Shown here: positions 1 to 64,000 of the stretch, piece by piece
Position numbering within the stretch: position 1 is the first letter of the stretch
Layout of the letters: the number at the start of each line of letters is the position of its first letter
Assembly: GCA_021775555.1 (NCBI GenBank)
Contig: JAJFHP010000065.1
Location: forward strand, 62,001 to 126,000
Origin: Hyphomicrobiales bacterium
Lineage (GTDB): Bacteria; Pseudomonadota; Alphaproteobacteria; Rhizobiales; Methyloligellaceae
Reading direction: 5' to 3'
DNA: 64,000 nt
Translations under genes and position numbers: made by a program
The notes under the pieces: generated by a model
Databases searched by the model: none
Seen by the model: only the letters and a program-made list of their open reading frames with translations
What the model was told of the DNA's origin: nothing

Positions 1-147
1 AGCACTTGGTTTTTGAGCCGAAGCGCCATTGTCGAGATAGACAAGCGGCTTGCCATGTATCTCACGCGACAAAATAGGAAAGTCGGCGCGGATGCTCTCC
101 ACGTCATAGGATGCGCTCTTGGTATCTTGGGTCATGGTGTCCACCAT
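1..147 (-). CDS. sufS: SufS-type cysteine desulfurase, N-terminus only (cut by window start)
   Basis: Only the first 49 codons lie in the window; the rest runs off the left edge. The reading frame on the minus strand gives an N-terminus with IRADFPIL and [11 protein letters not shown], which is the typical opening of class II (SufS/CsdA) PLP-dependent cysteine desulfurases. The ATG at 147 lies two bases after the sufD stop and has a GAGGGAG ribosome-binding site upstream; a second in-frame ATG lies at 135. By family knowledge SufS delivers sulfur to the SufBCD scaffold. It is the last visible gene of the suf operon. Catalytic residues lie outside the window, so activity cannot be judged. Confidence 0.85.
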
Positions 148-149
148 GA

Positions 150-1493
150 TTACGCTCCCTCACCCTCAAGCCACGTTTCTGACATGCTCCTGAAAGCTTC
201 ACGGATGGGCTCGCTCGAAACCTTCTCGATTGCCTCGCCAACAAAAGCTGCAATGAGAAGCGCCCTCGCCTGCGGTTCGGGGATACCGCGCGCACGCAGG
301 TAAAACATCAATTCATCATCGACCTGACCCGATGTGGAACCATGGCCGCACACCACGTCATCGGCGAATATTTCCAGCTCGGGCTTGGAGTCGAACTCGG
401 CCATTTCTGACAGCATTAACGCTTGAGCCATCTGGTGGCCGTCGGTCTTTTGCGCATGCTTCCGTACAATGGCCTTGCACTGCACAACGCCACGCGCCGA
501 GCCATCGAGTACGAGCTTATTGAACTCGCGGCTCTCGCACCCCGGCACAGCGTGGTCGATCACCATGGTCGTGTCGTTATGCTGTTTACCGCGCCCCATG
601 ACAGCCCCGCTCACATGGGATGTGCTTCCCTCGCCAGCGAAGGTTACGAATATCTGGTTGCGCGCAACCGCGGCACCTATGGAAAACTGAAATGCCTTGT
701 AGGTCACATCCGCGCCAAGCCGCGTCATCCAGCTGGTGAGATGCGAGCTATCCATATTTTCGTTCTGGAATTTGATGTGCTGCACGTCTGAACCATCTCC
801 GGCAATGAGTTCACTCACCGCGTTGCGCTGCAGGGGCGTGTCAGCAAGGGAGACATAACTTTCCAGTAGGCAAACTTTAGCGGCGGCACCAATGCTGATG
901 ACATTGCGCAATGTAACGCTTGCAGCTTCCTTGGCCGCGACCACGTGAACAATGTGAACAGGTTTATCAAGCACCACATTGTCCCCGATGCGCAGGGTGA
1001 TACCGCCCGACATCAGGGCTGTGTTCAACGCTATCACCGTATCGTTTTGCTGAGGGGTTATCTGGGTAAGTGTTTGTTTCAGCCAATCGGCCGGAGAGCT
1101 GAGCTGATCGCCAAGCGATTGAATATCGCCCATGCCTTCCAAACCGCCCAGATCGGAAAGCTCGGGGCGGAACTGGCTATCGACGATAACCAGTCTGTGG
1201 CACTCCAGCCCGGCAAGCACACTCCCAAGCGCTTTTGCAACGTCATCGCCATTCAGCGCCTCCGCCAGTGCAGGAGCAGGTGGATAAGCCTCGCTCAACA
1301 GCCGGCGCAGATCGGTATATTTCCATTCCTCGACGCGGGCATGTGGTAGCCCAACGGAGGCATAGGTTTCCCACGCGGCATCACGCAATCCTTCTGCCCA
1401 CGCATTGCCGGCGCCCGGCAGGGCGGACTTGCCAGCTGTAAACTGATCGGCGAAGCCCTGCTCCGCCTTTGTCTTTAATATTTCAGCAGCCAT
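150..1493 (-). CDS. sufD: Fe-S cluster assembly protein SufD
   Basis: A 447-residue protein of the SufB/SufD beta-helix family. The C-terminal part carries the CGHGSTSGQ stretch and a following [12 protein letters not shown] segment, both typical of SufD; the His in CGHGS is the residue family studies place at the SufB-SufD interface. It is slightly longer than the E. coli protein. SufD pairs with SufB to form the scaffold on which SufC acts. It sits between sufC and sufS, 17 bases downstream of the sufC stop, in one minus-strand operon. Confidence 0.93.
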
Positions 1494-1510
1494 TTCCTGT
1501 TTCCACGCCC

Positions 1511-2266
1511 TTACGCTGCCGCTTCGCCATATTCGGCGTAACCGGATTTCTCAAGTTCCAGGGCCAGATCCTTGCCGCCGGAGCGCACGATCTTGCCTTC
1601 TGACAACACATGCACCATGTCAGGCACGATGTAGTTCAGCAGCCGCTGGTAATGGGTAATGACCAGCATGGCGCGTTCTGGCCCGCGCAATGCGTTAACG
1701 CCTTCAGCGACAATCTTCAGCGCATCGATATCGAGACCCGAGTCGGTCTCATCAAGCACGCACAGAGTTGGCTCCAGCAGCGACATTTGCAGGATTTCCT
1801 GGCGCTTCTTTTCACCTCCGGAAAAACCGACATTGAGCGGACGCTTTAGCTTGTCGTCCTTGATGTTCAACTCTTTCGCCTTTGCCTTGACCACGCGCAT
1901 GAAGTCGGGAGTCGACAACTCGTCCTGCCCTCGCGCCTTGCGGACAGCGTTCATGGAAGTGCGCAGAAACGTCATAGTCGCCACTCCAGGAATTTCAATC
2001 GGATACTGAAACGCCAGGAAGACACCGGCAGCCGCACGTTCATCCGGGTCAAGTTCCGTGATGTCATCGCCGTTCCAGGAGATCGAGCCCTCGGTCACTT
2101 CATAGTCATTCTTACCGGCAAGGACATAGGCCAGTGTTGATTTGCCAGAGCCGTTCGGACCCATGATTGCGTGCACCTCGCCCTTGGGGATGGTGAGGTC
2201 AATGCCATTGAGAATTTCCGTGTCATCCTCGGCGATCTTCACGTGCAGATTCTTGATTTCCAGCAT
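1511..2266 (-). CDS. sufC: Fe-S cluster assembly ATPase SufC
   Basis: ABC-type ATPase of 251 residues when started at the ATG at 2266 (MLEIKNLHVKI), which matches the usual SufC start; an upstream in-frame start at 2299 would add 11 atypical residues. Walker A is GPNGSGKST, the signature is FSGGEKKRQE, and Walker B is CVLDETDSGLD, the SufC-specific variant. SufC drives conformational change of SufBD during cluster assembly. It lies between the small membrane-protein gene and sufD. Confidence 0.95.
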   Translation of the reverse strand: MLEIKNLHVKIAEDDTEILNGIDLTIPKGEVHAIMGPNGSGKSTLAYVLAGKNDYEVTEGSISWNGDDITELDPDERAAAGVFLAFQYPIEIPGVATMTFLRTSMNAVRKARGQDELSTPDFMRVVKAKAKELNIKDDKLKRPLNVGFSGGEKKRQEILQMSLLEPTLCVLDETDSGLDIDALKIVAEGVNALRGPERAMLVITHYQRLLNYIVPDMVHVLSEGKIVRSGGKDLALELEKSGYAEYGEAAA

Positions 2267-2312
2267 TTGTTTTCTTGTTCCGTCTCTAACTCCGGCCACA
2301 CACGGCCATTTG

Positions 2313-2522
2313 CTAATTTTTCTCAGTCTCAGTCTCAGTCTCAGTGTCTGGTTCCGTTTGTATTTTTTTCCATGTCCGCCACGCCTCGAAAATCATTACG
2401 GCAGCAGCAAATGCGTAAATTATCCAGCCCATCTGTATGCCGAATGATTGTCTCAAAAGGCCCGATGCTTCACCCGTCGTGATAACAACGAAAAAGAAAG
2501 CTCCAACGAGCTGAGTCCACAT
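2313..2522 (-). CDS. small membrane protein inside the suf operon, repeat-encoded acidic tail
   Basis: A 69-residue product if started at the ATG at 2522; the frame is open further upstream (to a TTG at 2567) into the sufB 3' end, so a GTG or TTG start overlapping sufB is possible. It shows two hydrophobic segments (about residues 3-18 and 31-45, separated by a short polar loop) followed by a basic stretch and a C-terminal TETETETE tail encoded by four exact copies of a hexanucleotide. I do not recognise the family. It lies between sufB and sufC in the same direction, so it is probably co-transcribed with the Fe-S operon; a role there is only inference. Confidence 0.6.
   Translation of the reverse strand: MWTQLVGAFFFVVITTGEASGLLRQSFGIQMGWIIYAFAAAVMIFEAWRTWKKIQTEPDTETETETEKN
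2321..2344 (-). repeat. tandem hexanucleotide repeat, 4 copies of TCTCAG
   Basis: Four perfect head-to-tail copies of TCTCAG on the plus strand, read on the minus strand as alternating Thr-Glu codons at the C-terminus of the small suf-operon membrane protein. The unit is six bases, so copy-number change alters length but not frame. Confidence 0.9.
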
Positions 2523-2535
2523 TCTGACTTTTAGC

Positions 2536-4056
2536 TTATCCAACACTCCCCTCCAGAGAGATACCAATCAGACGCTGAGTTTCCGCCATGAATTCCATTG
2601 GCAGTTTCTGGATTACATCGCGGACGAAGCCATTGACGATGAGCGCCACCGCCTCTTCCTCGTTCATGCCGCGCGCCTGGCAGTAAAACAGCTGATCTTC
2701 CGAAATCTTCGATGTTGTCGCTTCATGCTCAAATTGGGCAGAGGCGTTTTTCGCCTCGATGTAAGGGATCGTGTGCGCACCGCACTGATCTCCGATAAGC
2801 AGTGAATCACACGCGGTAAAGTTGCGTGCGCCGGTCGCCTTGCGATGGGCAGAGACGAGCCCGCGATACGTATTATCGCTTTTCCCCGCTGCAATTCCCT
2901 TGGAGATGATCCGGCTGGATGTGTTCTTGCCCAGATGGATCATCTTGGTGCCTGAATCAACCTGCTGGTAGCCGTTTGAGATGGCAATGGAATAGAACTC
3001 GCCAATTGAATTGTCGCCACGCAGGATGCAGCTGGGATATTTCCAGGTGATGGCCGAACCTGTCTCTACCTGGGTCCAGGAAATCTTGGAATTTTTGCCC
3101 CGGCAATCACCGCGCTTGGTGACGAAATTATAGACGCCGCCGACGCCGTCCTTGTTGCCCGGATACCAGTTCTGGACGGTGGAATATTTGATCTCCGCAT
3201 CATCCAGCGCCACCAGCTCAACCACTGCCGCATGCAGCTGGTTCTCATCGCGCATGGGCGCGGTGCAGCCTTCAAGATAGCTCACATAAGAGCCTTTATC
3301 GGCGATAATGAGCGTGCGCTCGAACTGACCCGTCTGCGCCTCATTGATACGGAAATAGGTGCTGAGCTCCATTGGGCAACGCACCCCTTCCGGGATGTAA
3401 ACGAAAGAGCCATCGGAGAACACGGCGGAATTCAGCGTCGCGTAAAAATTGTCCGAGACTGGCACTACAGAACTCAGATATTTCTTTACCAGGTCCGGAT
3501 GCTCACGCACGGCTTCGGACATCGAGCAGAAAATCACGCCGGCTTTGGCCAGCTCCTTCTTGAAGGTCGTGACGACAGAAACGGAATCAAACACCGCATC
3601 AATAGCCACCTTGCCGGAGCCATATTCACCGCCAATTTCGTCTTCAAGTTCGCTCGGTTCACCCTGTTTGCGAACGCCAGCAAGGATTTCCTGTTCCTTC
3701 AGAGGAATGCCGAGCTTCTTGTAGGTCTCCAGAAGTTCAGGATCGACTTCATCAAGGCTCTTTGGGCCTTCCGTGCTCTTAGGTGCAGCATAATAATAGA
3801 GATCCTGAAAGTCGATTTTCGGGTAATGCACCCGAGACCATTTCGGCTCTGTCATGGTCAGCCAGCGCTCAAACGCATCCAGTCGCCATTGCAGCATCCA
3901 TTCCGGCTCGCCCTTCTTGTCAGATATGAAGCGGACAATGTCCTCATTCAGCCCTTTTGGGGCCTTGACCGTCTCGATATCCGTCTCGAAGCCGTACTTA
4001 TATTTGTCGACTTCCATCTCTTTGACGTGTTCGACGGTTTCCTGAACTGCTGCCAT
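2536..4056 (-). CDS. sufB: Fe-S cluster assembly protein SufB
   Basis: A 506-residue scaffold protein, full length for the alphaproteobacterial SufB family. The C-terminal core contains [10 protein letters not shown], with Cys425 at the position proposed in E. coli (Cys405) for de novo cluster assembly, and the EHEA stretch near residue 443 that includes the partner Glu. The N-terminal region has the usual [18 protein letters not shown] helix segment. It follows the class I cysteine desulfurase gene by 65 bases and precedes the small membrane-protein gene. Confidence 0.96.
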
Positions 4057-4121
4057 TTTGTTTCTCCGGTGCCGCTTAACTTATCGGCCCTGACTTTGCT
4101 GTTATCCGTTGCACGCACTGC

Positions 4122-5294
4122 TTAAGCCGCAGCACGATCCTTCGCGAAATTCTCGTTGATGTTGCTCCACGCAGCGATGAATGAGTCGATATCACCTTCA
4201 CTTGAATCCCATCCAAGGCTGACCCGAATGGCGCCACGCGCTGTCTCTTCAGGCACACCCATAGCGACAAGCACATGTGACTGGGAGACCTTGCCCGAGG
4301 AGCAGGACGCACCCGCGCTCACCGCAACACCCGCCAGGTCAAGGGCAATGACAATGGTTTCCGCCTTCATACCAGGCACAGTGAAGTTTGCCGTGTTGGG
4401 CAGTCTTTCAGTCTTGTTTGAAAAGAAAACAGCGTTGGGAGCACGCGCCAGAATATCGGCTTCCAGCCTGTCGCGCAGGCGGGTCAGTTTGGCCATGTCC
4501 TCAAGTCCACGGGCAGCACATACTGCGGCTGCGCCAAAACCGGCGATACCGGCCACATTCTCCGTACCTGAGCGGGCCCGTAATTCCTGTCCGCCGCCAA
4601 CGATCAATGGAGATGGCAAGCTGGTAAAGTCCTCACCCAGAACGAGGGCGCCTATCCCATGCGGCCCACCGATCTTGTGGCCTGACAGGGACAAGATATG
4701 CGCACCAAGATCCTTGATATCGAGCGGAATTTTGCCTGCTGCCTGCACGCCATCGCAGTGAAGTATGCCGCCATATTCGCGCACGATTCCTGCCACTTCG
4801 GCCACCGGTTGCAGCGCGCCTGTTTCATTGTTGGCCCGCATGACCGAGACCATGAAGGACGGTGCTTCATTATTTGTGCAATGTGCGGTTATGGCCCGTT
4901 CAAGGGCTTCGATATCGATAATTCCATCGCTGTTCGCGCCAATCAGGCGAATGGCCTCGGGCGCGAACCGGCCTGACGCCAGAACGGACGGATGTTCGAT
5001 ATGCGACATGAAACACACGACACCTTCAGGCGCATTGAGGTTCACGTTCAACGGCGAAAGCGCCGTTACATTGGATTCCGTGCCGCCGCTGGTGAAAATC
5101 ACATGCCTGGCGTTTGCACCTACCAGCGCTGCAACCTGTTCACGCGCTTGCTCGACCAGTGCCCGGACCCCGCGTCCTTCTTCATGAACCGAAGAAGGAT
5201 TGCCATGCAGGGCAAGAGCTTCGGCAACCGCTTCGCAGGTTTCGCTGCGCGCCGGAGCCGTTGCGTTATAATCGAGATAAATACGCCCGCTCAT
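4122..5294 (-). CDS. class I (NifS/IscS-type) cysteine desulfurase
   Basis: A 390-residue PLP enzyme that removes sulfur from cysteine. The PLP lysine is K207 in LSGHK, and the mobile catalytic cysteine is C331 in GASCSSGK, in the long-loop context of class I enzymes rather than the SufS class. Its start codon overlaps the stop of iscR (ATGA, bases 5291-5294), implying translational coupling. The same operon also ends in a SufS-type gene, so two different desulfurases share one transcript. It is often labelled sufS-like or nifS-like in relatives. Confidence 0.93.
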   Translation of the reverse strand: MSGRIYLDYNATAPARSETCEAVAEALALHGNPSSVHEEGRGVRALVEQAREQVAALVGANARHVIFTSGGTESNVTALSPLNVNLNAPEGVVCFMSHIEHPSVLASGRFAPEAIRLIGANSDGIIDIEALERAITAHCTNNEAPSFMVSVMRANNETGALQPVAEVAGIVREYGGILHCDGVQAAGKIPLDIKDLGAHILSLSGHKIGGPHGIGALVLGEDFTSLPSPLIVGGGQELRARSGTENVAGIAGFGAAAVCAARGLEDMAKLTRLRDRLEADILARAPNAVFFSNKTERLPNTANFTVPGMKAETIVIALDLAGVAVSAGASCSSGKVSQSHVLVAMGVPEETARGAIRVSLGWDSSEGDIDSFIAAWSNINENFAKDRAAA

Positions 5295-5785
5295 CTGGTC
5301 GCCACCTCATTGCGCGGCGCCTCCTCGTCCAATGGCGCGCCCTTATTCAACTCAATCCCGCGGGCCATGTCCCTGGCCGCGGCATTGTCAATCACATCAC
5401 CCAGGGTCACGCTGCCGAGAAACCCGACAATATGGTCGCCCAGTGCGCGCCACAAATCATGGGTCAGGCACCGGCTGTCACCAACGCACCCCCCCGCATC
5501 TTCAATATGACAGCGCGTCATCTTCACCGGTTCTTCAACCGCCTGCATGATGTCCGAAATGGAAATGTCATGCGGCTTTGATGCCAGCGCGTACCCGCCG
5601 CCCGGCCCGCGTGTGCTATCCACAAGCCCGGCACGCCTAAGCTTGGCGAACAGCTGCTCCAGATAGGCGGATGACAACTCCTGCCGCTCGGCGATTGCCG
5701 CAACAGGAACAGCGGACCCTTGCGAATTCCTGGCCAGATCGGCCATTGCCATTACGGCATATCGTCCCTTGGAACTCAGTTGCAT
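5291..5785 (-). CDS. iscR: Rrf2-family Fe-S cluster regulator, IscR-like
   Basis: A 164-residue regulator with an N-terminal winged helix (MQLSSKGRYAVMAM, the family hallmark) and the three-cysteine plus histidine cluster ligands of IscR: C92, C100, C106 and H109 (spacing C-X7-C-X5-C-X2-H; the first gap is longer than in E. coli). It is the first gene of the suf operon and probably controls that operon through the dyads upstream. RirA-type and IscR-type proteins share this architecture; the ligand pattern and operon position favour IscR. Confidence 0.88.
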   Translation of the reverse strand: MQLSSKGRYAVMAMADLARNSQGSAVPVAAIAERQELSSAYLEQLFAKLRRAGLVDSTRGPGGGYALASKPHDISISDIMQAVEEPVKMTRCHIEDAGGCVGDSRCLTHDLWRALGDHIVGFLGSVTLGDVIDNAAARDMARGIELNKGAPLDEEAPRNEVATR

Positions 5786-5793
5786 AACTCACC

Positions 5794-5810
5794 TGAACAG
5801 ACGCTGTTCA
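5794..5810. promoter_or_regulatory. TGAACAG-N3-CTGTTCA dyad next to the iscR start codon
   Basis: Perfect 7-base arms with a 3-base centre, ending 8 bases before the iscR ATG at 5785. It could be an operator or a hairpin close to the ribosome-binding site. Confidence 0.4.
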
Positions 5811-5894
5811 CCCTGTCTCATCCCCCCCTTGCATCGGCCCCCCATGGTTGTGCTATGAAGCGCCCTCGCGGAAGAGATTCTGCGGCAGAGTATG

Positions 5895-5909
5895 ATTGTT
5901 TTGAACAAT
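5895..5909. promoter_or_regulatory. ATTGTT-N3-AACAAT dyad in the iscR leader
   Basis: Perfect 6-base arms around a 3-base centre, just downstream of the inferred iscR transcription start. Candidate operator or RNA hairpin. Confidence 0.4.
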
Positions 5910-5926
5910 TCTAATTCTAAACTGAG

Positions 5927-5955
5927 TGTATAAAATTCCCGAGTGCTGGAGTCAA
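5927..5955 (-). promoter_or_regulatory. probable sigma70-type promoter of the iscR-suf operon
   Basis: On the minus strand a -35 TTGACT (5950-5955) and a -10 TATACA (5927-5932) are separated by exactly 17 bases. Transcription would begin near 5920, giving a leader of about 135 bases before the iscR start at 5785. The -35 overlaps a large dyad at 5941-5971. Confidence 0.65.
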
Positions 5956-5971
5956 GTATTCTCCAACACTC
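5941..5971. promoter_or_regulatory. inverted repeat over the iscR promoter -35 region (candidate operator)
   Basis: Arms GAGTGCTGGAG (5941-5951) and CTCCAACACTC (5961-5971) match as an 11-base inverted repeat with one mismatch and a 9-base centre. The dyad overlaps the -35 box and part of the spacer of the inferred suf promoter, the expected place for a repressor site. The binding protein is unknown: IscR itself or an iron regulator are candidates. Confidence 0.5.
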
Positions 5972-6069
5972 ATACCATGAGGGCAACGCTCTTTATGCCG
6001 TTTCCCCATCACCCGGGCCGGCAATCATAGTGACTGCCCGCCAATCAAGAGTAGAGTCACCGGGGTTCC

Positions 6070-6729
6070 ATGCCAGAAGTCATTATCAGCGGGCCAGCAG
6101 GACGTATCGAGGCCCGCTACCACCACGTACCAGCTTCCGACGCGCCTGTGGCCATCATCCTGCATCCACACCCGCAATTTGGCGGGACCATGAACAATCA
6201 GATTGTGTATCAGCTCTACTACAGCTTCGTGCGGCGTGGATTCTCCACTTTGCGCTTTAATTTCCGGGGCGTGGGCCGAAGCCAGGGATTGTTTGATAAT
6301 GGCCCCGGTGAGCTGTCTGACGCCGCAACCGCGCTTGACTGGATGCAGGGTTATAATCCGGACTCAAAATTCTGCTGGATTGCCGGTGTTTCCTTCGGCT
6401 CATGGATATCCATGCAATTGCTGATGCGCCGCCCCGAAATTGCAGGATTTATCTCGGTTGCACCACCGGCCAATCTTTACGACTTCAGCTTCCTGGCCCC
6501 CTGCCCTTCATCCGGGCTCATGATCAACGGCTCGGATGACCGTGTTGTGTCTACGGAAGACGTTATCGGGCTGGTGGAGCGGCTGAAGACCCAGAAAGGC
6601 GTCATCATCGATCACCAGGTCGTGCCCAAGGCCAATCATTTCTTCGAGAATCAGGTCGATGAATTGATGCAGCAGGTCGATACCTATCTCGATATGCGCC
6701 TGGTTGAGCCAGAAGAGTCGGCAGCTTAG
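6070..6729 (+). CDS. alpha/beta hydrolase
   Basis: A 219-residue single-domain alpha/beta hydrolase. HPHPQFGGTMNN near residue 32 and the nucleophile elbow GVSFGSW (Ser108) match the COG2945-type family; an acidic residue in GSDDRVV and the His in KANHFF complete a plausible triad. The substrate is unknown. It is transcribed divergently from the iscR operon, from the 284-base region 5786-6069, and is followed after 200 bases by tyrS. Confidence 0.85.
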   Translation: MPEVIISGPAGRIEARYHHVPASDAPVAIILHPHPQFGGTMNNQIVYQLYYSFVRRGFSTLRFNFRGVGRSQGLFDNGPGELSDAATALDWMQGYNPDSKFCWIAGVSFGSWISMQLLMRRPEIAGFISVAPPANLYDFSFLAPCPSSGLMINGSDDRVVSTEDVIGLVERLKTQKGVIIDHQVVPKANHFFENQVDELMQQVDTYLDMRLVEPEESAA

Positions 6730-6929
6730 GCCCGCTTACACCTGGGAACAGAAGCCTAAACACTGGTTCAAAACCTTGCGTCGTTAGGCCGATGCGGCAA
6801 CAGGGAGAAGCAAACTCATTTGCTCACCCCACGTCGATCCGTGCAATTGCGTGTCAAACCTGATACATCGCCGTTGAGATTCGAAACAGCATTTGCACGC
6901 CTCAGCAGCTTGCCCATAATTCATCGGCC

Positions 6930-8180
6930 ATGACCGCATTTAAATCAGACTTCCTGAATACACTTCAAGAGCGCGGCTACATTCATCAATGTACCGATGA
7001 GACCGCTCTGGACGACGCGGCCACCGAGGGGCCCATTTGCGCCTATATCGGGTTTGACTGTACCGCTCCCTCGCTTCATGCCGGCAGCTTGCTCGGCATC
7101 ATGATGTTGCGCAAACTCCAGCAAGCAGGCCACAAGCCCATCGTCCTGATGGGCGGGGGCACCACCAAGGTCGGCGACCCGTCAGGCAAGGATGAATCCC
7201 GCCAGCTGCTGAGCAATGATGACATTGCTGCCAATATGGCCGGAATCCGTGAAGTGTTCTCACGTTTCCTCACCTTCGGAGACGGACCCACCGACGCCAT
7301 AATGGCCAATAATGCCGACTGGCTTGATGGGCTGAATTACATTGATTTTCTGCGGGATTATGGCCGCCACTTCACCATCAACCGGATGCTCAGTTTCGAT
7401 TCGGTAAAAACGCGGCTGGAGCGCGAGCACCCACTCACTTTCCTGGAGTTCAACTACATGATCCTCCAGGCCTACGATTTTCTAGAGCTTAACCGCCGCT
7501 ACAAATGCTCCCTGCAAATGGGCGGGTCTGACCAGTGGGGAAACATCGTCAACGGCATCGATTTGGGACGGCGCGTCGATGGCGCGGAACTTTATGGCCT
7601 CACCACCGCACTGCTCACCACCTCGTCGGGCGCCAAGATGGGCAAAACGGCCGCCGGCGCGGTGTGGCTCAACGCCGACATGCTCAAGCCTTACGATTAC
7701 TGGCAATATTGGCGCAATACCGAGGATGCCGATGTCGGACGATTCATGAGGCTGTTCACGGAGATGCCGCTGGATGAAATTGCTAAATTGGAAACACTTG
7801 AAGGCGCGGAACTGAATGAGGCGAAAAAAATCCTCGCCACCCGCGTCACGGCTATGGCGCATGGCGATGAAAGGGCAACAGCCGCGGAAGAAACAGCCCG
7901 CCAGACTTTTGAGCAAGGGGTCATGGCGGAAGGATTGCCCATCCAAGGTGTTGACGTCGCCACACTCAAGAATGGTATCGGCATCCTGACGCTTCTGGTC
8001 GAAGCGGGACTGGCGGCTTCAAACGGCGAAGCACGGCGCGCCATAACCAACAACGCCATTGCCCTTAACGACAAAAGAGTCACAGACCCGCGTTACGAGC
8101 TGTCAGAAAACGATCTTGTTGAAGGCGCGATGAAGCTGTCATTTGGGAAAAAACGCCACGTGATTGTAAAGCCAGAATAA
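6930..8180 (+). CDS. tyrS: tyrosyl-tRNA synthetase
   Basis: A 416-residue class I aminoacyl-tRNA synthetase. It shows the [13 protein letters not shown] segment (HIGH-region equivalent), the TyrS-specific GGSDQWGN motif, and KMGKT as the KMSKS loop, followed by a C-terminal S4-like RNA-binding region. It charges tRNA-Tyr in the cytoplasm. It converges with the AsmA-like gene, with only 24 bases between stops. Confidence 0.96.
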
Positions 8181-8204
8181 CAAGCGGTATCCACGCGGGA
8201 CAAC

Positions 8205-11200
8205 TCAGTTCGATGCACCGCCGAAGCGATCGGGATCAAACGGACTGCCAAGCGAATTCGGTCCGGCCGTTTGTGCACCGGATTGAGAAGGCGGCCTAAG
8301 ATTATTCGGTGTCCTGCCCGTCAGTTCAAATATCTGCCGGAAAATACCAGGCGCCACAATCGACAGCGGATTGACCAACACGCGCGGATTGCCCGCCGAT
8401 CCCTTCACGGTATAGGTGATGCCAACCACACCCTCGCCCCTGCGTCCAACGAGCAAACTGCCGATGATAGGAATGGAACCCAGTGCTGAATTCAACCCAT
8501 AGAGGGGAATAAAGGTTCCTCCCAGGTCCACGACCTTGTTCTTGATATCAACACTGCCACGTATGGTTGCTCCCAGTTGCGGACCATTGACATAAGAATT
8601 GTGCAGAACGAATTGACCGCCACCAACCGAGAATGGCACTTCAAGTTGGTCGAAGGGGATACGCTGACGCCGGGCAACTCTGTCGCTACCTTCTGGTTTG
8701 CCAAAGGTAAGTTTTGGATCATCGTCCGCGTTCGAGAGCACTTCGGAGATGACGCGATCCCCAAGAACTGTGAAATCCCTGGCCCATAAAGTTCCGGTTT
8801 TACTGGCCAGGCCCCGCGTGTCCAGTGTCACCTTGAGCGAGGTCTGCCCGCCTTCCATGCGTGGATAAAATCCGATCAGGCGGAATGCCGACCCGGCATC
8901 GTCGCTTTCCGCAAGCACCACGCGTTCATTCTGTCCGCCGTCCACGAGTCTGACGGCAATGTCCGACTTTCCATTGAGCTGCCCCTTGGCATCAAGCGCC
9001 ACCATCCGGCCGTCCTTTTTCACAAGGTCGATCGTGACATCCTTCACCGTTGTGTCGAAAAAGCCGACCATGGCGCCAATCCGGGCCTTGAGTTCCAGCC
9101 CCGGCGCTGTTTCAGGTCGTAAAGGCTGGTCATCTGCAAGCTGTCCCGAGGAGAACAGGGAGCGGAAGAACTGACGTCCGTCATAGGCGGGCCCATTGGC
9201 CTGCACTTCCCACACATTATCGGTGCGCAACTTGCCGGCTACTTCCAGATGGGTAATCACATTTAATGAAAAATCCGGGAAAAAGAATGCGTTTGGCCAG
9301 TTGTCCTCCGCCAGCGATATCCACCCATCGATGGCAATATCGCTACCCATAATTCTGAAATTCTGAAGTTCGGTATTCCCCTCAATGCCTTTCCCTACAT
9401 CGAATCCGAGAACGGCCGCACGTCCCCGCGGTTTGCGCCAGCCTACATTGGCGAGAATAAGCTCCGCGCCGCCCAGATCAGCCTGTACGCGTATCTTCTT
9501 TGTCTTGCTGCCCACGGGTTGCTGGTCAATGGACACAATGGTCGGAACAGGTCCGCGCAAAATATGGTTGATCCTGATACCCAGTTGCTCGCGCGCGGGT
9601 TCATCCAGCACCGCGCTCAACCGCAATTCCGGCTGTTTATTCAGAGGAGCATCGAAAATACGCTGCCAGCTCAATACTGCAGGGACACCGTTTACAAGCA
9701 CATCACCTTGCGCCTCGAGCGCCTGTTCAGTGACGTTGAACGTGATCTCTCCGCCTTCCACCTTGGTACCGCCAAACGCGCGCGATGCACTTGCTTCTTC
9801 CAGGTTGAGGCTGCCGCGTAGTTTGATGTCGGAAAATTCAAGATCCTTGATGAGTGGCAGCTCCAGCTTGAACGTTCCGGTCGTCTTGCCGCCAATATCT
9901 TTCGGTTTCAGCCCGGTCTCACTGACAAAACCAAGAGGCTTGTGGTCCAGCAATTCGAGGACGGTTTCAGCCGCACCTTTTGATGTGAATTCGATTTGGC
10001 CGATCTCTGGCAAAGGCCGCAGGTCATCGACCTTGAAGCGTCCCGCCCCCATCAAAAGTTTCTTACCCGAAGGCAGCACGACCCACCCTTTTGGCGCATC
10101 GAATTCCATGCTCCGGCCCCTGATCTTGAGCGTGCTGTCGATAGTTTGCAGGGGAGGCAGGCCAGGTATGTAGCTCATTTCAAGGCCCGTAGCGGAAAAA
10201 TCCACAAGCACGGATGAGTCTGGAATGTCACCGCCCTTTTGCAGGTTGGCCAACTCTCCCGCTTTCAGGTCAATCTCGAATGACCCGCCGGTTATCTGAC
10301 CAGCACTTACCCGCTTTCCAACCCATTCGCGTGCACCTGCGGCTACAAATTTCGGCCACATCTTCATCAGCACGGAGAGCTTCATGGGACTGAAATTTCC
10401 GGCCAGTTGGATCTCCGGAGAATCCGGCGCATCGGTGACTGTTCCGGCAAACTCGATTACGCCTTCCTTGAGCTGCATCGTAAACTGTTGCAGCACGACA
10501 TGGCCGGCTTTTTTATCGACAGTCCCCCTAGCCTCAAGTTTCCGCACCTTGGTTGGCTCAAGCCCGAACTCTTCCACTCCGAACAGAGCATCATCCGCCT
10601 TCAGATCAAACGACCACAGATTATCATTGTCCTGATCCTTAACCGGAGTGAAGGACCCGGAAATCGTGGCATGGCTCTTACCCCATTCAATTCGGGACGG
10701 CAGGATATCAATACGGTCCTTCTGCGCCTCATATCGGATATGCAGATCTCCCTTATCGATCTGCACCGGGTATTTGCGATCCCATGGCAGGATAATATGA
10801 CCGGCTGACACATTCAGCTCTGCCTCGGCGCCCAACAATTCACCCGCGGTGGAAAGATGCACCCTGGTTTTGGCCGAAAGCGGAAGATTAAGAGCTTGCA
10901 GTACCGGAAACCCTGGAAAATTGGATGCCAGACCGGTTGGAACGAGGTCTTCAATCAGCGCGGTAAAAGTGAGGCGCTTGTGTTTGGCCGATTGATTGGT
11001 GCGAAAGTTGAACTTCCATGGCCCGGTGGCGGAGGAAATCTCACCCGAACCGAGAATGATGCTTTCTTTCTTCTTATGTGTCAGATCGATGGAAAAATCG
11101 GGCACCTGCCAGTAGCTCTGCTTGCCCAGCTGGTCAAAAATGACCACTGCATCGCGTACACCGAAACGGCTGAGATAAGCACTTGCAGTCTTGCGTTTGC

Positions 11201-11891
11201 GCGCTTGGTCAAAGGCCGCTGCAATGGTACGCGAGAGATTGATTTCCTTGGAGGACCCGAAAATGGATATCCCGGGTTCCGCGCCACGCTCCGGGATGTT
11301 CCCCTCCCCCACGCTACCCCGCAATGCTGTCTGAGGATCTGGACCCGGTTCGTTGCGCGTGAATGAGAGAGACAATCCACCCTCGTCGGTCTGGAACATC
11401 AACAGGCGCGGTCCGATGAAATCTACGCTGCCCGGGGCAATCCTGCCCGACAGCAGCGCCCGCCCGCTCAATCCGATTGCAGCCAGCGGCGCTTGAGCAA
11501 CCACGGCACCCTGTTTGTCAATCAGGCGAATATTTCTCAGCCGGAAATTGACGCCAGGGCCGGACTTGTCCCGTTGCAGAATCGCATCGTCAATCTTCAC
11601 CTCCACATCGGCCATTTCCCGGTTGATGGCATCTTCCAGGACAGGCACCAGAGTTGAAAGGGACATCGGCCCCTGGTTAAGCCGTCCATAGGCAAGGGCC
11701 AGCATCACTGAGCCAACGACAAACAGCCCGGCGAAAATCTCCAGGGTCAGCAGCAGAGAACGATGCGAGATATGACCCAGTCCCAACTGGACCGGCTCAG
11801 GGATGTAGCGAATGAGTTGACGGCCTTTTTGGATAGGCAACTCGACAAGCGCCCTTCCCTTTTCCGTCCATTTTTGAATATCTCGCGCCAT
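8205..11891 (-). CDS. large AsmA-like/DUF3971 inner-membrane-anchored protein
   Basis: A 1228-residue protein with one N-terminal membrane segment (about residues 45-68, LLLTLEIFAGLFVVGSVML) and a long beta-rich periplasmic part with repeated G-x-I-x-L type strands. This is the architecture of the YhdP/AsmA/TamB-like group, and the C-terminal LGGTFIPLYGLNSALGSIPIIG segment is a hallmark of the AsmA-like C-terminal domain. Family knowledge links such proteins to phospholipid movement toward the outer membrane; that role is inferred here. A proline- and glycine-rich tail ends the protein. Confidence 0.85.
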   Translation of the reverse strand: MARDIQKWTEKGRALVELPIQKGRQLIRYIPEPVQLGLGHISHRSLLLTLEIFAGLFVVGSVMLALAYGRLNQGPMSLSTLVPVLEDAINREMADVEVKIDDAILQRDKSGPGVNFRLRNIRLIDKQGAVVAQAPLAAIGLSGRALLSGRIAPGSVDFIGPRLLMFQTDEGGLSLSFTRNEPGPDPQTALRGSVGEGNIPERGAEPGISIFGSSKEINLSRTIAAAFDQARKRKTASAYLSRFGVRDAVVIFDQLGKQSYWQVPDFSIDLTHKKKESIILGSGEISSATGPWKFNFRTNQSAKHKRLTFTALIEDLVPTGLASNFPGFPVLQALNLPLSAKTRVHLSTAGELLGAEAELNVSAGHIILPWDRKYPVQIDKGDLHIRYEAQKDRIDILPSRIEWGKSHATISGSFTPVKDQDNDNLWSFDLKADDALFGVEEFGLEPTKVRKLEARGTVDKKAGHVVLQQFTMQLKEGVIEFAGTVTDAPDSPEIQLAGNFSPMKLSVLMKMWPKFVAAGAREWVGKRVSAGQITGGSFEIDLKAGELANLQKGGDIPDSSVLVDFSATGLEMSYIPGLPPLQTIDSTLKIRGRSMEFDAPKGWVVLPSGKKLLMGAGRFKVDDLRPLPEIGQIEFTSKGAAETVLELLDHKPLGFVSETGLKPKDIGGKTTGTFKLELPLIKDLEFSDIKLRGSLNLEEASASRAFGGTKVEGGEITFNVTEQALEAQGDVLVNGVPAVLSWQRIFDAPLNKQPELRLSAVLDEPAREQLGIRINHILRGPVPTIVSIDQQPVGSKTKKIRVQADLGGAELILANVGWRKPRGRAAVLGFDVGKGIEGNTELQNFRIMGSDIAIDGWISLAEDNWPNAFFFPDFSLNVITHLEVAGKLRTDNVWEVQANGPAYDGRQFFRSLFSSGQLADDQPLRPETAPGLELKARIGAMVGFFDTTVKDVTIDLVKKDGRMVALDAKGQLNGKSDIAVRLVDGGQNERVVLAESDDAGSAFRLIGFYPRMEGGQTSLKVTLDTRGLASKTGTLWARDFTVLGDRVISEVLSNADDDPKLTFGKPEGSDRVARRQRIPFDQLEVPFSVGGGQFVLHNSYVNGPQLGATIRGSVDIKNKVVDLGGTFIPLYGLNSALGSIPIIGSLLVGRRGEGVVGITYTVKGSAGNPRVLVNPLSIVAPGIFRQIFELTGRTPNNLRPPSQSGAQTAGPNSLGSPFDPDRFGGASN

Positions 11892-12126
11892 TATCCGTTA
11901 ATTCCAGAGAGTCGGCTGTGGGAGCTGCGAGGATGCATAACATTTCCTCGCGTCAATCAGTCCCACAAAACTCACAATTTCACGCGGATATCCTGAGCTG
12001 CCTCTGCGTTTTCATTGCGGATTGTTCACCGGCAGAGATACGCTCGCGCAGCCCCGCGCGAATATGAGCTTTACGACCATTCTCCTCTAATCTTATTACT
12101 TCTATTAAAAATGGCGGCTTTAGACT

Positions 12127-12141
12127 CGGGATATCATCCCG
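12127..12141. promoter_or_regulatory. CGGGAT-ATC-ATCCCG dyad upstream of bcp
   Basis: A perfect 6-base inverted repeat with a 3-base centre, 40 bases upstream of the bcp start. Candidate operator or leader hairpin; no regulator can be named. Confidence 0.35.
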
Positions 12142-12180
12142 CCTATAGGCAAATATCGACCAAAGGAAGGCGACTTTTAC

Positions 12181-12645
12181 ATGCTCAACGAAGGAGATGC
12201 TGCACCAGACTTCGAACTGGAAAGCGATGGCGGTGGACTCATCCGCCTCCGCGATTTGAAAGGCAAACCAGTCGTCGTCTATTTCTATCCCAAGGACGAT
12301 ACCAGCGGCTGTACCAAGCAGGCTATAGCGTTCACTGAAAAGGCACCGCAATTCTCCAGTGCCGGCACCCGCATCATCGGTATCTCCCCCGATACAGTAG
12401 CGAGCCATGACAAGTTCAAGTCAAAACACAAACTTGGCATACAACTCGCTGCTGACACCGAAAAAGTCGTGGCCCAGGCCTATGGTGTCTGGGTGGAAAA
12501 AAGCATGTATGGTCGTAAATATATGGGCGTGGAACGTTCTACATTCCTGGTGGATGAGAATGGAAAAGTTGCTCGAATCTGGCGTAAGGTCAGGGTGCCA
12601 GGGCACGTTGAGGAGGTTTTAGAAGTAGTTCAGTCACTTAGCTGA
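12181..12645 (+). CDS. bcp: thioredoxin-dependent peroxiredoxin, Bcp/PrxQ type
   Basis: A 154-residue peroxiredoxin. The peroxidatic cysteine is C44 in DTSGCTKQA, the Bcp/PrxQ signature; there is no Cys five residues later, so the resolving partner is not the usual PrxQ cysteine. It reduces hydroperoxides using thioredoxin. An AAGGAAGG ribosome-binding site precedes the ATG. Upstream, a dyad lies in the leader. The next gene is bactofilin in the same direction after a 272-base gap. Confidence 0.93.
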   Translation: MLNEGDAAPDFELESDGGGLIRLRDLKGKPVVVYFYPKDDTSGCTKQAIAFTEKAPQFSSAGTRIIGISPDTVASHDKFKSKHKLGIQLAADTEKVVAQAYGVWVEKSMYGRKYMGVERSTFLVDENGKVARIWRKVRVPGHVEEVLEVVQSLS

Positions 12646-12743
12646 TTTCACTCCAGCAAAATACAAAAAAATCCTGTCTACAAAGCGAGACACCATATCC
12701 CAGAATCTCCATGACAATGATCGACCGAGTCAGTATTCTCTGG

Positions 12744-12756
12744 CCCAACGGTTGGG
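12744..12756. promoter_or_regulatory. CCCAACGGTTGGG palindrome upstream of the bactofilin gene
   Basis: Perfect 6-base arms around one base in the 272-base gap between bcp and the bactofilin gene. A TATGAT hexamer about 40 bases downstream could be a -10 box, but no good -35 accompanies it. No regulator is assigned. Confidence 0.25.
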
Positions 12757-12917
12757 GGACCGATGGGGGAATTGCGGCTTTCGCGCCTAGTGTATGATGT
12801 ATCAAGGTGGCAACCTCCGGTCTATCGGCTGGTTGGTATGTGCGAGCTGGAATATTTGCATGCCAACCTTATACGTTTAGACCTTGCACCCCTGACTGCC
12901 AGTTTGGAGGGCTATTT

Positions 12918-13508
12918 ATGTTCACAAGAAAACCGGACCGCAGCACGGAAAAACCAGCGGCTGCAAAAATACCAGAACCGGAAAGCAGAGCTGAAAAGCC
13001 CGCTCCTGCACCAATTGAGCCACTGAAACTCTCCACGCCTCTCAAAGGATCAAGCCAGATGGTACCATCAGTCATCGGAGAAGACCTCACCGTCGAAGGT
13101 AATGTGATCTCAAAAGGTGAAGTGCAGCTTGAAGGTGAAATCAAGGGAGATTGCCATTGTGCATCTCTGGTGATCGGCGACAAAGCTTTGATAGAAGGTG
13201 GTGTCCTTGCAGACGATGTCATCGTCCGCGGCAAGGTCGTAGGTTCAATTCGCGGTCACCGCGTGACCTTGCAATCCAGCTCCCACGTGGAAGGTGATAT
13301 TTTTCACCAGTCTCTGGCAATTGAGCAAGGTGCCTATTTCGAGGGCAAATCTCGCCGCTCTGACGATCCGCTGGCCGATTCCAAACCCAGCGTGGCGGCG
13401 AAAGTTGGATATGGAAAAAGTGAAAGCACCGGCAGTTCAACTTCTTCAGGCAGCCTAACCGGTGGAGACGACGACACGTCGCCTTCATCATCACGCGCGA
13501 CACAATAG
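12918..13508 (+). CDS. bactofilin (polymer-forming cytoskeletal protein)
   Basis: A 196-residue protein started at the ATG at 12918, which has GGAGG seven bases upstream; an earlier in-frame start at 12807 would add 37 residues unlike the family. The central region (about residues 50-145) has the repeated G-x-hydrophobic pattern of the bactofilin beta-helix (IGEDLTVEGNVISKGEVQLEG and following turns). It is flanked by a proline/lysine-rich N-terminus and a serine-rich C-terminus. Bactofilins polymerise and organise envelope or stalk structures. The genes downstream on the opposite strand are prfB, PBP1A and the amidase. Confidence 0.93.
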   Translation: MFTRKPDRSTEKPAAAKIPEPESRAEKPAPAPIEPLKLSTPLKGSSQMVPSVIGEDLTVEGNVISKGEVQLEGEIKGDCHCASLVIGDKALIEGGVLADDVIVRGKVVGSIRGHRVTLQSSSHVEGDIFHQSLAIEQGAYFEGKSRRSDDPLADSKPSVAAKVGYGKSESTGSSTSSGSLTGGDDDTSPSSSRATQ

Positions 13509-13594
13509 TCACCGTACCTCGCAAGGTCCGGAAACTCCTAGTTGAACGGCCAGGGAGCGCTGCGCGGGCAAGACCCGGTGCCCCGGACGGATGC

Positions 13595-14726
13595 TTAACT
13601 CAGATCCTCGACTTTTTCTCCGCCGCCGCCATGCACGCGCTGGGCAAGTGCCGCCTCGATAAAGGCATCGATATCCCCATCTAGAACGGCGACAGGATTG
13701 GAGCTTTCCACTCCCGTGCGCAAATCCTTCACCATCTGATAGGGCTGGAGCACATATGACCTTATCTGATGCCCCCAGCCGATTTCGGTTTTTGAGGCTG
13801 CCTGGGCCTGTGCCTCTTCCTCGCGGCGCTGAAGTTCCGCTTCGTAAAGACGCGCACGCAGCATGTCCCACGCGGTTGCGCGATTCTTGTGCTGTGAGCG
13901 CTGGTTTTGGCACTGTACAACGATACCCGTTGGAATGTGAGTTATCCGGACCGCACTGTCGGTGGTATTGACATGCTGCCCGCCGGCACCGCTCGCCCGG
14001 TAGGTATCAATGCGCACGTCTTTTTCCTCGATATCGATATCGATTGAATCATCAATAACCGGGAAAGCCCATACAGAAGCAAAACTCGTATGCCTGCGGG
14101 CATTGGAGTCAAATGGCGATATGCGGACCAGCCGGTGTACGCCGGACTCGGTTTTTATCCAGCCATAGGCGTTAAGCCCCTGTATCAGAAGCGTGGCAGA
14201 TTTGATGCCCGCTTCCTCGCCTTCATTTGAGCCGATCAACTCAGCCTTGAACCCGCGCTGTTCGGCCCAGCGTATATACATACGCATGAGCATCTGCGCC
14301 CAGTCCTGGCTTTCTGTACCACCAGCGCCTGCATGAATTTCCAGGTAGCTGTCATTGCCGTCCGCTTCGCCCGAAAGAAGCGTCTCCACTTCGCGCTTCT
14401 GCGTTTCACGATGGAGCCCCTCAAGGGCCTTTTCAGCTTCCGAGACAACATCCGCGTCATTTTCAATCTCGCCAAGCTCTATCAACTCCAGATTGTCACC
14501 CAACTCGCGCTCAAGCCGCTCAAAGACTGTGAGCGCACCTTCCAGCCCCTGGCGTTTGCGCATGAGTTTCTGCGCTTTTTGTGGGTCGTCCCAAAGATCT
14601 GATGCTTCAGCTTGCCGGTTTAATTCCTCCAGCTGTTTATGCGCACGCTCCGGGTCAAAGGTGCCTCCTCAGCAGCTCCAGGGACTGCTTGATTTCATCT
14701 ACAATGATTTGCACTTCACTGCGCAT
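13595..14726 (-). CDS. prfB: peptide chain release factor 2, with programmed +1 frameshift
   Basis: RF2 ends translation at UGA and UAA. The gene is in two frames: 23 codons from the ATG at 14726 reach CTT TGA C (14660-14654), where a +1 shift at the in-frame TGA joins the main frame (14656 to 13595), giving 376 residues. An internal AGGAGG (14664-14669) lies three bases before CTT, exactly the arrangement of the known autoregulatory shift. The product carries the RF2 recognition tripeptide SPF (VRISPFDSN) and the catalytic GGQ (GAGGQHVN). An annotation started at the first in-frame ATG after the shift (14563) would lose the N-terminus. It follows the PBP1A gene. Confidence 0.97.
14654..14669 (-). 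promoter_or_regulatory. programmed +1 ribosomal frameshift site of prfB
   Basis: Internal Shine-Dalgarno AGGAGG (14664-14669), three bases, then CTT TGA C (14660-14654). This is the conserved RF2 autoregulation signal: low RF2 makes ribosomes pause at TGA and slip forward. Confidence 0.96.
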
Positions 14727-14819
14727 ATTCTGTTCTCCAAATTCAAATGCATCGACGCCAGTGCCAACCCACTCGACGTGCTTGCGTCATCGCGGTGGGA
14801 TCCTCAAAGGCCGTTTGAG

Positions 14820-17333
14820 CTAGTAAAGCCCGCCTGGTGCCGGGCGTGTGAACCAACCTTGACCCTGCGGAGCAGGAGCCGGTGCCTCGGATTGATAGTA
14901 TCGGGGCGGTTGTGTGCCCGGTTTGAAGGCTTCAAGAATTGCGGAAGTATCGCCAGGAGACGCCCTGAACCCGGTTTTGCGGTTGATCCTGATGAGCTGC
15001 ATCCCAGGCGGGATTCGAAATGGTACAGCCAGCTTATCTGCCAATGCAGCCTTCATGAAATCACGGAAAATTGGCGATGCTGCACCACTGCCTGTTTCGC
15101 CGCGCCCCATGGGTTTCGGCTGGTCGAAGCCGACGAAAACGCCGACCGCGAGATCAGGGGCAAATCCCATGAACCAGGCGTCCTTCTCATCATTTGTCGT
15201 GCCGGTCTTGCCGGCCAGTGGTTTGCCAACTGCCTTCACACGTGTCCCGGTGCCACGCTGTACCACGCCCTCCAGCATAGACGTGATCTGATAAGCGCTG
15301 TGAGGATCGATAATTTGCTTCCTGTCGTCCTCCAGAACCGGCTCCACCTGTCCATCCCAGGCGCGGCCCCGGCAATCGGGACAATCCCGCGAATCATGGC
15401 GCCAGATGGTGCGGCCATAGCGGTCCTGAATTCTGTCAATCAGTGTCGCGTTGACATGTTTGCCACCGTTGACGAGCATTGAATATGCGGTCGTCAATCG
15501 CAGCAGCGTCGTTTCACCCGCCCCCAGTGCCATGGACAGCATCGGCATCAGATTGTCATAAATTCCGAAACGGCGGGAATATTCGGAGATCAACGGCATA
15601 CCCATGTCCTGGGCCAAGCGCACAGTCATCAGGTTTCGTGATCGCTCAATGCCCAGCCTGAGTGTTGAGGGACCATAAAATTTCTTGCCATAATTCTGGG
15701 GACGCCAGAGGGGCAGTCCAGGACCCTGCTCAATTGCCAGTGGTGCATCAAGCACGACACTGGCCGGAGTATAGCCATTATCCAGGGCTGTCGCATATAT
15801 GAACGGCTTGAATGCCGAACCCGGTTGACGGCGTGCCTGAACAGCCCGGTCAAATTCGCTTTCCGCAAAACTGAATCCGCCGACAAGCGCGAGCACGCGC
15901 CCCGTATGAGGATCCATGGCAACAAGCCCACCCCCGACCGCAGGGATTTGCATCAACTGCCACTGGCCAGGGATTTCGACACCTTCCTTGTTATGGTCGG
16001 GCGCCACATAGACAACATCACCCTCGCTGAGTACGGAGTCAGCAGATTTAGCCCGGGGGCCCATACGGCCTTTTTCATTTATCGGCCGCACCCATTTGAT
16101 GTTCTTGAAGGGGATGTATCCGCCTTCGCGCTTCTTTACCAGCGCACCTGACGCTTGCTGTTCGGGGCGCAAACCGATCGTTGCCTTGTCCTTGTCCACC
16201 TTGATCACCACGGACAGACGCCAGTTACCTATGTCAGCCGGGATTTTGATTTTACTCAGCGGCACACCCCAGTCTCCGGCGATGTCGATTTTCTGCACGG
16301 GACCGCGCCATCCGTGACGGCGGTCATAGGCCACCAGACCATTCACAAGTGCTTTACGGGCTTCACGCTGCAGATGGGGATCAAGTGTTGCGCGTACAGA
16401 CAGACCCCCGCCATACAGGCGCTCCTTGCCGTAGGTGTCCAGCAATTGACGGCGCACTTCCTCGGCAAAGAATTCGGCCGCAAAAATATGTGCTCCCAGG
16501 GGGCGTGGATCGACATTAAGCGGCTGCGCCTTGGCTGCCTCGGCTTCCTCGGCCGTCACATATCCATTCTCGGTCATGCGATCAATCACCCAATTGCGCC
16601 TGGTAAGGGCTTTCTGGGTCTTGCGGAAGGGATGGTAGTTATTTGGGGCCTTTGGCAAAGCGGCCAGATAGGCAATATCGGACAGGCTCAATTCACTGAG
16701 GGACTTACCCCAGTAGTTCAGCGCGGCAGCAGCTACCCCATAGGATTTCAAGCCAAAGAAAATTTCATTCAGGTAAAGTTCAAGAATTTGATCTTTGGTA
16801 AAAGCGCGCTCAATGCGGATGGCCAAGATGGCCTCCTTTATCTTGCGCTCAAATTTCACCTCGCCTGAAAGCAAAAAGTTTTTTGCCACCTGTTGAGTGA
16901 TAGTCGATGCACCAACCAGGCGCTTGCCGCTGCTGAGATTATTCAGATTGGTTACTGCGGCACGAATAATGCCTTGAAAATCGATACCGCCATGCTGGTA
17001 AAAATTCTTGTCTTCAGCCGCCAAAAAGGCCTGGATCAATTTTTCAGGGATCGTATTGATAGGCACGTAAATCCGCCGCTGCTCGGCATACTCAGCGATC
17101 AGAGAGCCATTGCTTGCATGAACACGAGTCATGACTGGCGGTTCATATTTTGCCAGCACCTCGTAGTCCGGCAAATCTTTGGATACGCGCCACAGCAAGA
17201 AGGCCACGCCGATTGACGCCGCAACAAATAAAATCATGCCGACAGCAAACAGGTAGCCGATCAAACGCAGCACAGGATTACGCCGGCGGCGGCGCTTTTC
17301 CTCTGGTGGCTTTATCGGGGCGGTGATGTCCAT
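14820..17333 (-). CDS. mrcA: penicillin-binding protein 1A (bifunctional peptidoglycan synthase)
   Basis: An 837-residue class A PBP. It has a short basic cytoplasmic start, one membrane segment (about residues 25-50), a glycosyltransferase domain with AAEDKNFYQHGGID and GASTITQQVAKN, an OB-like insert, and a transpeptidase domain with SxxK in GSAFKPF, SxN in SRN and KTGT in AGKTGTTNDEKDAWFMG. It polymerises and cross-links peptidoglycan outside the inner membrane. It lies between the amidase gene (151 bases upstream) and prfB (93 bases downstream), all on the minus strand. Confidence 0.95.
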   Translation of the reverse strand: MDITAPIKPPEEKRRRRRNPVLRLIGYLFAVGMILFVAASIGVAFLLWRVSKDLPDYEVLAKYEPPVMTRVHASNGSLIAEYAEQRRIYVPINTIPEKLIQAFLAAEDKNFYQHGGIDFQGIIRAAVTNLNNLSSGKRLVGASTITQQVAKNFLLSGEVKFERKIKEAILAIRIERAFTKDQILELYLNEIFFGLKSYGVAAAALNYWGKSLSELSLSDIAYLAALPKAPNNYHPFRKTQKALTRRNWVIDRMTENGYVTAEEAEAAKAQPLNVDPRPLGAHIFAAEFFAEEVRRQLLDTYGKERLYGGGLSVRATLDPHLQREARKALVNGLVAYDRRHGWRGPVQKIDIAGDWGVPLSKIKIPADIGNWRLSVVIKVDKDKATIGLRPEQQASGALVKKREGGYIPFKNIKWVRPINEKGRMGPRAKSADSVLSEGDVVYVAPDHNKEGVEIPGQWQLMQIPAVGGGLVAMDPHTGRVLALVGGFSFAESEFDRAVQARRQPGSAFKPFIYATALDNGYTPASVVLDAPLAIEQGPGLPLWRPQNYGKKFYGPSTLRLGIERSRNLMTVRLAQDMGMPLISEYSRRFGIYDNLMPMLSMALGAGETTLLRLTTAYSMLVNGGKHVNATLIDRIQDRYGRTIWRHDSRDCPDCRGRAWDGQVEPVLEDDRKQIIDPHSAYQITSMLEGVVQRGTGTRVKAVGKPLAGKTGTTNDEKDAWFMGFAPDLAVGVFVGFDQPKPMGRGETGSGAASPIFRDFMKAALADKLAVPFRIPPGMQLIRINRKTGFRASPGDTSAILEAFKPGTQPPRYYQSEAPAPAPQGQGWFTRPAPGGLY

Positions 17334-17484
17334 GATATGAAATCCGTGACGACTATCTATTGCGCCGTTTCATTTATGGCAAGCCTAGTAAAGAATATGG
17401 CAATAAATCGTCTGAGAGTCCGCATAATTTCCGCCTTGTCCTGAGCCGTAACGCAAATCCCTTTATGCCATCAGCAAGCTGGAA

Positions 17485-18762
17485 CTAGTAGGGGTTTCGC
17501 GCAGTTCGCTTGGAGAAATATGTATCTACCGCCTTTGCCACGGCACCGGCAACCTTGCTGCGCCACGCAGACGACTTGAGCCGTTTCACATCTTCAGGAT
17601 GGGTCATGTAACCTAACTCGATGAGCACCGATGGCACATCGGGTGCCTTCAACACGCGAAAGCCAGCGTACCGGCGTCCCTTTTTCCTGATCTTGGTCTT
17701 GCCGCTCAGGCTGTCGAGCAGCGTGTCGGCAAAACCGATGGATAAATTCTTGGTCTCGCGCTGGGCCAGGTCGATCAGAATATTGGTCACATCGCTTGAT
17801 TGGGACGGCAGTTCCACACCGGCGATGATGTCCGAGCGGTTTTCCTTCGCTGCCAGTGCTTTCGCTTCCTCATCAGAGGCTTCTTCGGAAAGTGTGTAGA
17901 CGGTCGCTCCGGCGACGCTTTTGGCATAACGACCCGGCAGAGAGTCAGCGTGAACCGAGATAAAAAGGTCAGCGCTTTTGCGCCTTCCGATATCAACACG
18001 CTTGCGCAAGGGCACATAGCTGTCCACTGAGCGAGTCATGAGGACTTCGTACCGGCCCGATTTTTTCAGCTTGTCGCGCAGCGCCTTCGAAAACGCGAAA
18101 ACCATGTCCTTTTCCTTGAGACCGGCCTTAGACACAGCTCCAGGATCGATGCCTCCATGACCAGGGTCAATGACAATAACCCGTCGAGCATTCCTGGATT
18201 TTTTGCGCTTGGGTTTTGAAAACGGAAGGGCGCCTGAATTGCCCCCTTTCGCCGTCCGCCGGGCGGCTGCGCGCGAATTCATGTGCTCGCGCTGTTTAAC
18301 AAGAAAGATATTGCGGCTGGTTTTGGTCAATTCAACCACCAGGCGGGGCGGGTTCCCGTCACGGGCCGGCCAGATGGAGGCCTTGTCAACAAGGACCGGC
18401 GCCTTGACATCGAGGATAATACGCACGCCATAAGGCTCGACCCGGCCATAGCGATACCCTTTAACCAGACCCTTGCTTTCTTTTCCCCGCCCCTTGGGAA
18501 GATTAAGCTTCACATCTGAAAGATCGATGATAACCCGGTATGGATCGGCGAGCGTACGGATCGCAAATTTCACCCTCTTGGAAAGAACCGTGACGAACCG
18601 TGTTCGTTCAGCGTCACCCCCCAATCGCGCATCCTTGGCGATTGAATCATCAGCCCTGAGGCTTGGCGCACCACCAGGCGGCCATATATGTAGCAGGCAG
18701 GCCAGCAACAGGACCACTGCCGCCCTAATCCATCTTCTATGACCCGACTGCGTTTTCATCAT
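17485..18762 (-). CDS. amiC: N-acetylmuramoyl-L-alanine amidase with AMIN domain
   Basis: A 425-residue exported cell-wall hydrolase. A signal segment (AAVVLLLACLL) is followed by an AMIN domain (about residues 55-150), a basic linker and an Amidase_3 catalytic domain. Zinc and catalytic residues are visible: His in DPGHGGIDPG, Glu in GLKEKD, His in SVHADS and Glu in LIELGYMTH. Such enzymes cleave septal peptidoglycan during daughter-cell separation. It sits upstream of PBP1A and diverges from rne. The symbol is by family analogy. Confidence 0.92.
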   Translation of the reverse strand: MMKTQSGHRRWIRAAVVLLLACLLHIWPPGGAPSLRADDSIAKDARLGGDAERTRFVTVLSKRVKFAIRTLADPYRVIIDLSDVKLNLPKGRGKESKGLVKGYRYGRVEPYGVRIILDVKAPVLVDKASIWPARDGNPPRLVVELTKTSRNIFLVKQREHMNSRAAARRTAKGGNSGALPFSKPKRKKSRNARRVIVIDPGHGGIDPGAVSKAGLKEKDMVFAFSKALRDKLKKSGRYEVLMTRSVDSYVPLRKRVDIGRRKSADLFISVHADSLPGRYAKSVAGATVYTLSEEASDEEAKALAAKENRSDIIAGVELPSQSSDVTNILIDLAQRETKNLSIGFADTLLDSLSGKTKIRKKGRRYAGFRVLKAPDVPSVLIELGYMTHPEDVKRLKSSAWRSKVAGAVAKAVDTYFSKRTARNPY

Positions 18763-19517
18763 CTTCCGAAAAATAACCTTTTCCCGTTATCCCCGATCGT
18801 GATTCCAGATGGTATCTGGGCACTGATTCGGTATGGATCGGGCAACGAATCGTCCCACATGAGTGATTCGCGCACAATGGTAGAGACAGCGTGTTAATTC
18901 AATATTGTGCATGGTCCGCTCCAGGAACGCTTCACCCCTTGCCAAATCCGTCACTCACGCCGTACAACACTTCCCATGCTGTTTTTGGCTGTTTCGGGTA
19001 TTTGCCCGGCATAAAAGAGCCATAGTCTGGCATGGCAGAGGTGCCCGGGTTTGCATTTTATCTCCCAAGCCGCCACATAAGGCTTGCGAGCCGCTGCAAC
19101 CAGATTGCACCTCGCTTTAAAGAGTTTCACGCTTCTGCCCTTTTTCTAAATAATATTCAGGGCGGGAGTGAGTTTAACACTGCGGAGCAGTTTTTTAAGT
19201 TCAGCGCCAGTAGGGTGCTGTGTTCCGTGTGATTTTCACAGTCGCCGAGGCGGCATAGCGAAAAGCCAGTATTTACTGGCCAAGGCAAATGACAGTAACC
19301 GGCGCAAGCCCCCATCCACGACGAATGGCTGTCTGTCCGGCCCCGCTTTTGGCGGTGCAAGATGGCAGATATCGCGCGAGCGAGCCTAATTCGGCACGTG
19401 TCAGTGGGCGGCGCGTGCCCCATCAGATAATCGCACATCGACGTATGGCATCAGGCGGGCGTTTAAGCCCGGACTGCACGAAGATTCGCCACGCGCATGT
19501 GCTGGAGCTTACACATT
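18763..19517 (+). promoter_or_regulatory. 755-base region before rne: no gene, probable structured 5' leader
   Basis: No convincing coding frame lies here. The 250 bases nearest rne hold several inverted repeats able to form RNA hairpins: GCCAGTA-TT-TACTGGC (19265-19280), GGCACG/CGTGCC (19393-19398 with 19414-19419) and CGGGC/GCCCG (19456-19460 with 19467-19471). RNase E genes in other bacteria carry long leaders through which the enzyme limits its own mRNA; the same is inferred here. The promoters of rne and of the divergent amidase gene must lie in this region but were not located. Confidence 0.45.
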
Positions 19518-22172
19518 ATGAGCAGCAAAATGCTTATCGATGCTGCGCACCCGGAAGAGACGCGAGTCGTCGTGGTGCGAGGCAACAGACTCGAGGATTT
19601 TGATTACGAATCCGCCACAAGGAAACAACTCAAAGGAAATATCTATCTCGCCAAAGTAACCCGCGTCGAACCATCTCTTCAGGCCGCTTTCGTCGATTAC
19701 GGCGGGAACCGGCACGGGTTCCTGGCGTTTAACGAAATTCACCCGGACTATTACCAGATCCCGGTCGCGGACCGTCAGGCCCTGCTTGATGAGGACGCGG
19801 AAGAAGAGAGCAAGGCGCAAGCCGAAGAGGCCGCCCATGACGATGTGCAGACATCGAAACGTGGCTCTGGCCGAAGACGGTCGGCTAGAAAGTCACGCGC
19901 CAAGCCCAAAGACTCCAGCCCGGAGCAGGACTCAGAAACCAGCGAGGACACTGGCACGGATGGCGCAATAGCGCTTGAATCCTCCGAATTAAGTGAAACA
20001 GTTGCCGAAGATCCGCCCCCTTCAGAAGAGGATGCCAACGGCGGTGCCGATACACCTGCCAATAGCAGTGAAAATGGCAATGGCGAGAGTGTGGAATCAG
20101 CAGGGTCCGAAGATGCGCTGGAGGAGCTTCCCGTGCGCACGCGGCGGCGGCGGCACTACAAGATCCAGGAAGTCATCAAACGCCGGCAGATCATCCTCGT
20201 TCAGGTTGTAAAGGAAGAGCGGGGCAACAAGGGCGCGGCTCTCACCACATACATCTCGCTGGCGGGGCGCTATACCGTCCTGATGCCGAATACGGCGCGC
20301 GGCGGCGGTATATCCCGAAAAATCACTAATCCCACCGACCGCAAACGTCTGCGCAAGATTGCCAGCGATCTCGACGTTGCCCGCGGTATGGGCCTGATTA
20401 TCCGGACTGCGGGTGCTTCGCGCACCAAGGCGGAAATCAAACGCGACTACGAATATCTCCTGCGCATGTGGGAGAATATCCGCGATCTCACCTTGCAATC
20501 GACCGCCCCCACTCTCGTTTACGAGGAAGGGAATCTCATCAAGCGATCCATACGCGACCTCTACGGCAAGGAAATTGACAGCGTTCTGGTGGCCGGTGAC
20601 GAGGCCTACAAGGAAGCCAAGGGCTTCATGAAACTGCTGATGCCGAGCCACGCCAAGAATGTACAGCCCTACAAGGAACCTGAACCCCTCTTCGTTCGCC
20701 ATCAGATCGAGCGTCAGATGGCTGCAATCTTCCTACCTCACGTCACATTGAAATCGGGTGGTTATATCGTCATCAACCAGACCGAAGCACTGGTTTCCGT
20801 TGACGTGAACTCGGGCAAATCGACGCGTGAACACTCGATCGAGGACACCGCTCTACGGACCAATCTGGAAGCGGCGGATGAGGTGGCGCGGCAAATGCGT
20901 CTTCGCGATCTGGCCGGACTTCTCGTCATTGATTTCATCGACATGGAAGAGCGGCGCAACAACCGCGCAGTGGAGAGGCGTCTCAAGGATGCGTTGAAAA
21001 ATGACCGGGCCCGAATCCAGCTCGGTCGCATCAGCCATTTCGGCCTGATGGAAATGTCGCGCCAGCGCCTTCGCGCCGGTGTGCTAGAGGGCAGCACAGC
21101 CCCCTGCACCATGTGCCAGGGCACCGGTATCGTCCGGTCCACAGAGTCTGTCGCGCTCGAAATTCTTCGGACATTGGAGGATACTCTGCTGAATGAGGGC
21201 TCTGCCAATCTGGTGGTCGCGACCTCTTTTGAAGTGGCTCTCTATATTCTCAATCAGAAACGCCCTTCCCTGAAGGACATCGAAAGCCGCTATGGGATGG
21301 ATGTCACCATCGCGGCAAACGACAAGCTCCACGGCGCGAATTTCAGCATTGAGCGCGGCGCGGCAAGAACAGGTGTGCGCCGGGTTGACAGCTCGGTCGT
21401 CTCAATGGACGATTCCTATCATGCCCCAGAAGTAGAATCTGGTGAAGAAGAGCGCGAAACCGAACACAAACGACCCCGCCGGCGCCGTCGGCGGCGTGGT
21501 CGGGGTGAGCGTGATGATGCTTCGCTAATGAATGGGAGCGACAGCGAGGAGCAGACCGCAAGCGAGGGAAGCTCTGATGATGTGGAAGATCGCAATAGCG
21601 CAGATGGCGAAGATGGCGCCAGACGTCCCCGCCGTCGCGGACGCCGAGGTGGACGCCGCACCCGCGGGTCTGGTCGCGCACGGGTGGCAACTGCAAGTAA
21701 CGCCGATGCGGAAAGTGCTGTGGATGTTGCTGCGGTGAATATTGACGACCAGATTGCAAATGTTCCTGCCGACGCGGAAACTCCAGCAGCTTCAGAAACT
21801 CCAGTCGTTTCAGATGCTTCAGAAACTACGGCAGCGGAGGAGAAACCCAAACGCAAACCACGTCGGGCAAGCGCCAAAACCAGCAAGGCCAAAACCGCCA
21901 GCGTCAAAAAAGGCGATGATGAGGATGGCGTCAAAAAACCCGCACCACGCAGCAGGAAAAAGCCAGCCAAGAAAGAAACGGTGGCCGATGCTGATTCTCA
22001 AAGCGATGGAAACGGCGCCTCGGAGTTGAGCGGCACCCAGGATAGCGCTCCAATACCGGAGACCAAGCCTGCTGCTGCAAAACCGGCACCGGTGGATACT
22101 GTCGCCAGTGAGGGAGACAGTGATGCTAAGCCTCCCCCGCGTCGTGGCGGATGGTGGCAGCGAGGGGTGTAA
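19518..22172 (+). CDS. rne: ribonuclease E/G
   Basis: An 884-residue endoribonuclease if started at the ATG at 19518 (MSSKMLIDAAHPEETRV, the usual alphaproteobacterial start; the frame is open a little further up). The S1 domain (GNIYLAKVTRVEPSLQAAFVDYG) is interrupted by an acidic Ser/Glu-rich insert of roughly 110 residues, as is usual in this class. The catalytic region has SVDVNSGKST and VIDFIDME, and the zinc-link appears as CTMCQGTG. The C-terminal third is low-complexity, alternating basic Arg/Lys and acidic tracts, suited to RNA and degradosome partner binding. It converges with the aminotransferase gene 20 bases away. Confidence 0.95.
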   Translation: MSSKMLIDAAHPEETRVVVVRGNRLEDFDYESATRKQLKGNIYLAKVTRVEPSLQAAFVDYGGNRHGFLAFNEIHPDYYQIPVADRQALLDEDAEEESKAQAEEAAHDDVQTSKRGSGRRRSARKSRAKPKDSSPEQDSETSEDTGTDGAIALESSELSETVAEDPPPSEEDANGGADTPANSSENGNGESVESAGSEDALEELPVRTRRRRHYKIQEVIKRRQIILVQVVKEERGNKGAALTTYISLAGRYTVLMPNTARGGGISRKITNPTDRKRLRKIASDLDVARGMGLIIRTAGASRTKAEIKRDYEYLLRMWENIRDLTLQSTAPTLVYEEGNLIKRSIRDLYGKEIDSVLVAGDEAYKEAKGFMKLLMPSHAKNVQPYKEPEPLFVRHQIERQMAAIFLPHVTLKSGGYIVINQTEALVSVDVNSGKSTREHSIEDTALRTNLEAADEVARQMRLRDLAGLLVIDFIDMEERRNNRAVERRLKDALKNDRARIQLGRISHFGLMEMSRQRLRAGVLEGSTAPCTMCQGTGIVRSTESVALEILRTLEDTLLNEGSANLVVATSFEVALYILNQKRPSLKDIESRYGMDVTIAANDKLHGANFSIERGAARTGVRRVDSSVVSMDDSYHAPEVESGEEERETEHKRPRRRRRRRGRGERDDASLMNGSDSEEQTASEGSSDDVEDRNSADGEDGARRPRRRGRRGGRRTRGSGRARVATASNADAESAVDVAAVNIDDQIANVPADAETPAASETPVVSDASETTAAEEKPKRKPRRASAKTSKAKTASVKKGDDEDGVKKPAPRSRKKPAKKETVADADSQSDGNGASELSGTQDSAPIPETKPAAAKPAPVDTVASEGDSDAKPPPRRGGWWQRGV

Positions 22173-22191
22173 CCATCAGGGAGCAGAGAGG

Positions 22192-23403
22192 CTACAGCCG
22201 GGTGTTTGCCCAGTCGCGCAATCGTCGCGCGGCCTCTTGCATACGCTCCGTCGTACCGGAATAACAGAACCGGAGATAGTGATCCCCGCGCCCGGTGTCG
22301 AAATCGATGCCGGGTGTTGCGGCCACCCCCGTCTCCTCCAGCATGGCTTTCGCGAAAGCTGCACTGTCATTGGTCATGTGGCGTACATCCGCATAGAGAT
22401 AAAACGCGCCGTCTGCCGGTAGGATATCCGTAAACCCAGCCTTGGGAAGTTCTTCGAGCAGTAAATCCCGGTTTGACTGGTAGACAGCCTTGTTGGCCTC
22501 CAGTTCGTCGGTGCACTCAAAAGCCGCAATCGCTGCATATTGCGAGAGGGCCGGCGCGCAGATGTAGAGATTTTGCGCCAGCCGTTCCATCGGTCTCACC
22601 AACTCTTCCGGCACTACCATCCAGCCGATGCGCCAACCGGTCATGCTGAAATATTTCGAGAAGCTGTTAATGACGATGGCCGATGAGGAATACTCTACGG
22701 CACTCTTGGCCGGTTCCGCATAATCCAGACCATGATAAATTTCATCTGAGATGAACCACATCCCAAGCTGTTCGCATGTTCTGGCAAGCTCCGGCATAGC
22801 ATCCCCGACCAGCATGGTGCCGGTGGGATTCGCCGGACTGGCCAGCAACAATGCATCAAGCTCCTGGTCAGCATTCAATTCGGAAAGTGCCGCGGGTGTT
22901 GGTGCCCAGCGTGTGTCGGCACCGGTTTCAAGGAGCACTGTTTCAGCGCCAAGGGCGTTCAATATGTGCCTGTAGCAGGGATAACCCGGTGTCGGCACCG
23001 CAACACGGGCACCGGGATCGAGGATGGCCAGAAAGGCCAGCACGAAGCCTGCTGATGAGCCCGAGGTGACAACGATACGCTCGGCAGGAACACTGATCCC
23101 GTACCGGGTCTTGTAGTGCCCGGCGATTCTCTCTCGTAATTCCGGCACGCCAAGTGCCTCGGTATAGCCAAGCTTGGAAGAATCGAGCGCCGCATGGGCG
23201 GCCTCGATAACACCCACCGGCGCCGGTGTGCCCGGCTGCCCCACTTCCATATGTACTATGTCCGCGCCTTTGGCCTGCTTTTCATTGGCCGTCCGCAATA
23301 TATCCATGACGATAAACGGATCGATGCGGCCACGCTCTGCAAGCGGGCGTGGCAAAGCGGTGCCAGAATAAGTTTCATGATTGGATTTCGTGATTTGCGA
23401 CAC
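22192..23403 (-). CDS. class I/II pyridoxal-phosphate aminotransferase
   Basis: A 403-residue fold-type I aminotransferase starting with GTG at 23403, with AAGG just upstream. It shows MEVGQPGTPAP, SPANPTGTM, SDEIYHGLDY and the PLP-lysine motif SFSKYFSMTGWRIGW. The family moves amino groups between amino acids and keto acids; the substrate cannot be told from sequence alone. It diverges from the M48 protease gene, and a dyad overlaps its likely promoter. Confidence 0.9.
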   Translation of the reverse strand: MSQITKSNHETYSGTALPRPLAERGRIDPFIVMDILRTANEKQAKGADIVHMEVGQPGTPAPVGVIEAAHAALDSSKLGYTEALGVPELRERIAGHYKTRYGISVPAERIVVTSGSSAGFVLAFLAILDPGARVAVPTPGYPCYRHILNALGAETVLLETGADTRWAPTPAALSELNADQELDALLLASPANPTGTMLVGDAMPELARTCEQLGMWFISDEIYHGLDYAEPAKSAVEYSSSAIVINSFSKYFSMTGWRIGWMVVPEELVRPMERLAQNLYICAPALSQYAAIAAFECTDELEANKAVYQSNRDLLLEELPKAGFTDILPADGAFYLYADVRHMTNDSAAFAKAMLEETGVAATPGIDFDTGRGDHYLRFCYSGTTERMQEAARRLRDWANTRL

Positions 23404-23430
23404 CGTGCCTTCAGTTCAATTCTTTGTAAC

Positions 23431-23459
23431 ATATTAGCCAATGACCATATATTGGTCAC
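23431..23459 (-). promoter_or_regulatory. probable aminotransferase promoter
   Basis: On the minus strand GTGACC (23454-23459) and TAATAT (23431-23436) are separated by 17 bases; transcription would start about 20 bases before the GTG at 23403. Confidence 0.45.
23442..23458. promoter_or_regulatory. TGACCA-TATAT-TGGTCA dyad, candidate operator
   Basis: Perfect 6-base arms with a TATAT centre, lying over the -35 and spacer of the inferred aminotransferase promoter, in the divergent region before the M48 protease gene. Size and symmetry suit a dimeric repressor; the regulator is unknown. Confidence 0.5.
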
Positions 23460-23687
23460 GGTATCGTCCTATTATCGTCACTCAATATGTTGCACACGAT
23501 CTCATCTTAGATGACTGGTGTGGAAGGTTTGGTTTTCATGGCTGAAACAATATCTCGAGAGTGTCGGGAAGATGAGCGTATCGTTGACCTGCCGGTGAGT
23601 GACCGCTAGTGTGAAAGACCATCAAAAAACTTCACTTCTGTCGCATAAACTACTGATCTTATTAAAGAAAGCATTTTTCTCAAACGA

Positions 23688-25106
23688 ATGACTTACCAAG
23701 CAATCCCCATAATACACCGGGCTGCGAAAGGGCCGCGCCATTTGCTCAGATGGGTGATGGCGGCGATTCTGTCATTCTCCCTCGTCGCCTCATCCGCCGC
23801 ACCGGCCGTGGCGGCTGGCCTGATACGTGATGCGGAAATTGAAAGTCTTCTGCGCGTCTATGCCCGACCCATCTTCAAGGTAGCCGGGCTGAGTCAGCAG
23901 AATGTTCGCATTCATTTGATCGGCGCGCGCAGTTTCAATGCCTTTGTCGTTGATGGCCGCAACATGTTTTTTCATGTTGGCACGCTGATGCGCTCCAATA
24001 CGCCAAATCAGGTCATAGGTGTCATCGCTCATGAGACCGGGCATATTGCCGGCGGGCATCTCTCGAGGCTGCGCCAGGCCATGAGCCATGCTCGATCAAC
24101 CTCGCTGATGCTGAGGGTGCTCGTCCTGGCTGCTGCGGCAGCAGGTGCCGCATCAGGGGCCAATGTGGGTGCGGCCAGCGCCGGGGCGCTCCTTGGTGGT
24201 GAAGGCCTCACGCAACGCTATATACTGTCCTACCGCCGGGCAGAAGAATCCTCCGCCGACCAGGCTGCAATATCCTATTTGAATGCCACCGGCCAGTCAG
24301 CCCAGGGCATGCTCGACACCTTCGCTTATTTGGCTGAAAAAGGTCTGGGTTCGCTGAAATATGCCGATCCTTATGTCCAATCTCACCCGCTGCCCAGCCA
24401 GCGTATTGCTAATCTGCGGAGCCTGGCACGGCGCAGCCCCAATTTTAAGAAACGCGATTCCCCGCAATTACAGGCACGCCATGACCTGATGCGTGCGAAA
24501 CTCTCAGGCTTCCTGGACAATCCCCAAACTGTATTGAACAGGTACCCGAATTCAGACCAGTCGCTGCCTGCCCGCTATGCGCGCGTCATCGCAACATATC
24601 GGCGCTCGGGCGTCAGGGCCTTCGTCCCGAAGATCAATGCCATGATCAACGCTTACCCGGAAAATCCTTACTTTTACGAGCTCAAGGGGCAGTTTCTCTT
24701 CAAGAGTGGTGAATCTTCAGCTGCCATCCCCCCCCTGCGCAAGGCGGTCAAACTTGCCCCGGAGGAGCCCCTTATACGTATCTTGCTAGCGCAAGCGTTA
24801 CTGGCGAATATTCAAAATAGCGGGCAGATAAACACTGCAAGGCTGGATGAAGTCATCACCCTCTTGCGCCATGCCCTGGTAAAAGAAACCTGTTCGGCAA
24901 CCGGTTACCGCCAGATGGCAACTGCTTATGGTTTGAAAAAGAGTACGGCACAGGCGATGCTTGCTTCTGCCTTCGCCTATCAATATGAGGGCAAGATCGA
25001 ACTGGCCAAACGTCAGGCACAAGACGCAAAGAAAGTATTTTCACCCGGTTCAACTCAATGGTTGAAAGCGGACGATATTTTAAAAACCAAATCTTCAGGA
25101 TGCTAA
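23688..25106 (+). CDS. M48-family metalloprotease with TPR-like C-terminus (BepA-like)
   Basis: A 472-residue exported protease. A signal peptide (about residues 22-43, ending AAPAVAA) leads to an M48 domain with zinc motif HETGH (115-119) and the third ligand in EESSADQ. A C-terminal helical region of TPR type follows (YFYELKGQFLFKSG and later repeats). BepA/YfgC proteins of this layout check outer-membrane protein assembly in the periplasm. The dsbA-like gene follows after 16 bases, suggesting a periplasmic folding operon. Confidence 0.92.
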   Translation: MTYQAIPIIHRAAKGPRHLLRWVMAAILSFSLVASSAAPAVAAGLIRDAEIESLLRVYARPIFKVAGLSQQNVRIHLIGARSFNAFVVDGRNMFFHVGTLMRSNTPNQVIGVIAHETGHIAGGHLSRLRQAMSHARSTSLMLRVLVLAAAAAGAASGANVGAASAGALLGGEGLTQRYILSYRRAEESSADQAAISYLNATGQSAQGMLDTFAYLAEKGLGSLKYADPYVQSHPLPSQRIANLRSLARRSPNFKKRDSPQLQARHDLMRAKLSGFLDNPQTVLNRYPNSDQSLPARYARVIATYRRSGVRAFVPKINAMINAYPENPYFYELKGQFLFKSGESSAAIPPLRKAVKLAPEEPLIRILLAQALLANIQNSGQINTARLDEVITLLRHALVKETCSATGYRQMATAYGLKKSTAQAMLASAFAYQYEGKIELAKRQAQDAKKVFSPGSTQWLKADDILKTKSSGC

Positions 25107-25122
25107 CCAGCAGGATCACCCA

Positions 25123-25992
25123 TTGAGCAAATCTGACAAGACCACCCAGGGCAATGGACTGATGCAGTTCATTATCCCCGCTTTCGTCGGCGCTGCCGTT
25201 TCGGCCGCAGCATTTGCGCTGTTTCTCGCTACCGGTCCGGACCGCACCGGTACACCTCCGCCCCCGACAGCAGTAAAATCAGGCCCGCTGGGTGATTTGA
25301 CAGTGCTGAACGATGATCAGCGTGAGGCCATTGAACAGACGGTGCAGAACTATCTGATCAAGAACCCGCAGATCCTGATGCAGATGTCGGAATTGCTGGA
25401 AAAGCAGCAGGCCCAGGCGCAGACGGATCAGGTGAAGGCCGCGATCTCGAAAAATGCTGAACTGATTTACCGCGACAATTATGGATTGGAGGCAGGCAAT
25501 CCCAAAGGCAATGTCACGATCGTCGAATTCTCCGATTACAATTGCCCCTATTGCAAGCGCGCTTTCAACGATCTGACCAAGTTGCTCGACTCAGACAAGG
25601 ATGTTCGTGTGGTCCTGAAGGAATTTCCGATTTTCGGCGAGCGGTCCGAAGGAACCGCACGCGTGGCAATTGCGGCCAAGAATCAGGGCAAATACTTCGA
25701 GTTGCATGCAGCTTTGCTGAAAAACCGCGGCCAGAACACGCAAAAGGCGGCGTTGGGCATGGCGGAAAAACTCGGTCTCGACATGGATAAGCTGAAGCAG
25801 GACATGGGCTCGGATGAAGTCAGCAAAATCATCAAGGAAACCCGTGAACTTGGGACCCAGCTTGGCATCAACGGTACGCCATTTTACCTAGTCGGCGACC
25901 GTGTTGTTCCTGGTGCGCCGGAAAACCTGTATCAGGTGTTTCAGCAGCATGTCGCCGACGTTCGCAAGAACGGATGCGATACAGGCTGTTGA
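25123..25992 (+). CDS. DsbA-family thiol-disulfide oxidoreductase, membrane-anchored
   Basis: A 289-residue protein with an N-terminal membrane segment (about residues 15-36) and a thioredoxin-fold domain with active site CPYC (C141, C144) and the cis-proline loop GINGTPFYLVG. A glutamine-rich helix (residues 62-105) precedes the catalytic domain, as in ScsC/BdbD-like Com1 proteins. The start used is TTG at 25123 with AGGA upstream; the ATG at codon 14 is an alternative. It probably forms or isomerises periplasmic disulfides. It lies in line with the M48 protease gene and aroQ. Confidence 0.9.
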   Translation: MSKSDKTTQGNGLMQFIIPAFVGAAVSAAAFALFLATGPDRTGTPPPPTAVKSGPLGDLTVLNDDQREAIEQTVQNYLIKNPQILMQMSELLEKQQAQAQTDQVKAAISKNAELIYRDNYGLEAGNPKGNVTIVEFSDYNCPYCKRAFNDLTKLLDSDKDVRVVLKEFPIFGERSEGTARVAIAAKNQGKYFELHAALLKNRGQNTQKAALGMAEKLGLDMDKLKQDMGSDEVSKIIKETRELGTQLGINGTPFYLVGDRVVPGAPENLYQVFQQHVADVRKNGCDTGC

Positions 25993-26115
25993 TCAAACAG
26001 CAGCTGCGGTTTTGCAACGCTTGACGAAAACTGATACAGGGGCGGCTCACAGGCAGCGCCACGCCATGATTCCGGCCGCCGCCTCATCTGGTTACGTCTT
26101 GTTCAGCGGCGCATA

Positions 26116-26565
26116 ATGTCCAAACCGATTTATATCCTGAATGGCCCAAACCTGAATCTGCTCGGTCAGCGCGAGCCGGAAGTTTATGGCCACGCGACGC
26201 TAGACGATGTCCGCGACCGGGCAGCCATCTGGGCTGCCCAGTTCTCGCTGGATATCGAATTCAGGCAATCAAACACGGAAGGGGAGATTGTCGACTGGAT
26301 ACAGGAAGCGCGATCCAGTGCCTGCGGACTTGTTATTAATGCCGGTGCCTATACTCATACCTCAGTCGCCATCCTCGATGCACTGCTGGCAACAGATATT
26401 CCGTGCGTAGAAGTCCATCTGTCGAACGTCTTTCAACGTGAGGAGTTCCGCCACCACTCATATCTTTCGTCCGCTTGTATTGGCGTCATTTGCGGCTTCG
26501 GGGTAAAGAGTTATGAATTGGCAGTGGAAGCCTTGGCCGAGCGGCTTGGTGCGGCGGCAAGTTGA
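26116..26565 (+). CDS. aroQ: 3-dehydroquinate dehydratase, type II
   Basis: A 149-residue enzyme of the shikimate pathway converting 3-dehydroquinate to 3-dehydroshikimate. It has the opening [19 protein letters not shown] (catalytic Tyr included), NAGAYTHTS, and the VHLSN and RHHS segments that bind substrate. Length is typical. It is followed 29 bases later by accB, the common arrangement in this class. Confidence 0.96.
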
Positions 26566-26594
26566 AGTTAACCGGGCGGCCCGTGGAGAGAGAA

Positions 26595-27068
26595 ATGACT
26601 GATAAGAAAAAGGCAGACAAATCCTCTTCAATTGACGAAGAGCTGATTCGTAACCTCGCTGACCTGTTGAACGAAACCGGTCTTACCGAAATCGAGATTG
26701 AGCGTCAGGATTTGCGTGTACGCGTTGCGCGCGGCGTTGCCGCGGCATCACAACCTGCACCCGTCACTCCCATCATGGCGCCTGTCTCACCGCGCCAGTC
26801 ATCCAGCGGCAGTGACAGCCCTTTGGCAAACCAGTCCGGAACCCTGACCTCGCCCATGGTCGGCACGGTCTACCGTGCGCCGGAACCCGGCGCGGCCAAT
26901 TTTGTCGAAGTAGGTGCAAACGTCTCCGAAGGCCAGACGGTTATGATCGTGGAAGCCATGAAAACCATGAATCACATCCCCTCGCCGCGCTCCGGAACGG
27001 TAACCCAGATACTGGTCGAAGACGGCCAGCCAGTAGAGTTCGGCGAACCTCTTTTGGTGATTGAATAG
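26595..27068 (+). CDS. accB: acetyl-CoA carboxylase biotin carboxyl carrier protein
   Basis: A 157-residue carrier using the ATG at 26595 with GGAGAG upstream; an upstream frame extension to 26562 overlaps aroQ and is not needed. The C-terminal biotinyl domain holds the biotin-attachment motif EAMKTM, with K123 as the target lysine, after a Pro/Ser-rich linker. It works with AccC in the first step of fatty-acid synthesis and lies 38 bases before it. Confidence 0.96.
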
Positions 27069-27106
27069 GCGCATTCCGCGCCTGATACCCACAGGCCCTG
27101 ACATCC

Positions 27107-28447
27107 ATGTTCGATAAAATCCTCATCGCGAACCGCGGCGAAATTGCGCTCCGGATTTTGCGCGCCTGCAAGGAATTGGGGATTGCCACGGTCGCAGTTC
27201 ATTCAACCGCCGATGCCGATGCCATGCACGTCAAACTGGCCGATGAATGTGTGTGCATAGGCCCTCCCAAACCAGCCGACAGTTATCTGAACATCCCGTC
27301 AATTGTTGCTGCGTGTGAAATCACAAACGCGGAAGCTGTCCATCCCGGATATGGTTTTTTGTCAGAAAATGCCCGCTTCGCGGAAATCCTAGAGGAACAC
27401 AAGATCACGTTCATCGGGCCGACTTCGGAACATATCCGGACCATGGGCGACAAGATACAGGCCAAGGAAACCGCAGTCGAACTTGGGATACCGGTTGTCC
27501 CTGGCTCTGAAGGTGCAATCACTTCACTGGATCAGGCAGAGGAAATTGCCGAGGAGATCGGTTATCCCATCCTTGTCAAGGCAGCGGCCGGCGGCGGCGG
27601 GCGTGGCATGAAGGTAGCCGAAACACATGGCGATCTCGCCAGTGCGCTGTCAACAGCACGTGCTGAATCCAAGTCCTCATTTGGCGACGATACGCTCTAC
27701 ATGGAAAAGTATCTCTCGCTGCCACGTCATATCGAAGTCCAGGTGATCGGTGACGGGCAAGGCAATGCAGCGCACCTGGGTGAGCGCGACTGCTCATTGC
27801 AACGTCGCCACCAGAAAGTCTGGGAAGAAGCTCCCTCGCCCGCGCTCAACGACGACGAACGCAACAGCATCGGCGATACGGTTGCGCGCGCCATGCAGAA
27901 AATGAAGTATCGCGGCGCGGGTACAGTCGAATTCCTCTATGAAGGTGGTGAATTCTATTTCATCGAGATGAACACGCGGCTGCAGGTCGAGCACCCGGTT
28001 ACGGAAATGATCACCGGTATCGACCTGGTCATCGAACAGATCCGCATTGCTTCAGGAGCACCGCTCAGTTTTACTCAGGAAGAGGTACGCTTCGAAGGTC
28101 ATGCAATCGAATGCCGCATCAATGCGGAACATCCCACGACTTTCATGCCCTCGCCCGGGAAAATAAGCCAATTCCATGCACCGGGTGGTCTGGGTGTGCG
28201 CGTCGATTCAGGTGCCTATGCCGGCTACACGATCCCGCCTTATTACGACAGCCTTATCGGCAAACTCATCGTTCATGCGCGCACCCGAAACGAGTGCCTG
28301 ATGCGGTTGAAACGCACCTTGAGCGAATTTGTCATTGAAGGCATTGATACGACGATCCCTCTCTTCTCACAACTCATCACCGAACCGGACATCGTCAACG
28401 GGTCATATGACATTCACTGGCTCGAAAATTATCTCAAAAAGCATTAA
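27107..28447 (+). CDS. accC: acetyl-CoA carboxylase, biotin carboxylase subunit
   Basis: A 446-residue ATP-grasp enzyme carboxylating biotin on AccB. It shows the N-terminal [14 protein letters not shown], the glycine-rich ATP loop [11 protein letters not shown], and the active-site stretch [16 protein letters not shown]. Length is standard. The operon order aroQ-accB-accC-aat is typical. Confidence 0.97.
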
Positions 28448-28485
28448 CCTGGGGTGATTAACCACCACGAGGTCCACCGCGCGTC

Positions 28486-29178
28486 ATGAGCTCAATCAAC
28501 GATATCATGGTCGATATCACGCCGCAGGTGCTCCTTAAGGCTTATGCGTGCGGCATTTTTCCCATGGCCGAAAGCGCCGAGGACAATGCGCTCTACTGGA
28601 TTGAACCCGAGCGCAGGGGGGTCCTGCCGCTCGATAATATCCACATACCCCGCCGTCTTGCCCGCACTATCCGCCAAGACAAGTTCGAGGTGCGTATCGA
28701 CCACGATTTCGAGGCGGTCATAGATGGCTGTGCCGAGCCACGCCCCGGGCGCCGAAGCACCTGGATTAACAAGCGCATTCGCACGCTCTACGGCGAACTA
28801 TTCGACCTTGAGCGCTGCCACACGGTCGAAGTCTGGAGCAAGGGTGAAATGGTGGGAGGTCTTTATGGAGTCAGGCTGGCCGGCGCCTTCTTTGGTGAAA
28901 GCATGTTTTCGCGCACACGCGATGCCAGCAAGGTGGCGCTTGTTCACCTGGCTGCACGGCTTAAATTTGGAGGGTTCAGTCTGCTCGACACCCAGTTTCT
29001 GACCGATCACCTGGTCCGCTTCGGGGTTATTGAGGTGTCGCGCGAGAAATTTCAGGGTCTGTTGGAAGGAGCCCTGCTTGGAGGTGGTGAATTTGCCAAA
29101 TTGCCGGCTGACTGTTCCGGCTCCTCCGTCTTGCAGTTGGTGAGCCAGACATCAAAGACGGGGTGCTCCACCGCGTGA
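28486..29178 (+). CDS. aat: leucyl/phenylalanyl-tRNA-protein transferase
   Basis: A 230-residue transferase that adds Leu or Phe to proteins with N-terminal Lys or Arg, marking them for ClpAP. Family motifs are clear: [42 protein letters not shown] and [11 protein letters not shown]. Its last 127 bases overlap the convergent DUF2155 gene. Confidence 0.95.
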
Positions 29179-29543
29179 AGCCCCGGACTTTGCGCAAACA
29201 TCCATCCTGTGAAAATCCGCTGCTTTTCCCCTGAAAGCTTTATTTCATCAACTTCCACAAAAGCCGATGTAAGCGGAGGCTCGGTCGGAGGGCGGCTGTA
29301 ACACACCCGGGGCGTCACGGTGAGAGCACCGAACCGCACGCTTTCACCGATAGGTATTTCTAATGGAGAAATACGCGCCGTGACCTTGTCCAGCGCGGCA
29401 AAAACCGTGATCGGGTTTTCAACCTTTTGCGCATGCACCAGTGGAGAAAAGACAAGAAGAGGTAAAGCCAGAGCGACATATATCGCGATCCGCCATATCC
29501 CGCGCCTGATGATTATCCCTGACTGTCTGTGGACCAAACCCAT
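29052..29543 (-). CDS. DUF2155 domain-containing exported protein
   Basis: A 163-residue protein with a signal peptide (about residues 18-38, ending VHAQ) and a DUF2155 core containing [37 protein letters not shown] and [11 protein letters not shown]. The family is typical of alphaproteobacteria and its function is not established. It sits between NDUFA12 and aat on the opposite strand to aat, and their 3' ends overlap by 127 bases. Two cysteines could form a disulfide. Confidence 0.88.
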
Positions 29544-29686
29544 CGTCGTTCAGCTTACCCTTGAAGCGGCAATAAGGCGGCATTGAGCTGCCTCATACCT
29601 CACTCCCAATCTGTTTCAAACACGACAAAGGCCAGACCAAGGCAGATGACCCGTCTTGATGTGCGTTTTGACCCTGTTGCTTATCT

Positions 29687-30067
29687 CTATTCCGGTCTCC
29701 AGGGCTCATAATCGCCAGTTGCAGGAGGCCTGTCTCCCGCCACGAGTGTGCTGCCAGGGGGCCGGTAAGCACCTGTTGTGCCAGTCATGTTCGGGCGGTG
29801 GGGTATTTGCCAGTCCCTGGATGAGTATTCTTCCTCGCCAGGCGGTTCGTCGACCGTGTAGTGAAGCCAGCCATGCCACTCGGGTGAAACCTTTGAGGCT
29901 TCTGCCAGGTCACGATAGATTACCCAGCGTTTGGGGCCCTTGCGTTCCCTGTAATATCGGTTGCCCAGTTCATCCTCGCCAACCAACACACCCTTGCGCA
30001 ATGTGAACAGACGTGTCCCGTAGGTGTTCCCGGTCCACCATGCAAATAGTTCTTTGAAAAGTCCCAT
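29687..30067 (-). CDS. NDUFA12-family complex I accessory subunit
   Basis: A 126-residue protein started at the ATG at 30067 (MGLFKELFAWWTGNTYGT); the frame is open further up but without family similarity. Motifs GTRLFTLRKGVLVGEDELGNRYY, RWVIYRD and WHGWLHYTVDEPP are those of the bacterial homologue of the mitochondrial NADH:ubiquinone oxidoreductase accessory subunit B17.2. It supports assembly or stability of complex I at the inner membrane. Its presence supports an alphaproteobacterial origin. Confidence 0.93.
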   Translation of the reverse strand: MGLFKELFAWWTGNTYGTRLFTLRKGVLVGEDELGNRYYRERKGPKRWVIYRDLAEASKVSPEWHGWLHYTVDEPPGEEEYSSRDWQIPHRPNMTGTTGAYRPPGSTLVAGDRPPATGDYEPWRPE

Positions 30068-30182
30068 CTCTGCTCGCCGCTTTGAGCCCCTCAAGTGCGG
30101 GCGGACTATGACCGGTTCGCCTACCCCTGTCCAGATATGGTGGCGTAGCCTGTTTTGTTCAACTGCTTTTGAGGTGGCCGGG

Positions 30183-30410
30183 TCAATTTTTCTCGCGGGA
30201 CTTTTCTCCATCAAATTCATGGATGCCCATACCAACCGCATAGCAGGCCAAGCGTACATATTTCGGGATCTTGATTTCCTTCCCGTCGCGCTCGCCCTTT
30301 TCGTAATACTGAATCATCCGCTTCTTGAGCCCCAGTAACTCAGCAGCTTCTTTCTGCTTCAGTCCCAGTGATTTACGCCATCGTCGGAATTGTTTCGGAC
30401 TCATCAGCAT
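30183..30410 (-). CDS. small XRE-type helix-turn-helix protein
   Basis: A 75-residue protein made almost wholly of a helix-turn-helix domain: FRRWRKSLGLKQKEAAELLGLKKRMIQYYEKGER, the lambda-repressor/XRE pattern. Starts at 30410 and 30404 are both possible (MLMSP or MSPKQ). It may bind DNA as a dimer; the target is unknown. It lies 115 bases upstream of the NDUFA12 gene in the same direction and borders a 709-base gene-poor region. Confidence 0.8.
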   Translation of the reverse strand: MLMSPKQFRRWRKSLGLKQKEAAELLGLKKRMIQYYEKGERDGKEIKIPKYVRLACYAVGMGIHEFDGEKSREKN

Positions 30411-31119
30411 ACGCCCTGCTTAGTTCCGGCCAGTACCAGCGTTAAACAGTGTCACATCCGCACTCAGGTCTCCAAGACTAAACGTGCACTTTTTGCACTA
30501 TATTTCCACCGCCAGTATTGTTGAAAATCGAGCTTCCAGCCTGGATTTCAGGTCTCTTTTCGTGATTGGGAAAATAAATTTGACCAGTCCATTGCTTGCC
30601 CGTTTACGGCCTCTCGAATCGGTGTAATGTTGATGTGCGGACATTGAGCGTCGCGGCCCGCGATTGTGGGCGTTTCCCGAGCAGTTCAGTTCAGTAAACC
30701 TTCCGGTTTCCCTCAATTTGTTCACCAGCTGGTGTACAAAGATTTTACTGCGTGCACACAACACTTAGGGGTACGTTAACCAGCTTCCTACTATATCTTG
30801 ACGTGAATGCAGAATCGGGTGACTTTGATCATTCGTCGGACAATCGAGGTTCGGCACTCTCTGAACGGGCAAGTACCGCGTTGAAATACTTCCGGTTCGC
30901 CGTGTTTTTCCTCATTTTCCAGAGGAATGCGAACGGGTTGGTGGGATGGTTTTGCCGAACGGTTCATTGCCGTTTTGGTTCAGGGAAAAAGCATAAGAAG
31001 CAAGGAGCGCAACAGCTCTGGACGGGGACGTAACAAGCAAGAGAATCCAGGAGCCTTTTTGGGCAACCTCCTGACCACGTCAATGCGTGAAATCAGGATA
31101 TTTTCAAGGACGGGAAAAG
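30411..31119. other. 709-base region before nrdJ with no convincing gene
   Basis: Frames here give atypical products, so no gene is called. The region presumably holds the promoter of nrdJ. Inverted repeats CAGGAG/CTCCTG (31048-31053 with 31068-31073) and CCGAACGG/CCGTTTTGG near 30955-30980 may fold in the leader. I found no cobalamin riboswitch box and no complete NrdR box pair. Confidence 0.5.
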
Positions 31120-34100
31120 ATGCGGATCGAGCGGAAATTTACGGAAGAGGGAAAATCCCCATATGACACGATCGAATTCAGGGAGACTGCGAGTGAGATT
31201 CGCAATCCCGATGGCTCGGTTGTGTTTCAGCTTGATAAATTTGATGTTCCCAAGCAATGGAGCCAGGTTGCAGCCGATATTCTGGCGCAGAAATATTTTC
31301 GCAAGGCCGGTGTTCCCACTCATCTGAAAAAAATCGAGGAGAACACCGTTCCCTCATGGCTGTGGCGCTCGGTTCCGGACGAAGAGTCACTCGCAAAGCT
31401 CCCCGAATTGGATCGACATTCCAGCGAAACGGATGCACGTCAGGTTTTTGACCGACTTGCCGGTACCTGGACCTACTGGGGCTGGAAAGGTGGTTATTTT
31501 TCATCCGAAGAAGACGCCTGCGCCTTCTTTGACGAACACCGCTACATGCTCGCGATGCAGATGGCTGCCCCCAACTCCCCGCAATGGTTCAACACCGGCC
31601 TTCACTGGGCCTATGGCATCGACGGGCCAAGCCAGGGACACTTCTATGTCGATCACAAGACAGGCAAGCTGACCCTCTCAAAAACGGCCTATGAGCATCC
31701 CCAGCCCCATGCCTGTTTCATCCAGTCCATCGAAGACGATCTTGTGAATGAAAACGGGATCATGGATTTATGGGTGCGCGAAGCGCGCCTGTTCAAATAT
31801 GGCTCGGGCACTGGCTCGAATTTCTCTCATTTGCGAGGCGAGAATGAGCCACTTTCGGGGGGTGGAAAATCCTCCGGCCTGATGAGCTTTCTGAAGATTG
31901 GCGACCGGGCTGCAGGCGCCATCAAGTCGGGCGGCACTACTCGGCGCGCGGCTAAAATGGTCGTTGTCGATGTCGATCACCCGGATATCGGGAAATACAT
32001 CAACTGGAAGGTGGTCGAGGAGCAGAAGGTCGCAGCCCTCGTCACCGGATCAAAAATTTGCGCGGAGCGTCTCACTTCGGTCATGCGCGCCTGCGTCAAT
32101 TGCGATGCCGACGGAGATGACTGCTTCGTACCGAAAAAGAACCCGGCGCTAAAACGCGAAATCAGCGCCGCGCGCAAAGCGCTGGTGCCGGACAATTATA
32201 TCCAGCGGGTGGTCCAGTTCGCGCGCCAAGGCTATGAATCAATCGAGTTCCAGACCTATGACACGGACTGGGATTCTGAAGCCTACCTCACCGTTTCAGG
32301 CCAGAACTCGAACAATTCGGTTCGCGTCAACGATGAATTCCTGGCTGCCGTTGAAGCTGGCGGGGAATGGAAACTCATCAACCGTACCAATGGAGACGTC
32401 GCGGAGACCATACAAGCGGCAGATTTATGGGAAGACATCGGCCATGCCGCATGGGCCTGTGCTGATCCCGGCATCCAGTTCCACACCACCATCAATGACT
32501 GGCACACCTGCCCGGCCTCTGGTGAGATTCGCGCCTCCAACCCGTGCTCGGAATATATGTTCCTCGATGACACGGCCTGCAATCTGGCATCGCTCAATCT
32601 GATGACGTTCCGCAACGAGGACGGCAGCTTCGACGTGGAGACCTATGAGCATGCCGTGCGCCTTTGGACCGTGGTGCTGGAAATATCTGTGGTCATGGCG
32701 CAGTTCCCGTCAAAGCAGATCGCGGAACTCTCATATGTCTACCGCACACTCGGCCTCGGCTATGCCAATATCGGCGGGCTTCTGATGGCCAGTGGCATTC
32801 CTTACGATTCGGATGAAGGCCGCGCCATCTGCGGCGCCATCACCGCGCTGATGACCGGCGTTTCCTATGCCACGAGCGCAGAAATGGCAGGCGAGCTTGG
32901 CCCCTTCCCCGGCCACGAGAAGAACGCGAAGCACATGCTGCGCGTGATCCGCAACCACCGCCGTGCGGCACAAGGCAAGTCTGAAGGTTATGAGAAACTT
33001 GCTACCAAACCGGTGCCGCTCGATCACAACTCCTGCCCTGACAAGCGGCTCGTTCTGCATGCAATGCAGGCATGGGACCATGCGCTTGAGCTCGGAACCG
33101 AACATGGCTTCCGTAACGCCCAGGCGAGCGTGATTGCGCCCACAGGCACCATCGGCCTGGTGATGGACTGCGACACCACCGGTATCGAGCCGGATTTCGC
33201 CCTGGTGAAGTTCAAGAAGCTCGCGGGTGGCGGTTATTTCAAGATCATCAACCGCACCGTGCCGGAAGCCCTGAAGAAGCTTGGCTATGACGAGAACGCG
33301 GTCACCGGCATCATCGACTATGCGGTGGGGCACGGCACGCTGAAAGACACACCGGGCATCAACCACGAAGCCCTGAAAGCAAAAGGCTTCACGGATGAGA
33401 AGCTTGAGGCGATCGAGGCCGCCCTTGGCACCGCCTTCGACATCAAATTCGTCTTCAACAAGTGGACGCTTGGCGAGGAATTCTGCGTTGAAGACCTCGG
33501 GTTTGATGCGTCCCGCCTTGATGCGCCTGATTTTGATCTGCTTGGAGAAATCGGCTTTTCATCGGCCGACATTGAGAAGGCCAACACAGCCTGCTGCGGG
33601 GCCATGACGCTGGAAGGCGCCCCGGGCTTGCAGGAAGAGCATTTGCCTGTGTTCGACTGCGCCACGCCGTGCGGACGCATTGGCAAACGCTACCTGGATG
33701 CCAAGAGCCACATCCACATGATGGCCGCGGCCCAGCCCTTCATCTCGGGCGCCATTTCAAAAACCATCAACATGCCGAACGACGCCAGCGTCGAGGACTG
33801 CAAGGAGGCCTACACGCTCTCCTGGCGGCTGGCGCTCAAGGCCAACGCGCTCTACCGCGACGGCTCGAAACTCTCGCAACCGCTCAACTCACAAGTGCTG
33901 GGGCAGGATGAGGACGAACAGGACGAAACGCGTGAAGCCATCGCCGCCGACCAGCCTGCCGCCCAGCGCGCCGAGGTGGTTGCCGAGCGCATTGTAGAGC
34001 GGGTCGTGGAGCGCGTGCGTGAAACGGTTGAGCGCGATCGCCTGCCGCAACGGCGCAAGGGCTACACCCAGAAGGCCATTGTCGCCGGACATAAAGTGTA

Positions 34101-34854
34101 TCTGCGCACGGGCGAATATGACGACGGGCGGCTGGGCGAGATTTTCCTCGACATGCACAAGGAGGGCGCTGCCTTCCGGGCGATGATGAACAATTTCGCC
34201 ATCGCCGTTTCCGTTGGCCTGCAATATGGCGTGCCGCTGGAAGAATTTGTCGATGCTTTCACTTTTACGCGTTTTGAGCCAGCCGGTCTGGTGCAGGGCA
34301 ACGACTCGATCAAGAACGCGACGTCGATCCTCGACTATGTGTTCCGCGAGTTGGCGGTCTCCTATTTGGGACGCAATGAGCTTGCCCATGTGGAGCCTTC
34401 CGATATCGGCAGCACGGTGCTTGGCAAGGGCGAGAGCGAAGGCCAAGGCACGCAAAACACAGCATCCCAGTATGTTTCTCGAGGCTTTACCCGCGGTCAG
34501 CTCGACAAGCTGGTCGTGGTGGCGGGGCAGTCCGCCGAGGCGAGTGCGGTAGCGGCAAGTGCAATTTCATCGGGTGTATCCCAAACCACGAGTTCCTCCC
34601 TAGCGTCCGATAATTTGCCACCACAGCAACCGCGCAGCCTCGGTGCTGCGGCGGTGGCCGAAGAGGTGCTCTCCCCTCCGGCCACCGCATCTTCTCCCGG
34701 TGTCACCGAGCGCAGCGCCAGCGACATGATTCTCGAGGCCCGCGTTAAAGGCTATGAGGGCGAGGCCTGCGGCGAATGCGGCAACTTCACGCTGGTGCGC
34801 AACGGCACGTGTTTGAAATGCGACACGTGTGGGGGGACGAGCGGGTGTAGTTGA
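31120..34854 (+). CDS. nrdJ: vitamin B12-dependent (class II) ribonucleotide reductase
   Basis: A 1244-residue reductase making deoxyribonucleotides with adenosylcobalamin, so it works with or without oxygen. The start at 31120 ([11 protein letters not shown]) has AAGGA upstream and matches the family; the frame extends 33 bases further. It has [40 protein letters not shown] and APTGTIG motifs, and a C-terminal cysteine-rich tail CGECGNF...CLKCDTCGG that relays electrons. A charged Glu/Val/Arg segment near residues 955-980 is an insert region. No other ribonucleotide reductase gene is in the window. Confidence 0.96.
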
Positions 34855-34891
34855 TGACCGTGAAAAAGATATAGTCATGAGGTAATGAGTA

Positions 34892-35677
34892 ATGGATGGA
34901 ACAAATTGGACTTGCCCGTTTTGCGGTCACTATCAGACGCTCACAGAGAATAAGTTTGATATTCATGACCACGGAATTTTTGTTGGCAAAAACAAGCACG
35001 GGCAAACAACATATAGAGTCACTGCAATTGGCTGTTCTAACCCTGAATGTGGAGAAGTGAACGTCCAATTCTTCTTCGGCTATGGGAACTACGACGAGTT
35101 AGGTAATCTAAGAGGAATCAAAGAAGTAATTGCCGGTGGCAATATTTTCCCAGAAAGTTCCGCAAAACCTCAACCAAATTTTATTCCAGAGCCACTCCGC
35201 GTCGATTATTTGGAGGCCTGTAGAATTCAGAATCTAAGCCCAAAAGCATCAGCCACCCTCTCACGTCGATGCCTACAAGGCATGATCAGGGACTTCTCTG
35301 GGATTAAGCGAAGTCGCTTAATTGACGAAATCAAGATGCTCCGAAATCAAGTGGATGACGGGTCTGCGGAGTCGGGAATAACCGTTGAGAGTGTTGATGC
35401 TATCGACCATGTTCGGAGTATCGGCAACATTGGTGCACACATGGAAAAAGACATCAATGTCATCATTGATGTCGATCCAGAAGAAGCTCAGGCTCTAATC
35501 GAACTCATCGAACTGCTGTTTGACGAATGGTATGTGGCGCGCAAAACACGTCAAGATCGTCTTGAATCTGTAAAGCAGATCGCGGCAGCCAAAAAGAAAG
35601 CGAAATCCTCATCACCAGCATCCGAGGGTGAAGCTCCTGAACCAGATGAAGGTGAAGGAAGCACTGAAGCAGCCTAA
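34892..35677 (+). CDS. zinc-ribbon plus DUF4145-type protein
   Basis: A 261-residue protein with a probable N-terminal zinc ribbon (C8, C11, C48, C53) and a helical domain (about residues 105-195) with the DUF4145 pattern: LEACRIQNLSPKASATLSRRCLQ, IDEIKMLRN and the RSIGNIGAHMEKD stretch. The tail is Lys/Ala then Glu/Pro-rich. Related domains occur next to restriction and defence genes, but function is not known. Hand counts on two 60-base lines gave 48 and 38 percent GC, below the neighbouring nrdJ end, suggesting transfer. Its stop lies one base before the GIY-YIG element. Confidence 0.7.
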   Translation: MDGTNWTCPFCGHYQTLTENKFDIHDHGIFVGKNKHGQTTYRVTAIGCSNPECGEVNVQFFFGYGNYDELGNLRGIKEVIAGGNIFPESSAKPQPNFIPEPLRVDYLEACRIQNLSPKASATLSRRCLQGMIRDFSGIKRSRLIDEIKMLRNQVDDGSAESGITVESVDAIDHVRSIGNIGAHMEKDINVIIDVDPEEAQALIELIELLFDEWYVARKTRQDRLESVKQIAAAKKKAKSSSPASEGEAPEPDEGEGSTEAA

Positions 35678-35678
35678 C

Positions 35679-35706
35679 CGTCATTCCCGCGAAGGCGGGA
35701 ATCCAA
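35679..35706 (+). repeat. left terminal inverted repeat of the GIY-YIG unit
   Basis: 28 bases containing ATTCCC-N8-GGGAAT at 35683-35702. It begins one base after the stop of the DUF4145 gene and could also act as a hairpin terminator for it. Confidence 0.9.
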
Positions 35707-35715
35707 GTGTGACTC

Positions 35716-36006
35716 TCATCTAATCTCAGCCGTGAGGTCCTTCCACTCCGGGTTATCGCGCATAATCTGACGGATTTTCCAGGCGCGGTTCCATTTTTTC
35801 ATCTTCTTTTCGCGGATGATCGCACTTTCCATCGTCTCATGCGGCTCGTACCAGACAAGCCGTTTCACACCATGTCTCTTTGAGAAACCTTCAACCTGCC
35901 CCGCTTTGTGCTGCGCTATTCGTCGCGGAAGATTACTTGTTACTCCAATGTAAAGTGTCCCGTTTCGCCCACTTGAGAGCATGTAAACGCAAGGGCTTTT
36001 ATCCAT
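35716..36006 (-). CDS. GIY-YIG family nuclease
   Basis: A 96-residue single-domain nuclease starting at the ATG at 36006. Catalytic features are intact: VYML (7-10, replacing GIY), LYIG (18-21), Arg28 in NLPRRI, VWYE near 53 and Glu66 in IIREKKMKKW. The frame stays open through the adjacent repeat, which would be read as PRRRESK; this is a repeat translation rather than protein sequence. Relatives in the UPF0213/YhbQ group cleave DNA, but their biological role is unsettled. It fills the space between the two inverted repeats almost exactly. Confidence 0.88.
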   Translation of the reverse strand: MDKSPCVYMLSSGRNGTLYIGVTSNLPRRIAQHKAGQVEGFSKRHGVKRLVWYEPHETMESAIIREKKMKKWNRAWKIRQIMRDNPEWKDLTAEIR

Positions 36007-36019
36007 AACAACCGCACTT

Positions 36020-36047
36020 TTGGATTCCCGCCTTCGCGGGAATGACG
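36020..36047 (-). repeat. right terminal inverted repeat of the GIY-YIG unit
   Basis: Exact reverse complement of 35679-35706, core at 36024-36043, lying 13 bases upstream of the nuclease start codon. Confidence 0.9.
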
Positions 36048-36127
36048 AAAGAGAAGCAAAGCATGTATTGCTCTTCAATTGTACCTCTGCCTTGCCCCCG
36101 TCACGAACTCGGGCGACAATCGCGCCC

Positions 36128-37396
36128 ATGAGTCGCAATCGGCGAGAGCTACTGAAAGAAGCAGGTGCGGCGGGGCTGGTGGCCCTGTTGCCGGCGTTTG
36201 GCACGTCAGCACCAGCTGAGGCCGCACGCTCCCCGCTTAAACTTCCCAACTGGAACTATGGCGGCAACAGCTTTGCCGACGACACGGTGCTGATGTTCCG
36301 CGGCAACCCATCCCACACCTTCTATGGCACCGGCCCCGTGCCGGATAACCCACGCATCTTGTGGAAACAGCGGCTTGCTTCGCTCCCGACAATCACCCAC
36401 GGCAAAAAGGTAGTCTGGGCGGGCACGGGATGGACCGGCACCGCCGTCAAACAAGGTGAATATGTCTTCGTCGGATCCGCCGGGGGTTATGTCTATGCGT
36501 TCGAGGCGGACACGGGGAAATTAGGGTGGCGATACGGGACGAAACGCCCGCGCATGTATAAGGGCTCGCCCTGCTTCTGGGACAACAAGCTCTATATCGG
36601 CAACACCGACAACCGGCTGCACTGCATCGACGCCAGTACAGGCAAATCGGTGTGGAAATTCGATACCGGGCGCGATCTCGATTCCTCGCCCTGCGTCGTC
36701 GATGGCCGGCTCTATATCGCCGGTGAGAACGGCAATGCGCGTTGTATTGACCCCCGGAACGGCAAACAGATCTGGAAGACCTTTGTCGGCGGTGTTGGCA
36801 AGGGTACGCCGCTCGGTTCAAATGGCTCGGAAACCTCGCCCGCGATCGCCGATGGAGATTTTTACACCGCCACCTATGACGGCATCCTGTTCTGTCTCGA
36901 CATCAAGGATGGCCGCATCAAGTGGAAAACCAGAACCCATGACGACACCGACGCGTCACCGGTGGTCGCGGGTGATTTCGTCTATGCGGCGGCTGAAGAG
37001 AAAGCCTCCTACCTGTTCTGCTTCGAACGGGAAAAGGGCCGCGAGATCTGGCGCTATGGCGGCAACAAGATGGGCTACTGGTCAACGCCCGCATACGCCA
37101 ACGGCCGGCTCTATGTGGGCGGAGATGATTTCAATCTCCACTGCGTCGATGCCACGTCCGGTGCGCCTGTGTGGACCTTCAAGACCGGCGCCGGTGTCTG
37201 GTCCAGCCCGTGTGTGGTGGACGACAAGGTGGTGTTTGGCTCTCGCGATGCGCATCTCTATGTGGTGGATGCGAATACGGGAAAGGAAATCTCCCGTGTC
37301 CGCGTAGATGGGCGGATCATCTCATCCCCCTGCATCGTCGATGGCAATATCTGGGTTGGAACCGCAACAGGCTGGTTCTACTGTTTTGGCGCCTGA
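36128..37396 (+). CDS. exported PQQ-like beta-propeller repeat protein
   Basis: A 422-residue protein from the ATG at 36128. The N-terminus has a twin-arginine type signal (RRELLK, then a hydrophobic stretch ending PAEA). At least seven repeats of the type hydrophobic-C/A-hydrophobic-D-x-x-x-G-x-x-x-W follow (YAFEADTGKLGW, HCIDASTGKSVW, HCVDATSGAPVW and others), the PQQ/BamB propeller pattern. Catalytic quinoprotein residues were not identified, so a scaffold or assembly role is as likely as an enzyme. Its 3' end overlaps the convergent ceramidase-like gene by 19 bases. Confidence 0.85.
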   Translation: MSRNRRELLKEAGAAGLVALLPAFGTSAPAEAARSPLKLPNWNYGGNSFADDTVLMFRGNPSHTFYGTGPVPDNPRILWKQRLASLPTITHGKKVVWAGTGWTGTAVKQGEYVFVGSAGGYVYAFEADTGKLGWRYGTKRPRMYKGSPCFWDNKLYIGNTDNRLHCIDASTGKSVWKFDTGRDLDSSPCVVDGRLYIAGENGNARCIDPRNGKQIWKTFVGGVGKGTPLGSNGSETSPAIADGDFYTATYDGILFCLDIKDGRIKWKTRTHDDTDASPVVAGDFVYAAAEEKASYLFCFEREKGREIWRYGGNKMGYWSTPAYANGRLYVGGDDFNLHCVDATSGAPVWTFKTGAGVWSSPCVVDDKVVFGSRDAHLYVVDANTGKEISRVRVDGRIISSPCIVDGNIWVGTATGWFYCFGA

Positions 37397-38154
37397 GACG
37401 CCTTCGAGGGCAGGTTTTCAATCAGGGCGCGCAGCAGCAGATACAGCATCACCGCGTTGAGAATATGCCACAATGAATGCGTGCCCAGGCTGACGGCCTG
37501 CTCACCCATCTCTCGCGTCATGCACCCGATCCCATTCCCCTTGGGCCAGTCATCAAGAGCGCGCAAAATGAGCGAGAGTGTAAACACGCAAAAAGCGGAC
37601 AGCACCCAATCGGTCACGGGATGCTTGTGCCGGTATAAAACACTCCCGAAAATCGCCATGACAGCCAGGGCGGGCACATAGGCCAGGGAGCCGCTGAAGG
37701 AGGAGTTGAGCGCCGAACAGAGCCGGCCCGGCATCAACTCGTCACACAGGAACATCACGAGCGTTATGACAACCACGAGCCCTGTGACACCCAGCGCGCT
37801 CAATAGGCTCATTCCCAGGAACCGGCGAAGCGCGGTCACCAGGTAGACCGTGATGAAAAGCGTGATGGGTGTGACATCCGTGAGCCGCGCCCAGCCGGTG
37901 GCAAAGGTGTGGAACATGAAACTTCCAACGCCCACCAGCATCGCCAGCCCAATCAGCACCAGAATTTCCCGTGTGCCGCTGTGCGGCCCCTTGGCGCGCA
38001 AATCGGTATAGGCAAACAGGGCGGTGAATAAAAATGCCAGATTGGTCATGGCATTAATTGGTTCAGCCCAGAAGTCGGGGTTCAATGCCCTCTCGCAATA
38101 GCAGCCCACCTGGTCCCAGGCGCCGAGACCTTCCGCGTGACAGGAGTTTATCAT
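37378..38154 (-). CDS. ceramidase-like membrane protein (CREST superfamily)
   Basis: A 258-residue protein with about seven membrane segments. It carries the alkaline-ceramidase/CREST residues: CERALNPDFWAEPINAMTNLAF at the start, Ser78 and His82 in GSFMFH, Asp93 in LTDV and a C-terminal HxxxH (H226, H230) for zinc. Eukaryotic members hydrolyse ceramide amide bonds; bacterial substrates are poorly known. It lies 15 bases downstream of the CinA-like gene and may share its transcript. Confidence 0.85.
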   Translation of the reverse strand: MINSCHAEGLGAWDQVGCYCERALNPDFWAEPINAMTNLAFLFTALFAYTDLRAKGPHSGTREILVLIGLAMLVGVGSFMFHTFATGWARLTDVTPITLFITVYLVTALRRFLGMSLLSALGVTGLVVVITLVMFLCDELMPGRLCSALNSSFSGSLAYVPALAVMAIFGSVLYRHKHPVTDWVLSAFCVFTLSLILRALDDWPKGNGIGCMTREMGEQAVSLGTHSLWHILNAVMLYLLLRALIENLPSKASQAPKQ

Positions 38155-38169
38155 GTTGAAATCCGCATA

Positions 38170-38961
38170 TCAGTGGGCAGCCCCGGTGGTGGTAATTTCA
38201 GAGGAATACTCCGTAAAACCTTCATCTTCCAGCATTTTCCAGATCGATTTCAGCGCCTCCTCCAACTCCCCCTCATCTTGTGATCGCAACACCAGGTTGG
38301 TGCCCAGTTTCTCTTTCACAAAAAATGGATAGCTGCCCATTTGCACATCCGGATGCCCCTCCTGCACCCGCGAAAGCCCGGCCGCCACGATGCCTTCCGG
38401 GCGTTCAACCCGCACGGTGCGAGAAATCATCTTTGCGCCTGTTTTCAGCCTGGGCGCCACGTCGTCGAGCATCACCTGCATGATTCGCGGGACACCAGCC
38501 ATGACGATCACGTTTTGGACCATGAACCCGGGCGCTCCCGATACCGAATTTTTAATCAGCTCGCCGCCCTCCGGAATGCGCGCCATACGCATCCGTGCCG
38601 GCGTAAAGTCACCCGGGGCATAGCGCTTTTCCATGATGGCCACCGCGCGCGGGTCCACGTCTATTGAGACGCCAAGCGCCCTGGCAACCGCATCAGCGGT
38701 GATGTCATCATGGGTGGGGCCTATGCCGCCGGTGGTGAACACATAGTCAAATTTCTCACGAAGCGCGTTGATGGCGGCAACGATCTCGTCCTCGATATCG
38801 GACACCACGCGCACCTCACTCAGGCGAATGCCGATCGCGGTCAGATAGTCCGCGATATATCCGGTATTCTTGTCCTTGGTCCGCCCGGACAGGATTTCAT
38901 CCCCAATGACAATGAGCGCTGCCGTCACGGTTACCCGGGTTTTGCTGTCCTGATTCGTCAC
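38170..38961 (-). CDS. CinA-like molybdopterin-binding domain protein
   Basis: A 263-residue protein with GTG start and an AGGGGG ribosome-binding site. Motifs [38 protein letters not shown] and [12 protein letters not shown] are those of the MoCF_biosynth/CinA N-terminal domain. The C-terminal NMN-deamidase domain of full CinA is absent, so it belongs to the short form common in alphaproteobacteria. Function is uncertain; ADP-ribose pyrophosphatase activity is known for some full-length CinA proteins. It diverges from sfsA. Confidence 0.88.
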
Positions 38962-39056
38962 GCCGCCCCCTGTCTGACTTGTCGCACATTACAAAGTCTT
39001 TGCTTCATTCCATAGTGTCTTGCAGTGCGAGGCCCTTCTTCATAAGTTCACCGCCC

Positions 39057-39773
39057 ATGGAATTTCCTGAACCCCTCAAAACCGGGCGTCTCATAAAGCG
39101 TTACAAGCGCTTTCTGGCCGATGTGAAACTCGACAGTGGTGAGGAGATTACCGCTCATTGCGCCAATCCCGGCTCGATGCTGGGCCTTGCGGAGCCCGGA
39201 TCACGGGTCTGGCTGTCCGAGAACGACAATCCCAAGCGCAAGCTGAAATTCTCCTGGGAACTGATTGAAGTGGATCTTGGTGCGGGCCCGGTGCTGGTGG
39301 GCATCAACACCAGCCTGCCCAATGCACTTGTGACGGAAGCCATTCAATCGGGCCTGATACCGGAATTGTCCGGTTATCCGGCACTGCGCCGGGAAGTAAA
39401 ATACGGCGTCAACAGCAGAATAGATATTTTACTCGAAAAAGATGATTTATCTCGCTGTTATGTTGAGATAAAAAATGTCCATCTTATGCGCAATTCAGGA
39501 CTTTCAGAGTTCCCGGATTCGGTTACCAGCCGGGGCAAGAAGCACCTGGTGGAACTGTCCGGCATGGTCGCACAAGGCCACCGGGCGGTCATGCTTTACC
39601 TGGTTCAGCGCGGCGATGCGGAACGTTTTTCACTCGCGCGGGACATGGATCCGGCCTATGGCGAGGCATTCGATGAAGCGATAAAAGCAGGGGTTGAAGC
39701 TTTTGCCTATGACTGCGAAATTACGCCACAGACCATTAATGTTTCCCGGCGTATACCGGTTGCGAGCATGTGA
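39057..39773 (+). CDS. sfsA: SfsA family DNA-binding/sugar fermentation stimulation protein
   Basis: A 238-residue protein from the ATG at 39057. It contains [41 protein letters not shown] and the [13 protein letters not shown] stretch, with a PD-(D/E)xK-like nuclease fold including D, E and K in RIDILL and VEIKN. E. coli SfsA was described as a regulator of sugar fermentation; the fold suggests nucleic-acid action. An upstream in-frame start at 38979 lacks family similarity. Map follows after 98 bases. Confidence 0.93.
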
Positions 39774-39871
39774 ATGGATAAGGATCGACAGCTTGATGCC
39801 CTCGCCCAGTTGCGCAAATGCACTTTTCGCCGTAAGTCACATGAAAATCGCATGAGAGGAAACGGACCCTC

Positions 39872-40696
39872 ATGTCCAACCTTGAATTAGCACGCGCCGG
39901 CAGACCGGACAGCAGAATCAAAATCCACGGGCCCGAAGCCTTCGATGGAATGCGCCATGCCGGCCAGCTGACAGCAAGGGCGCTGGATTTGCTGGTTAGC
40001 GAAGTTAAACCAGGCATCACGACCCAGTCGCTCGATGATTTCGTTTTTGAATTCGCCATGGATCATGGCGCAGTTCCCGCACCCTTGAACTATCGCGGTT
40101 TCACCAAATCAATCTGCACCTCCCTCAACCATGTGGTCTGTCACGGCATTCCGGGTGAGCGGATACTCAAGGAAGGCGATATTCTGAATGTGGATGTGAC
40201 GCTGATCCTGGATGGCTGGCATGGAGATTCCAGCCGCATGTACCCAATCGGCAAAATACCGCGCGCGGCTGAACGGCTGAATGCCGTGACCTATGAGGCC
40301 CTCATGCGCGGTGTCGCGGCGGTTGTGCCGGGGGGACATATCGGCGACATCGGAGCAGCCATCCAGTCCTACGCGGAAGATGAACGATGTTCCGTGGTGC
40401 GAGACTTTTGCGGACATGGCCTGGGCCAAGTTTTCCATGACCGGCCCAACATCCTGCATTACGGACGCCCCGGAGAGGGAACCGAAATGCGCCCGGGTAT
40501 GCTGTTCACCATCGAGCCGATGATCAATCTCGGCAAACCGCAGGTCAAAATCAAATCAGACGGCTGGACGGCGGTCACCCGCGACCGTTCCCTGTCGGCC
40601 CAGTTCGAGCATAGCGTGGGGGTAACAGAAACCGGCGTGGACATCTTCACCACATCGCCGGCGGGTCTGCACCAACCACCCTATGAGACGGGTTGA
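39872..40696 (+). CDS. map: methionine aminopeptidase, type I
   Basis: A 274-residue metalloenzyme removing the initiator Met. Metal ligands are visible in [15 protein letters not shown] (two Asp), [14 protein letters not shown] (His), FTIEPMIN (Glu) and [12 protein letters not shown] (Glu). Length is typical for type I. A GAGAGGAAA ribosome-binding site lies upstream. radC begins within its last codons (14-base overlap). Confidence 0.96.
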
Positions 40697-41399
40697 GACC
40701 CTCAAAATGGGTTTTAAAGACGCTGGCAAACCTCATTTTCTGGGCCACCGTGACCGTCTGCGCCAGCGTTTCCGTGACACTGGCGGTGATACACTCCCCG
40801 ACTATGAACTTCTTGAGCTCGTGCTGTTTCGCGCACTTCCGCGCCGCGATACCAAGCCGCTTGCCAAGGAACTCATTGCCAAGTTTGGCTCCTTCACTGA
40901 AGTGCTCAACGCACCCGAGGAACGCCTGATCGAGGTCGCGGGCGTGGGAGATGCGGTCGTTACCGAAATGAAACTTATCCGCTCTTCCGCGCTGCGTCTG
41001 ATGAAGGGGCAGGTCATGGACCGGCCGGTGCTCGATTCATGGTCCGCCGTGCTGAGCTATTGCCGGGCGGGCATGGCGTTTCAAGCCAAGGAGCAGTTCC
41101 GCATCCTGTTTCTCGACAAGCGCAACCGGATTATTGCCGACGAAGTGCAACAGGAAGGCACCGTCGACCATACGCCCGTTTATATCCGCGAGATTGTCAA
41201 GCGAGCGCTGGAGCTTTCCGCGACCGCGATTATTCTGGTGCACAATCACCCGTCAGGTGATCCGACACCCTCACGTGCTGATATCGAGATGACAAAAAAG
41301 ATCGTGGAATCTGCAAAAAATCTCGGCATCACCGTCCACGACCACATCATCGTCGGCAAGGAAGGCCATGCGAGTTTTCGCGGGTTGAGCCTGATTTAA
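40683..41399 (+). CDS. radC: RadC/JAB domain protein
   Basis: A 238-residue protein with an N-terminal helix-hairpin-helix region ([16 protein letters not shown]) and a C-terminal JAB metalloprotease-like domain with motif [14 protein letters not shown] and a preceding Glu. The start at 40683 overlaps the end of map; the ATG at 40707 (MGFKDAG) is an alternative. A DNA-repair role was once proposed and is doubtful; its actual function is open. Its stop overlaps the stop of the convergent cyclophilin-like gene. Confidence 0.93.
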
Positions 41400-41755
41400 G
41401 CCTTCGCCACAGTAATGGCATCTCCGGGCTGCACGCTGGCCAACGCTTTAACATCATCGAGTGACCGTCCCCAGATGTTACACGGGCTGGCCAAACGCGT
41501 TTCATCGCCTTGTGAAATCGGCGTACGGCCAAATCCGATAGCTATGGCGTCACCATCAGGCCAATAGGCAATTTCACCCGGTTCCACCACCTCGCGCGCA
41601 CCTTGTTCCCGTTCCACGCTCACCGGCGTGGAGAAGTAGACCTCTTCCCCCCAGGTCTGCGCGCCTGACTGGATTGGCAATGCGTCAAGAATGGCTTTTC
41701 CCGTTGGGGTATCCAGCACCTCAACGCGTATCGAAACGTTCCCTGCCGTGATCAT
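41396..41755 (-). CDS. cyclophilin-like fold protein
   Basis: A 119-residue protein when started at the ATG at 41755; the frame extends to 41794. The pattern [34 protein letters not shown] and NIWGR is that of the cyclophilin-like (TM1367/PF04126-type) family. These have a cyclophilin barrel, but no prolyl-isomerase activity is established. It converges with radC with a 4-base overlap. Confidence 0.8.
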
Positions 41756-41903
41756 AATCTCGGTCAATTGAACCCACCATATTGTGATTTTCAAATGAAT
41801 GTTTTGCCTTCAGCAGTGTTTACACCTTACAGGCGAACAGTCATGGATGAACACACTTCAGCCAGCCGAATTTCCCGGCATATTGAAAATGAAGGATTAA
41901 ACG

Positions 41904-42995
41904 ATGTTGCGACGGGTGCCCGAGGCCCACATATCGGCTGATCCAGCTCTCAGTATGGACATAGAGATTTCCTCTCTCGCGACAGCCGTCCCGCCATACC
42001 GATACACCCAGGATGAAGCATTGGCGCTGGCTGGAGGCATGTTTCCTGAATATGGGCATTTAAAAAATGTCTTCGCAAATACCGGCATCGAGAACCGCTA
42101 CTCCTGTGTCCCGCTCGACTGGTTTACAGAACCTCACAACTGGGTTGATCGCAACGCGGCCTATGAAAAAGGCGCCCTGGAATTGCTGGAACGGGCCGCA
42201 CGCAAAGCAATTGAAGAAGCTGGTACAAACCCGCGAGACATCGGCGCGATTATCACCGTATCGACAACAGGCCTGAGCGTACCAAGCCTCGACGCCAAGC
42301 TGATGCACAAACTCGGCCTGCCCTCCGACACTGAGCGATTGCCGATTTTCGGGCTTGGTTGCGCTGGCGGCGTCACCGGGATGGCGCGCGCGGCCCGGAT
42401 GGCCGCAAGCATGAATGGGCGCAGCGTGCTGATGCTGTGTGTAGAGCTGTGCGGCCTCAACTTTCGCTCAGCGGACGAGAACAAGGTCAATTATATCTCC
42501 ACCGCCCTGTTTGGCGACGGCGCGGCCGCCATGGTCGTGCGACACCGGACAGGTAGAGCTATCGGACATATCGAAGCCGTTGGCGAGCACAATTGGCCTG
42601 ACACGCAGGACGTTATGGGCTGGTCCATCGAAGAAGATGGTTTCGGTGTTGTCATGAGCACACAAATTCCGCAATTCGCGCGTGATAAACTTAAACAGGC
42701 CGCTGAAAGCTTTCTCGCCAAGAGTGGATTAAAACTAGATGACCTCGACGGCGTCGTCGCGCATCCAGGCGGGCGTAAGGTCCTGGAAGCTATCTCCGAT
42801 GCCCTGAGTATCGACAAGTCGCAACTGGTTCACGGATGGGAGGTGCTTCGCGACTATGGAAACATGTCGTCGCCTACGGTCATGTTTGTACTGGAACGTA
42901 CAATTTCTGACAGACCACACGGTAGCTACCTGATGTTCGCTTTCGGACCTGGTTTTACAGTTTCGTTTGCCCTGCTGGACCTTTCACCGGCATAG
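41904..42995 (+). CDS. type III polyketide synthase
   Basis: A 363-residue chalcone-synthase-like enzyme. The catalytic triad is complete: C153 in GLGCAGGV, H287 in AHPGG and N320 in DYGNMSSPT. Such enzymes extend acyl-CoA starters with malonyl-CoA and cyclise the product to alkylpyrones or alkylresorcinols. The ATG at 41904 has AAGGA eight bases upstream; an ATG at 41955 is possible. The next gene, nine bases later, is an ICMT-type methyltransferase, a pairing also seen as srsA-srsB and bpsA-bpsB, where it makes methylated phenolic lipids or alkylpyrones. Confidence 0.93.
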   Translation: MLRRVPEAHISADPALSMDIEISSLATAVPPYRYTQDEALALAGGMFPEYGHLKNVFANTGIENRYSCVPLDWFTEPHNWVDRNAAYEKGALELLERAARKAIEEAGTNPRDIGAIITVSTTGLSVPSLDAKLMHKLGLPSDTERLPIFGLGCAGGVTGMARAARMAASMNGRSVLMLCVELCGLNFRSADENKVNYISTALFGDGAAAMVVRHRTGRAIGHIEAVGEHNWPDTQDVMGWSIEEDGFGVVMSTQIPQFARDKLKQAAESFLAKSGLKLDDLDGVVAHPGGRKVLEAISDALSIDKSQLVHGWEVLRDYGNMSSPTVMFVLERTISDRPHGSYLMFAFGPGFTVSFALLDLSPA

Positions 42996-43004
42996 TCCAG
43001 ACTC

Positions 43005-43517
43005 ATGTTTGGCGCCCCTCAAATAGCTGCACTGCTGCTCCTGCTCCAGCGCATTCTCGAAGAGATATACTCATCCGCCAACACCAAGAGGCTGCTGGCT
43101 GAAGGGGCTCAGGAAGCTGGCGCTGAATATTATCCCGTCGTCGCAGCCACGCATCTGGGCTGGATCGCCAGCCTGTTCCTGCTGGTCTCACCCAACGCCA
43201 ATATCATTTGGCCGCTGCTCATGCTCTATGCGCTGCTTCAGGTGGCTCGCTACTGGGTTATGGGCACCCTGGGCCGCTACTGGACCCACCGCATCATCAC
43301 TTTGCCAGACGCACCTGTCGTGAACCGGGGGCCATACAAATATATCCGCCACCCCAACTACGTCATCACGCTGCTGGAAACGTTTCTGTTGCCGCTTGCA
43401 TTCGGTGCATGGGGGTTGGCGCTGATCATGACGGCCATCTGGGCCGCCGTGCTGCATTACAAGATATTGCTTGAGGACGCCGCACTCGCCAATCGGCGGG
43501 AATCGGCAAAGAACTAG
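43005..43517 (+). CDS. isoprenylcysteine carboxyl methyltransferase-like membrane enzyme
   Basis: A 170-residue protein with several membrane segments and the ICMT motif NRGPYKYIRHPNYVITLLE, which binds S-adenosylmethionine. Bacterial members next to type III polyketide synthases methylate the polyketide product, and that is the likely role. Its TAG stop lies inside a 19-base palindrome shared with the convergent ketosynthase gene. Confidence 0.87.
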   Translation: MFGAPQIAALLLLLQRILEEIYSSANTKRLLAEGAQEAGAEYYPVVAATHLGWIASLFLLVSPNANIIWPLLMLYALLQVARYWVMGTLGRYWTHRIITLPDAPVVNRGPYKYIRHPNYVITLLETFLLPLAFGAWGLALIMTAIWAAVLHYKILLEDAALANRRESAKN

Positions 43518-43532
43518 AGCATGATGCTCTAG
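43514..43532. repeat. 19-base perfect palindrome holding two convergent stop codons
   Basis: CTAGAGCATGATGCTCTAG: 9-base arms around one G. The stop of the methyltransferase gene (43515-43517) and of the ketosynthase gene (43529-43531, minus strand) are both TAG within it. The TAGAGCATG motif resembles intergenic repeats common in Rhizobiales. A degenerate relative lies at 58583-58603. Confidence 0.8.
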
Positions 43533-44767
43533 GCTGGTGGCGGGCCGAAAACCAGCACCGCGTTCAGGCCGCCAAAGGCGAATGAGTTCGACATGGCGTA
43601 TGTCACGTCGCGCTTGCGAGCCTCGTTTGGCGTATAATCCAGATCGCACTCGGGATCAGTTTCATCGAACCCGATTGTCGGCGGAACGATATTCTCTTCC
43701 ATCGCCTTGAGCGTAGCGACTGCCTCAACGCCTCCGCCCGCGCCCAGGCAATGACCGTGCATGGACTTGGTGGATGAAATCGAAAGGTCATTGGCAGCCT
43801 TGCCGAAAACACGCTTGATGGCGTTCGTTTCATTGATGTCGTTAATGGTCGTGGCCGTTCCGTGCGCGTTGATATAATCAATATCACCAGGTGCCAGCTC
43901 CGCATCATCGAGCGCGATTTGCATGGCACTGGAAGCGCCCTCAATCGACGGGTTGACCATGTCAGCAGCGTCCGAGGTCATACCATAGCCTTTGAGTTCG
44001 GCAATGATTGTGGCACCGCGTTCCTTGGCATGTTCATATTCTTCCAGCACAAGGACGCCTGCGCCCTCTCCCAGAACGGTTCCGTTACGGCCCTTGGAGA
44101 AGGGGAACAATCCGTCGGGCGAAAGCACGCGCATCGCCTGCCATGCACGCGTGGTTCCCCAGTTCAGGGAAGCTTCTGCCGCACCTCCAATGCCGAGATC
44201 GCACAAACCTTCGCGAATCATGCGGTATACAAGACCAATGGAGTGGGGCGCGGTCGAACAGGCGCTCACAACGCCGAAACAAGGCCCCGTGATGCCATAT
44301 TCAATGCTGACATGGGCGGCAGCGGAAGAACCGATGGTTTTGAGAAGCGTTAGCGGATGGGTCGCGCGCTTCTTATCTTCGAACAGCCCCTTGTAAGAGG
44401 CTTCCATGGTGGTAATCCCGCCAACACCGGTACCGATGATGCAAGCCGCGCGGTATCCCTTCTCGCCCTGAAGTGGAGTTTCCAGCCCTGATTGCTCGAA
44501 AGCTTCACGGGCAGTAACCCCGGCAAACTGGGAATACCGGTCTGCCAGCAGGAACTGTTTTGTCATGCCCAACTCTCGCGCGTCGAAGTCCTTAACCTCA
44601 CCGCCGATGTGGATATAAAGTTCCTCGAGGGGAAACAGCGTGAATTTGCCGATCCCGCACTCCCCCTTCTTGAGGGCGCTCCAGAAAGCGTCAACGCCGA
44701 CACCTACCGAGGAAACAACTCCCTGGCCGGTCACAACGACGCGCCTGCGATCCTTAGGCTGTGCCAT
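43529..44767 (-). CDS. beta-ketoacyl-ACP synthase (FabF/NodE-like)
   Basis: A 412-residue condensing enzyme. The nucleophile is C170 in VSACSTAPHS, and the two catalytic histidines are in NAHGTATTIND and KSMHGHCLGAGGG; the latter differs from the usual SMTGH of FabF. It condenses acyl chains with malonyl-ACP. It lies 63 bases downstream of an acyl carrier protein gene, a two-gene arrangement like nodF-nodE for specialised lipid chains. Convergent with the polyketide methyltransferase gene. A housekeeping FabF is probably elsewhere, but that cannot be seen here. Confidence 0.9.
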   Translation of the reverse strand: MAQPKDRRRVVVTGQGVVSSVGVGVDAFWSALKKGECGIGKFTLFPLEELYIHIGGEVKDFDARELGMTKQFLLADRYSQFAGVTAREAFEQSGLETPLQGEKGYRAACIIGTGVGGITTMEASYKGLFEDKKRATHPLTLLKTIGSSAAAHVSIEYGITGPCFGVVSACSTAPHSIGLVYRMIREGLCDLGIGGAAEASLNWGTTRAWQAMRVLSPDGLFPFSKGRNGTVLGEGAGVLVLEEYEHAKERGATIIAELKGYGMTSDAADMVNPSIEGASSAMQIALDDAELAPGDIDYINAHGTATTINDINETNAIKRVFGKAANDLSISSTKSMHGHCLGAGGGVEAVATLKAMEENIVPPTIGFDETDPECDLDYTPNEARKRDVTYAMSNSFAFGGLNAVLVFGPPPA

Positions 44768-44830
44768 GTATCTGAAAATGCCCTGAATGCGCCCTCAGAC
44801 CGCGCTTGGGCGGTGTGAACGCTGGCGCTG

Positions 44831-45100
44831 TTACGCTGCTGCCCCGGAAGATTTTTTCTCGGAAATGATGGAATTCACTTTATCCACAACCGAACCGACG
44901 GTCGCGAAATCCTCGACCTCTTCGTTCGCATTGTAGGGAATCTCTATGCCAAATGTATCTTCAATATCGAAAACAATCACGGCGAGATCCAGAGACTCGA
45001 TGTCCAGTTCCGTTAAGGGCGTGTCCAACGCTATCGAGTCGGACGGCTCCTTCATATTCTTCTTCAGGATATCGATGATCTTGGTTGCCACTTCGTCCAT
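44831..45100 (-). CDS. acyl carrier protein, non-housekeeping type
   Basis: An 89-residue acyl carrier protein. The phosphopantetheine serine is S36 in DIESLDLA, where ES replaces the usual DS. The rest matches the four-helix carrier fold, with VIVFDIEDTFGIEIPYNANEEVEDFATVGSVVDKV resembling NodF-like carriers. An AGGGAG ribosome-binding site precedes the ATG. It is co-oriented with the ketosynthase gene and probably serves it. Confidence 0.9.
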   Translation of the reverse strand: MDEVATKIIDILKKNMKEPSDSIALDTPLTELDIESLDLAVIVFDIEDTFGIEIPYNANEEVEDFATVGSVVDKVNSIISEKKSSGAAA

Positions 45101-45452
45101 ATCATTCTCCCTGCCCCGGAGGTAGCGCGAGGCTTCGTCATATTTTCCAATCTGCTAATGCAATTGGTGTGTGTGAGCAAGCCGCGCGTTCAATTAGTCT
45201 TAAAATCGAACGGAGTCTAGCGTGTCGCGCATATGGGTCAAACTGTCCTAAACGCGTCACATGACCACATGGATTGCCTGTGCTTCGGTTCCATTTGGAC
45301 GTCTTCAACCACAATTGCAAGTGATGAAGGTGTTTTTGCGTTAATATCAGCCGTTTTCACAGTAGTCAGAAGGCCCTGAGCAAGCGTAAATTGAGACTTA
45401 TTTTGCCGCGTATCCACGTGTCAACCTCGCAGAAAGCCATCCGATTCGACCC
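45101..45452. other. 352-base divergent gap between the acyl carrier protein and acyl-CoA ligase genes
   Basis: Both promoters must lie here. I could not place convincing -35/-10 pairs or a clear operator, and see no gene. Confidence 0.4.
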
Positions 45453-47171
45453 ATGAAAAAACCTTCGAAAAAATCCCCAAAACCATCAACAGCCCAGCAT
45501 GCGAAATATCCATGGATAAAGAGTTATCCAGCAGACGTTGTGTGGAATACCCGGTTCAAACCCGAATCACTTGGCGCTGTCCTGGAGCGCTCAGTGGACC
45601 GTTTTGGGGGCAAAACCTGTACAAATTTCCTAGGCAGGAAAACGAGTTACGCAGAAATAGGCACTTTGGTAGACCGCGCTGCAAAGGGGCTGCAAACGCT
45701 CGGTGTCGGCAAAGGAACCAAGGTGGGACTGCTGCTGCCGAACTGCCCCGCATTCGTTATTTTCTATTTTGGCATACTCAAGACGGGCGCCACGGTCGTG
45801 AACTGCAATCCGCTCTATACAACACAGGAGCTTGATCATCAGATCGCAGATAGCGAGACGGAATTTCTCGTCACGCTTGATCTCTCGGTCCTGTTCGAGA
45901 AAGCGGAAGCCCTTCTGACACGTGGCAACCTCAAAAAAGCGATCATTTGCCCGTTCGCGGAGATGCTGCCGCCACTCAAGGCTTTTCTGTTCCGACTACT
46001 AAAGTCGAAGACGCTCGCCGACACAAAACGCACCAAAAATCCCTCACGAATCGTTTTTCAGTCCGATGTGCTCGACAATGACGGGGCATTCACGCCGGTA
46101 AAAATTGCGCCGAATCGCGATATCGCCGTGCTGCAATATACCGGCGGCACAACCGGCACCCCCAAAGGGGCCATGCTCACTCACGCCAATCTCACAATCA
46201 ATATTCAGCAGGTCGATGCATGGGCGACAAATCTTGGCGATGAAGAAACGATCCTGGGTGTCTTGCCGCTGTTTCATATCTTTGCCATGACGACGGTGCT
46301 CAATTTCGGGATCCTGCGCGGGTATGAGATGGTGCTGATGCCGAAATTCGACATGGATGATACGCTCAAACTGATCGGCAAAACAAAACCGACCATCTTT
46401 CCCGGCGTGCCGACCATCTATAATGCGATCCTTCACCATCCCAAGGTCCGAACGATTGATTTGTCATCGCTGAAATTCTGCATCTCCGGCGGCGCGGCGT
46501 TGCCAATCGAAGTGAAACGCAGGTTTGAAAAAATTGCGACATGCGCCCTGGTGGAAGGTTATGGCCTGAGCGAAACCTCCCCTGTCGCCACATGCAACCC
46601 GGTTGAAAACCCAAAAGCTGAAGGGTCAATCGGGCTGCCTTTTCCCGCAACGCTGATCTCCATCCGTGCCATTGACAAGCCTTCGAAAGAAATGCCCCTC
46701 GGAGAAAATGGAGAAATCTGCATCGCCGGCCCGCAGGTCATGCCTGGTTATTGGAAGAAACCCAAGGAAACCAAAGACACGTTTACGGGTGCATTTTTCC
46801 GCACCGGCGATGTCGGGCATATGGATGAGAAGGGATATATCTTCATCGTCGACCGCCTCAAGGACATGATCAATGCATCCGGCTTCAAGATCTATCCACG
46901 CCGGATCGAAGAAGCCATTTATGAACATGAGGCCGTCGAGGAAGTGACGGTTATTGGGGTGGAAGATGAGTATCGCGGGGAAGCCCCTGCCGCCTATATC
47001 AAATTGCGCAAAGGCTATAGCGCGGACAAAGAAGACATCCTGGCCTTTCTGAAGCCGAAGATTTCAATAATCGAAATGCCCCGCGATGTTGAATTCCGCG
47101 ACGAGTTGCCGAAAACCATGATCGGCAAATTGTCGAAAAAAGAACTGCGCGAAGAACGCGGCGGGGAGTGA
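45453..47171 (+). CDS. fadD: long-chain acyl-CoA ligase (FadD-like)
   Basis: A 572-residue AMP-forming ligase. It has the phosphate loop YTGGTTGTPKGAML, the GYGLSETSPV motif, the GRTGD-like FRTGDVGHMDEKGY segment and DRLKDMINASGFKIYP; the C-terminal lysine is in KTMIGKLSKKEL. It activates fatty or related acids as CoA thioesters. The beta-oxidation operon lies 2.5 kb downstream, and the polyketide/ketosynthase group lies just upstream, so it might feed either. The substrate is not decided by sequence. Confidence 0.92.
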   Translation: MKKPSKKSPKPSTAQHAKYPWIKSYPADVVWNTRFKPESLGAVLERSVDRFGGKTCTNFLGRKTSYAEIGTLVDRAAKGLQTLGVGKGTKVGLLLPNCPAFVIFYFGILKTGATVVNCNPLYTTQELDHQIADSETEFLVTLDLSVLFEKAEALLTRGNLKKAIICPFAEMLPPLKAFLFRLLKSKTLADTKRTKNPSRIVFQSDVLDNDGAFTPVKIAPNRDIAVLQYTGGTTGTPKGAMLTHANLTINIQQVDAWATNLGDEETILGVLPLFHIFAMTTVLNFGILRGYEMVLMPKFDMDDTLKLIGKTKPTIFPGVPTIYNAILHHPKVRTIDLSSLKFCISGGAALPIEVKRRFEKIATCALVEGYGLSETSPVATCNPVENPKAEGSIGLPFPATLISIRAIDKPSKEMPLGENGEICIAGPQVMPGYWKKPKETKDTFTGAFFRTGDVGHMDEKGYIFIVDRLKDMINASGFKIYPRRIEEAIYEHEAVEEVTVIGVEDEYRGEAPAAYIKLRKGYSADKEDILAFLKPKISIIEMPRDVEFRDELPKTMIGKLSKKELREERGGE

Positions 47172-47237
47172 CAGGGCTTTAAGCCAGTTGCGGGAGTATG
47201 TGCTGAGCTGAAATGCAGACTCGCGCAAATAACGCCC

Positions 47238-48251
47238 CTAGTGCCGGCGAATGAGGCAATCCGCACCAACGGACTTAAGCTTCCTGCAGAAACTGTCGGC
47301 AGCACTTTGCTGTGCCATGGGCCCAACACCCACGCGATACCAAATGCCCCGCTGGCCAAGGTCTGCTTTGAGTATTTGTGGCGGTATTTTTCCGAGCAGC
47401 CGGGGATACCGCTGTTGCAGGTCGTTATAGGCTTGCAGCGCTTCATTTTGGCTCTGCCTCGCCGCCACCTGAACAAGATAACCACCTTGTGCCGGACGGA
47501 TCGCAGGCCTTGGCAATGCCGCAGTCACATCCGCCGGCGGAGGCTGTGTGGCCGGGGCCGGAGGCAGTGGTGCGCGCGCTTGTGGCGGCTGTGAGGGATA
47601 GGGAATCTGCGGCTGTACGGGAGGCGAAACAGCCATAGGTGGCGGAACAGCTGCTGGAGGTGCAACCCGTGGACGTGCTGCGCGAGGTGCCGGAGGCGGC
47701 ATGGGGGCAGGCGCTGGCGCGGCTTTCCTTTTGACAATCTGAACTGGTGCCTTGGGCTTCACTGGTTGGGAGCGCGTCCAGTATTTGGTACGGCAGGGCC
47801 AGCCACTCGACAGGCAGCCTTTGATCTCGACCTTGTCCTTGCCCACCTTGAGATGTTTCAGATAGTAAACCTTGCCAACTTCAGGATCATATATCTGGCC
47901 TTGCCATGTATTTGGCCCAATTTTTTTTGTGCCGATCAGGACATCGACGCCAACCACTTGCCGTTTCCGCAGTTTGGGGTCCGGATTGAGAATATCGCGC
48001 CAGGGCTTGCCCTTCTCGTCCACAGGGTCCTTCAGCCAGACGAGTTCGCTGCACAGGCTGTTGTCGCCGCACTCACGAAGCTGGATCTTGCCCTTGCGGT
48101 CGGTATTCAACCAGGTGCCGAGTTCCTTGCTCGCCAGAGCAGGTGCACTTATGCAGAAACAGATAATTGCGAACGCTGCCAGGGTTTGCAGGCATGAATG
48201 GAAAATCCATGCAACAAACCTGTCCACCATCTGAAACGTCTTTCCGTACAC
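47238..48251 (-). CDS. DUF2147-SPOR fusion protein, exported
   Basis: A 337-residue protein with GTG start (AAGGA eight bases upstream), a signal peptide ending APALA, a DUF2147 domain (about residues 40-160: LGTWLNTDRKGKIQLREC, DPEVGKVYYLKHL), a long Pro/Ala-rich linker (about 165-250) and a C-terminal SPOR domain (YLVQVAARQSQNEAL through LKSVGADCLI). SPOR domains bind denuded septal glycan, so the protein is probably periplasmic and may localise to division sites. DUF2147 function is unknown. An ATG at 48230 is an alternative start. Confidence 0.85.
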   Translation of the reverse strand: MYGKTFQMVDRFVAWIFHSCLQTLAAFAIICFCISAPALASKELGTWLNTDRKGKIQLRECGDNSLCSELVWLKDPVDEKGKPWRDILNPDPKLRKRQVVGVDVLIGTKKIGPNTWQGQIYDPEVGKVYYLKHLKVGKDKVEIKGCLSSGWPCRTKYWTRSQPVKPKAPVQIVKRKAAPAPAPMPPPAPRAARPRVAPPAAVPPPMAVSPPVQPQIPYPSQPPQARAPLPPAPATQPPPADVTAALPRPAIRPAQGGYLVQVAARQSQNEALQAYNDLQQRYPRLLGKIPPQILKADLGQRGIWYRVGVGPMAQQSAADSFCRKLKSVGADCLIRRH

Positions 48252-48288
48252 GACACAGTTCCTTCCAGGCGATTATACAGAAATGCAG

Positions 48289-49674
48289 CTATTTGCTGCC
48301 GTCACCGTCCTTGATATCCGCCAATTGAGACGAATCAGACGATTGTGTCTTCAAATCTGTTGAGCCAGCCTTAACGTGCATTGATTTATTTCCTGCACTT
48401 TCCAAAATCGCGGCAACTCCCATACCTCCTGCGGTACATACAGATATAAGGCCCTTGGTCTTTGTTTTCGAGGCCAGTTGTTTTGCAAGCGACGCCACTA
48501 TTCTAGCGCCAGTCGCGGCAAAAGGATGGCCAAACGCGATGGAAGATCCTTTTACATTCAATTTTTCACGGTCTATAACGCCGAGGGGTTCGCTCCTGCC
48601 CAGCACACGCTGGCAATAATCACGGGATTCCCACGCTTTCAGAGTGCACAGCACCTGCGCTGCAAATGCTTCGTGAATCTCGTAAAAATCGAAATCCTGG
48701 AGCTTGAGCTCCGCTCGTTCCAGCATTTTCGAGACCGCCACGGTCGGCGCCATCAACAATCCCTCACCCGCCACATAGTCAATTGCCGAGGTTTGCGCGT
48801 CCCTCAAGTAAGCCAAAACCGGCAATCCCCGGGCTTCGGCCCATTCTTCTGACCCCAGCAAAACCGCCGACGCGCCATCAGTGAGCGGTGTTGAGTTGGC
48901 AGCCGTTAAAGTGCCTCGTTTTGAGCGCTCAAATGCGGGCTTGAGCTCTGCCATGGACTCCAGATCAATATCTGCACGCAGATTGTTGTCGCGGAAGACA
49001 CCGGCGCAAGGCACCAGCAGATCGTCCAGAAAGCCCTCATCATAGGCGGCAGCCGTGTTTTTATGGCTGTTAAAGGCCAGCTTGTCCTGGTCCTCGCGGG
49101 CAATCTGCCACTCCTGGGCCATCAATTCGCAATGCTGGCCCATGGCAAGTCCCGTACGCGGTTCGGCGACGCTGGGCGGTTCAGGAGCCAATTCAACTGG
49201 AGAAAATCCTTTAAATACAGATAGTTTATCCTTCAAGCTGCGTGCACGTGATAGCTTTATGAGGCGCTGGGAAAACTTACGCCGAAAGACTATGGAAGAA
49301 TCGGAAACCGAATCGGAACCACAGGCGATGCCGCATTCGAGCTGGCCAACGGCAATTTTTGCGCCGATGCCCAAAGCCGCCTGGAGGCTCGTGCCGCAGG
49401 CCTGCATCAGCGTGATGCCGGGCGTTGAGGGTGCGAGCTTGGTGCCAATGACCGCCTCGCGCGCCAGATTCCAGTCCTTCGCATGGGTCACAACGGCGCC
49501 ACCGGTTACCTCGTCAATATGGACGCCTTCGAGGTGATAGCGCTCCACCAGACCATTCAGAGCCGTGGTCAGCATCTCCAGGTTGGTCAATTCCGCATAA
49601 GCCCCATATGAGCGGCAGAACGGAATGCGCATACCGCCGATGACCGCCACGCGCCTTAATGTTGTTCTCGCCAT
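48289..49674 (-). CDS. fadI: acetyl-CoA acyltransferase (thiolase, FadI/FadA type)
   Basis: A 461-residue thiolase from the ATG at 49674 (GTG at 49683 is also in frame). The active-site cysteine is C93 in QACGTSLQAA; HEAFAAQ, GHPFAATGAR and the second catalytic cysteine in CTAGGMG are present. It cleaves 3-ketoacyl-CoA in the last step of beta-oxidation. It lies 12 bases after fadJ, completing a fadE-fadJ-fadI operon. The symbol is by analogy. Confidence 0.92.
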   Translation of the reverse strand: MARTTLRRVAVIGGMRIPFCRSYGAYAELTNLEMLTTALNGLVERYHLEGVHIDEVTGGAVVTHAKDWNLAREAVIGTKLAPSTPGITLMQACGTSLQAALGIGAKIAVGQLECGIACGSDSVSDSSIVFRRKFSQRLIKLSRARSLKDKLSVFKGFSPVELAPEPPSVAEPRTGLAMGQHCELMAQEWQIAREDQDKLAFNSHKNTAAAYDEGFLDDLLVPCAGVFRDNNLRADIDLESMAELKPAFERSKRGTLTAANSTPLTDGASAVLLGSEEWAEARGLPVLAYLRDAQTSAIDYVAGEGLLMAPTVAVSKMLERAELKLQDFDFYEIHEAFAAQVLCTLKAWESRDYCQRVLGRSEPLGVIDREKLNVKGSSIAFGHPFAATGARIVASLAKQLASKTKTKGLISVCTAGGMGVAAILESAGNKSMHVKAGSTDLKTQSSDSSQLADIKDGDGSK

Positions 49675-49686
49675 ACCCCGCACCCG

Positions 49687-51678
49687 CTAGACCGCTTTTG
49701 CGGTCTCGCCCTTTTGTTGTTTGCGATAATGCAGCGGCCCGCCACGGAAAGGAGCAAAGCCGGTTCCGAAAATCACACCGGCATCGACGTGATCCGCACT
49801 TTCGACAATTCTTTCCGCCAGGGCGCGTTCACATTCATCGAGCATGGGTTTGACCAGATCACTACCGAGCACTTCCAGGTCATCTTGATCGAATGTGGCC
49901 TGCTGGCGTTTGGGCTTGCCTTTGTCCCAAACGTAAAAGCCCTCGCCTGTCTTTTTACCGAGCTTTCCATTCTTCACCAGGCGATCGAGTTCACTATCCT
50001 CAACCGGACCAATGTTCAATGTTTCCGCCACATGCTTGCAAATATCGAGGCCAACCACGTCCGAGAGTTCAAGCGGCCCCATGGGCATACCGAATTTGAG
50101 CGCCGCCTGGTCGATCTTTTCACGCGGCTCGCCTTCCTGGTAACGGCGCACACCATCGAGCATATAGGGTGCGAGCACGCGGTTGACGAGGAAACCGGGG
50201 CAACTCTTGACGATCAGCGGGAATTTTCTGATTGCGGTGACAAAGGAACATCCCTTGCGCACATCTTCCTCGCGCGTGCCGACGCCCATGATGACCTCGA
50301 CCAGCGGCAGCTGCGGCACGGGATTGAAGAAATGCAGCCCGATCAGCCGGCCCGGATCTTTCAATGGTTTGGCAATATCCTCGATCTGGAGCGATGACGT
50401 GTTGGTGGCAAGAATGGCGCCCGGCTTCATCTTCGCTTCAAGGTCTGCAAAAACTTTCTGCTTGATCTCCAGCTTCTCCACGATTGCTTCGATAATCACA
50501 TCGGCCCGTGAGACATGTTTGCCGTCCTTGTCGGCAATCAGCCGCGCCATGGCCGCATCTACCGCCGGTTTGGTCCGAAGACGCTGCTTGAACAGTTTTT
50601 TTGCACGTGCCAGCGCTTTGTCCAGTTGCTCCTCGCTGAGATCCTGCAAGCTCGCCTGCATCCCGCAGACCACGCACCATGCGGCAATGTCACCGCCCAT
50701 GGTGCCCGCACCCACCACATGGACGCGCTGAGGCTTGAAGGCGTCCTTGGGGACTTCGTTCTTGAGCATTTCTGTCAAACGGAACACACGGCGCAGATTG
50801 CGCGCCGTGTCGCTGGTCATCAGCGGTGCGAAAGCCGTCGTCTCAGCCGGTTTCATGCGCCGCCTGCTGTCCCCGAATTTGGCGAACAGGTCGATCAGCC
50901 TGAAGGGGGCCGGATAATGTTCCTCTCGCACCTTCTCGGCTGTCTTTTTGCGCATTTGCTTGGCCAGAATATCGCGGATTGGCGCCTTGCGCATCAGCTT
51001 TTTCCACCAGGGAGCGCCCTTGGACTTGCGCTTCTGCAGAACGGCCTTGCGCGCCGCCCACCGCAACCGGTGATGGGTTGGCACAAGTTGATCGACAATC
51101 CCCATGGCGCGTGCCGGCCCAGGCCGGACCATGCGGCCCGTCAGCATGATCCCCATGGCGTCCATGGCCCCTGCCAGTTCAATTGAGCGCACGGTGCCGT
51201 TCAGCCCTGGGAATATGCCCAGTTTGACTTCTGGGAAACCGAGCCGTGTACCCTCTTCGCGGGTGGCTATGCGGTAATGACAGGCCATTGCCAGCTCCAG
51301 CCCACCACCCAGGCAAAAACCGTTAATGGCGGCAATAACAGGTACGCGCAAATTCTCGATCCGGTCGAACAGACCGATCGTCGCGTTAAGCGCGTCCTCA
51401 ACATCCTGGTCAGTATCGAAAGTGTCGAACTCACGGATGTCGGCTCCGGCGATAAAATTCTCCTTGCCTGAAATAAGGATGAGACCACGCACCTCGCCCT
51501 TCTCCGCCGCATCCTCAACCTTGGCCACAATGGCGGCCAGTTCTTCCGTGGGCCTGCGTCCAAGCGAATTCATGGACTCGCCCTCACGGTCAAAGATAGC
51601 CCAGGCAATCTCCTCGAAATCAATCTCGAAACGCCAGTCTTTCAGTTTGTCGATATCTGCGGGGATGAGTTCGCTCAT
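49687..51678 (-). CDS. fadJ: fatty-acid oxidation complex alpha subunit (enoyl-CoA hydratase/3-hydroxyacyl-CoA dehydrogenase)
   Basis: A 663-residue two-domain enzyme. The N-terminal crotonase part has GKENFIAGADI and AINGFCLGGGLELAMACHYRIAT. The dehydrogenase part has the NAD-binding VGAGTMGGDIAAW, the IIEAIVEKLEIKQ and NTSSLQIEDI segments, and GLHFFNPVPQLPLVEV with the catalytic His. It performs the middle two steps of beta-oxidation. Its ATG overlaps the fadE stop (ATGA), so translation is coupled. Confidence 0.94.
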   Translation of the reverse strand: MSELIPADIDKLKDWRFEIDFEEIAWAIFDREGESMNSLGRRPTEELAAIVAKVEDAAEKGEVRGLILISGKENFIAGADIREFDTFDTDQDVEDALNATIGLFDRIENLRVPVIAAINGFCLGGGLELAMACHYRIATREEGTRLGFPEVKLGIFPGLNGTVRSIELAGAMDAMGIMLTGRMVRPGPARAMGIVDQLVPTHHRLRWAARKAVLQKRKSKGAPWWKKLMRKAPIRDILAKQMRKKTAEKVREEHYPAPFRLIDLFAKFGDSRRRMKPAETTAFAPLMTSDTARNLRRVFRLTEMLKNEVPKDAFKPQRVHVVGAGTMGGDIAAWCVVCGMQASLQDLSEEQLDKALARAKKLFKQRLRTKPAVDAAMARLIADKDGKHVSRADVIIEAIVEKLEIKQKVFADLEAKMKPGAILATNTSSLQIEDIAKPLKDPGRLIGLHFFNPVPQLPLVEVIMGVGTREEDVRKGCSFVTAIRKFPLIVKSCPGFLVNRVLAPYMLDGVRRYQEGEPREKIDQAALKFGMPMGPLELSDVVGLDICKHVAETLNIGPVEDSELDRLVKNGKLGKKTGEGFYVWDKGKPKRQQATFDQDDLEVLGSDLVKPMLDECERALAERIVESADHVDAGVIFGTGFAPFRGGPLHYRKQQKGETAKAV

Positions 51679-54161
51679 TCGGCTGCCAGGCTCTCGCTAT
51701 CGGATTTCTTTAAATGTGGAGTAACTTCTGCCGGGTCAAAATGATCGACGGCAATGACCCGCGCCACGAGCCCTTCAAGCTCTTTGAGCGCTTTTGCCTC
51801 TGCGCTCGAAATTACGTTCTGTTTTTCCGCGTCGGAAATCCAGTCATTCATGTGCGTCCGCTTGACTATACCCTTACGAACCGCTTTTTCGAGTTTCTTG
51901 TCTGCATCTTGGGCTTCCATCACCTTGGCCAGGGTATGCTCCAGAAGGCCCTGTAAATCAGCAGGATCGTCGGTAATGAAAATGTCACGGGTAAGGCGGT
52001 CACGCACCTCTCCGGGCTGCAATACTGCGCGCACAATCTCCTTGCCAAGGCGATCTGATGCCGGCCGCTTGCGTGCCCCCAGCGGGAAAACCAACGGGCG
52101 CAGGATGACCCTGACAGGTGCGATCGGAAAATTGTCGATCACGCCCTTGAGCGCCTGCTGAAAGTTGTACAGGCAGTTTACAGCGCAATAGTCGACGATT
52201 TTCAGATCGGAGGCAGGTTGTCCATCATCCTCGAAACGCTTCAGTATACAGGATAGAAGGTAGAGTTCGCTAAGCGCATCGGCCAGTCTGCCAGTGATCT
52301 TCTGCTTTACCTTGAGACCACCGCCAAGGCTCGCCACGGTCAAATCTGCCACAAGCGCAAAATTGCGTGCCGAGCGGGCAAGCTGCTTGTACCAGCGCTT
52401 GGTTGCACGGGCGTGAGAGGGTGCTCCGGCAAAATGTCCGCCGGTCATATTGTGGTACAGGGCACCGAAAATATTCGCCGTGGCAAAGGACACATGGCCG
52501 CAAAAAGCGTCTTCGAAGTCGGCCAGGCCGCGGTCCCTGTCATCGTTCTGAAGAGCTTCAACTTCTTTGTAGAGCCATGGATGGCTTCTCAACGCCCCTT
52601 GCGCAAAGGTGATGAGCGTGCGGGTCAGGATATTGGCACCTTCCACCGTGATGGCGACAGGCATCGCCTGATAGGCACTTTGAAGATAGTTTGATGGCCC
52701 GTCGCAAATCGCCCGTCCGCCATGAATGTCAAAAGCATCATTCACTGCACGTCGCATGCGCTCAGTGGTCTGGTATTTCAGCAAGGCTGAAATTACCGAT
52801 GGCTTCTCACCAGCCGATACCATCGATGCCGTGACAGAGCGTCCCGCCTCGCAGACATAAGCCGTTTCCACGAGCCGGGCGAGCGGCTCCTCTATGCCTT
52901 CCATAAAGGCGATGGGCAAACCAAACTGCTTGCGGATACGGGCATAGGCTGTGGAGTTGCGCAGCAGTGCCTTGGCCGCCGATGTGCTCGTCGCAGGCAG
53001 CGATATGGCACGCCCTTCGGCCAAACACTCCATCAACATACGCCAGCCCTGCCCCACGCCCGAGACGCCACCAACCACCCATTCCATGGGCACGAAGACA
53101 TCCCTGCCCTGGGTTGGGCCATTGGGGAACGCAACACCGCCTGGCAAATGCCGTCGGCCGATTTCAACACCTTTATGAGCAGTTGGGATGAGGGCGACCG
53201 TGATGCCGATGTCCTCACCCTTCTCAAGCAGCCCGTCCGGGTCAGTGAGATGGAAGGCGAGACCCAGCAGAGTGGCTTTAGGGGCTAGCGTAATATAACG
53301 CTTGTCCCAGGTGAGCCGGATACCAAGCGTTTCCCTGCCCTCAAATGTTTCCTTGCAGACGACACCGATATCTCGCATGGCAGCGGCATCGGAGCCAGAG
53401 GTCGGCCCCGTCAGGGCGAAACACGGGATTTCCTTGCCCTGGGCCAGCCGTTCCAGATATTTCGATTTCTGTTCATCGGTGCCGTAACGCTCGATCAACT
53501 CGCCAGGGCCAAGAGAGTTTGGCACCATGACTACAACCGCCGCATCCGGGCAGCGCGTGGCAATTTTGCCAATTATCAGCGATTGCGCCTGAGGGGAAAA
53601 TCCAAGACCGCCATGGTCTTTGGAGATGAGCATGCCGAGAAAGCCATGACCGGTGATAAACGTCCAAACATCCTCGGGAATATCACGCCGTGTATGGCGG
53701 ATATCCCAGTCATCCAGCATACGGCAAAGTTCATCCGTCGGCCCGTCGAGAAAAGCGCGTTCCTCGGAACTCAGGGACATGGGCGACACATCGCGCAGCC
53801 GCGCCCAGTCAGGATTGCCAGAAAACAATTCGGCATCCCAGCCGATGGTGCCGGCCTCAAGCGCTTCGCGCTCGGTGTCGGAGACGCGCGGCATGATCTT
53901 TTTCAGAGCATTGTAAGCCGGCGTGATTATGAGGCGCTGTCGCACGCCTGTTAGCGAGAGCAACGCCAGGATGGCCGCAAGCCCCCATCCGGCCCAGGCA
54001 CCGCTTGAGAATTGCAAAATCGGCTCGTAAAAGGGCAGTCCATATTGCGCAATCAGCGTGAGCGCAGCAACGGATGCCGCCCATTTGAATAAGGGTGCCT
54101 CGCTCAAGGCCAGGATGACCAGGGCGGCAAAGCAAATTAGAAGGAATATGAGCGCCGACAT
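51675..54161 (-). CDS. fadE: acyl-CoA dehydrogenase, FadE type
   Basis: An 828-residue protein from the ATG at 54161 with AGGAGA upstream; the frame extends 72 bases further. Two hydrophobic N-terminal segments (about residues 1-60) anchor it at the membrane, as in E. coli FadE. The flavoenzyme core has GFSPQAQSL, CFALTGPTSGSDAAA and the RRAVNDAFDIHGGRAICDGPSNYLQSAY region, followed by a DUF1974-type C-terminus. It is the first enzyme of the downstream operon with fadJ and a thiolase. Confidence 0.94.
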   Translation of the reverse strand: MSALIFLLICFAALVILALSEAPLFKWAASVAALTLIAQYGLPFYEPILQFSSGAWAGWGLAAILALLSLTGVRQRLIITPAYNALKKIMPRVSDTEREALEAGTIGWDAELFSGNPDWARLRDVSPMSLSSEERAFLDGPTDELCRMLDDWDIRHTRRDIPEDVWTFITGHGFLGMLISKDHGGLGFSPQAQSLIIGKIATRCPDAAVVVMVPNSLGPGELIERYGTDEQKSKYLERLAQGKEIPCFALTGPTSGSDAAAMRDIGVVCKETFEGRETLGIRLTWDKRYITLAPKATLLGLAFHLTDPDGLLEKGEDIGITVALIPTAHKGVEIGRRHLPGGVAFPNGPTQGRDVFVPMEWVVGGVSGVGQGWRMLMECLAEGRAISLPATSTSAAKALLRNSTAYARIRKQFGLPIAFMEGIEEPLARLVETAYVCEAGRSVTASMVSAGEKPSVISALLKYQTTERMRRAVNDAFDIHGGRAICDGPSNYLQSAYQAMPVAITVEGANILTRTLITFAQGALRSHPWLYKEVEALQNDDRDRGLADFEDAFCGHVSFATANIFGALYHNMTGGHFAGAPSHARATKRWYKQLARSARNFALVADLTVASLGGGLKVKQKITGRLADALSELYLLSCILKRFEDDGQPASDLKIVDYCAVNCLYNFQQALKGVIDNFPIAPVRVILRPLVFPLGARKRPASDRLGKEIVRAVLQPGEVRDRLTRDIFITDDPADLQGLLEHTLAKVMEAQDADKKLEKAVRKGIVKRTHMNDWISDAEKQNVISSAEAKALKELEGLVARVIAVDHFDPAEVTPHLKKSDSESLAAE

Positions 54162-54378
54162 GGCCGCTTGTCTCCTCTTCCGGCGCGCCCCCCGGCACAG
54201 ACCTATTTTTAGCGTCTCCTGCCCACGAATCAACAGGCGTTTCGTCGCTTATACTCGTGGTCATAGATTAATTTCCCGCGAACCGCGATAGTTTGTTCTG
54301 TTCAGCACTGCGTGCAGAATTTCTGGGTTAATCAAATGCTTCAAACAAACGGATTGCTTGTCCTTCCCTTGTGAATTG

Positions 54379-54397
54379 GATATGCGTGGGACATATC
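54379..54397. promoter_or_regulatory. GATATG-N7-CATATC dyad upstream of the CDGSH gene
   Basis: Perfect 6-base arms with a 7-base centre, about 57 bases before the CDGSH start. A loose promoter TTGTGA (54369-54374), 17 bases, CATATC overlaps it. Candidate operator. Confidence 0.35.
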
Positions 54398-54453
54398 GCT
54401 GTTTGCGCCTGAATGGTGCTCGAGCAGCAAACATGAACAAACGGGGAAATTTT

Positions 54454-54696
54454 ATGGCGGACGATCCGATCCCGGCCCAGTTGGGGCCATATGAAATCGA
54501 GGTTGAAGAAGGCAAACGCTATGCCTGGTGCCGCTGCGGGCGCTCAAAAAAACAGCCACTTTGCGATGGATCGCACAAGGACACCGGGTTAGAGCCGATG
54601 GTGTTTACGGCTGTGAAAACCGAGACGCTCTATCTGTGCGGCTGCAAGGATACCGGCGATGAGCCGTTCTGCGATGGCTCACACCTGATGATGTAA
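54454..54696 (+). CDS. CDGSH iron-sulfur domain protein (two CDGSH motifs)
   Basis: An 80-residue protein from the ATG at 54454; an ATG at 54433 would add seven residues. Two complete C-X-C-X8-CDGSH motifs are present: C26, C28, C37, H41 and C62, C64, C73, H77. Each should bind a [2Fe-2S] cluster with three cysteines and one histidine, as in small dual-motif mitoNEET relatives. The function in bacteria is not settled. It stands alone between fadE (divergent) and livH. Confidence 0.92.
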
Positions 54697-54800
54697 GGGT
54701 GATGGCGGGAAGAATATTATCGCCACGCCATTGAAGCCATCACATCCATTTGCTGTAGTATGTCGGCCGGAATACAGGCCAGACCGGCACATGGGGGCGG

Positions 54801-55715
54801 ATGGAGTATTTTCTACAGCAACTGATCAACGGGCTCACGCTGGGGTCCATCTACGGTCTCATCGCCATTGGCTACACCATGGTCTATGGCATTATCGGCA
54901 TGATCAATTTTGCCCATGGTGATATTTTCATGGTGGGCGCTTTTATTGCACTTATCTCCTTCATTGCGCTGCTATCGGCCGGACTTACATTCGTCCCGCT
55001 GGCCCTTCTGATTGTCCTCATCATCTCCATGAGTTTCACCGCCATGTGGGGCTGGACGGTGGAACGCATTGCCTACCGGCCCTTGCGGGCTTCATTCCGG
55101 CTGGCTCCGCTGATTACAGCCATCGGCATGTCAATCACCTTGCAGAATTTTGTGCAAACGGCACAGGGCGCGCGTGTCAAACCCTTGCAACCGATTATTT
55201 CAGGCGGTTTCGAGATCATGGAGCATGACGGGTTCATAGTGAATCTGAGCTACATGCAGATCCTGATCATCCTCATTACGGTGGGTCTGATGATCGCGTT
55301 TTCGCTTATCATCTCACGCACGCCTCTTGGTCGCGCCCAGCGCGCCTGCGAGCAGGACCGGACCATGGCGGAATTGTCGGGCATCAATGTAGACCGCACA
55401 ATCTCGCTCACATTTGTCATGGGTGCGGCCCTCGCCGCTGTCGCCGGTGTCATGTACCTGCTCTATTACGGCGTGATCGATTTCTACATCGGCTTCATTG
55501 CCGGTATCAAAGCCTTCACGGCAGCAGTGCTGGGCGGCATAGGCTCGCTGCCTGGTGCGATGCTCGGCGGCATGATCATCGGTCTGATCGAGGTGTTCTG
55601 GTCGGCCTATTTTTCCATCGACTACAAGGACGTGGCGGCTTTCTCCATGCTGGTTCTTGTGCTCATTTTCATGCCCTCAGGCCTGCTTGGGCGCCCGGAA
55701 GTCGAGAAGGTGTAA
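54801..55715 (+). CDS. livH: branched-chain amino-acid ABC transporter permease LivH
   Basis: A 304-residue inner-membrane permease with about eight segments. LINGLTLGSIYGLIAIGYTMVYGIIGMINFAHGD is the LivH opening, and AVLGGIGSLPGAMLGGMIIGLIE contains the coupling region. It pairs with LivM to import branched-chain or related amino acids. It starts a plus-strand operon livH-livM-livG-livF-DUF6867-livK. Confidence 0.95.
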   Translation: MEYFLQQLINGLTLGSIYGLIAIGYTMVYGIIGMINFAHGDIFMVGAFIALISFIALLSAGLTFVPLALLIVLIISMSFTAMWGWTVERIAYRPLRASFRLAPLITAIGMSITLQNFVQTAQGARVKPLQPIISGGFEIMEHDGFIVNLSYMQILIILITVGLMIAFSLIISRTPLGRAQRACEQDRTMAELSGINVDRTISLTFVMGAALAAVAGVMYLLYYGVIDFYIGFIAGIKAFTAAVLGGIGSLPGAMLGGMIIGLIEVFWSAYFSIDYKDVAAFSMLVLVLIFMPSGLLGRPEVEKV

Positions 55716-55718
55716 GGC

Positions 55719-57032
55719 TTGGCCGTTCCCGGCACAGAGTTAAGTACGCGCCTTCCGGGCGCGCTGAAAGACGCCGCAATCGCCGCGTTCATTGCTCTCG
55801 CGCTGTTTGTTTTCCTGATCGGCATCCGCACTGTTGACGCGGCCGGTGTATTTCCGCTGCGCGCACGCCCATGGCTACTCGCGGTCTTTGTTGGTGCAAT
55901 ATTTACAGGTCGGCTGGCGCTCAACCTGTTCTGGTGGAACGGTTCAGAAACATCCGGCACCCTGGCAAAAGCCCTCGCACCAGTGACCGGGCTCGCGGAG
56001 CGCAGCGCGCGCTGGCTGGCTCCCGCACTCATTGCTTTTGCCGCTTTTCTTCCCTTCATGCCTTTTGCCGATCGTTATGTCCTCGATGTCTCCATCATGG
56101 TGCTGACCTACATCATGCTTGGCTGGGGGCTTAATGTGGTCGTCGGCCTCGCCGGCCTGCTGGATTTGGGTTACGTCGCCTTCTATGCCGTTGGCGCCTA
56201 TTCCTATGCGCTCATAGCCACGCATTTTGGCCTCTCCTTCTGGGTATCCCTTCCTCTGGCCGGGCTGCTTGCAGCGCTATGGGGGATCATTCTCGGATTT
56301 CCGGTATTGCGGCTCAGGGGTGACTATCTCGCCATCGTCACGCTCGCGTTCGGCGAGATGATCCGCATCATCCTCATCAACTGGTATTCGCTCACAAACG
56401 GCCCGGACGGGATTTCACGTATCCCGCGTCCGTCCTTTTTCGGGCTGCAGTTGACGCGCAACGGAGAACCCTCCTTCCACGAATATTTCGGCCTCACCTA
56501 CTCCCCGCTTCAGCGGATCACCTACCTGTTCTACATCATCCTGGCGCTGGCGCTCCTCACCAACTTTGTGACCAAACGGCTGCGTAATCTCCCGATCGGT
56601 CGAGCCTGGGAGGCGCTCAGGGAAGACGAAATCGCCTGCCGGTCACTAGGCATCAACACCCGCAACACCAAGCTCACCGCCTTTGCGATCGGCGCCATGT
56701 TTGGCGGCTTTGCAGGCAGCTTCTTCGCAACCAGGCAGGGCTTCATCTCACCGGAGTCCTTCACCTTCATTGAGTCCGCAATCATCCTGGCCATTGTCGT
56801 ACTTGGCGGCATGGGCAGCCAGATCGGAGTGGTTGTCGCGGCGGTTGTAATGATTGGCGGGTTCGAACTGTTTCGCGAACTGGAACAATTCCGGATGCTA
56901 ATGTTCGGCGCTGCAATGGTCGCGATCATGATCTGGCGCCCGAGGGGCCTTATTACTGCCCGTGAGCCTTCGGTGTATCTCAAGGAGAAGAAACCAGTTT
57001 CCGCTGATCTTGTTCAGGAGGGTCACGGATGA
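55719..57032 (+). CDS. livM: branched-chain amino-acid ABC transporter permease LivM
   Basis: A 437-residue permease with TTG start three bases after the livH stop. It has an extra N-terminal hydrophobic region (about residues 15-125) before the LivM core, as in many alphaproteobacterial versions; core motifs include LGWGLNVVVGLAGLLDLGYVAFYAVGAY and RGDYLAIVTLAFGEMIRI. Its TGA overlaps the livG ATG. Confidence 0.94.
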   Translation: MAVPGTELSTRLPGALKDAAIAAFIALALFVFLIGIRTVDAAGVFPLRARPWLLAVFVGAIFTGRLALNLFWWNGSETSGTLAKALAPVTGLAERSARWLAPALIAFAAFLPFMPFADRYVLDVSIMVLTYIMLGWGLNVVVGLAGLLDLGYVAFYAVGAYSYALIATHFGLSFWVSLPLAGLLAALWGIILGFPVLRLRGDYLAIVTLAFGEMIRIILINWYSLTNGPDGISRIPRPSFFGLQLTRNGEPSFHEYFGLTYSPLQRITYLFYIILALALLTNFVTKRLRNLPIGRAWEALREDEIACRSLGINTRNTKLTAFAIGAMFGGFAGSFFATRQGFISPESFTFIESAIILAIVVLGGMGSQIGVVVAAVVMIGGFELFRELEQFRMLMFGAAMVAIMIWRPRGLITAREPSVYLKEKKPVSADLVQEGHG

Positions 57033-57853
57033 GTGCTGCAAGGGACAAAACACCGATCCTGAATGTCCAGCATCTGACCATGCAGTTCGGCGGGCTAGTG
57101 GCGATCAACGATCTTTCATTCACGGCTGGCCGCACGGATATTACCGCTCTGATCGGCCCGAACGGGGCCGGCAAAACCACGGTCTTCAATTGCATCACCG
57201 GGTTTTACAAACCGACCGAAGGCATGATTGCCCTCACTCACGATGATGGACATAGATTCCTGTTGGAGCGTCTGGACGATCATGTGATTGCACGCAGCGC
57301 CCGCGTCGCACGCACTTTCCAGAATATCCGCCTGTTTGGCGGCATGACGGTGCTGGAAAACCTGATGGTGGCCCAGCACAACACCCTGATGCATGCGTCT
57401 CGGTTCACCTTTGCCGGGCTTTTGGGGCTATCGGGTTTCAAAAAAGCCGAGAAAGAAGCCGTCGAACGCGCCACACACTGGCTGGATAAAATACAGCTGG
57501 TCGAGCGCGCCGACGACCCGGCCGCGGACCTCCCTTATGGTGCGCAGCGGCGGCTTGAAATCGCACGCGCCATGTGCATGAACCCGCTGCTTCTGTGTCT
57601 TGATGAACCCGCCGCCGGGTTAAATCCGAAAGAATCCGACCAGCTGAACCAGCTTCTGCTCGACATCCGTGATGAAGAACAGATCGCCATCCTGCTCATT
57701 GAGCACGATATGAGCGTGGTCATGGGAATTTCCGACCATATCGCCGTGCTCGATTATGGCCGCAAGATATCATACGGTACGCCTGAGTTTGTCCGCTCGG
57801 ACCCGCATGTCATTGCCGCCTATCTGGGCGTTGAAGACGAGGAGGTCGCTTAA
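57029..57853 (+). CDS. livG: branched-chain amino-acid ABC transporter ATPase LivG
   Basis: A 274-residue ATPase with Walker A GPNGAGKTT and Walker B LLCLDEPAAGLN. The signature region reads LPYGAQRRLEIARAM, the usual LivG variant. It energises LivHM with LivF. ATGA overlap with livM. Confidence 0.95.
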   Translation: MSAARDKTPILNVQHLTMQFGGLVAINDLSFTAGRTDITALIGPNGAGKTTVFNCITGFYKPTEGMIALTHDDGHRFLLERLDDHVIARSARVARTFQNIRLFGGMTVLENLMVAQHNTLMHASRFTFAGLLGLSGFKKAEKEAVERATHWLDKIQLVERADDPAADLPYGAQRRLEIARAMCMNPLLLCLDEPAAGLNPKESDQLNQLLLDIRDEEQIAILLIEHDMSVVMGISDHIAVLDYGRKISYGTPEFVRSDPHVIAAYLGVEDEEVA

Positions 57854-57857
57854 GGTC

Positions 57858-58586
57858 ATGGCCTCCAGCTCAACTCTCCTGCAGGTTAAAGACGTCACGG
57901 CTTTCTATGGAAAAATCCAGGCGCTGCGCAGTGTCGATATCGAAGTGAAAGAAGGCGAGATCGTCACCCTGATCGGCGCCAATGGCGCAGGCAAATCCAC
58001 ACTCATGATGACCATTTGCGGCAAGCCCCAAGCCCGGGACGGCGCTATATTTTTCAATGGCAGAGAGATCACCCGCCTGCCCACTTTCGACATCATGCGG
58101 CTGGGAATGGCGCAGTCACCCGAAGGGCGGCGAATTTTTCCACGCATGAGCGTTTTTGAAAACCTGCAAATGGGCGCGGAACTCACCGAGCCTAAGTTTT
58201 TCGATGAAGACCTGGAACTGGTCTACGAGATGTTTCCCGTGCTGAGGGAACGCGCGCGCCAGCGTGGGGGAACGCTATCCGGCGGCGAGCAGCAGATGCT
58301 GGCGATCGGGCGCGCACTCATGGGCCGACCCAAACTCCTGCTACTGGATGAACCCTCACTCGGCCTCGCACCGCTCATCGTGAAGCAAATATTCAATGTC
58401 ATTGGTGAACTCAACCGCACCCGGGGCCTGACGGTCTTTCTCGTCGAGCAGAATGCCTACCACGCGCTCAACCTCGCCCACCGCGGATATGTGATGGTGA
58501 ATGGATCCATCACGATGACGGGAACTGGAAAAAGTTTGCTGAAGAAGAAAGAAATCCGCGCTGCCTATCTCGAAGGCGGGCGCTAG
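57858..58586 (+). CDS. livF: branched-chain amino-acid ABC transporter ATPase LivF
   Basis: A 242-residue ATPase from the ATG at 57858 (MASSSTLLQVKDVTAFYG), four bases after livG; earlier in-frame starts overlap livG. It has Walker A GANGAGKST, signature LSGGEQQMLAIGRAL and Walker B LLLLDEPSLGLAP. A degenerate palindrome overlaps its stop. Confidence 0.95.
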   Translation: MASSSTLLQVKDVTAFYGKIQALRSVDIEVKEGEIVTLIGANGAGKSTLMMTICGKPQARDGAIFFNGREITRLPTFDIMRLGMAQSPEGRRIFPRMSVFENLQMGAELTEPKFFDEDLELVYEMFPVLRERARQRGGTLSGGEQQMLAIGRALMGRPKLLLLDEPSLGLAPLIVKQIFNVIGELNRTRGLTVFLVEQNAYHALNLAHRGYVMVNGSITMTGTGKSLLKKKEIRAAYLEGGR

Positions 58587-58603
58587 AATGGAACATGCTC
58601 TAG
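58583..58603. repeat. imperfect palindrome at the livF stop, related to 43514-43532
   Basis: CTAGA (58583-58587) and TCTAG (58599-58603) bracket an 11-base centre that ends in CATGC; the right half ATGCTCTAG is identical to that of the perfect palindrome at 43514-43532. The livF TAG lies in the left arm. Confidence 0.5.
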
Positions 58604-58616
58604 GGAGTTTCACCTG

Positions 58617-58994
58617 ATGGGATTGATATGGGAAACGTCATTCTGGGTCTTCTTCTTCCTGACAGTGGTCATTGGCGGCATCGCATCCCTGGCCATGGGG
58701 CGCGCATTGGCCCTGAAATGGAGGCCCTTCAGAGAGGTTCTCATTTACGGAGCCATGCTGGGACTATCCGACCGGTTCCTCCATTGGGGTCTGTTTCTCG
58801 ATGCGCCTCTCGACATCTATAAGGGCACGATCACTTCCCTCCATTTCTACGGTGTCGATACAGCTGTCCTGATCATATTTGCCAGCCTTGCATACAGGAT
58901 CACTCAGGCGCGCCAGATGACTGTGCAATATCCCTGGATGTATGAGCGCTCCGGACCATTCTCCTGGCGCGAGTGTAAAGCAGACAAGAATTGA
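58617..58994 (+). CDS. DUF6867-type small membrane protein of the liv operon
   Basis: A 125-residue protein with about three to four membrane segments (VFFFLTVVIGGIASLAMGRALAL, the loop WRPFREVLIYGAMLG, and SLHFYGVDTAVLIIFASLAYR), ending in RARQMTVQYPWMYERSGPF-like sequence. This matches the small protein regularly found beside livF in Rhizobiales. The function is unknown; position suggests support of the transporter. Confidence 0.75.
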   Translation: MGLIWETSFWVFFFLTVVIGGIASLAMGRALALKWRPFREVLIYGAMLGLSDRFLHWGLFLDAPLDIYKGTITSLHFYGVDTAVLIIFASLAYRITQARQMTVQYPWMYERSGPFSWRECKADKN

Positions 58995-59115
58995 TCATCA
59001 TGGCAAATACACAATCAATTCGTGTTTCCGGCACATTTTTGAGCATATAGTGCTTGCGCTCGAAAATTGTGCCTAAGTCATTTTGTGTAGAGCGAGTATC
59101 AGGGAGGAGAATTAT

Positions 59116-60219
59116 ATGCGTAAATTTGCTTTGAGTGCATTGGCGCTTTCGGTTGGTTTGGCCTTCGCTGCACCCGCCCGCGCTGACATGAACGTAGCCG
59201 TGGTTGGCCCCCTCACCGGTGGCTATGCAAGTTTCGGTGAGCAGATGAAAGCCGGTGCTGAACTTGCCGTCGAGGATATCAATGCTGCTGGCGGTATACT
59301 TGGACAGAAGCTCAAATTGTTCACCGGTGACGATGCATGCGACCCAAAACAGGCGGTTGCCGTCGCCAACAAACTGGCGGGTGACAAGGTTGTGTTTGTG
59401 GCTGGTCACTTCTGCTCAGGTTCATCTATCCCGGCATCAGCGGTTTATGCAGAAGAAAATATCCTGCAAATCTCGCCTGCATCGACCAATCCCAAATTTA
59501 CCGATGAGCGGCCAGGCGGCAATATCTTCCGCGTTTGCGGACGTGATGACCAGCAAGGAAGCGTCGCCGGCGCTTACCTGGCCAAGAATTTTTCAGGAAA
59601 AAAAATAGCCTTCGTTCATGACAAGCAAGCCTATTCCAAAGGTCTGGCGGACGAGACCCGAAAAGCTATGAATGCATCTGGGCTGAAAGAGGTCATGAAT
59701 GAAACCGTCACGCCGGGAGAAAAGGACTACAATGCCCTGGTTTCAAAATTGAAGCAGGCCAAGGTCGATATTCTCTACTATGGCGGCTACCATCCTGAAG
59801 CCGGTTTGATTGTTCGGCAAATGCGCTCGCAAGGCATGGGCACCAAGCTGATTTCCGGTGATGCACTGGTGACGGCCGACTATTGGAAGATCACAGGCGA
59901 TGCCGGCGAAGGCACCCTGATGACATTCTCACCAGATCCGCGCAAAAACCCCAATGCCGCAGCACTTGTTAAACGCTTCCGCGACAAGAAAATCGAACCG
60001 GAAGGCTATGTGCTCTATTCCTATGTTGCATTCCAGGCATGGAAACAGGCCGTCGAAAAAGCCGGCAGCATTGATACAGATAAGGTCGCAAAGGCCCTGC
60101 ACAGCATTAATGTGAACTCCGTCATAGGTAAGTTCACCTTCGACAAAAAGGGCGACCCAAGCTTGCCGCCTTACGCCTTCTTCAAATGGTCAAAAGGCAA
60201 TTACGAACAGATCAACTGA
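59116..60219 (+). CDS. livK: branched-chain amino-acid ABC transporter substrate-binding protein
   Basis: A 367-residue periplasmic protein from the ATG at 59116 with a strong GGGAGGAGA ribosome-binding site. The signal peptide ends PARAD. Core motifs VAVVGPLTGGYASFGEQMKAGAELAVEDINAAGG and VAGHFCSGSSIPAS mark the LivJ/LivK type I binding fold. It delivers ligand to LivHMGF. The strong site fits the excess of binding protein normally needed. A terminator follows. Confidence 0.95.
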   Translation: MRKFALSALALSVGLAFAAPARADMNVAVVGPLTGGYASFGEQMKAGAELAVEDINAAGGILGQKLKLFTGDDACDPKQAVAVANKLAGDKVVFVAGHFCSGSSIPASAVYAEENILQISPASTNPKFTDERPGGNIFRVCGRDDQQGSVAGAYLAKNFSGKKIAFVHDKQAYSKGLADETRKAMNASGLKEVMNETVTPGEKDYNALVSKLKQAKVDILYYGGYHPEAGLIVRQMRSQGMGTKLISGDALVTADYWKITGDAGEGTLMTFSPDPRKNPNAAALVKRFRDKKIEPEGYVLYSYVAFQAWKQAVEKAGSIDTDKVAKALHSINVNSVIGKFTFDKKGDPSLPPYAFFKWSKGNYEQIN

Positions 60220-60244
60220 TCTGCAGCACGCATGCGTACTGGAG

Positions 60245-60276
60245 AAGCCCACCCGATCGGCGGGCTTTTTCTTTTT
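60245..60276 (+). terminator. rho-independent terminator after livK
   Basis: Stem AAGCCC/GGGCTT extended by CC/GG around CGATC (60245-60267), then a T-rich run to 60276. It closes the liv operon and also lies just after the stop of the convergent small gene at 60283. Confidence 0.85.
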
Positions 60277-60282
60277 AGGGTG

Positions 60283-60489
60283 CTAACCGGAAGATTTCAG
60301 CTCGCCGGCAAACTCCCTCTCCAGTTCCTTCTCGAGACGCACAAGATCCTCGGGAACCGGCATGCCAAAGGCGCGGATTTCTGCAAGCCTGCCACGTAGC
60401 TGCAAATAAAATTCATGCCTGTCCTCGGGCAGATTTTCCATTTGAGTCAGCAGCAGGTTCATCTCTGCTTCCAGTTCAAACATATCCAT
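60283..60489 (-). CDS. small acidic helical protein, unknown function
   Basis: A 68-residue protein rich in Glu and Leu, predicted wholly helical with no membrane segment or cysteine: EAEMNLLLTQMENLPEDRHEFYLQLRGRLAEIRAFGMPVPEDLVRLEKELEREF shows heptad-like spacing. An AGGA ribosome-binding site lies before the ATG. I do not recognise a named family. It is divergent from the peptidase gene. Confidence 0.65.
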   Translation of the reverse strand: MDMFELEAEMNLLLTQMENLPEDRHEFYLQLRGRLAEIRAFGMPVPEDLVRLEKELEREFAGELKSSG

Positions 60490-60610
60490 AGCTCAGTCCT
60501 TCCACTGCTCGCAGCACTTGTTCAGTGGCCGCGGCGATAGACCTCAAGAGCCATGTCATGGCATGGTTTCACGCCATTTCCCTTGTCCAGGATCAAACGG
60601 AGCATAAGCT

Positions 60611-61627
60611 TTGCCAGTGTCTGACAAACTCAATCTCATTACGGACGTTGCTGGCCTGAAGGTCGGCAATACCGATGATGAAAAGCTGCGCTCCGGCGTT
60701 ACCGTGCTTCTGGGCGATGAGCCTATGACGGCTGCAATTGATGTGCGTGGCGGCGGCACCGGCACGCGCGACACCCATGCGCTGGGCTATGAAGGTGCTG
60801 TCGAGCAAATACATGGGCTTGTTCTATCGGGCGGCTCGGCCTTTGGTCTCGATGCCGCAACCGGCGTGCAGAGCTATTTGCGGGAGAAAAATATTGGTTT
60901 TGCCGTGGGCGCAGCGCGCATCCCCATCATCCCCCAGGCCATTTTGTTCGATTTGCTCAATGGCAGTGACAAGGACTGGGGCCGACGCCCGCCCTACCAG
61001 GATATGGCGTTTGCCGCATGCGAAACTGCGAGCGTGGAATTTGCCCTTGGTACGGTTGGCGCCGGATTTGGCGCCACGACCTGCAATCTGAAAGGCGGCC
61101 TTGGCAGTGCTTCAGTTACGACCTCAAACGGAATAACCATTGGCGCTCTTGCAGCAGTCAATGCCGTGGGTTCAGTGACGGTCGGCGACACGCCGCATTT
61201 CTGGGCCTCCCCTTTTGAAAGCGGCACTGAATTTGGTGGCCGCGGGTCACCTGCCAGTATACCCACGGCAGCACTCACACCACAGTTCAAGGGCGGAGCC
61301 GGCGAAAGTACCACGCTGGTAATCGTTGCAACCGATGCAACGATGGACCGGCCGATGTTGAAACGCCTCGCAATCATGGCCCAGACCGGCCTCGCCCGGG
61401 CCATCTACCCGGTGCACACCCCGCTTGATGGAGATATAGTATTCGCTGTCTCCACAGGTAAAAAAACCGTGGGTGATCCCGTCCGTTCCCTGTCTGAACT
61501 GGGCACCCATGCCGCCAATGTCACAGCGCGTGCCATCGCCCGTGCCGTTTATGAAGCGCACCCGTTCAGAACGGATCCTAAAGGTTTGCCCGCCTACAAG
61601 GACATTCATTCAGGAGCCGCAAAATGA
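60611..61627 (+). CDS. P1-family (S58, DmpA-like) peptidase
   Basis: A 338-residue protein with TTG start. It has LITDVAGLKVGN, AAIDVRGGGTGTRDTHAL, LSGGSAFGLDAATGV and the KGGLGSASVTTSNG segment around the autocleavage site, where Gly-Ser cleavage would expose the nucleophilic Ser. Family members are N-terminal nucleophile aminopeptidases; substrates range over small peptides and amides. The DUF2259 gene overlaps its stop by four bases. Confidence 0.9.
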   Translation: MPVSDKLNLITDVAGLKVGNTDDEKLRSGVTVLLGDEPMTAAIDVRGGGTGTRDTHALGYEGAVEQIHGLVLSGGSAFGLDAATGVQSYLREKNIGFAVGAARIPIIPQAILFDLLNGSDKDWGRRPPYQDMAFAACETASVEFALGTVGAGFGATTCNLKGGLGSASVTTSNGITIGALAAVNAVGSVTVGDTPHFWASPFESGTEFGGRGSPASIPTAALTPQFKGGAGESTTLVIVATDATMDRPMLKRLAIMAQTGLARAIYPVHTPLDGDIVFAVSTGKKTVGDPVRSLSELGTHAANVTARAIARAVYEAHPFRTDPKGLPAYKDIHSGAAK

Positions 61628-62379
61628 TCCCGGCCACAATACGATCAGCAATCACATACACGGCAACTGTGCTGGCGCTGACATTCACCCTCCTGCACAT
61701 GTTCACCCGTCCCGCAATCGCGGGTGACTTCGCAGAACGGCACATTCTCGGCTTCTCACCAGACGGCGGCACATTCGCCTTCGAGCAATTCGGCATTCAG
61801 GACGGCTCGGGCTTTCCCTACACGGATATCTTCGTGGTCGACACCTCAACCGACCAGTGGGTCACCGGGTCGCCATTCCGGGTGCTGATGCGCGATGAAC
61901 GCGCCGAAGTGAAATGGGCCCGCAGGGAGGCTCTCACCAAGGCAGGAAACACGCTGCGGCAACGCCTGATCTCAAAACCCGGGCGCTTGCTTGCCAGCAA
62001 CCCGCCCGAAGAGCTATCCGCCAATCCCCACAAAGTGGTTGTGAACACCAGGCGCGTGGTGCCCAGCGCGCCCGAGCGCTGGACATTCGCACTTCAGGAA
62101 ATCCCGATCGAAAACAAGGAATGTGCAGCCTACACCAGCACGCCGTCCAAGGGTTTTCGGCTGACCGCGCAGCCTGAAAATGGCGCACCGGTAACCCTCC
62201 ATGCAGACAGCACAATCCCGAAAAGCCGCGGCTGTCCGTTGCGCTATGCTATCTCCGACGTAGCGGCTTATGAGCCCGAAGGGGGTAACAGGGTCATCGC
62301 CGTTCTCGTTAGCGTTTATTCCCATGGGTTCGAGGGGCCGGACAGGCGTTTTCTGGCCGTGACAAAGCAGTTCAAGTAA
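61624..62379 (+). CDS. DUF2259-type secreted protein
   Basis: A 251-residue protein with a signal segment (about residues 10-33, ending PAIAG) and motifs HILGFSPDGGTFAFEQFGIQDGSGFPY and FVVDTSTDQWVTGSPF, which match the DUF2259/COG5497 predicted secreted family. The function is unknown. Translationally coupled to the P1 peptidase (ATGA overlap). Confidence 0.82.
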   Translation: MIPATIRSAITYTATVLALTFTLLHMFTRPAIAGDFAERHILGFSPDGGTFAFEQFGIQDGSGFPYTDIFVVDTSTDQWVTGSPFRVLMRDERAEVKWARREALTKAGNTLRQRLISKPGRLLASNPPEELSANPHKVVVNTRRVVPSAPERWTFALQEIPIENKECAAYTSTPSKGFRLTAQPENGAPVTLHADSTIPKSRGCPLRYAISDVAAYEPEGGNRVIAVLVSVYSHGFEGPDRRFLAVTKQFK

Positions 62380-62471
62380 ACAATCCCAATCAGGCGATTG
62401 CCTCACCCTGCTGTACCATGCTTAGGTTCCCCAATGAGGTAGCGTGACGGCGCTGAGCCCGGGGGAAAATC

Positions 62472-62954
62472 ATGGTACAAAGTGGTCTTGACCGTGCTGT
62501 CGGCATTGTCCTGGCACTGCTGTTTGCTGCCGTCATGGGGTTGTGTCTCATTGCAGTGTTGGTAGCGGACTATATGGAGCCTGGCCGCATTGTGAATGAA
62601 CAGGCCCGTGTCACGCTGCGGATTTGCGGCATTGCCGGTGCCATTGCCGGACTGCTCACATGGTGGCTTCAGGGCTTTGCGGCCCACCGGGCATTCATCA
62701 TCCGCTTTATCTACGCAATGGTCATATTCCTGCTTGTCTTCTGCGCACTTGGCGGCCTGCTGGAGGTTATCAGCAATTTCATGCTCAACACGGGCCCTCA
62801 CGATTACAGCCCCTCTGGTCTCTACTGGGCCTCGCTCGGCGGGTTCTACACATTCGCTCTTTTCCTGATTGGATCATCTAATATAGGGCTGATCACCGTG
62901 TTGCTGGCTCCTGGAATTATCCTGGCACTCGTTGGCCCGCGCGAGACCCCCTGA
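62472..62954 (+). CDS. four-helix membrane protein, unknown
   Basis: A 160-residue protein with four clear hydrophobic segments (about residues 10-33, 48-66, 77-103 and 118-153) and no motif I can name. Codon use is like its neighbours. It lies between the DUF2259 gene and purB in the same direction, with GGGGGAAA before the ATG. Confidence 0.7.
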   Translation: MVQSGLDRAVGIVLALLFAAVMGLCLIAVLVADYMEPGRIVNEQARVTLRICGIAGAIAGLLTWWLQGFAAHRAFIIRFIYAMVIFLLVFCALGGLLEVISNFMLNTGPHDYSPSGLYWASLGGFYTFALFLIGSSNIGLITVLLAPGIILALVGPRETP

Positions 62955-63040
62955 GGCGGCACAAGTTGGCTTGAGTGATTGAGCCTGCACGCGCTCTCTG
63001 ATAGACCACCCATTCCTGCAAACATCAGGTGAGCTATAAA

Positions 63041-64000
63041 ATGATTCCCCGCTATACACGCGCCCCCATGGCCGACATTTGGGAGCCGGAATCCCGGTTC
63101 CAAATCTGGTTTGAAATCGAGGCCCATGCCTGCGACGCAATGGTTGAACTTGGTATCATCCCGAAGGAAGCCGCCAAGGCCGTCTGGGACAAGGGCGGAT
63201 TCGATGTCGCCCGCATCGATGAAATTGAGCGGGAGGTCAAACATGACGTCATCGCCTTTCTCACCAGCCTGGCCGAGCATGTGGGCGAGGAAGCCCGCTT
63301 CGTTCATCAGGGTCTGACGTCATCGGATGTACTGGATACCTGTTTCAACGTGCAGCTGGTGCGCGCTTCAGACATGCTGCTGGAGGACCTGGACGCCCTG
63401 CTGGCCGCGCTGAAAAAGCGCGCTATCGAACACAAGGACACGGTGTGCATCGGCCGCAGCCATGCCATTCATGCTGAACCGACCACCTTTGGCCTCAAAA
63501 TGGCCCAGGCCTACGCGGAATTTTCACGCGCAAAGGAGCGCTTGCAAGCAGCGCGCAAGGAGGTCGCCACCTGTGCGATTTCCGGCCCTGTTGGTACCTT
63601 CGCCACCGTCGACCCGCGCGTCGAGGAGCATGTGGCGAAAGCGCTAGGGCTGGAGAGCGAACCCATCTCGACGCAAGTCATCCCACGCGACCGGCACGCC
63701 ATGTATTTCGCCACCCTCGGGGTTATCGCGTCTTCCATCGAGCGCCTGGCGACGGAAATACGCCATTTGCAGCGCACCGAAGTACTGGAGGCAGAGGAAT
63801 ATTTCTCCGCAGGCCAAAAAGGGTCTTCGTCCATGCCCCACAAGCGCAACCCTGTTCTGACGGAAAACCTCACCGGCCTGGCAAGGCTCGTGCGCTCAAG
63901 CGTGATGCCGGCCATGGAAAATGTCGCGCTGTGGCATGAGCGCGACATCTCGCACTCATCTGTTGAGCGCGGCATTGCGCCAGATGCGACAGTACATCTC
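63041..64000 (+). CDS. purB: adenylosuccinate lyase, first 320 codons (cut by window end)
   Basis: The reading frame from the ATG at 63041 (MIPRYTRAPMADIW) stays open to the window edge. It shows GLTSSDVLDTC, the catalytic His region SHAIHAEPTTFGLK and the fumarase/aspartase superfamily signature GSSSMPHKRNP. The enzyme releases fumarate in two steps of purine synthesis. About 110 C-terminal residues are expected beyond the window. Confidence 0.95.
   Translation, partial: MIPRYTRAPMADIWEPESRFQIWFEIEAHACDAMVELGIIPKEAAKAVWDKGGFDVARIDEIEREVKHDVIAFLTSLAEHVGEEARFVHQGLTSSDVLDTCFNVQLVRASDMLLEDLDALLAALKKRAIEHKDTVCIGRSHAIHAEPTTFGLKMAQAYAEFSRAKERLQAARKEVATCAISGPVGTFATVDPRVEEHVAKALGLESEPISTQVIPRDRHAMYFATLGVIASSIERLATEIRHLQRTEVLEAEEYFSAGQKGSSSMPHKRNPVLTENLTGLARLVRSSVMPAMENVALWHERDISHSSVERGIAPDATVHL

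Follow-up and report, generated by a model that had tools for sequence, protein, structure and literature searches.

Why should the gene of a small nuclease lie between two perfect copies of one palindromic repeat? The question is raised by a short unit in a 64,000-nucleotide stretch of a Hyphomicrobiales genome (the window); the source genome, G000, comprises 3,536,616 bases in 76 contigs and is 97.5% complete. An earlier note on this DNA had described an intact GIY-YIG gene of 96 residues between exact 28-base inverted ends, and the sequence confirms this description. The unit, arranged REP-gene-REP, occupies 369 bases on the minus strand (35679..36047), its limits being drawn from DNA homology with a unit of the sister species G002. 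The longest exact inverted match between 35679-35706 and 36020-36047 is 28 bases, and each arm contains ATTCCC-N8-GGGAAT, a pattern with no other zero-mismatch match in the whole window. As an inverted match between two 200-base flanks the arms score 28; letter shuffles, five for each of 114 loci, never reached 12. The enclosed gene (35716..36006, minus strand) starts with the ATG at 36006, stops at 35716-35718 and leaves spacers of only 9 bases on the left and 13 on the right. The 177-residue frame at 36249-35716 results from reading on through the repeat that lies upstream.

The arms belong to a recognizable class of repeats. Each folds by itself into a tag, an 8-bp stem, a 4-base loop and a tail. 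On the 3' side of the gene (35679..35706, plus strand) these are the outward-pointing tag CGTC (35679-35682), the two stem strands (35683-35690 and 35695-35702) around the loop (35691-35694) and the tail CCA (35703-35705); the lone fold is worth -8.9 kcal/mol as DNA. The arm on the 5' side (36020..36047, minus strand) is the exact inverted copy of the first, with an outward tag at 36044-36047, the same CCA tail and a lone fold of -8.7 kcal/mol. The available part of the survey by Di Nocera et al. 2013 (PMC3733652) describes the CGTC-1 REP in the same terms: an unpaired terminal tag CGTC, an 8-bp stem starting with AT, a 4-base loop and a tail that is mostly CCA. Both arms, which have A-T complementarity at the first two stem positions, fit this description, and the same part of the survey equates CGTC-1 with dRS3 in Neisseria (PMC3733652), so the label "dRS3 type" given in the earlier note was well chosen. 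As far as the available text goes, CGTC REPs apparently have no dedicated transposase, and what moves them was left open in 2013 (PMC3733652).

The protein itself is readily assigned. Against Pfam PF01541 it scores 61.7 bits (cut-off 22.6), and no other Pfam family exceeds its threshold. Open reading frames and Pfam reveal no transposase gene in the cassette, the HUH/Y1 tyrosine type included, and no separate DNA-binding domain was found by Pfam within the 96 residues. An Rfam search of 30500-38500 gave no match at E values up to 0.1 near the gene; together with the context of open reading frames it places the gene between genes and not in a self-splicing intron. A sequence search of the PDB returned remote GIY-YIG proteins only, and phage records gave no match at E 1e-5. 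Five residues are nearly invariant among homologues, namely E66 (114/114), Y8 (112/113), Y19 (113/114), R29 (112/114) and N85 (112/113); we take these to be the residues from which catalysis would be expected in a GIY-YIG enzyme. The source genome has one further PF01541 match, which belongs to a frame of 665 residues, probably that of UvrC.

Is the pairing of gene and repeats a peculiarity of this genome? We collected loci by protein similarity alone: 30 from the 36 of 61 genomes that had a match, the best 80 of 564 matches in genome contigs, 2 on viral contigs and 10 of 31 matches in a plasmid collection, picked to span different organisms. Of these 122 loci, 117 were flanked on each side by 130 bases or more, and 114, the window locus among them, were left after removal of duplicates. 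An explicit finder located CGTC REPs on both sides of the gene in 62/114 loci, on one side in 29/114 and on neither in 23/114, the loci being not fully independent, since 11 from Sphingomonas and its relatives have common neighbours and 10 of these are within the 114. Control windows of equal geometry, taken from the same loci and shifted by 900-1200 bases, had REPs on both sides in 2/413 cases. Scoring inverted matches between the 200-base flanks gives a similar picture: 69/114 loci reach at least 16, versus 0.7% of 413 shifted windows, 18.8% of between-locus pairings and no letter shuffles. Thus the homologues do not usually lack flanking repeats, an outcome that the earlier note had named as damaging to its proposal of a minimal mobile unit. 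The 23 homologues without REPs and the 29 with a REP on one side do count against the mobile-cassette reading, as do the 20 of the 62 both-sided loci in which the tags are not both outward (42/62 are).

The two ends of a unit also resemble each other more than chance would have it. The same 7-base stem occurs at both ends in 47/62 loci, versus 18% for ends drawn from different loci. As stems differ between loci (CCC, CGG, CTG, CAG and other types), this match is locus-specific. Stem class, moreover, tracks the protein tree more closely than shuffled labels do: 16 changes are needed for 41 labelled rows, compared with 20.0 +- 0.9 after shuffling, and only 2 of 500 shuffles were as low. Recognition of its own ends by the nuclease, as the earlier note had suggested, would fit such matched stems. 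In distant GIY-YIG relatives from Sphingobium, Rhizobium and Shinella (L152, L154, L157) the flanking palindrome is a longer one, its loop reads CTTGA/TCAAG and, here too, the stems of the two ends match.

How far the cassette reaches can be read where related units occupy unrelated sites. Between the units of G000 and G002, 370 bases align with 80.3% identity. This stretch extends from a single base beyond one tag to the last base of the other, and the 3.3 kb compared contain no further homology except arm-to-arm matches. The units of G001 and G007 (372 bases, 80.6%) likewise have their edges at the tags, and second units on other contigs of G007 and G001 show the same edges, over 373 and 376 bases. 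The unit of G012, which comes from another genus of the family, gives an alignment of 375 bases at 74.7%. At the site occupied in G002, the upstream flank in G001 remains homologous as far as the unit's first base, and no farther. Beyond it G001 has different sequence; a part of this matches the G002 DNA that lies farther along, ahead of the downstream gene, so only a single junction is readable there; G000 carries that downstream gene without a unit. That the cassette has moved as one unit is thus well supported, in keeping with the earlier proposal, by homology that ends at the repeats and by an association seen throughout the family.

The arms have changed far less than the gene between them. 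In both the G000/G002 and the G001/G007 pair each arm is identical at 28/28 positions, while the proportion of synonymous differences is 0.72 and 0.71, which is near saturation. Since the opposite arm is the only near-exact donor for conversion in G000, the arms appear to be under constraint. Comparison of loci and of these pairs therefore shows ends that are matched in stem and, by all appearances, constrained. We had also considered the inner spacers as a sign of cassette inheritance and dropped them. In the 28 pairs with at least 70% protein identity the values are 0.33 and 0.39 inside versus 0.28 and 0.25 outside (tail excluded), a weak excess confined to these closest pairs; the 257 pairs at 60-70% show none. 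The argument for a cassette hence rests on the DNA edges.

Sites with the unit missing, reduced or damaged complete the picture. In G003 and G006 a unit lies directly 3' of nrdJ, the gene of a class II ribonucleotide reductase, with a frame-broken nuclease gene in G006. In G000 it lies about 820 bases past nrdJ. In G007 a solo REP of a different stem follows the 3' end of nrdJ, and in G001 and G002 gene and repeat are both missing there; the nrdJ match of G004 lies at a contig edge, its end not located, and nrdJ was not found in G005. This comparison within the genus disposes of a conserved 34855-36110 block, which the earlier note had named as an outcome that would speak against it. Three species of the genus have the nrdJ site occupied, so the copy in the window may have been there for a long time, a point that we count against a mobile cassette. 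A search for an empty site by way of the proteins that flank the window unit found none with a close homologue in the genus, the best identities being 26% and 37% to 39%. In G000 the gap between nrdJ and the cassette holds a DUF4145 gene (34892-35677) that is absent there in G003 and G006; its product matches PD-T7-4, a candidate anti-phage protein, at 47.9 bits, and also a PHROG of DNA-binding proteins.

Similar alleles occur elsewhere. Azospirillum lipoferum 4B has a unit with REP pairs in the 617 bases between sufB and sufC, a gap that measures 91 bases in A. ramasamyi, 87 in A. oryzae, 129 in strain B510 and 55 in A. thermophilum and contains no CGTC REP in these four. Among Sphingobium plasmids, TomTYG46, TomMM7A and TomTYG73 carry the unit, the last in frame-broken form; TomTYG64 and TomTYG74 have a single palindrome resembling the outer halves of both REPs, TomTYG65 has a tagless palindrome of another stem, and TomTYG72 has no palindrome at the site. 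The fused palindrome would be compatible with a REP having served as the target, or with a deletion that joined short direct copies. In G031 (L212) an internally deleted unit of about 210 bases keeps two perfect REPs around the last 34 codons. In G011, stretches chosen for two repeat sites about 117 bases apart (L178-L189) proved in 12 of 12 cases to be gene-less, REP-ended elements of about 165 bases; their ends are inverted CGTC REPs of two stem types, one element being mixed-ended, and they have inner bases beside the repeat in common with the nuclease unit of the same genome. The empty and solo-repeat alleles are too diverged for a target-site duplication to be readable. On contigs C36 and C69 of the source genome (L005, L009), two REP copies of different stem have similar surroundings and common bases after the repeat; either an element of older date that lacks the gene, or a REP within genes that were duplicated, may account for them.

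Taken together, we consider it reasonably probable that the unit is a mobile cassette of minimal size, about 370 bases, which is probably autonomous and consists of a GIY-YIG nuclease gene and two outward-tagged CGTC-1 REPs, with the nuclease acting on its own hairpins. The enzyme is, on comparative grounds, the best candidate for the driver of this movement. It would recognize its REP hairpin in single-stranded DNA, either on the lagging strand or in DNA imported by transformation, and would nick at the foot of the hairpin. The freed or broken strand could then be pasted elsewhere, or copied to another site, through host repair or recombination. Copying of repeats without the gene would leave the dispersed REPs of a genome. 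Such a scheme would parallel the RAYT-REP pair, an unrelated nuclease taking the part of the HUH transposase. To our knowledge no GIY-YIG enzyme joins DNA ends, a point that counts against a mobile cassette; joining would therefore have to be supplied by the host.

A different reading makes the nuclease a servant of its host. An Ssn-type enzyme would cut incoming or replicating single-stranded DNA at the REP and so tune DNA uptake or genome dynamics; the REPs would mark or insulate the gene, and spread would take place by ordinary recombination and transfer only. Several observations lend themselves to this reading. A report from 2025 is said to describe the Ssn family as single-strand-specific GIY-YIG nucleases that act on a repeated sequence in Neisseria, and a homologue in N. 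gonorrhoeae, which we assume to be the Ssn protein, is 59% identical over residues 6-96, with CGTC REPs in its vicinity. (Two records that carry the label of N. gonorrhoeae plasmids, L149, are at about 2.17 Mb as large as chromosomes and are probably mislabelled chromosomes.) The gene is, to judge from codon comparisons, under strong purifying selection, with dN/dS of about 0.04 in the G000/G002 and G001/G007 pairs and 0.10-0.23 in four further pairs, the remaining pairs being unusable through saturated synonymous sites or too few differences. In the Sphingomonas group, the common neighbours of the 11 loci imply that the gene stayed at one site for long, which again counts against a mobile cassette, and 5 of the 10 loci within the 114 have an inverted match below 16. 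This retention at one site and the decay of REPs at several loci suggest a gene turned resident in some lineages. However, a host role alone does not predict homology that ends at both tags at unrelated sites, nor internally deleted copies that still end in REPs, nor a genome with just two copies of the end. We consider it a possible but rather doubtful account of the unit as a whole.

Could the gene be a passenger, caught by chance between REPs that another enzyme moves? CGTC REPs are indeed widespread, also without the gene, and, according to the part of the survey available, other transposases may mobilize them (PMC3733652). Exact copies of a looser REP pattern number 0 to 90 per genome in 34 genomes, and REPs occur also in genomes in which no homologue was found, such as G016. 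The rarer stem variants are more frequent in genomes whose sampled unit has them: the CGG variant is present in 6/6 genomes whose unit is of that type versus 14/28 others, and the CTG/CAG variant in 5/5 versus 6/29; the CCC variant is uninformative (16/16 versus 15/18), and the stems ATCCCCG and ATCCCTG were typed among the 34 genomes but not given a count of their own. Once the two unit ends are subtracted for CGG, presence no longer differs (Fisher 0.20) whereas counts still do (rank test 0.01). The unit's own class is the most abundant of the three in 13/27 genomes, and the commonest stem variant occurs regardless of the stem of the sampled unit; these two results, and the REPs in genomes without a homologue, we count against a mobile cassette. 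In 5/27 genomes the count of the unit's own variant was exactly two, equal to the number of unit ends. A passenger, though, would not be expected to have REPs on both sides so much more often than the 2/413 equal-geometry windows of the same loci, nor to have stems matched within a locus. In the source genome, moreover, the 22-base core of the arms occurs, with at most one mismatch, only at the two ends of the cassette. The looser pattern, of 20 bases, is found there with up to two mismatches at 8 places, both arms included. The absence of any other core copy also disfavours the earlier note's second proposal, preferential capture of the gene between resident repeats. We consider a passenger gene improbable. 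Least credible of all is that the repeats are transcription terminators or RNA stabilizers of a small gene, unrelated to mobility: each arm does fold stably alone, and REPs are frequently downstream of genes with RNA roles proposed, as the accessible text has it (PMC3733652), yet this would leave unexplained the matched stems, the cassette edges, the presence of a repeat 5' of the gene and the empty and solo-repeat sites.

Because of the family-wide association, the matched ends and the sharp cassette edges, the GIY-YIG nuclease is now the leading candidate for the mover of CGTC repeats. A broader proposition, which we hold to be evenly balanced, is that CGTC REPs, dRS3 included, are the ends and remnants of widespread mobile elements of about 370 bases that encode nothing but a GIY-YIG enzyme. 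These would be the missing counterpart of the RAYT REPtron, and DNA would be moved by a cutter that has no transposase or recombinase of its own. If the nuclease does drive the movement, such cassettes would rank among the smallest autonomous mobile elements and would bear on the origin of dispersed repeats like dRS3. A term search of the available text of PMC3733652 found no "GIY", and neither did one of PMC6006769, which cites it, as far as its text was at hand. Within an incomplete coverage of the literature, we found nothing that joins GIY-YIG to dRS3, CGTC, palindromic or inverted repeats.

Of the known systems close to this one, the CGTC-1 REP or dRS3, as described in the available text of PMC3733652, has the same tag, stem, loop and tail; in our unit it stands at either end of a nuclease gene. 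The RAYT-REP pairs, or REPtrons, according to that text (PMC3733652) likewise combine the gene of a small DNA-cutting enzyme with flanking REPs as its presumed target, and likewise feature solo repeats and variant-specific pairs. Unlike these, with their HUH/Y1 transposase and GTAG tag, the present unit has a GIY-YIG enzyme and a CGTC tag. From an insertion sequence it differs in having no transposase gene. GIY-YIG homing endonucleases such as I-TevI spread selfishly by way of a DNA break, and our protein has their catalytic domain; the cassette differs from them in being intergenic, in having no Rfam match and no separate DNA-binding domain that we could find, and in possessing terminal hairpins of its own. 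Finally, the likeness to the Ssn family extends to a small GIY-YIG protein, a Neisseria homologue and a repeated palindrome as the likely target. The 2025 report probably covers repeat recognition by this protein family and, if it does, such recognition is already known. In that case, what our comparison would add is the identity of the repeat as a CGTC REP, the matched ends, the sharp edges of the cassette and its empty, solo-repeat and deleted forms.
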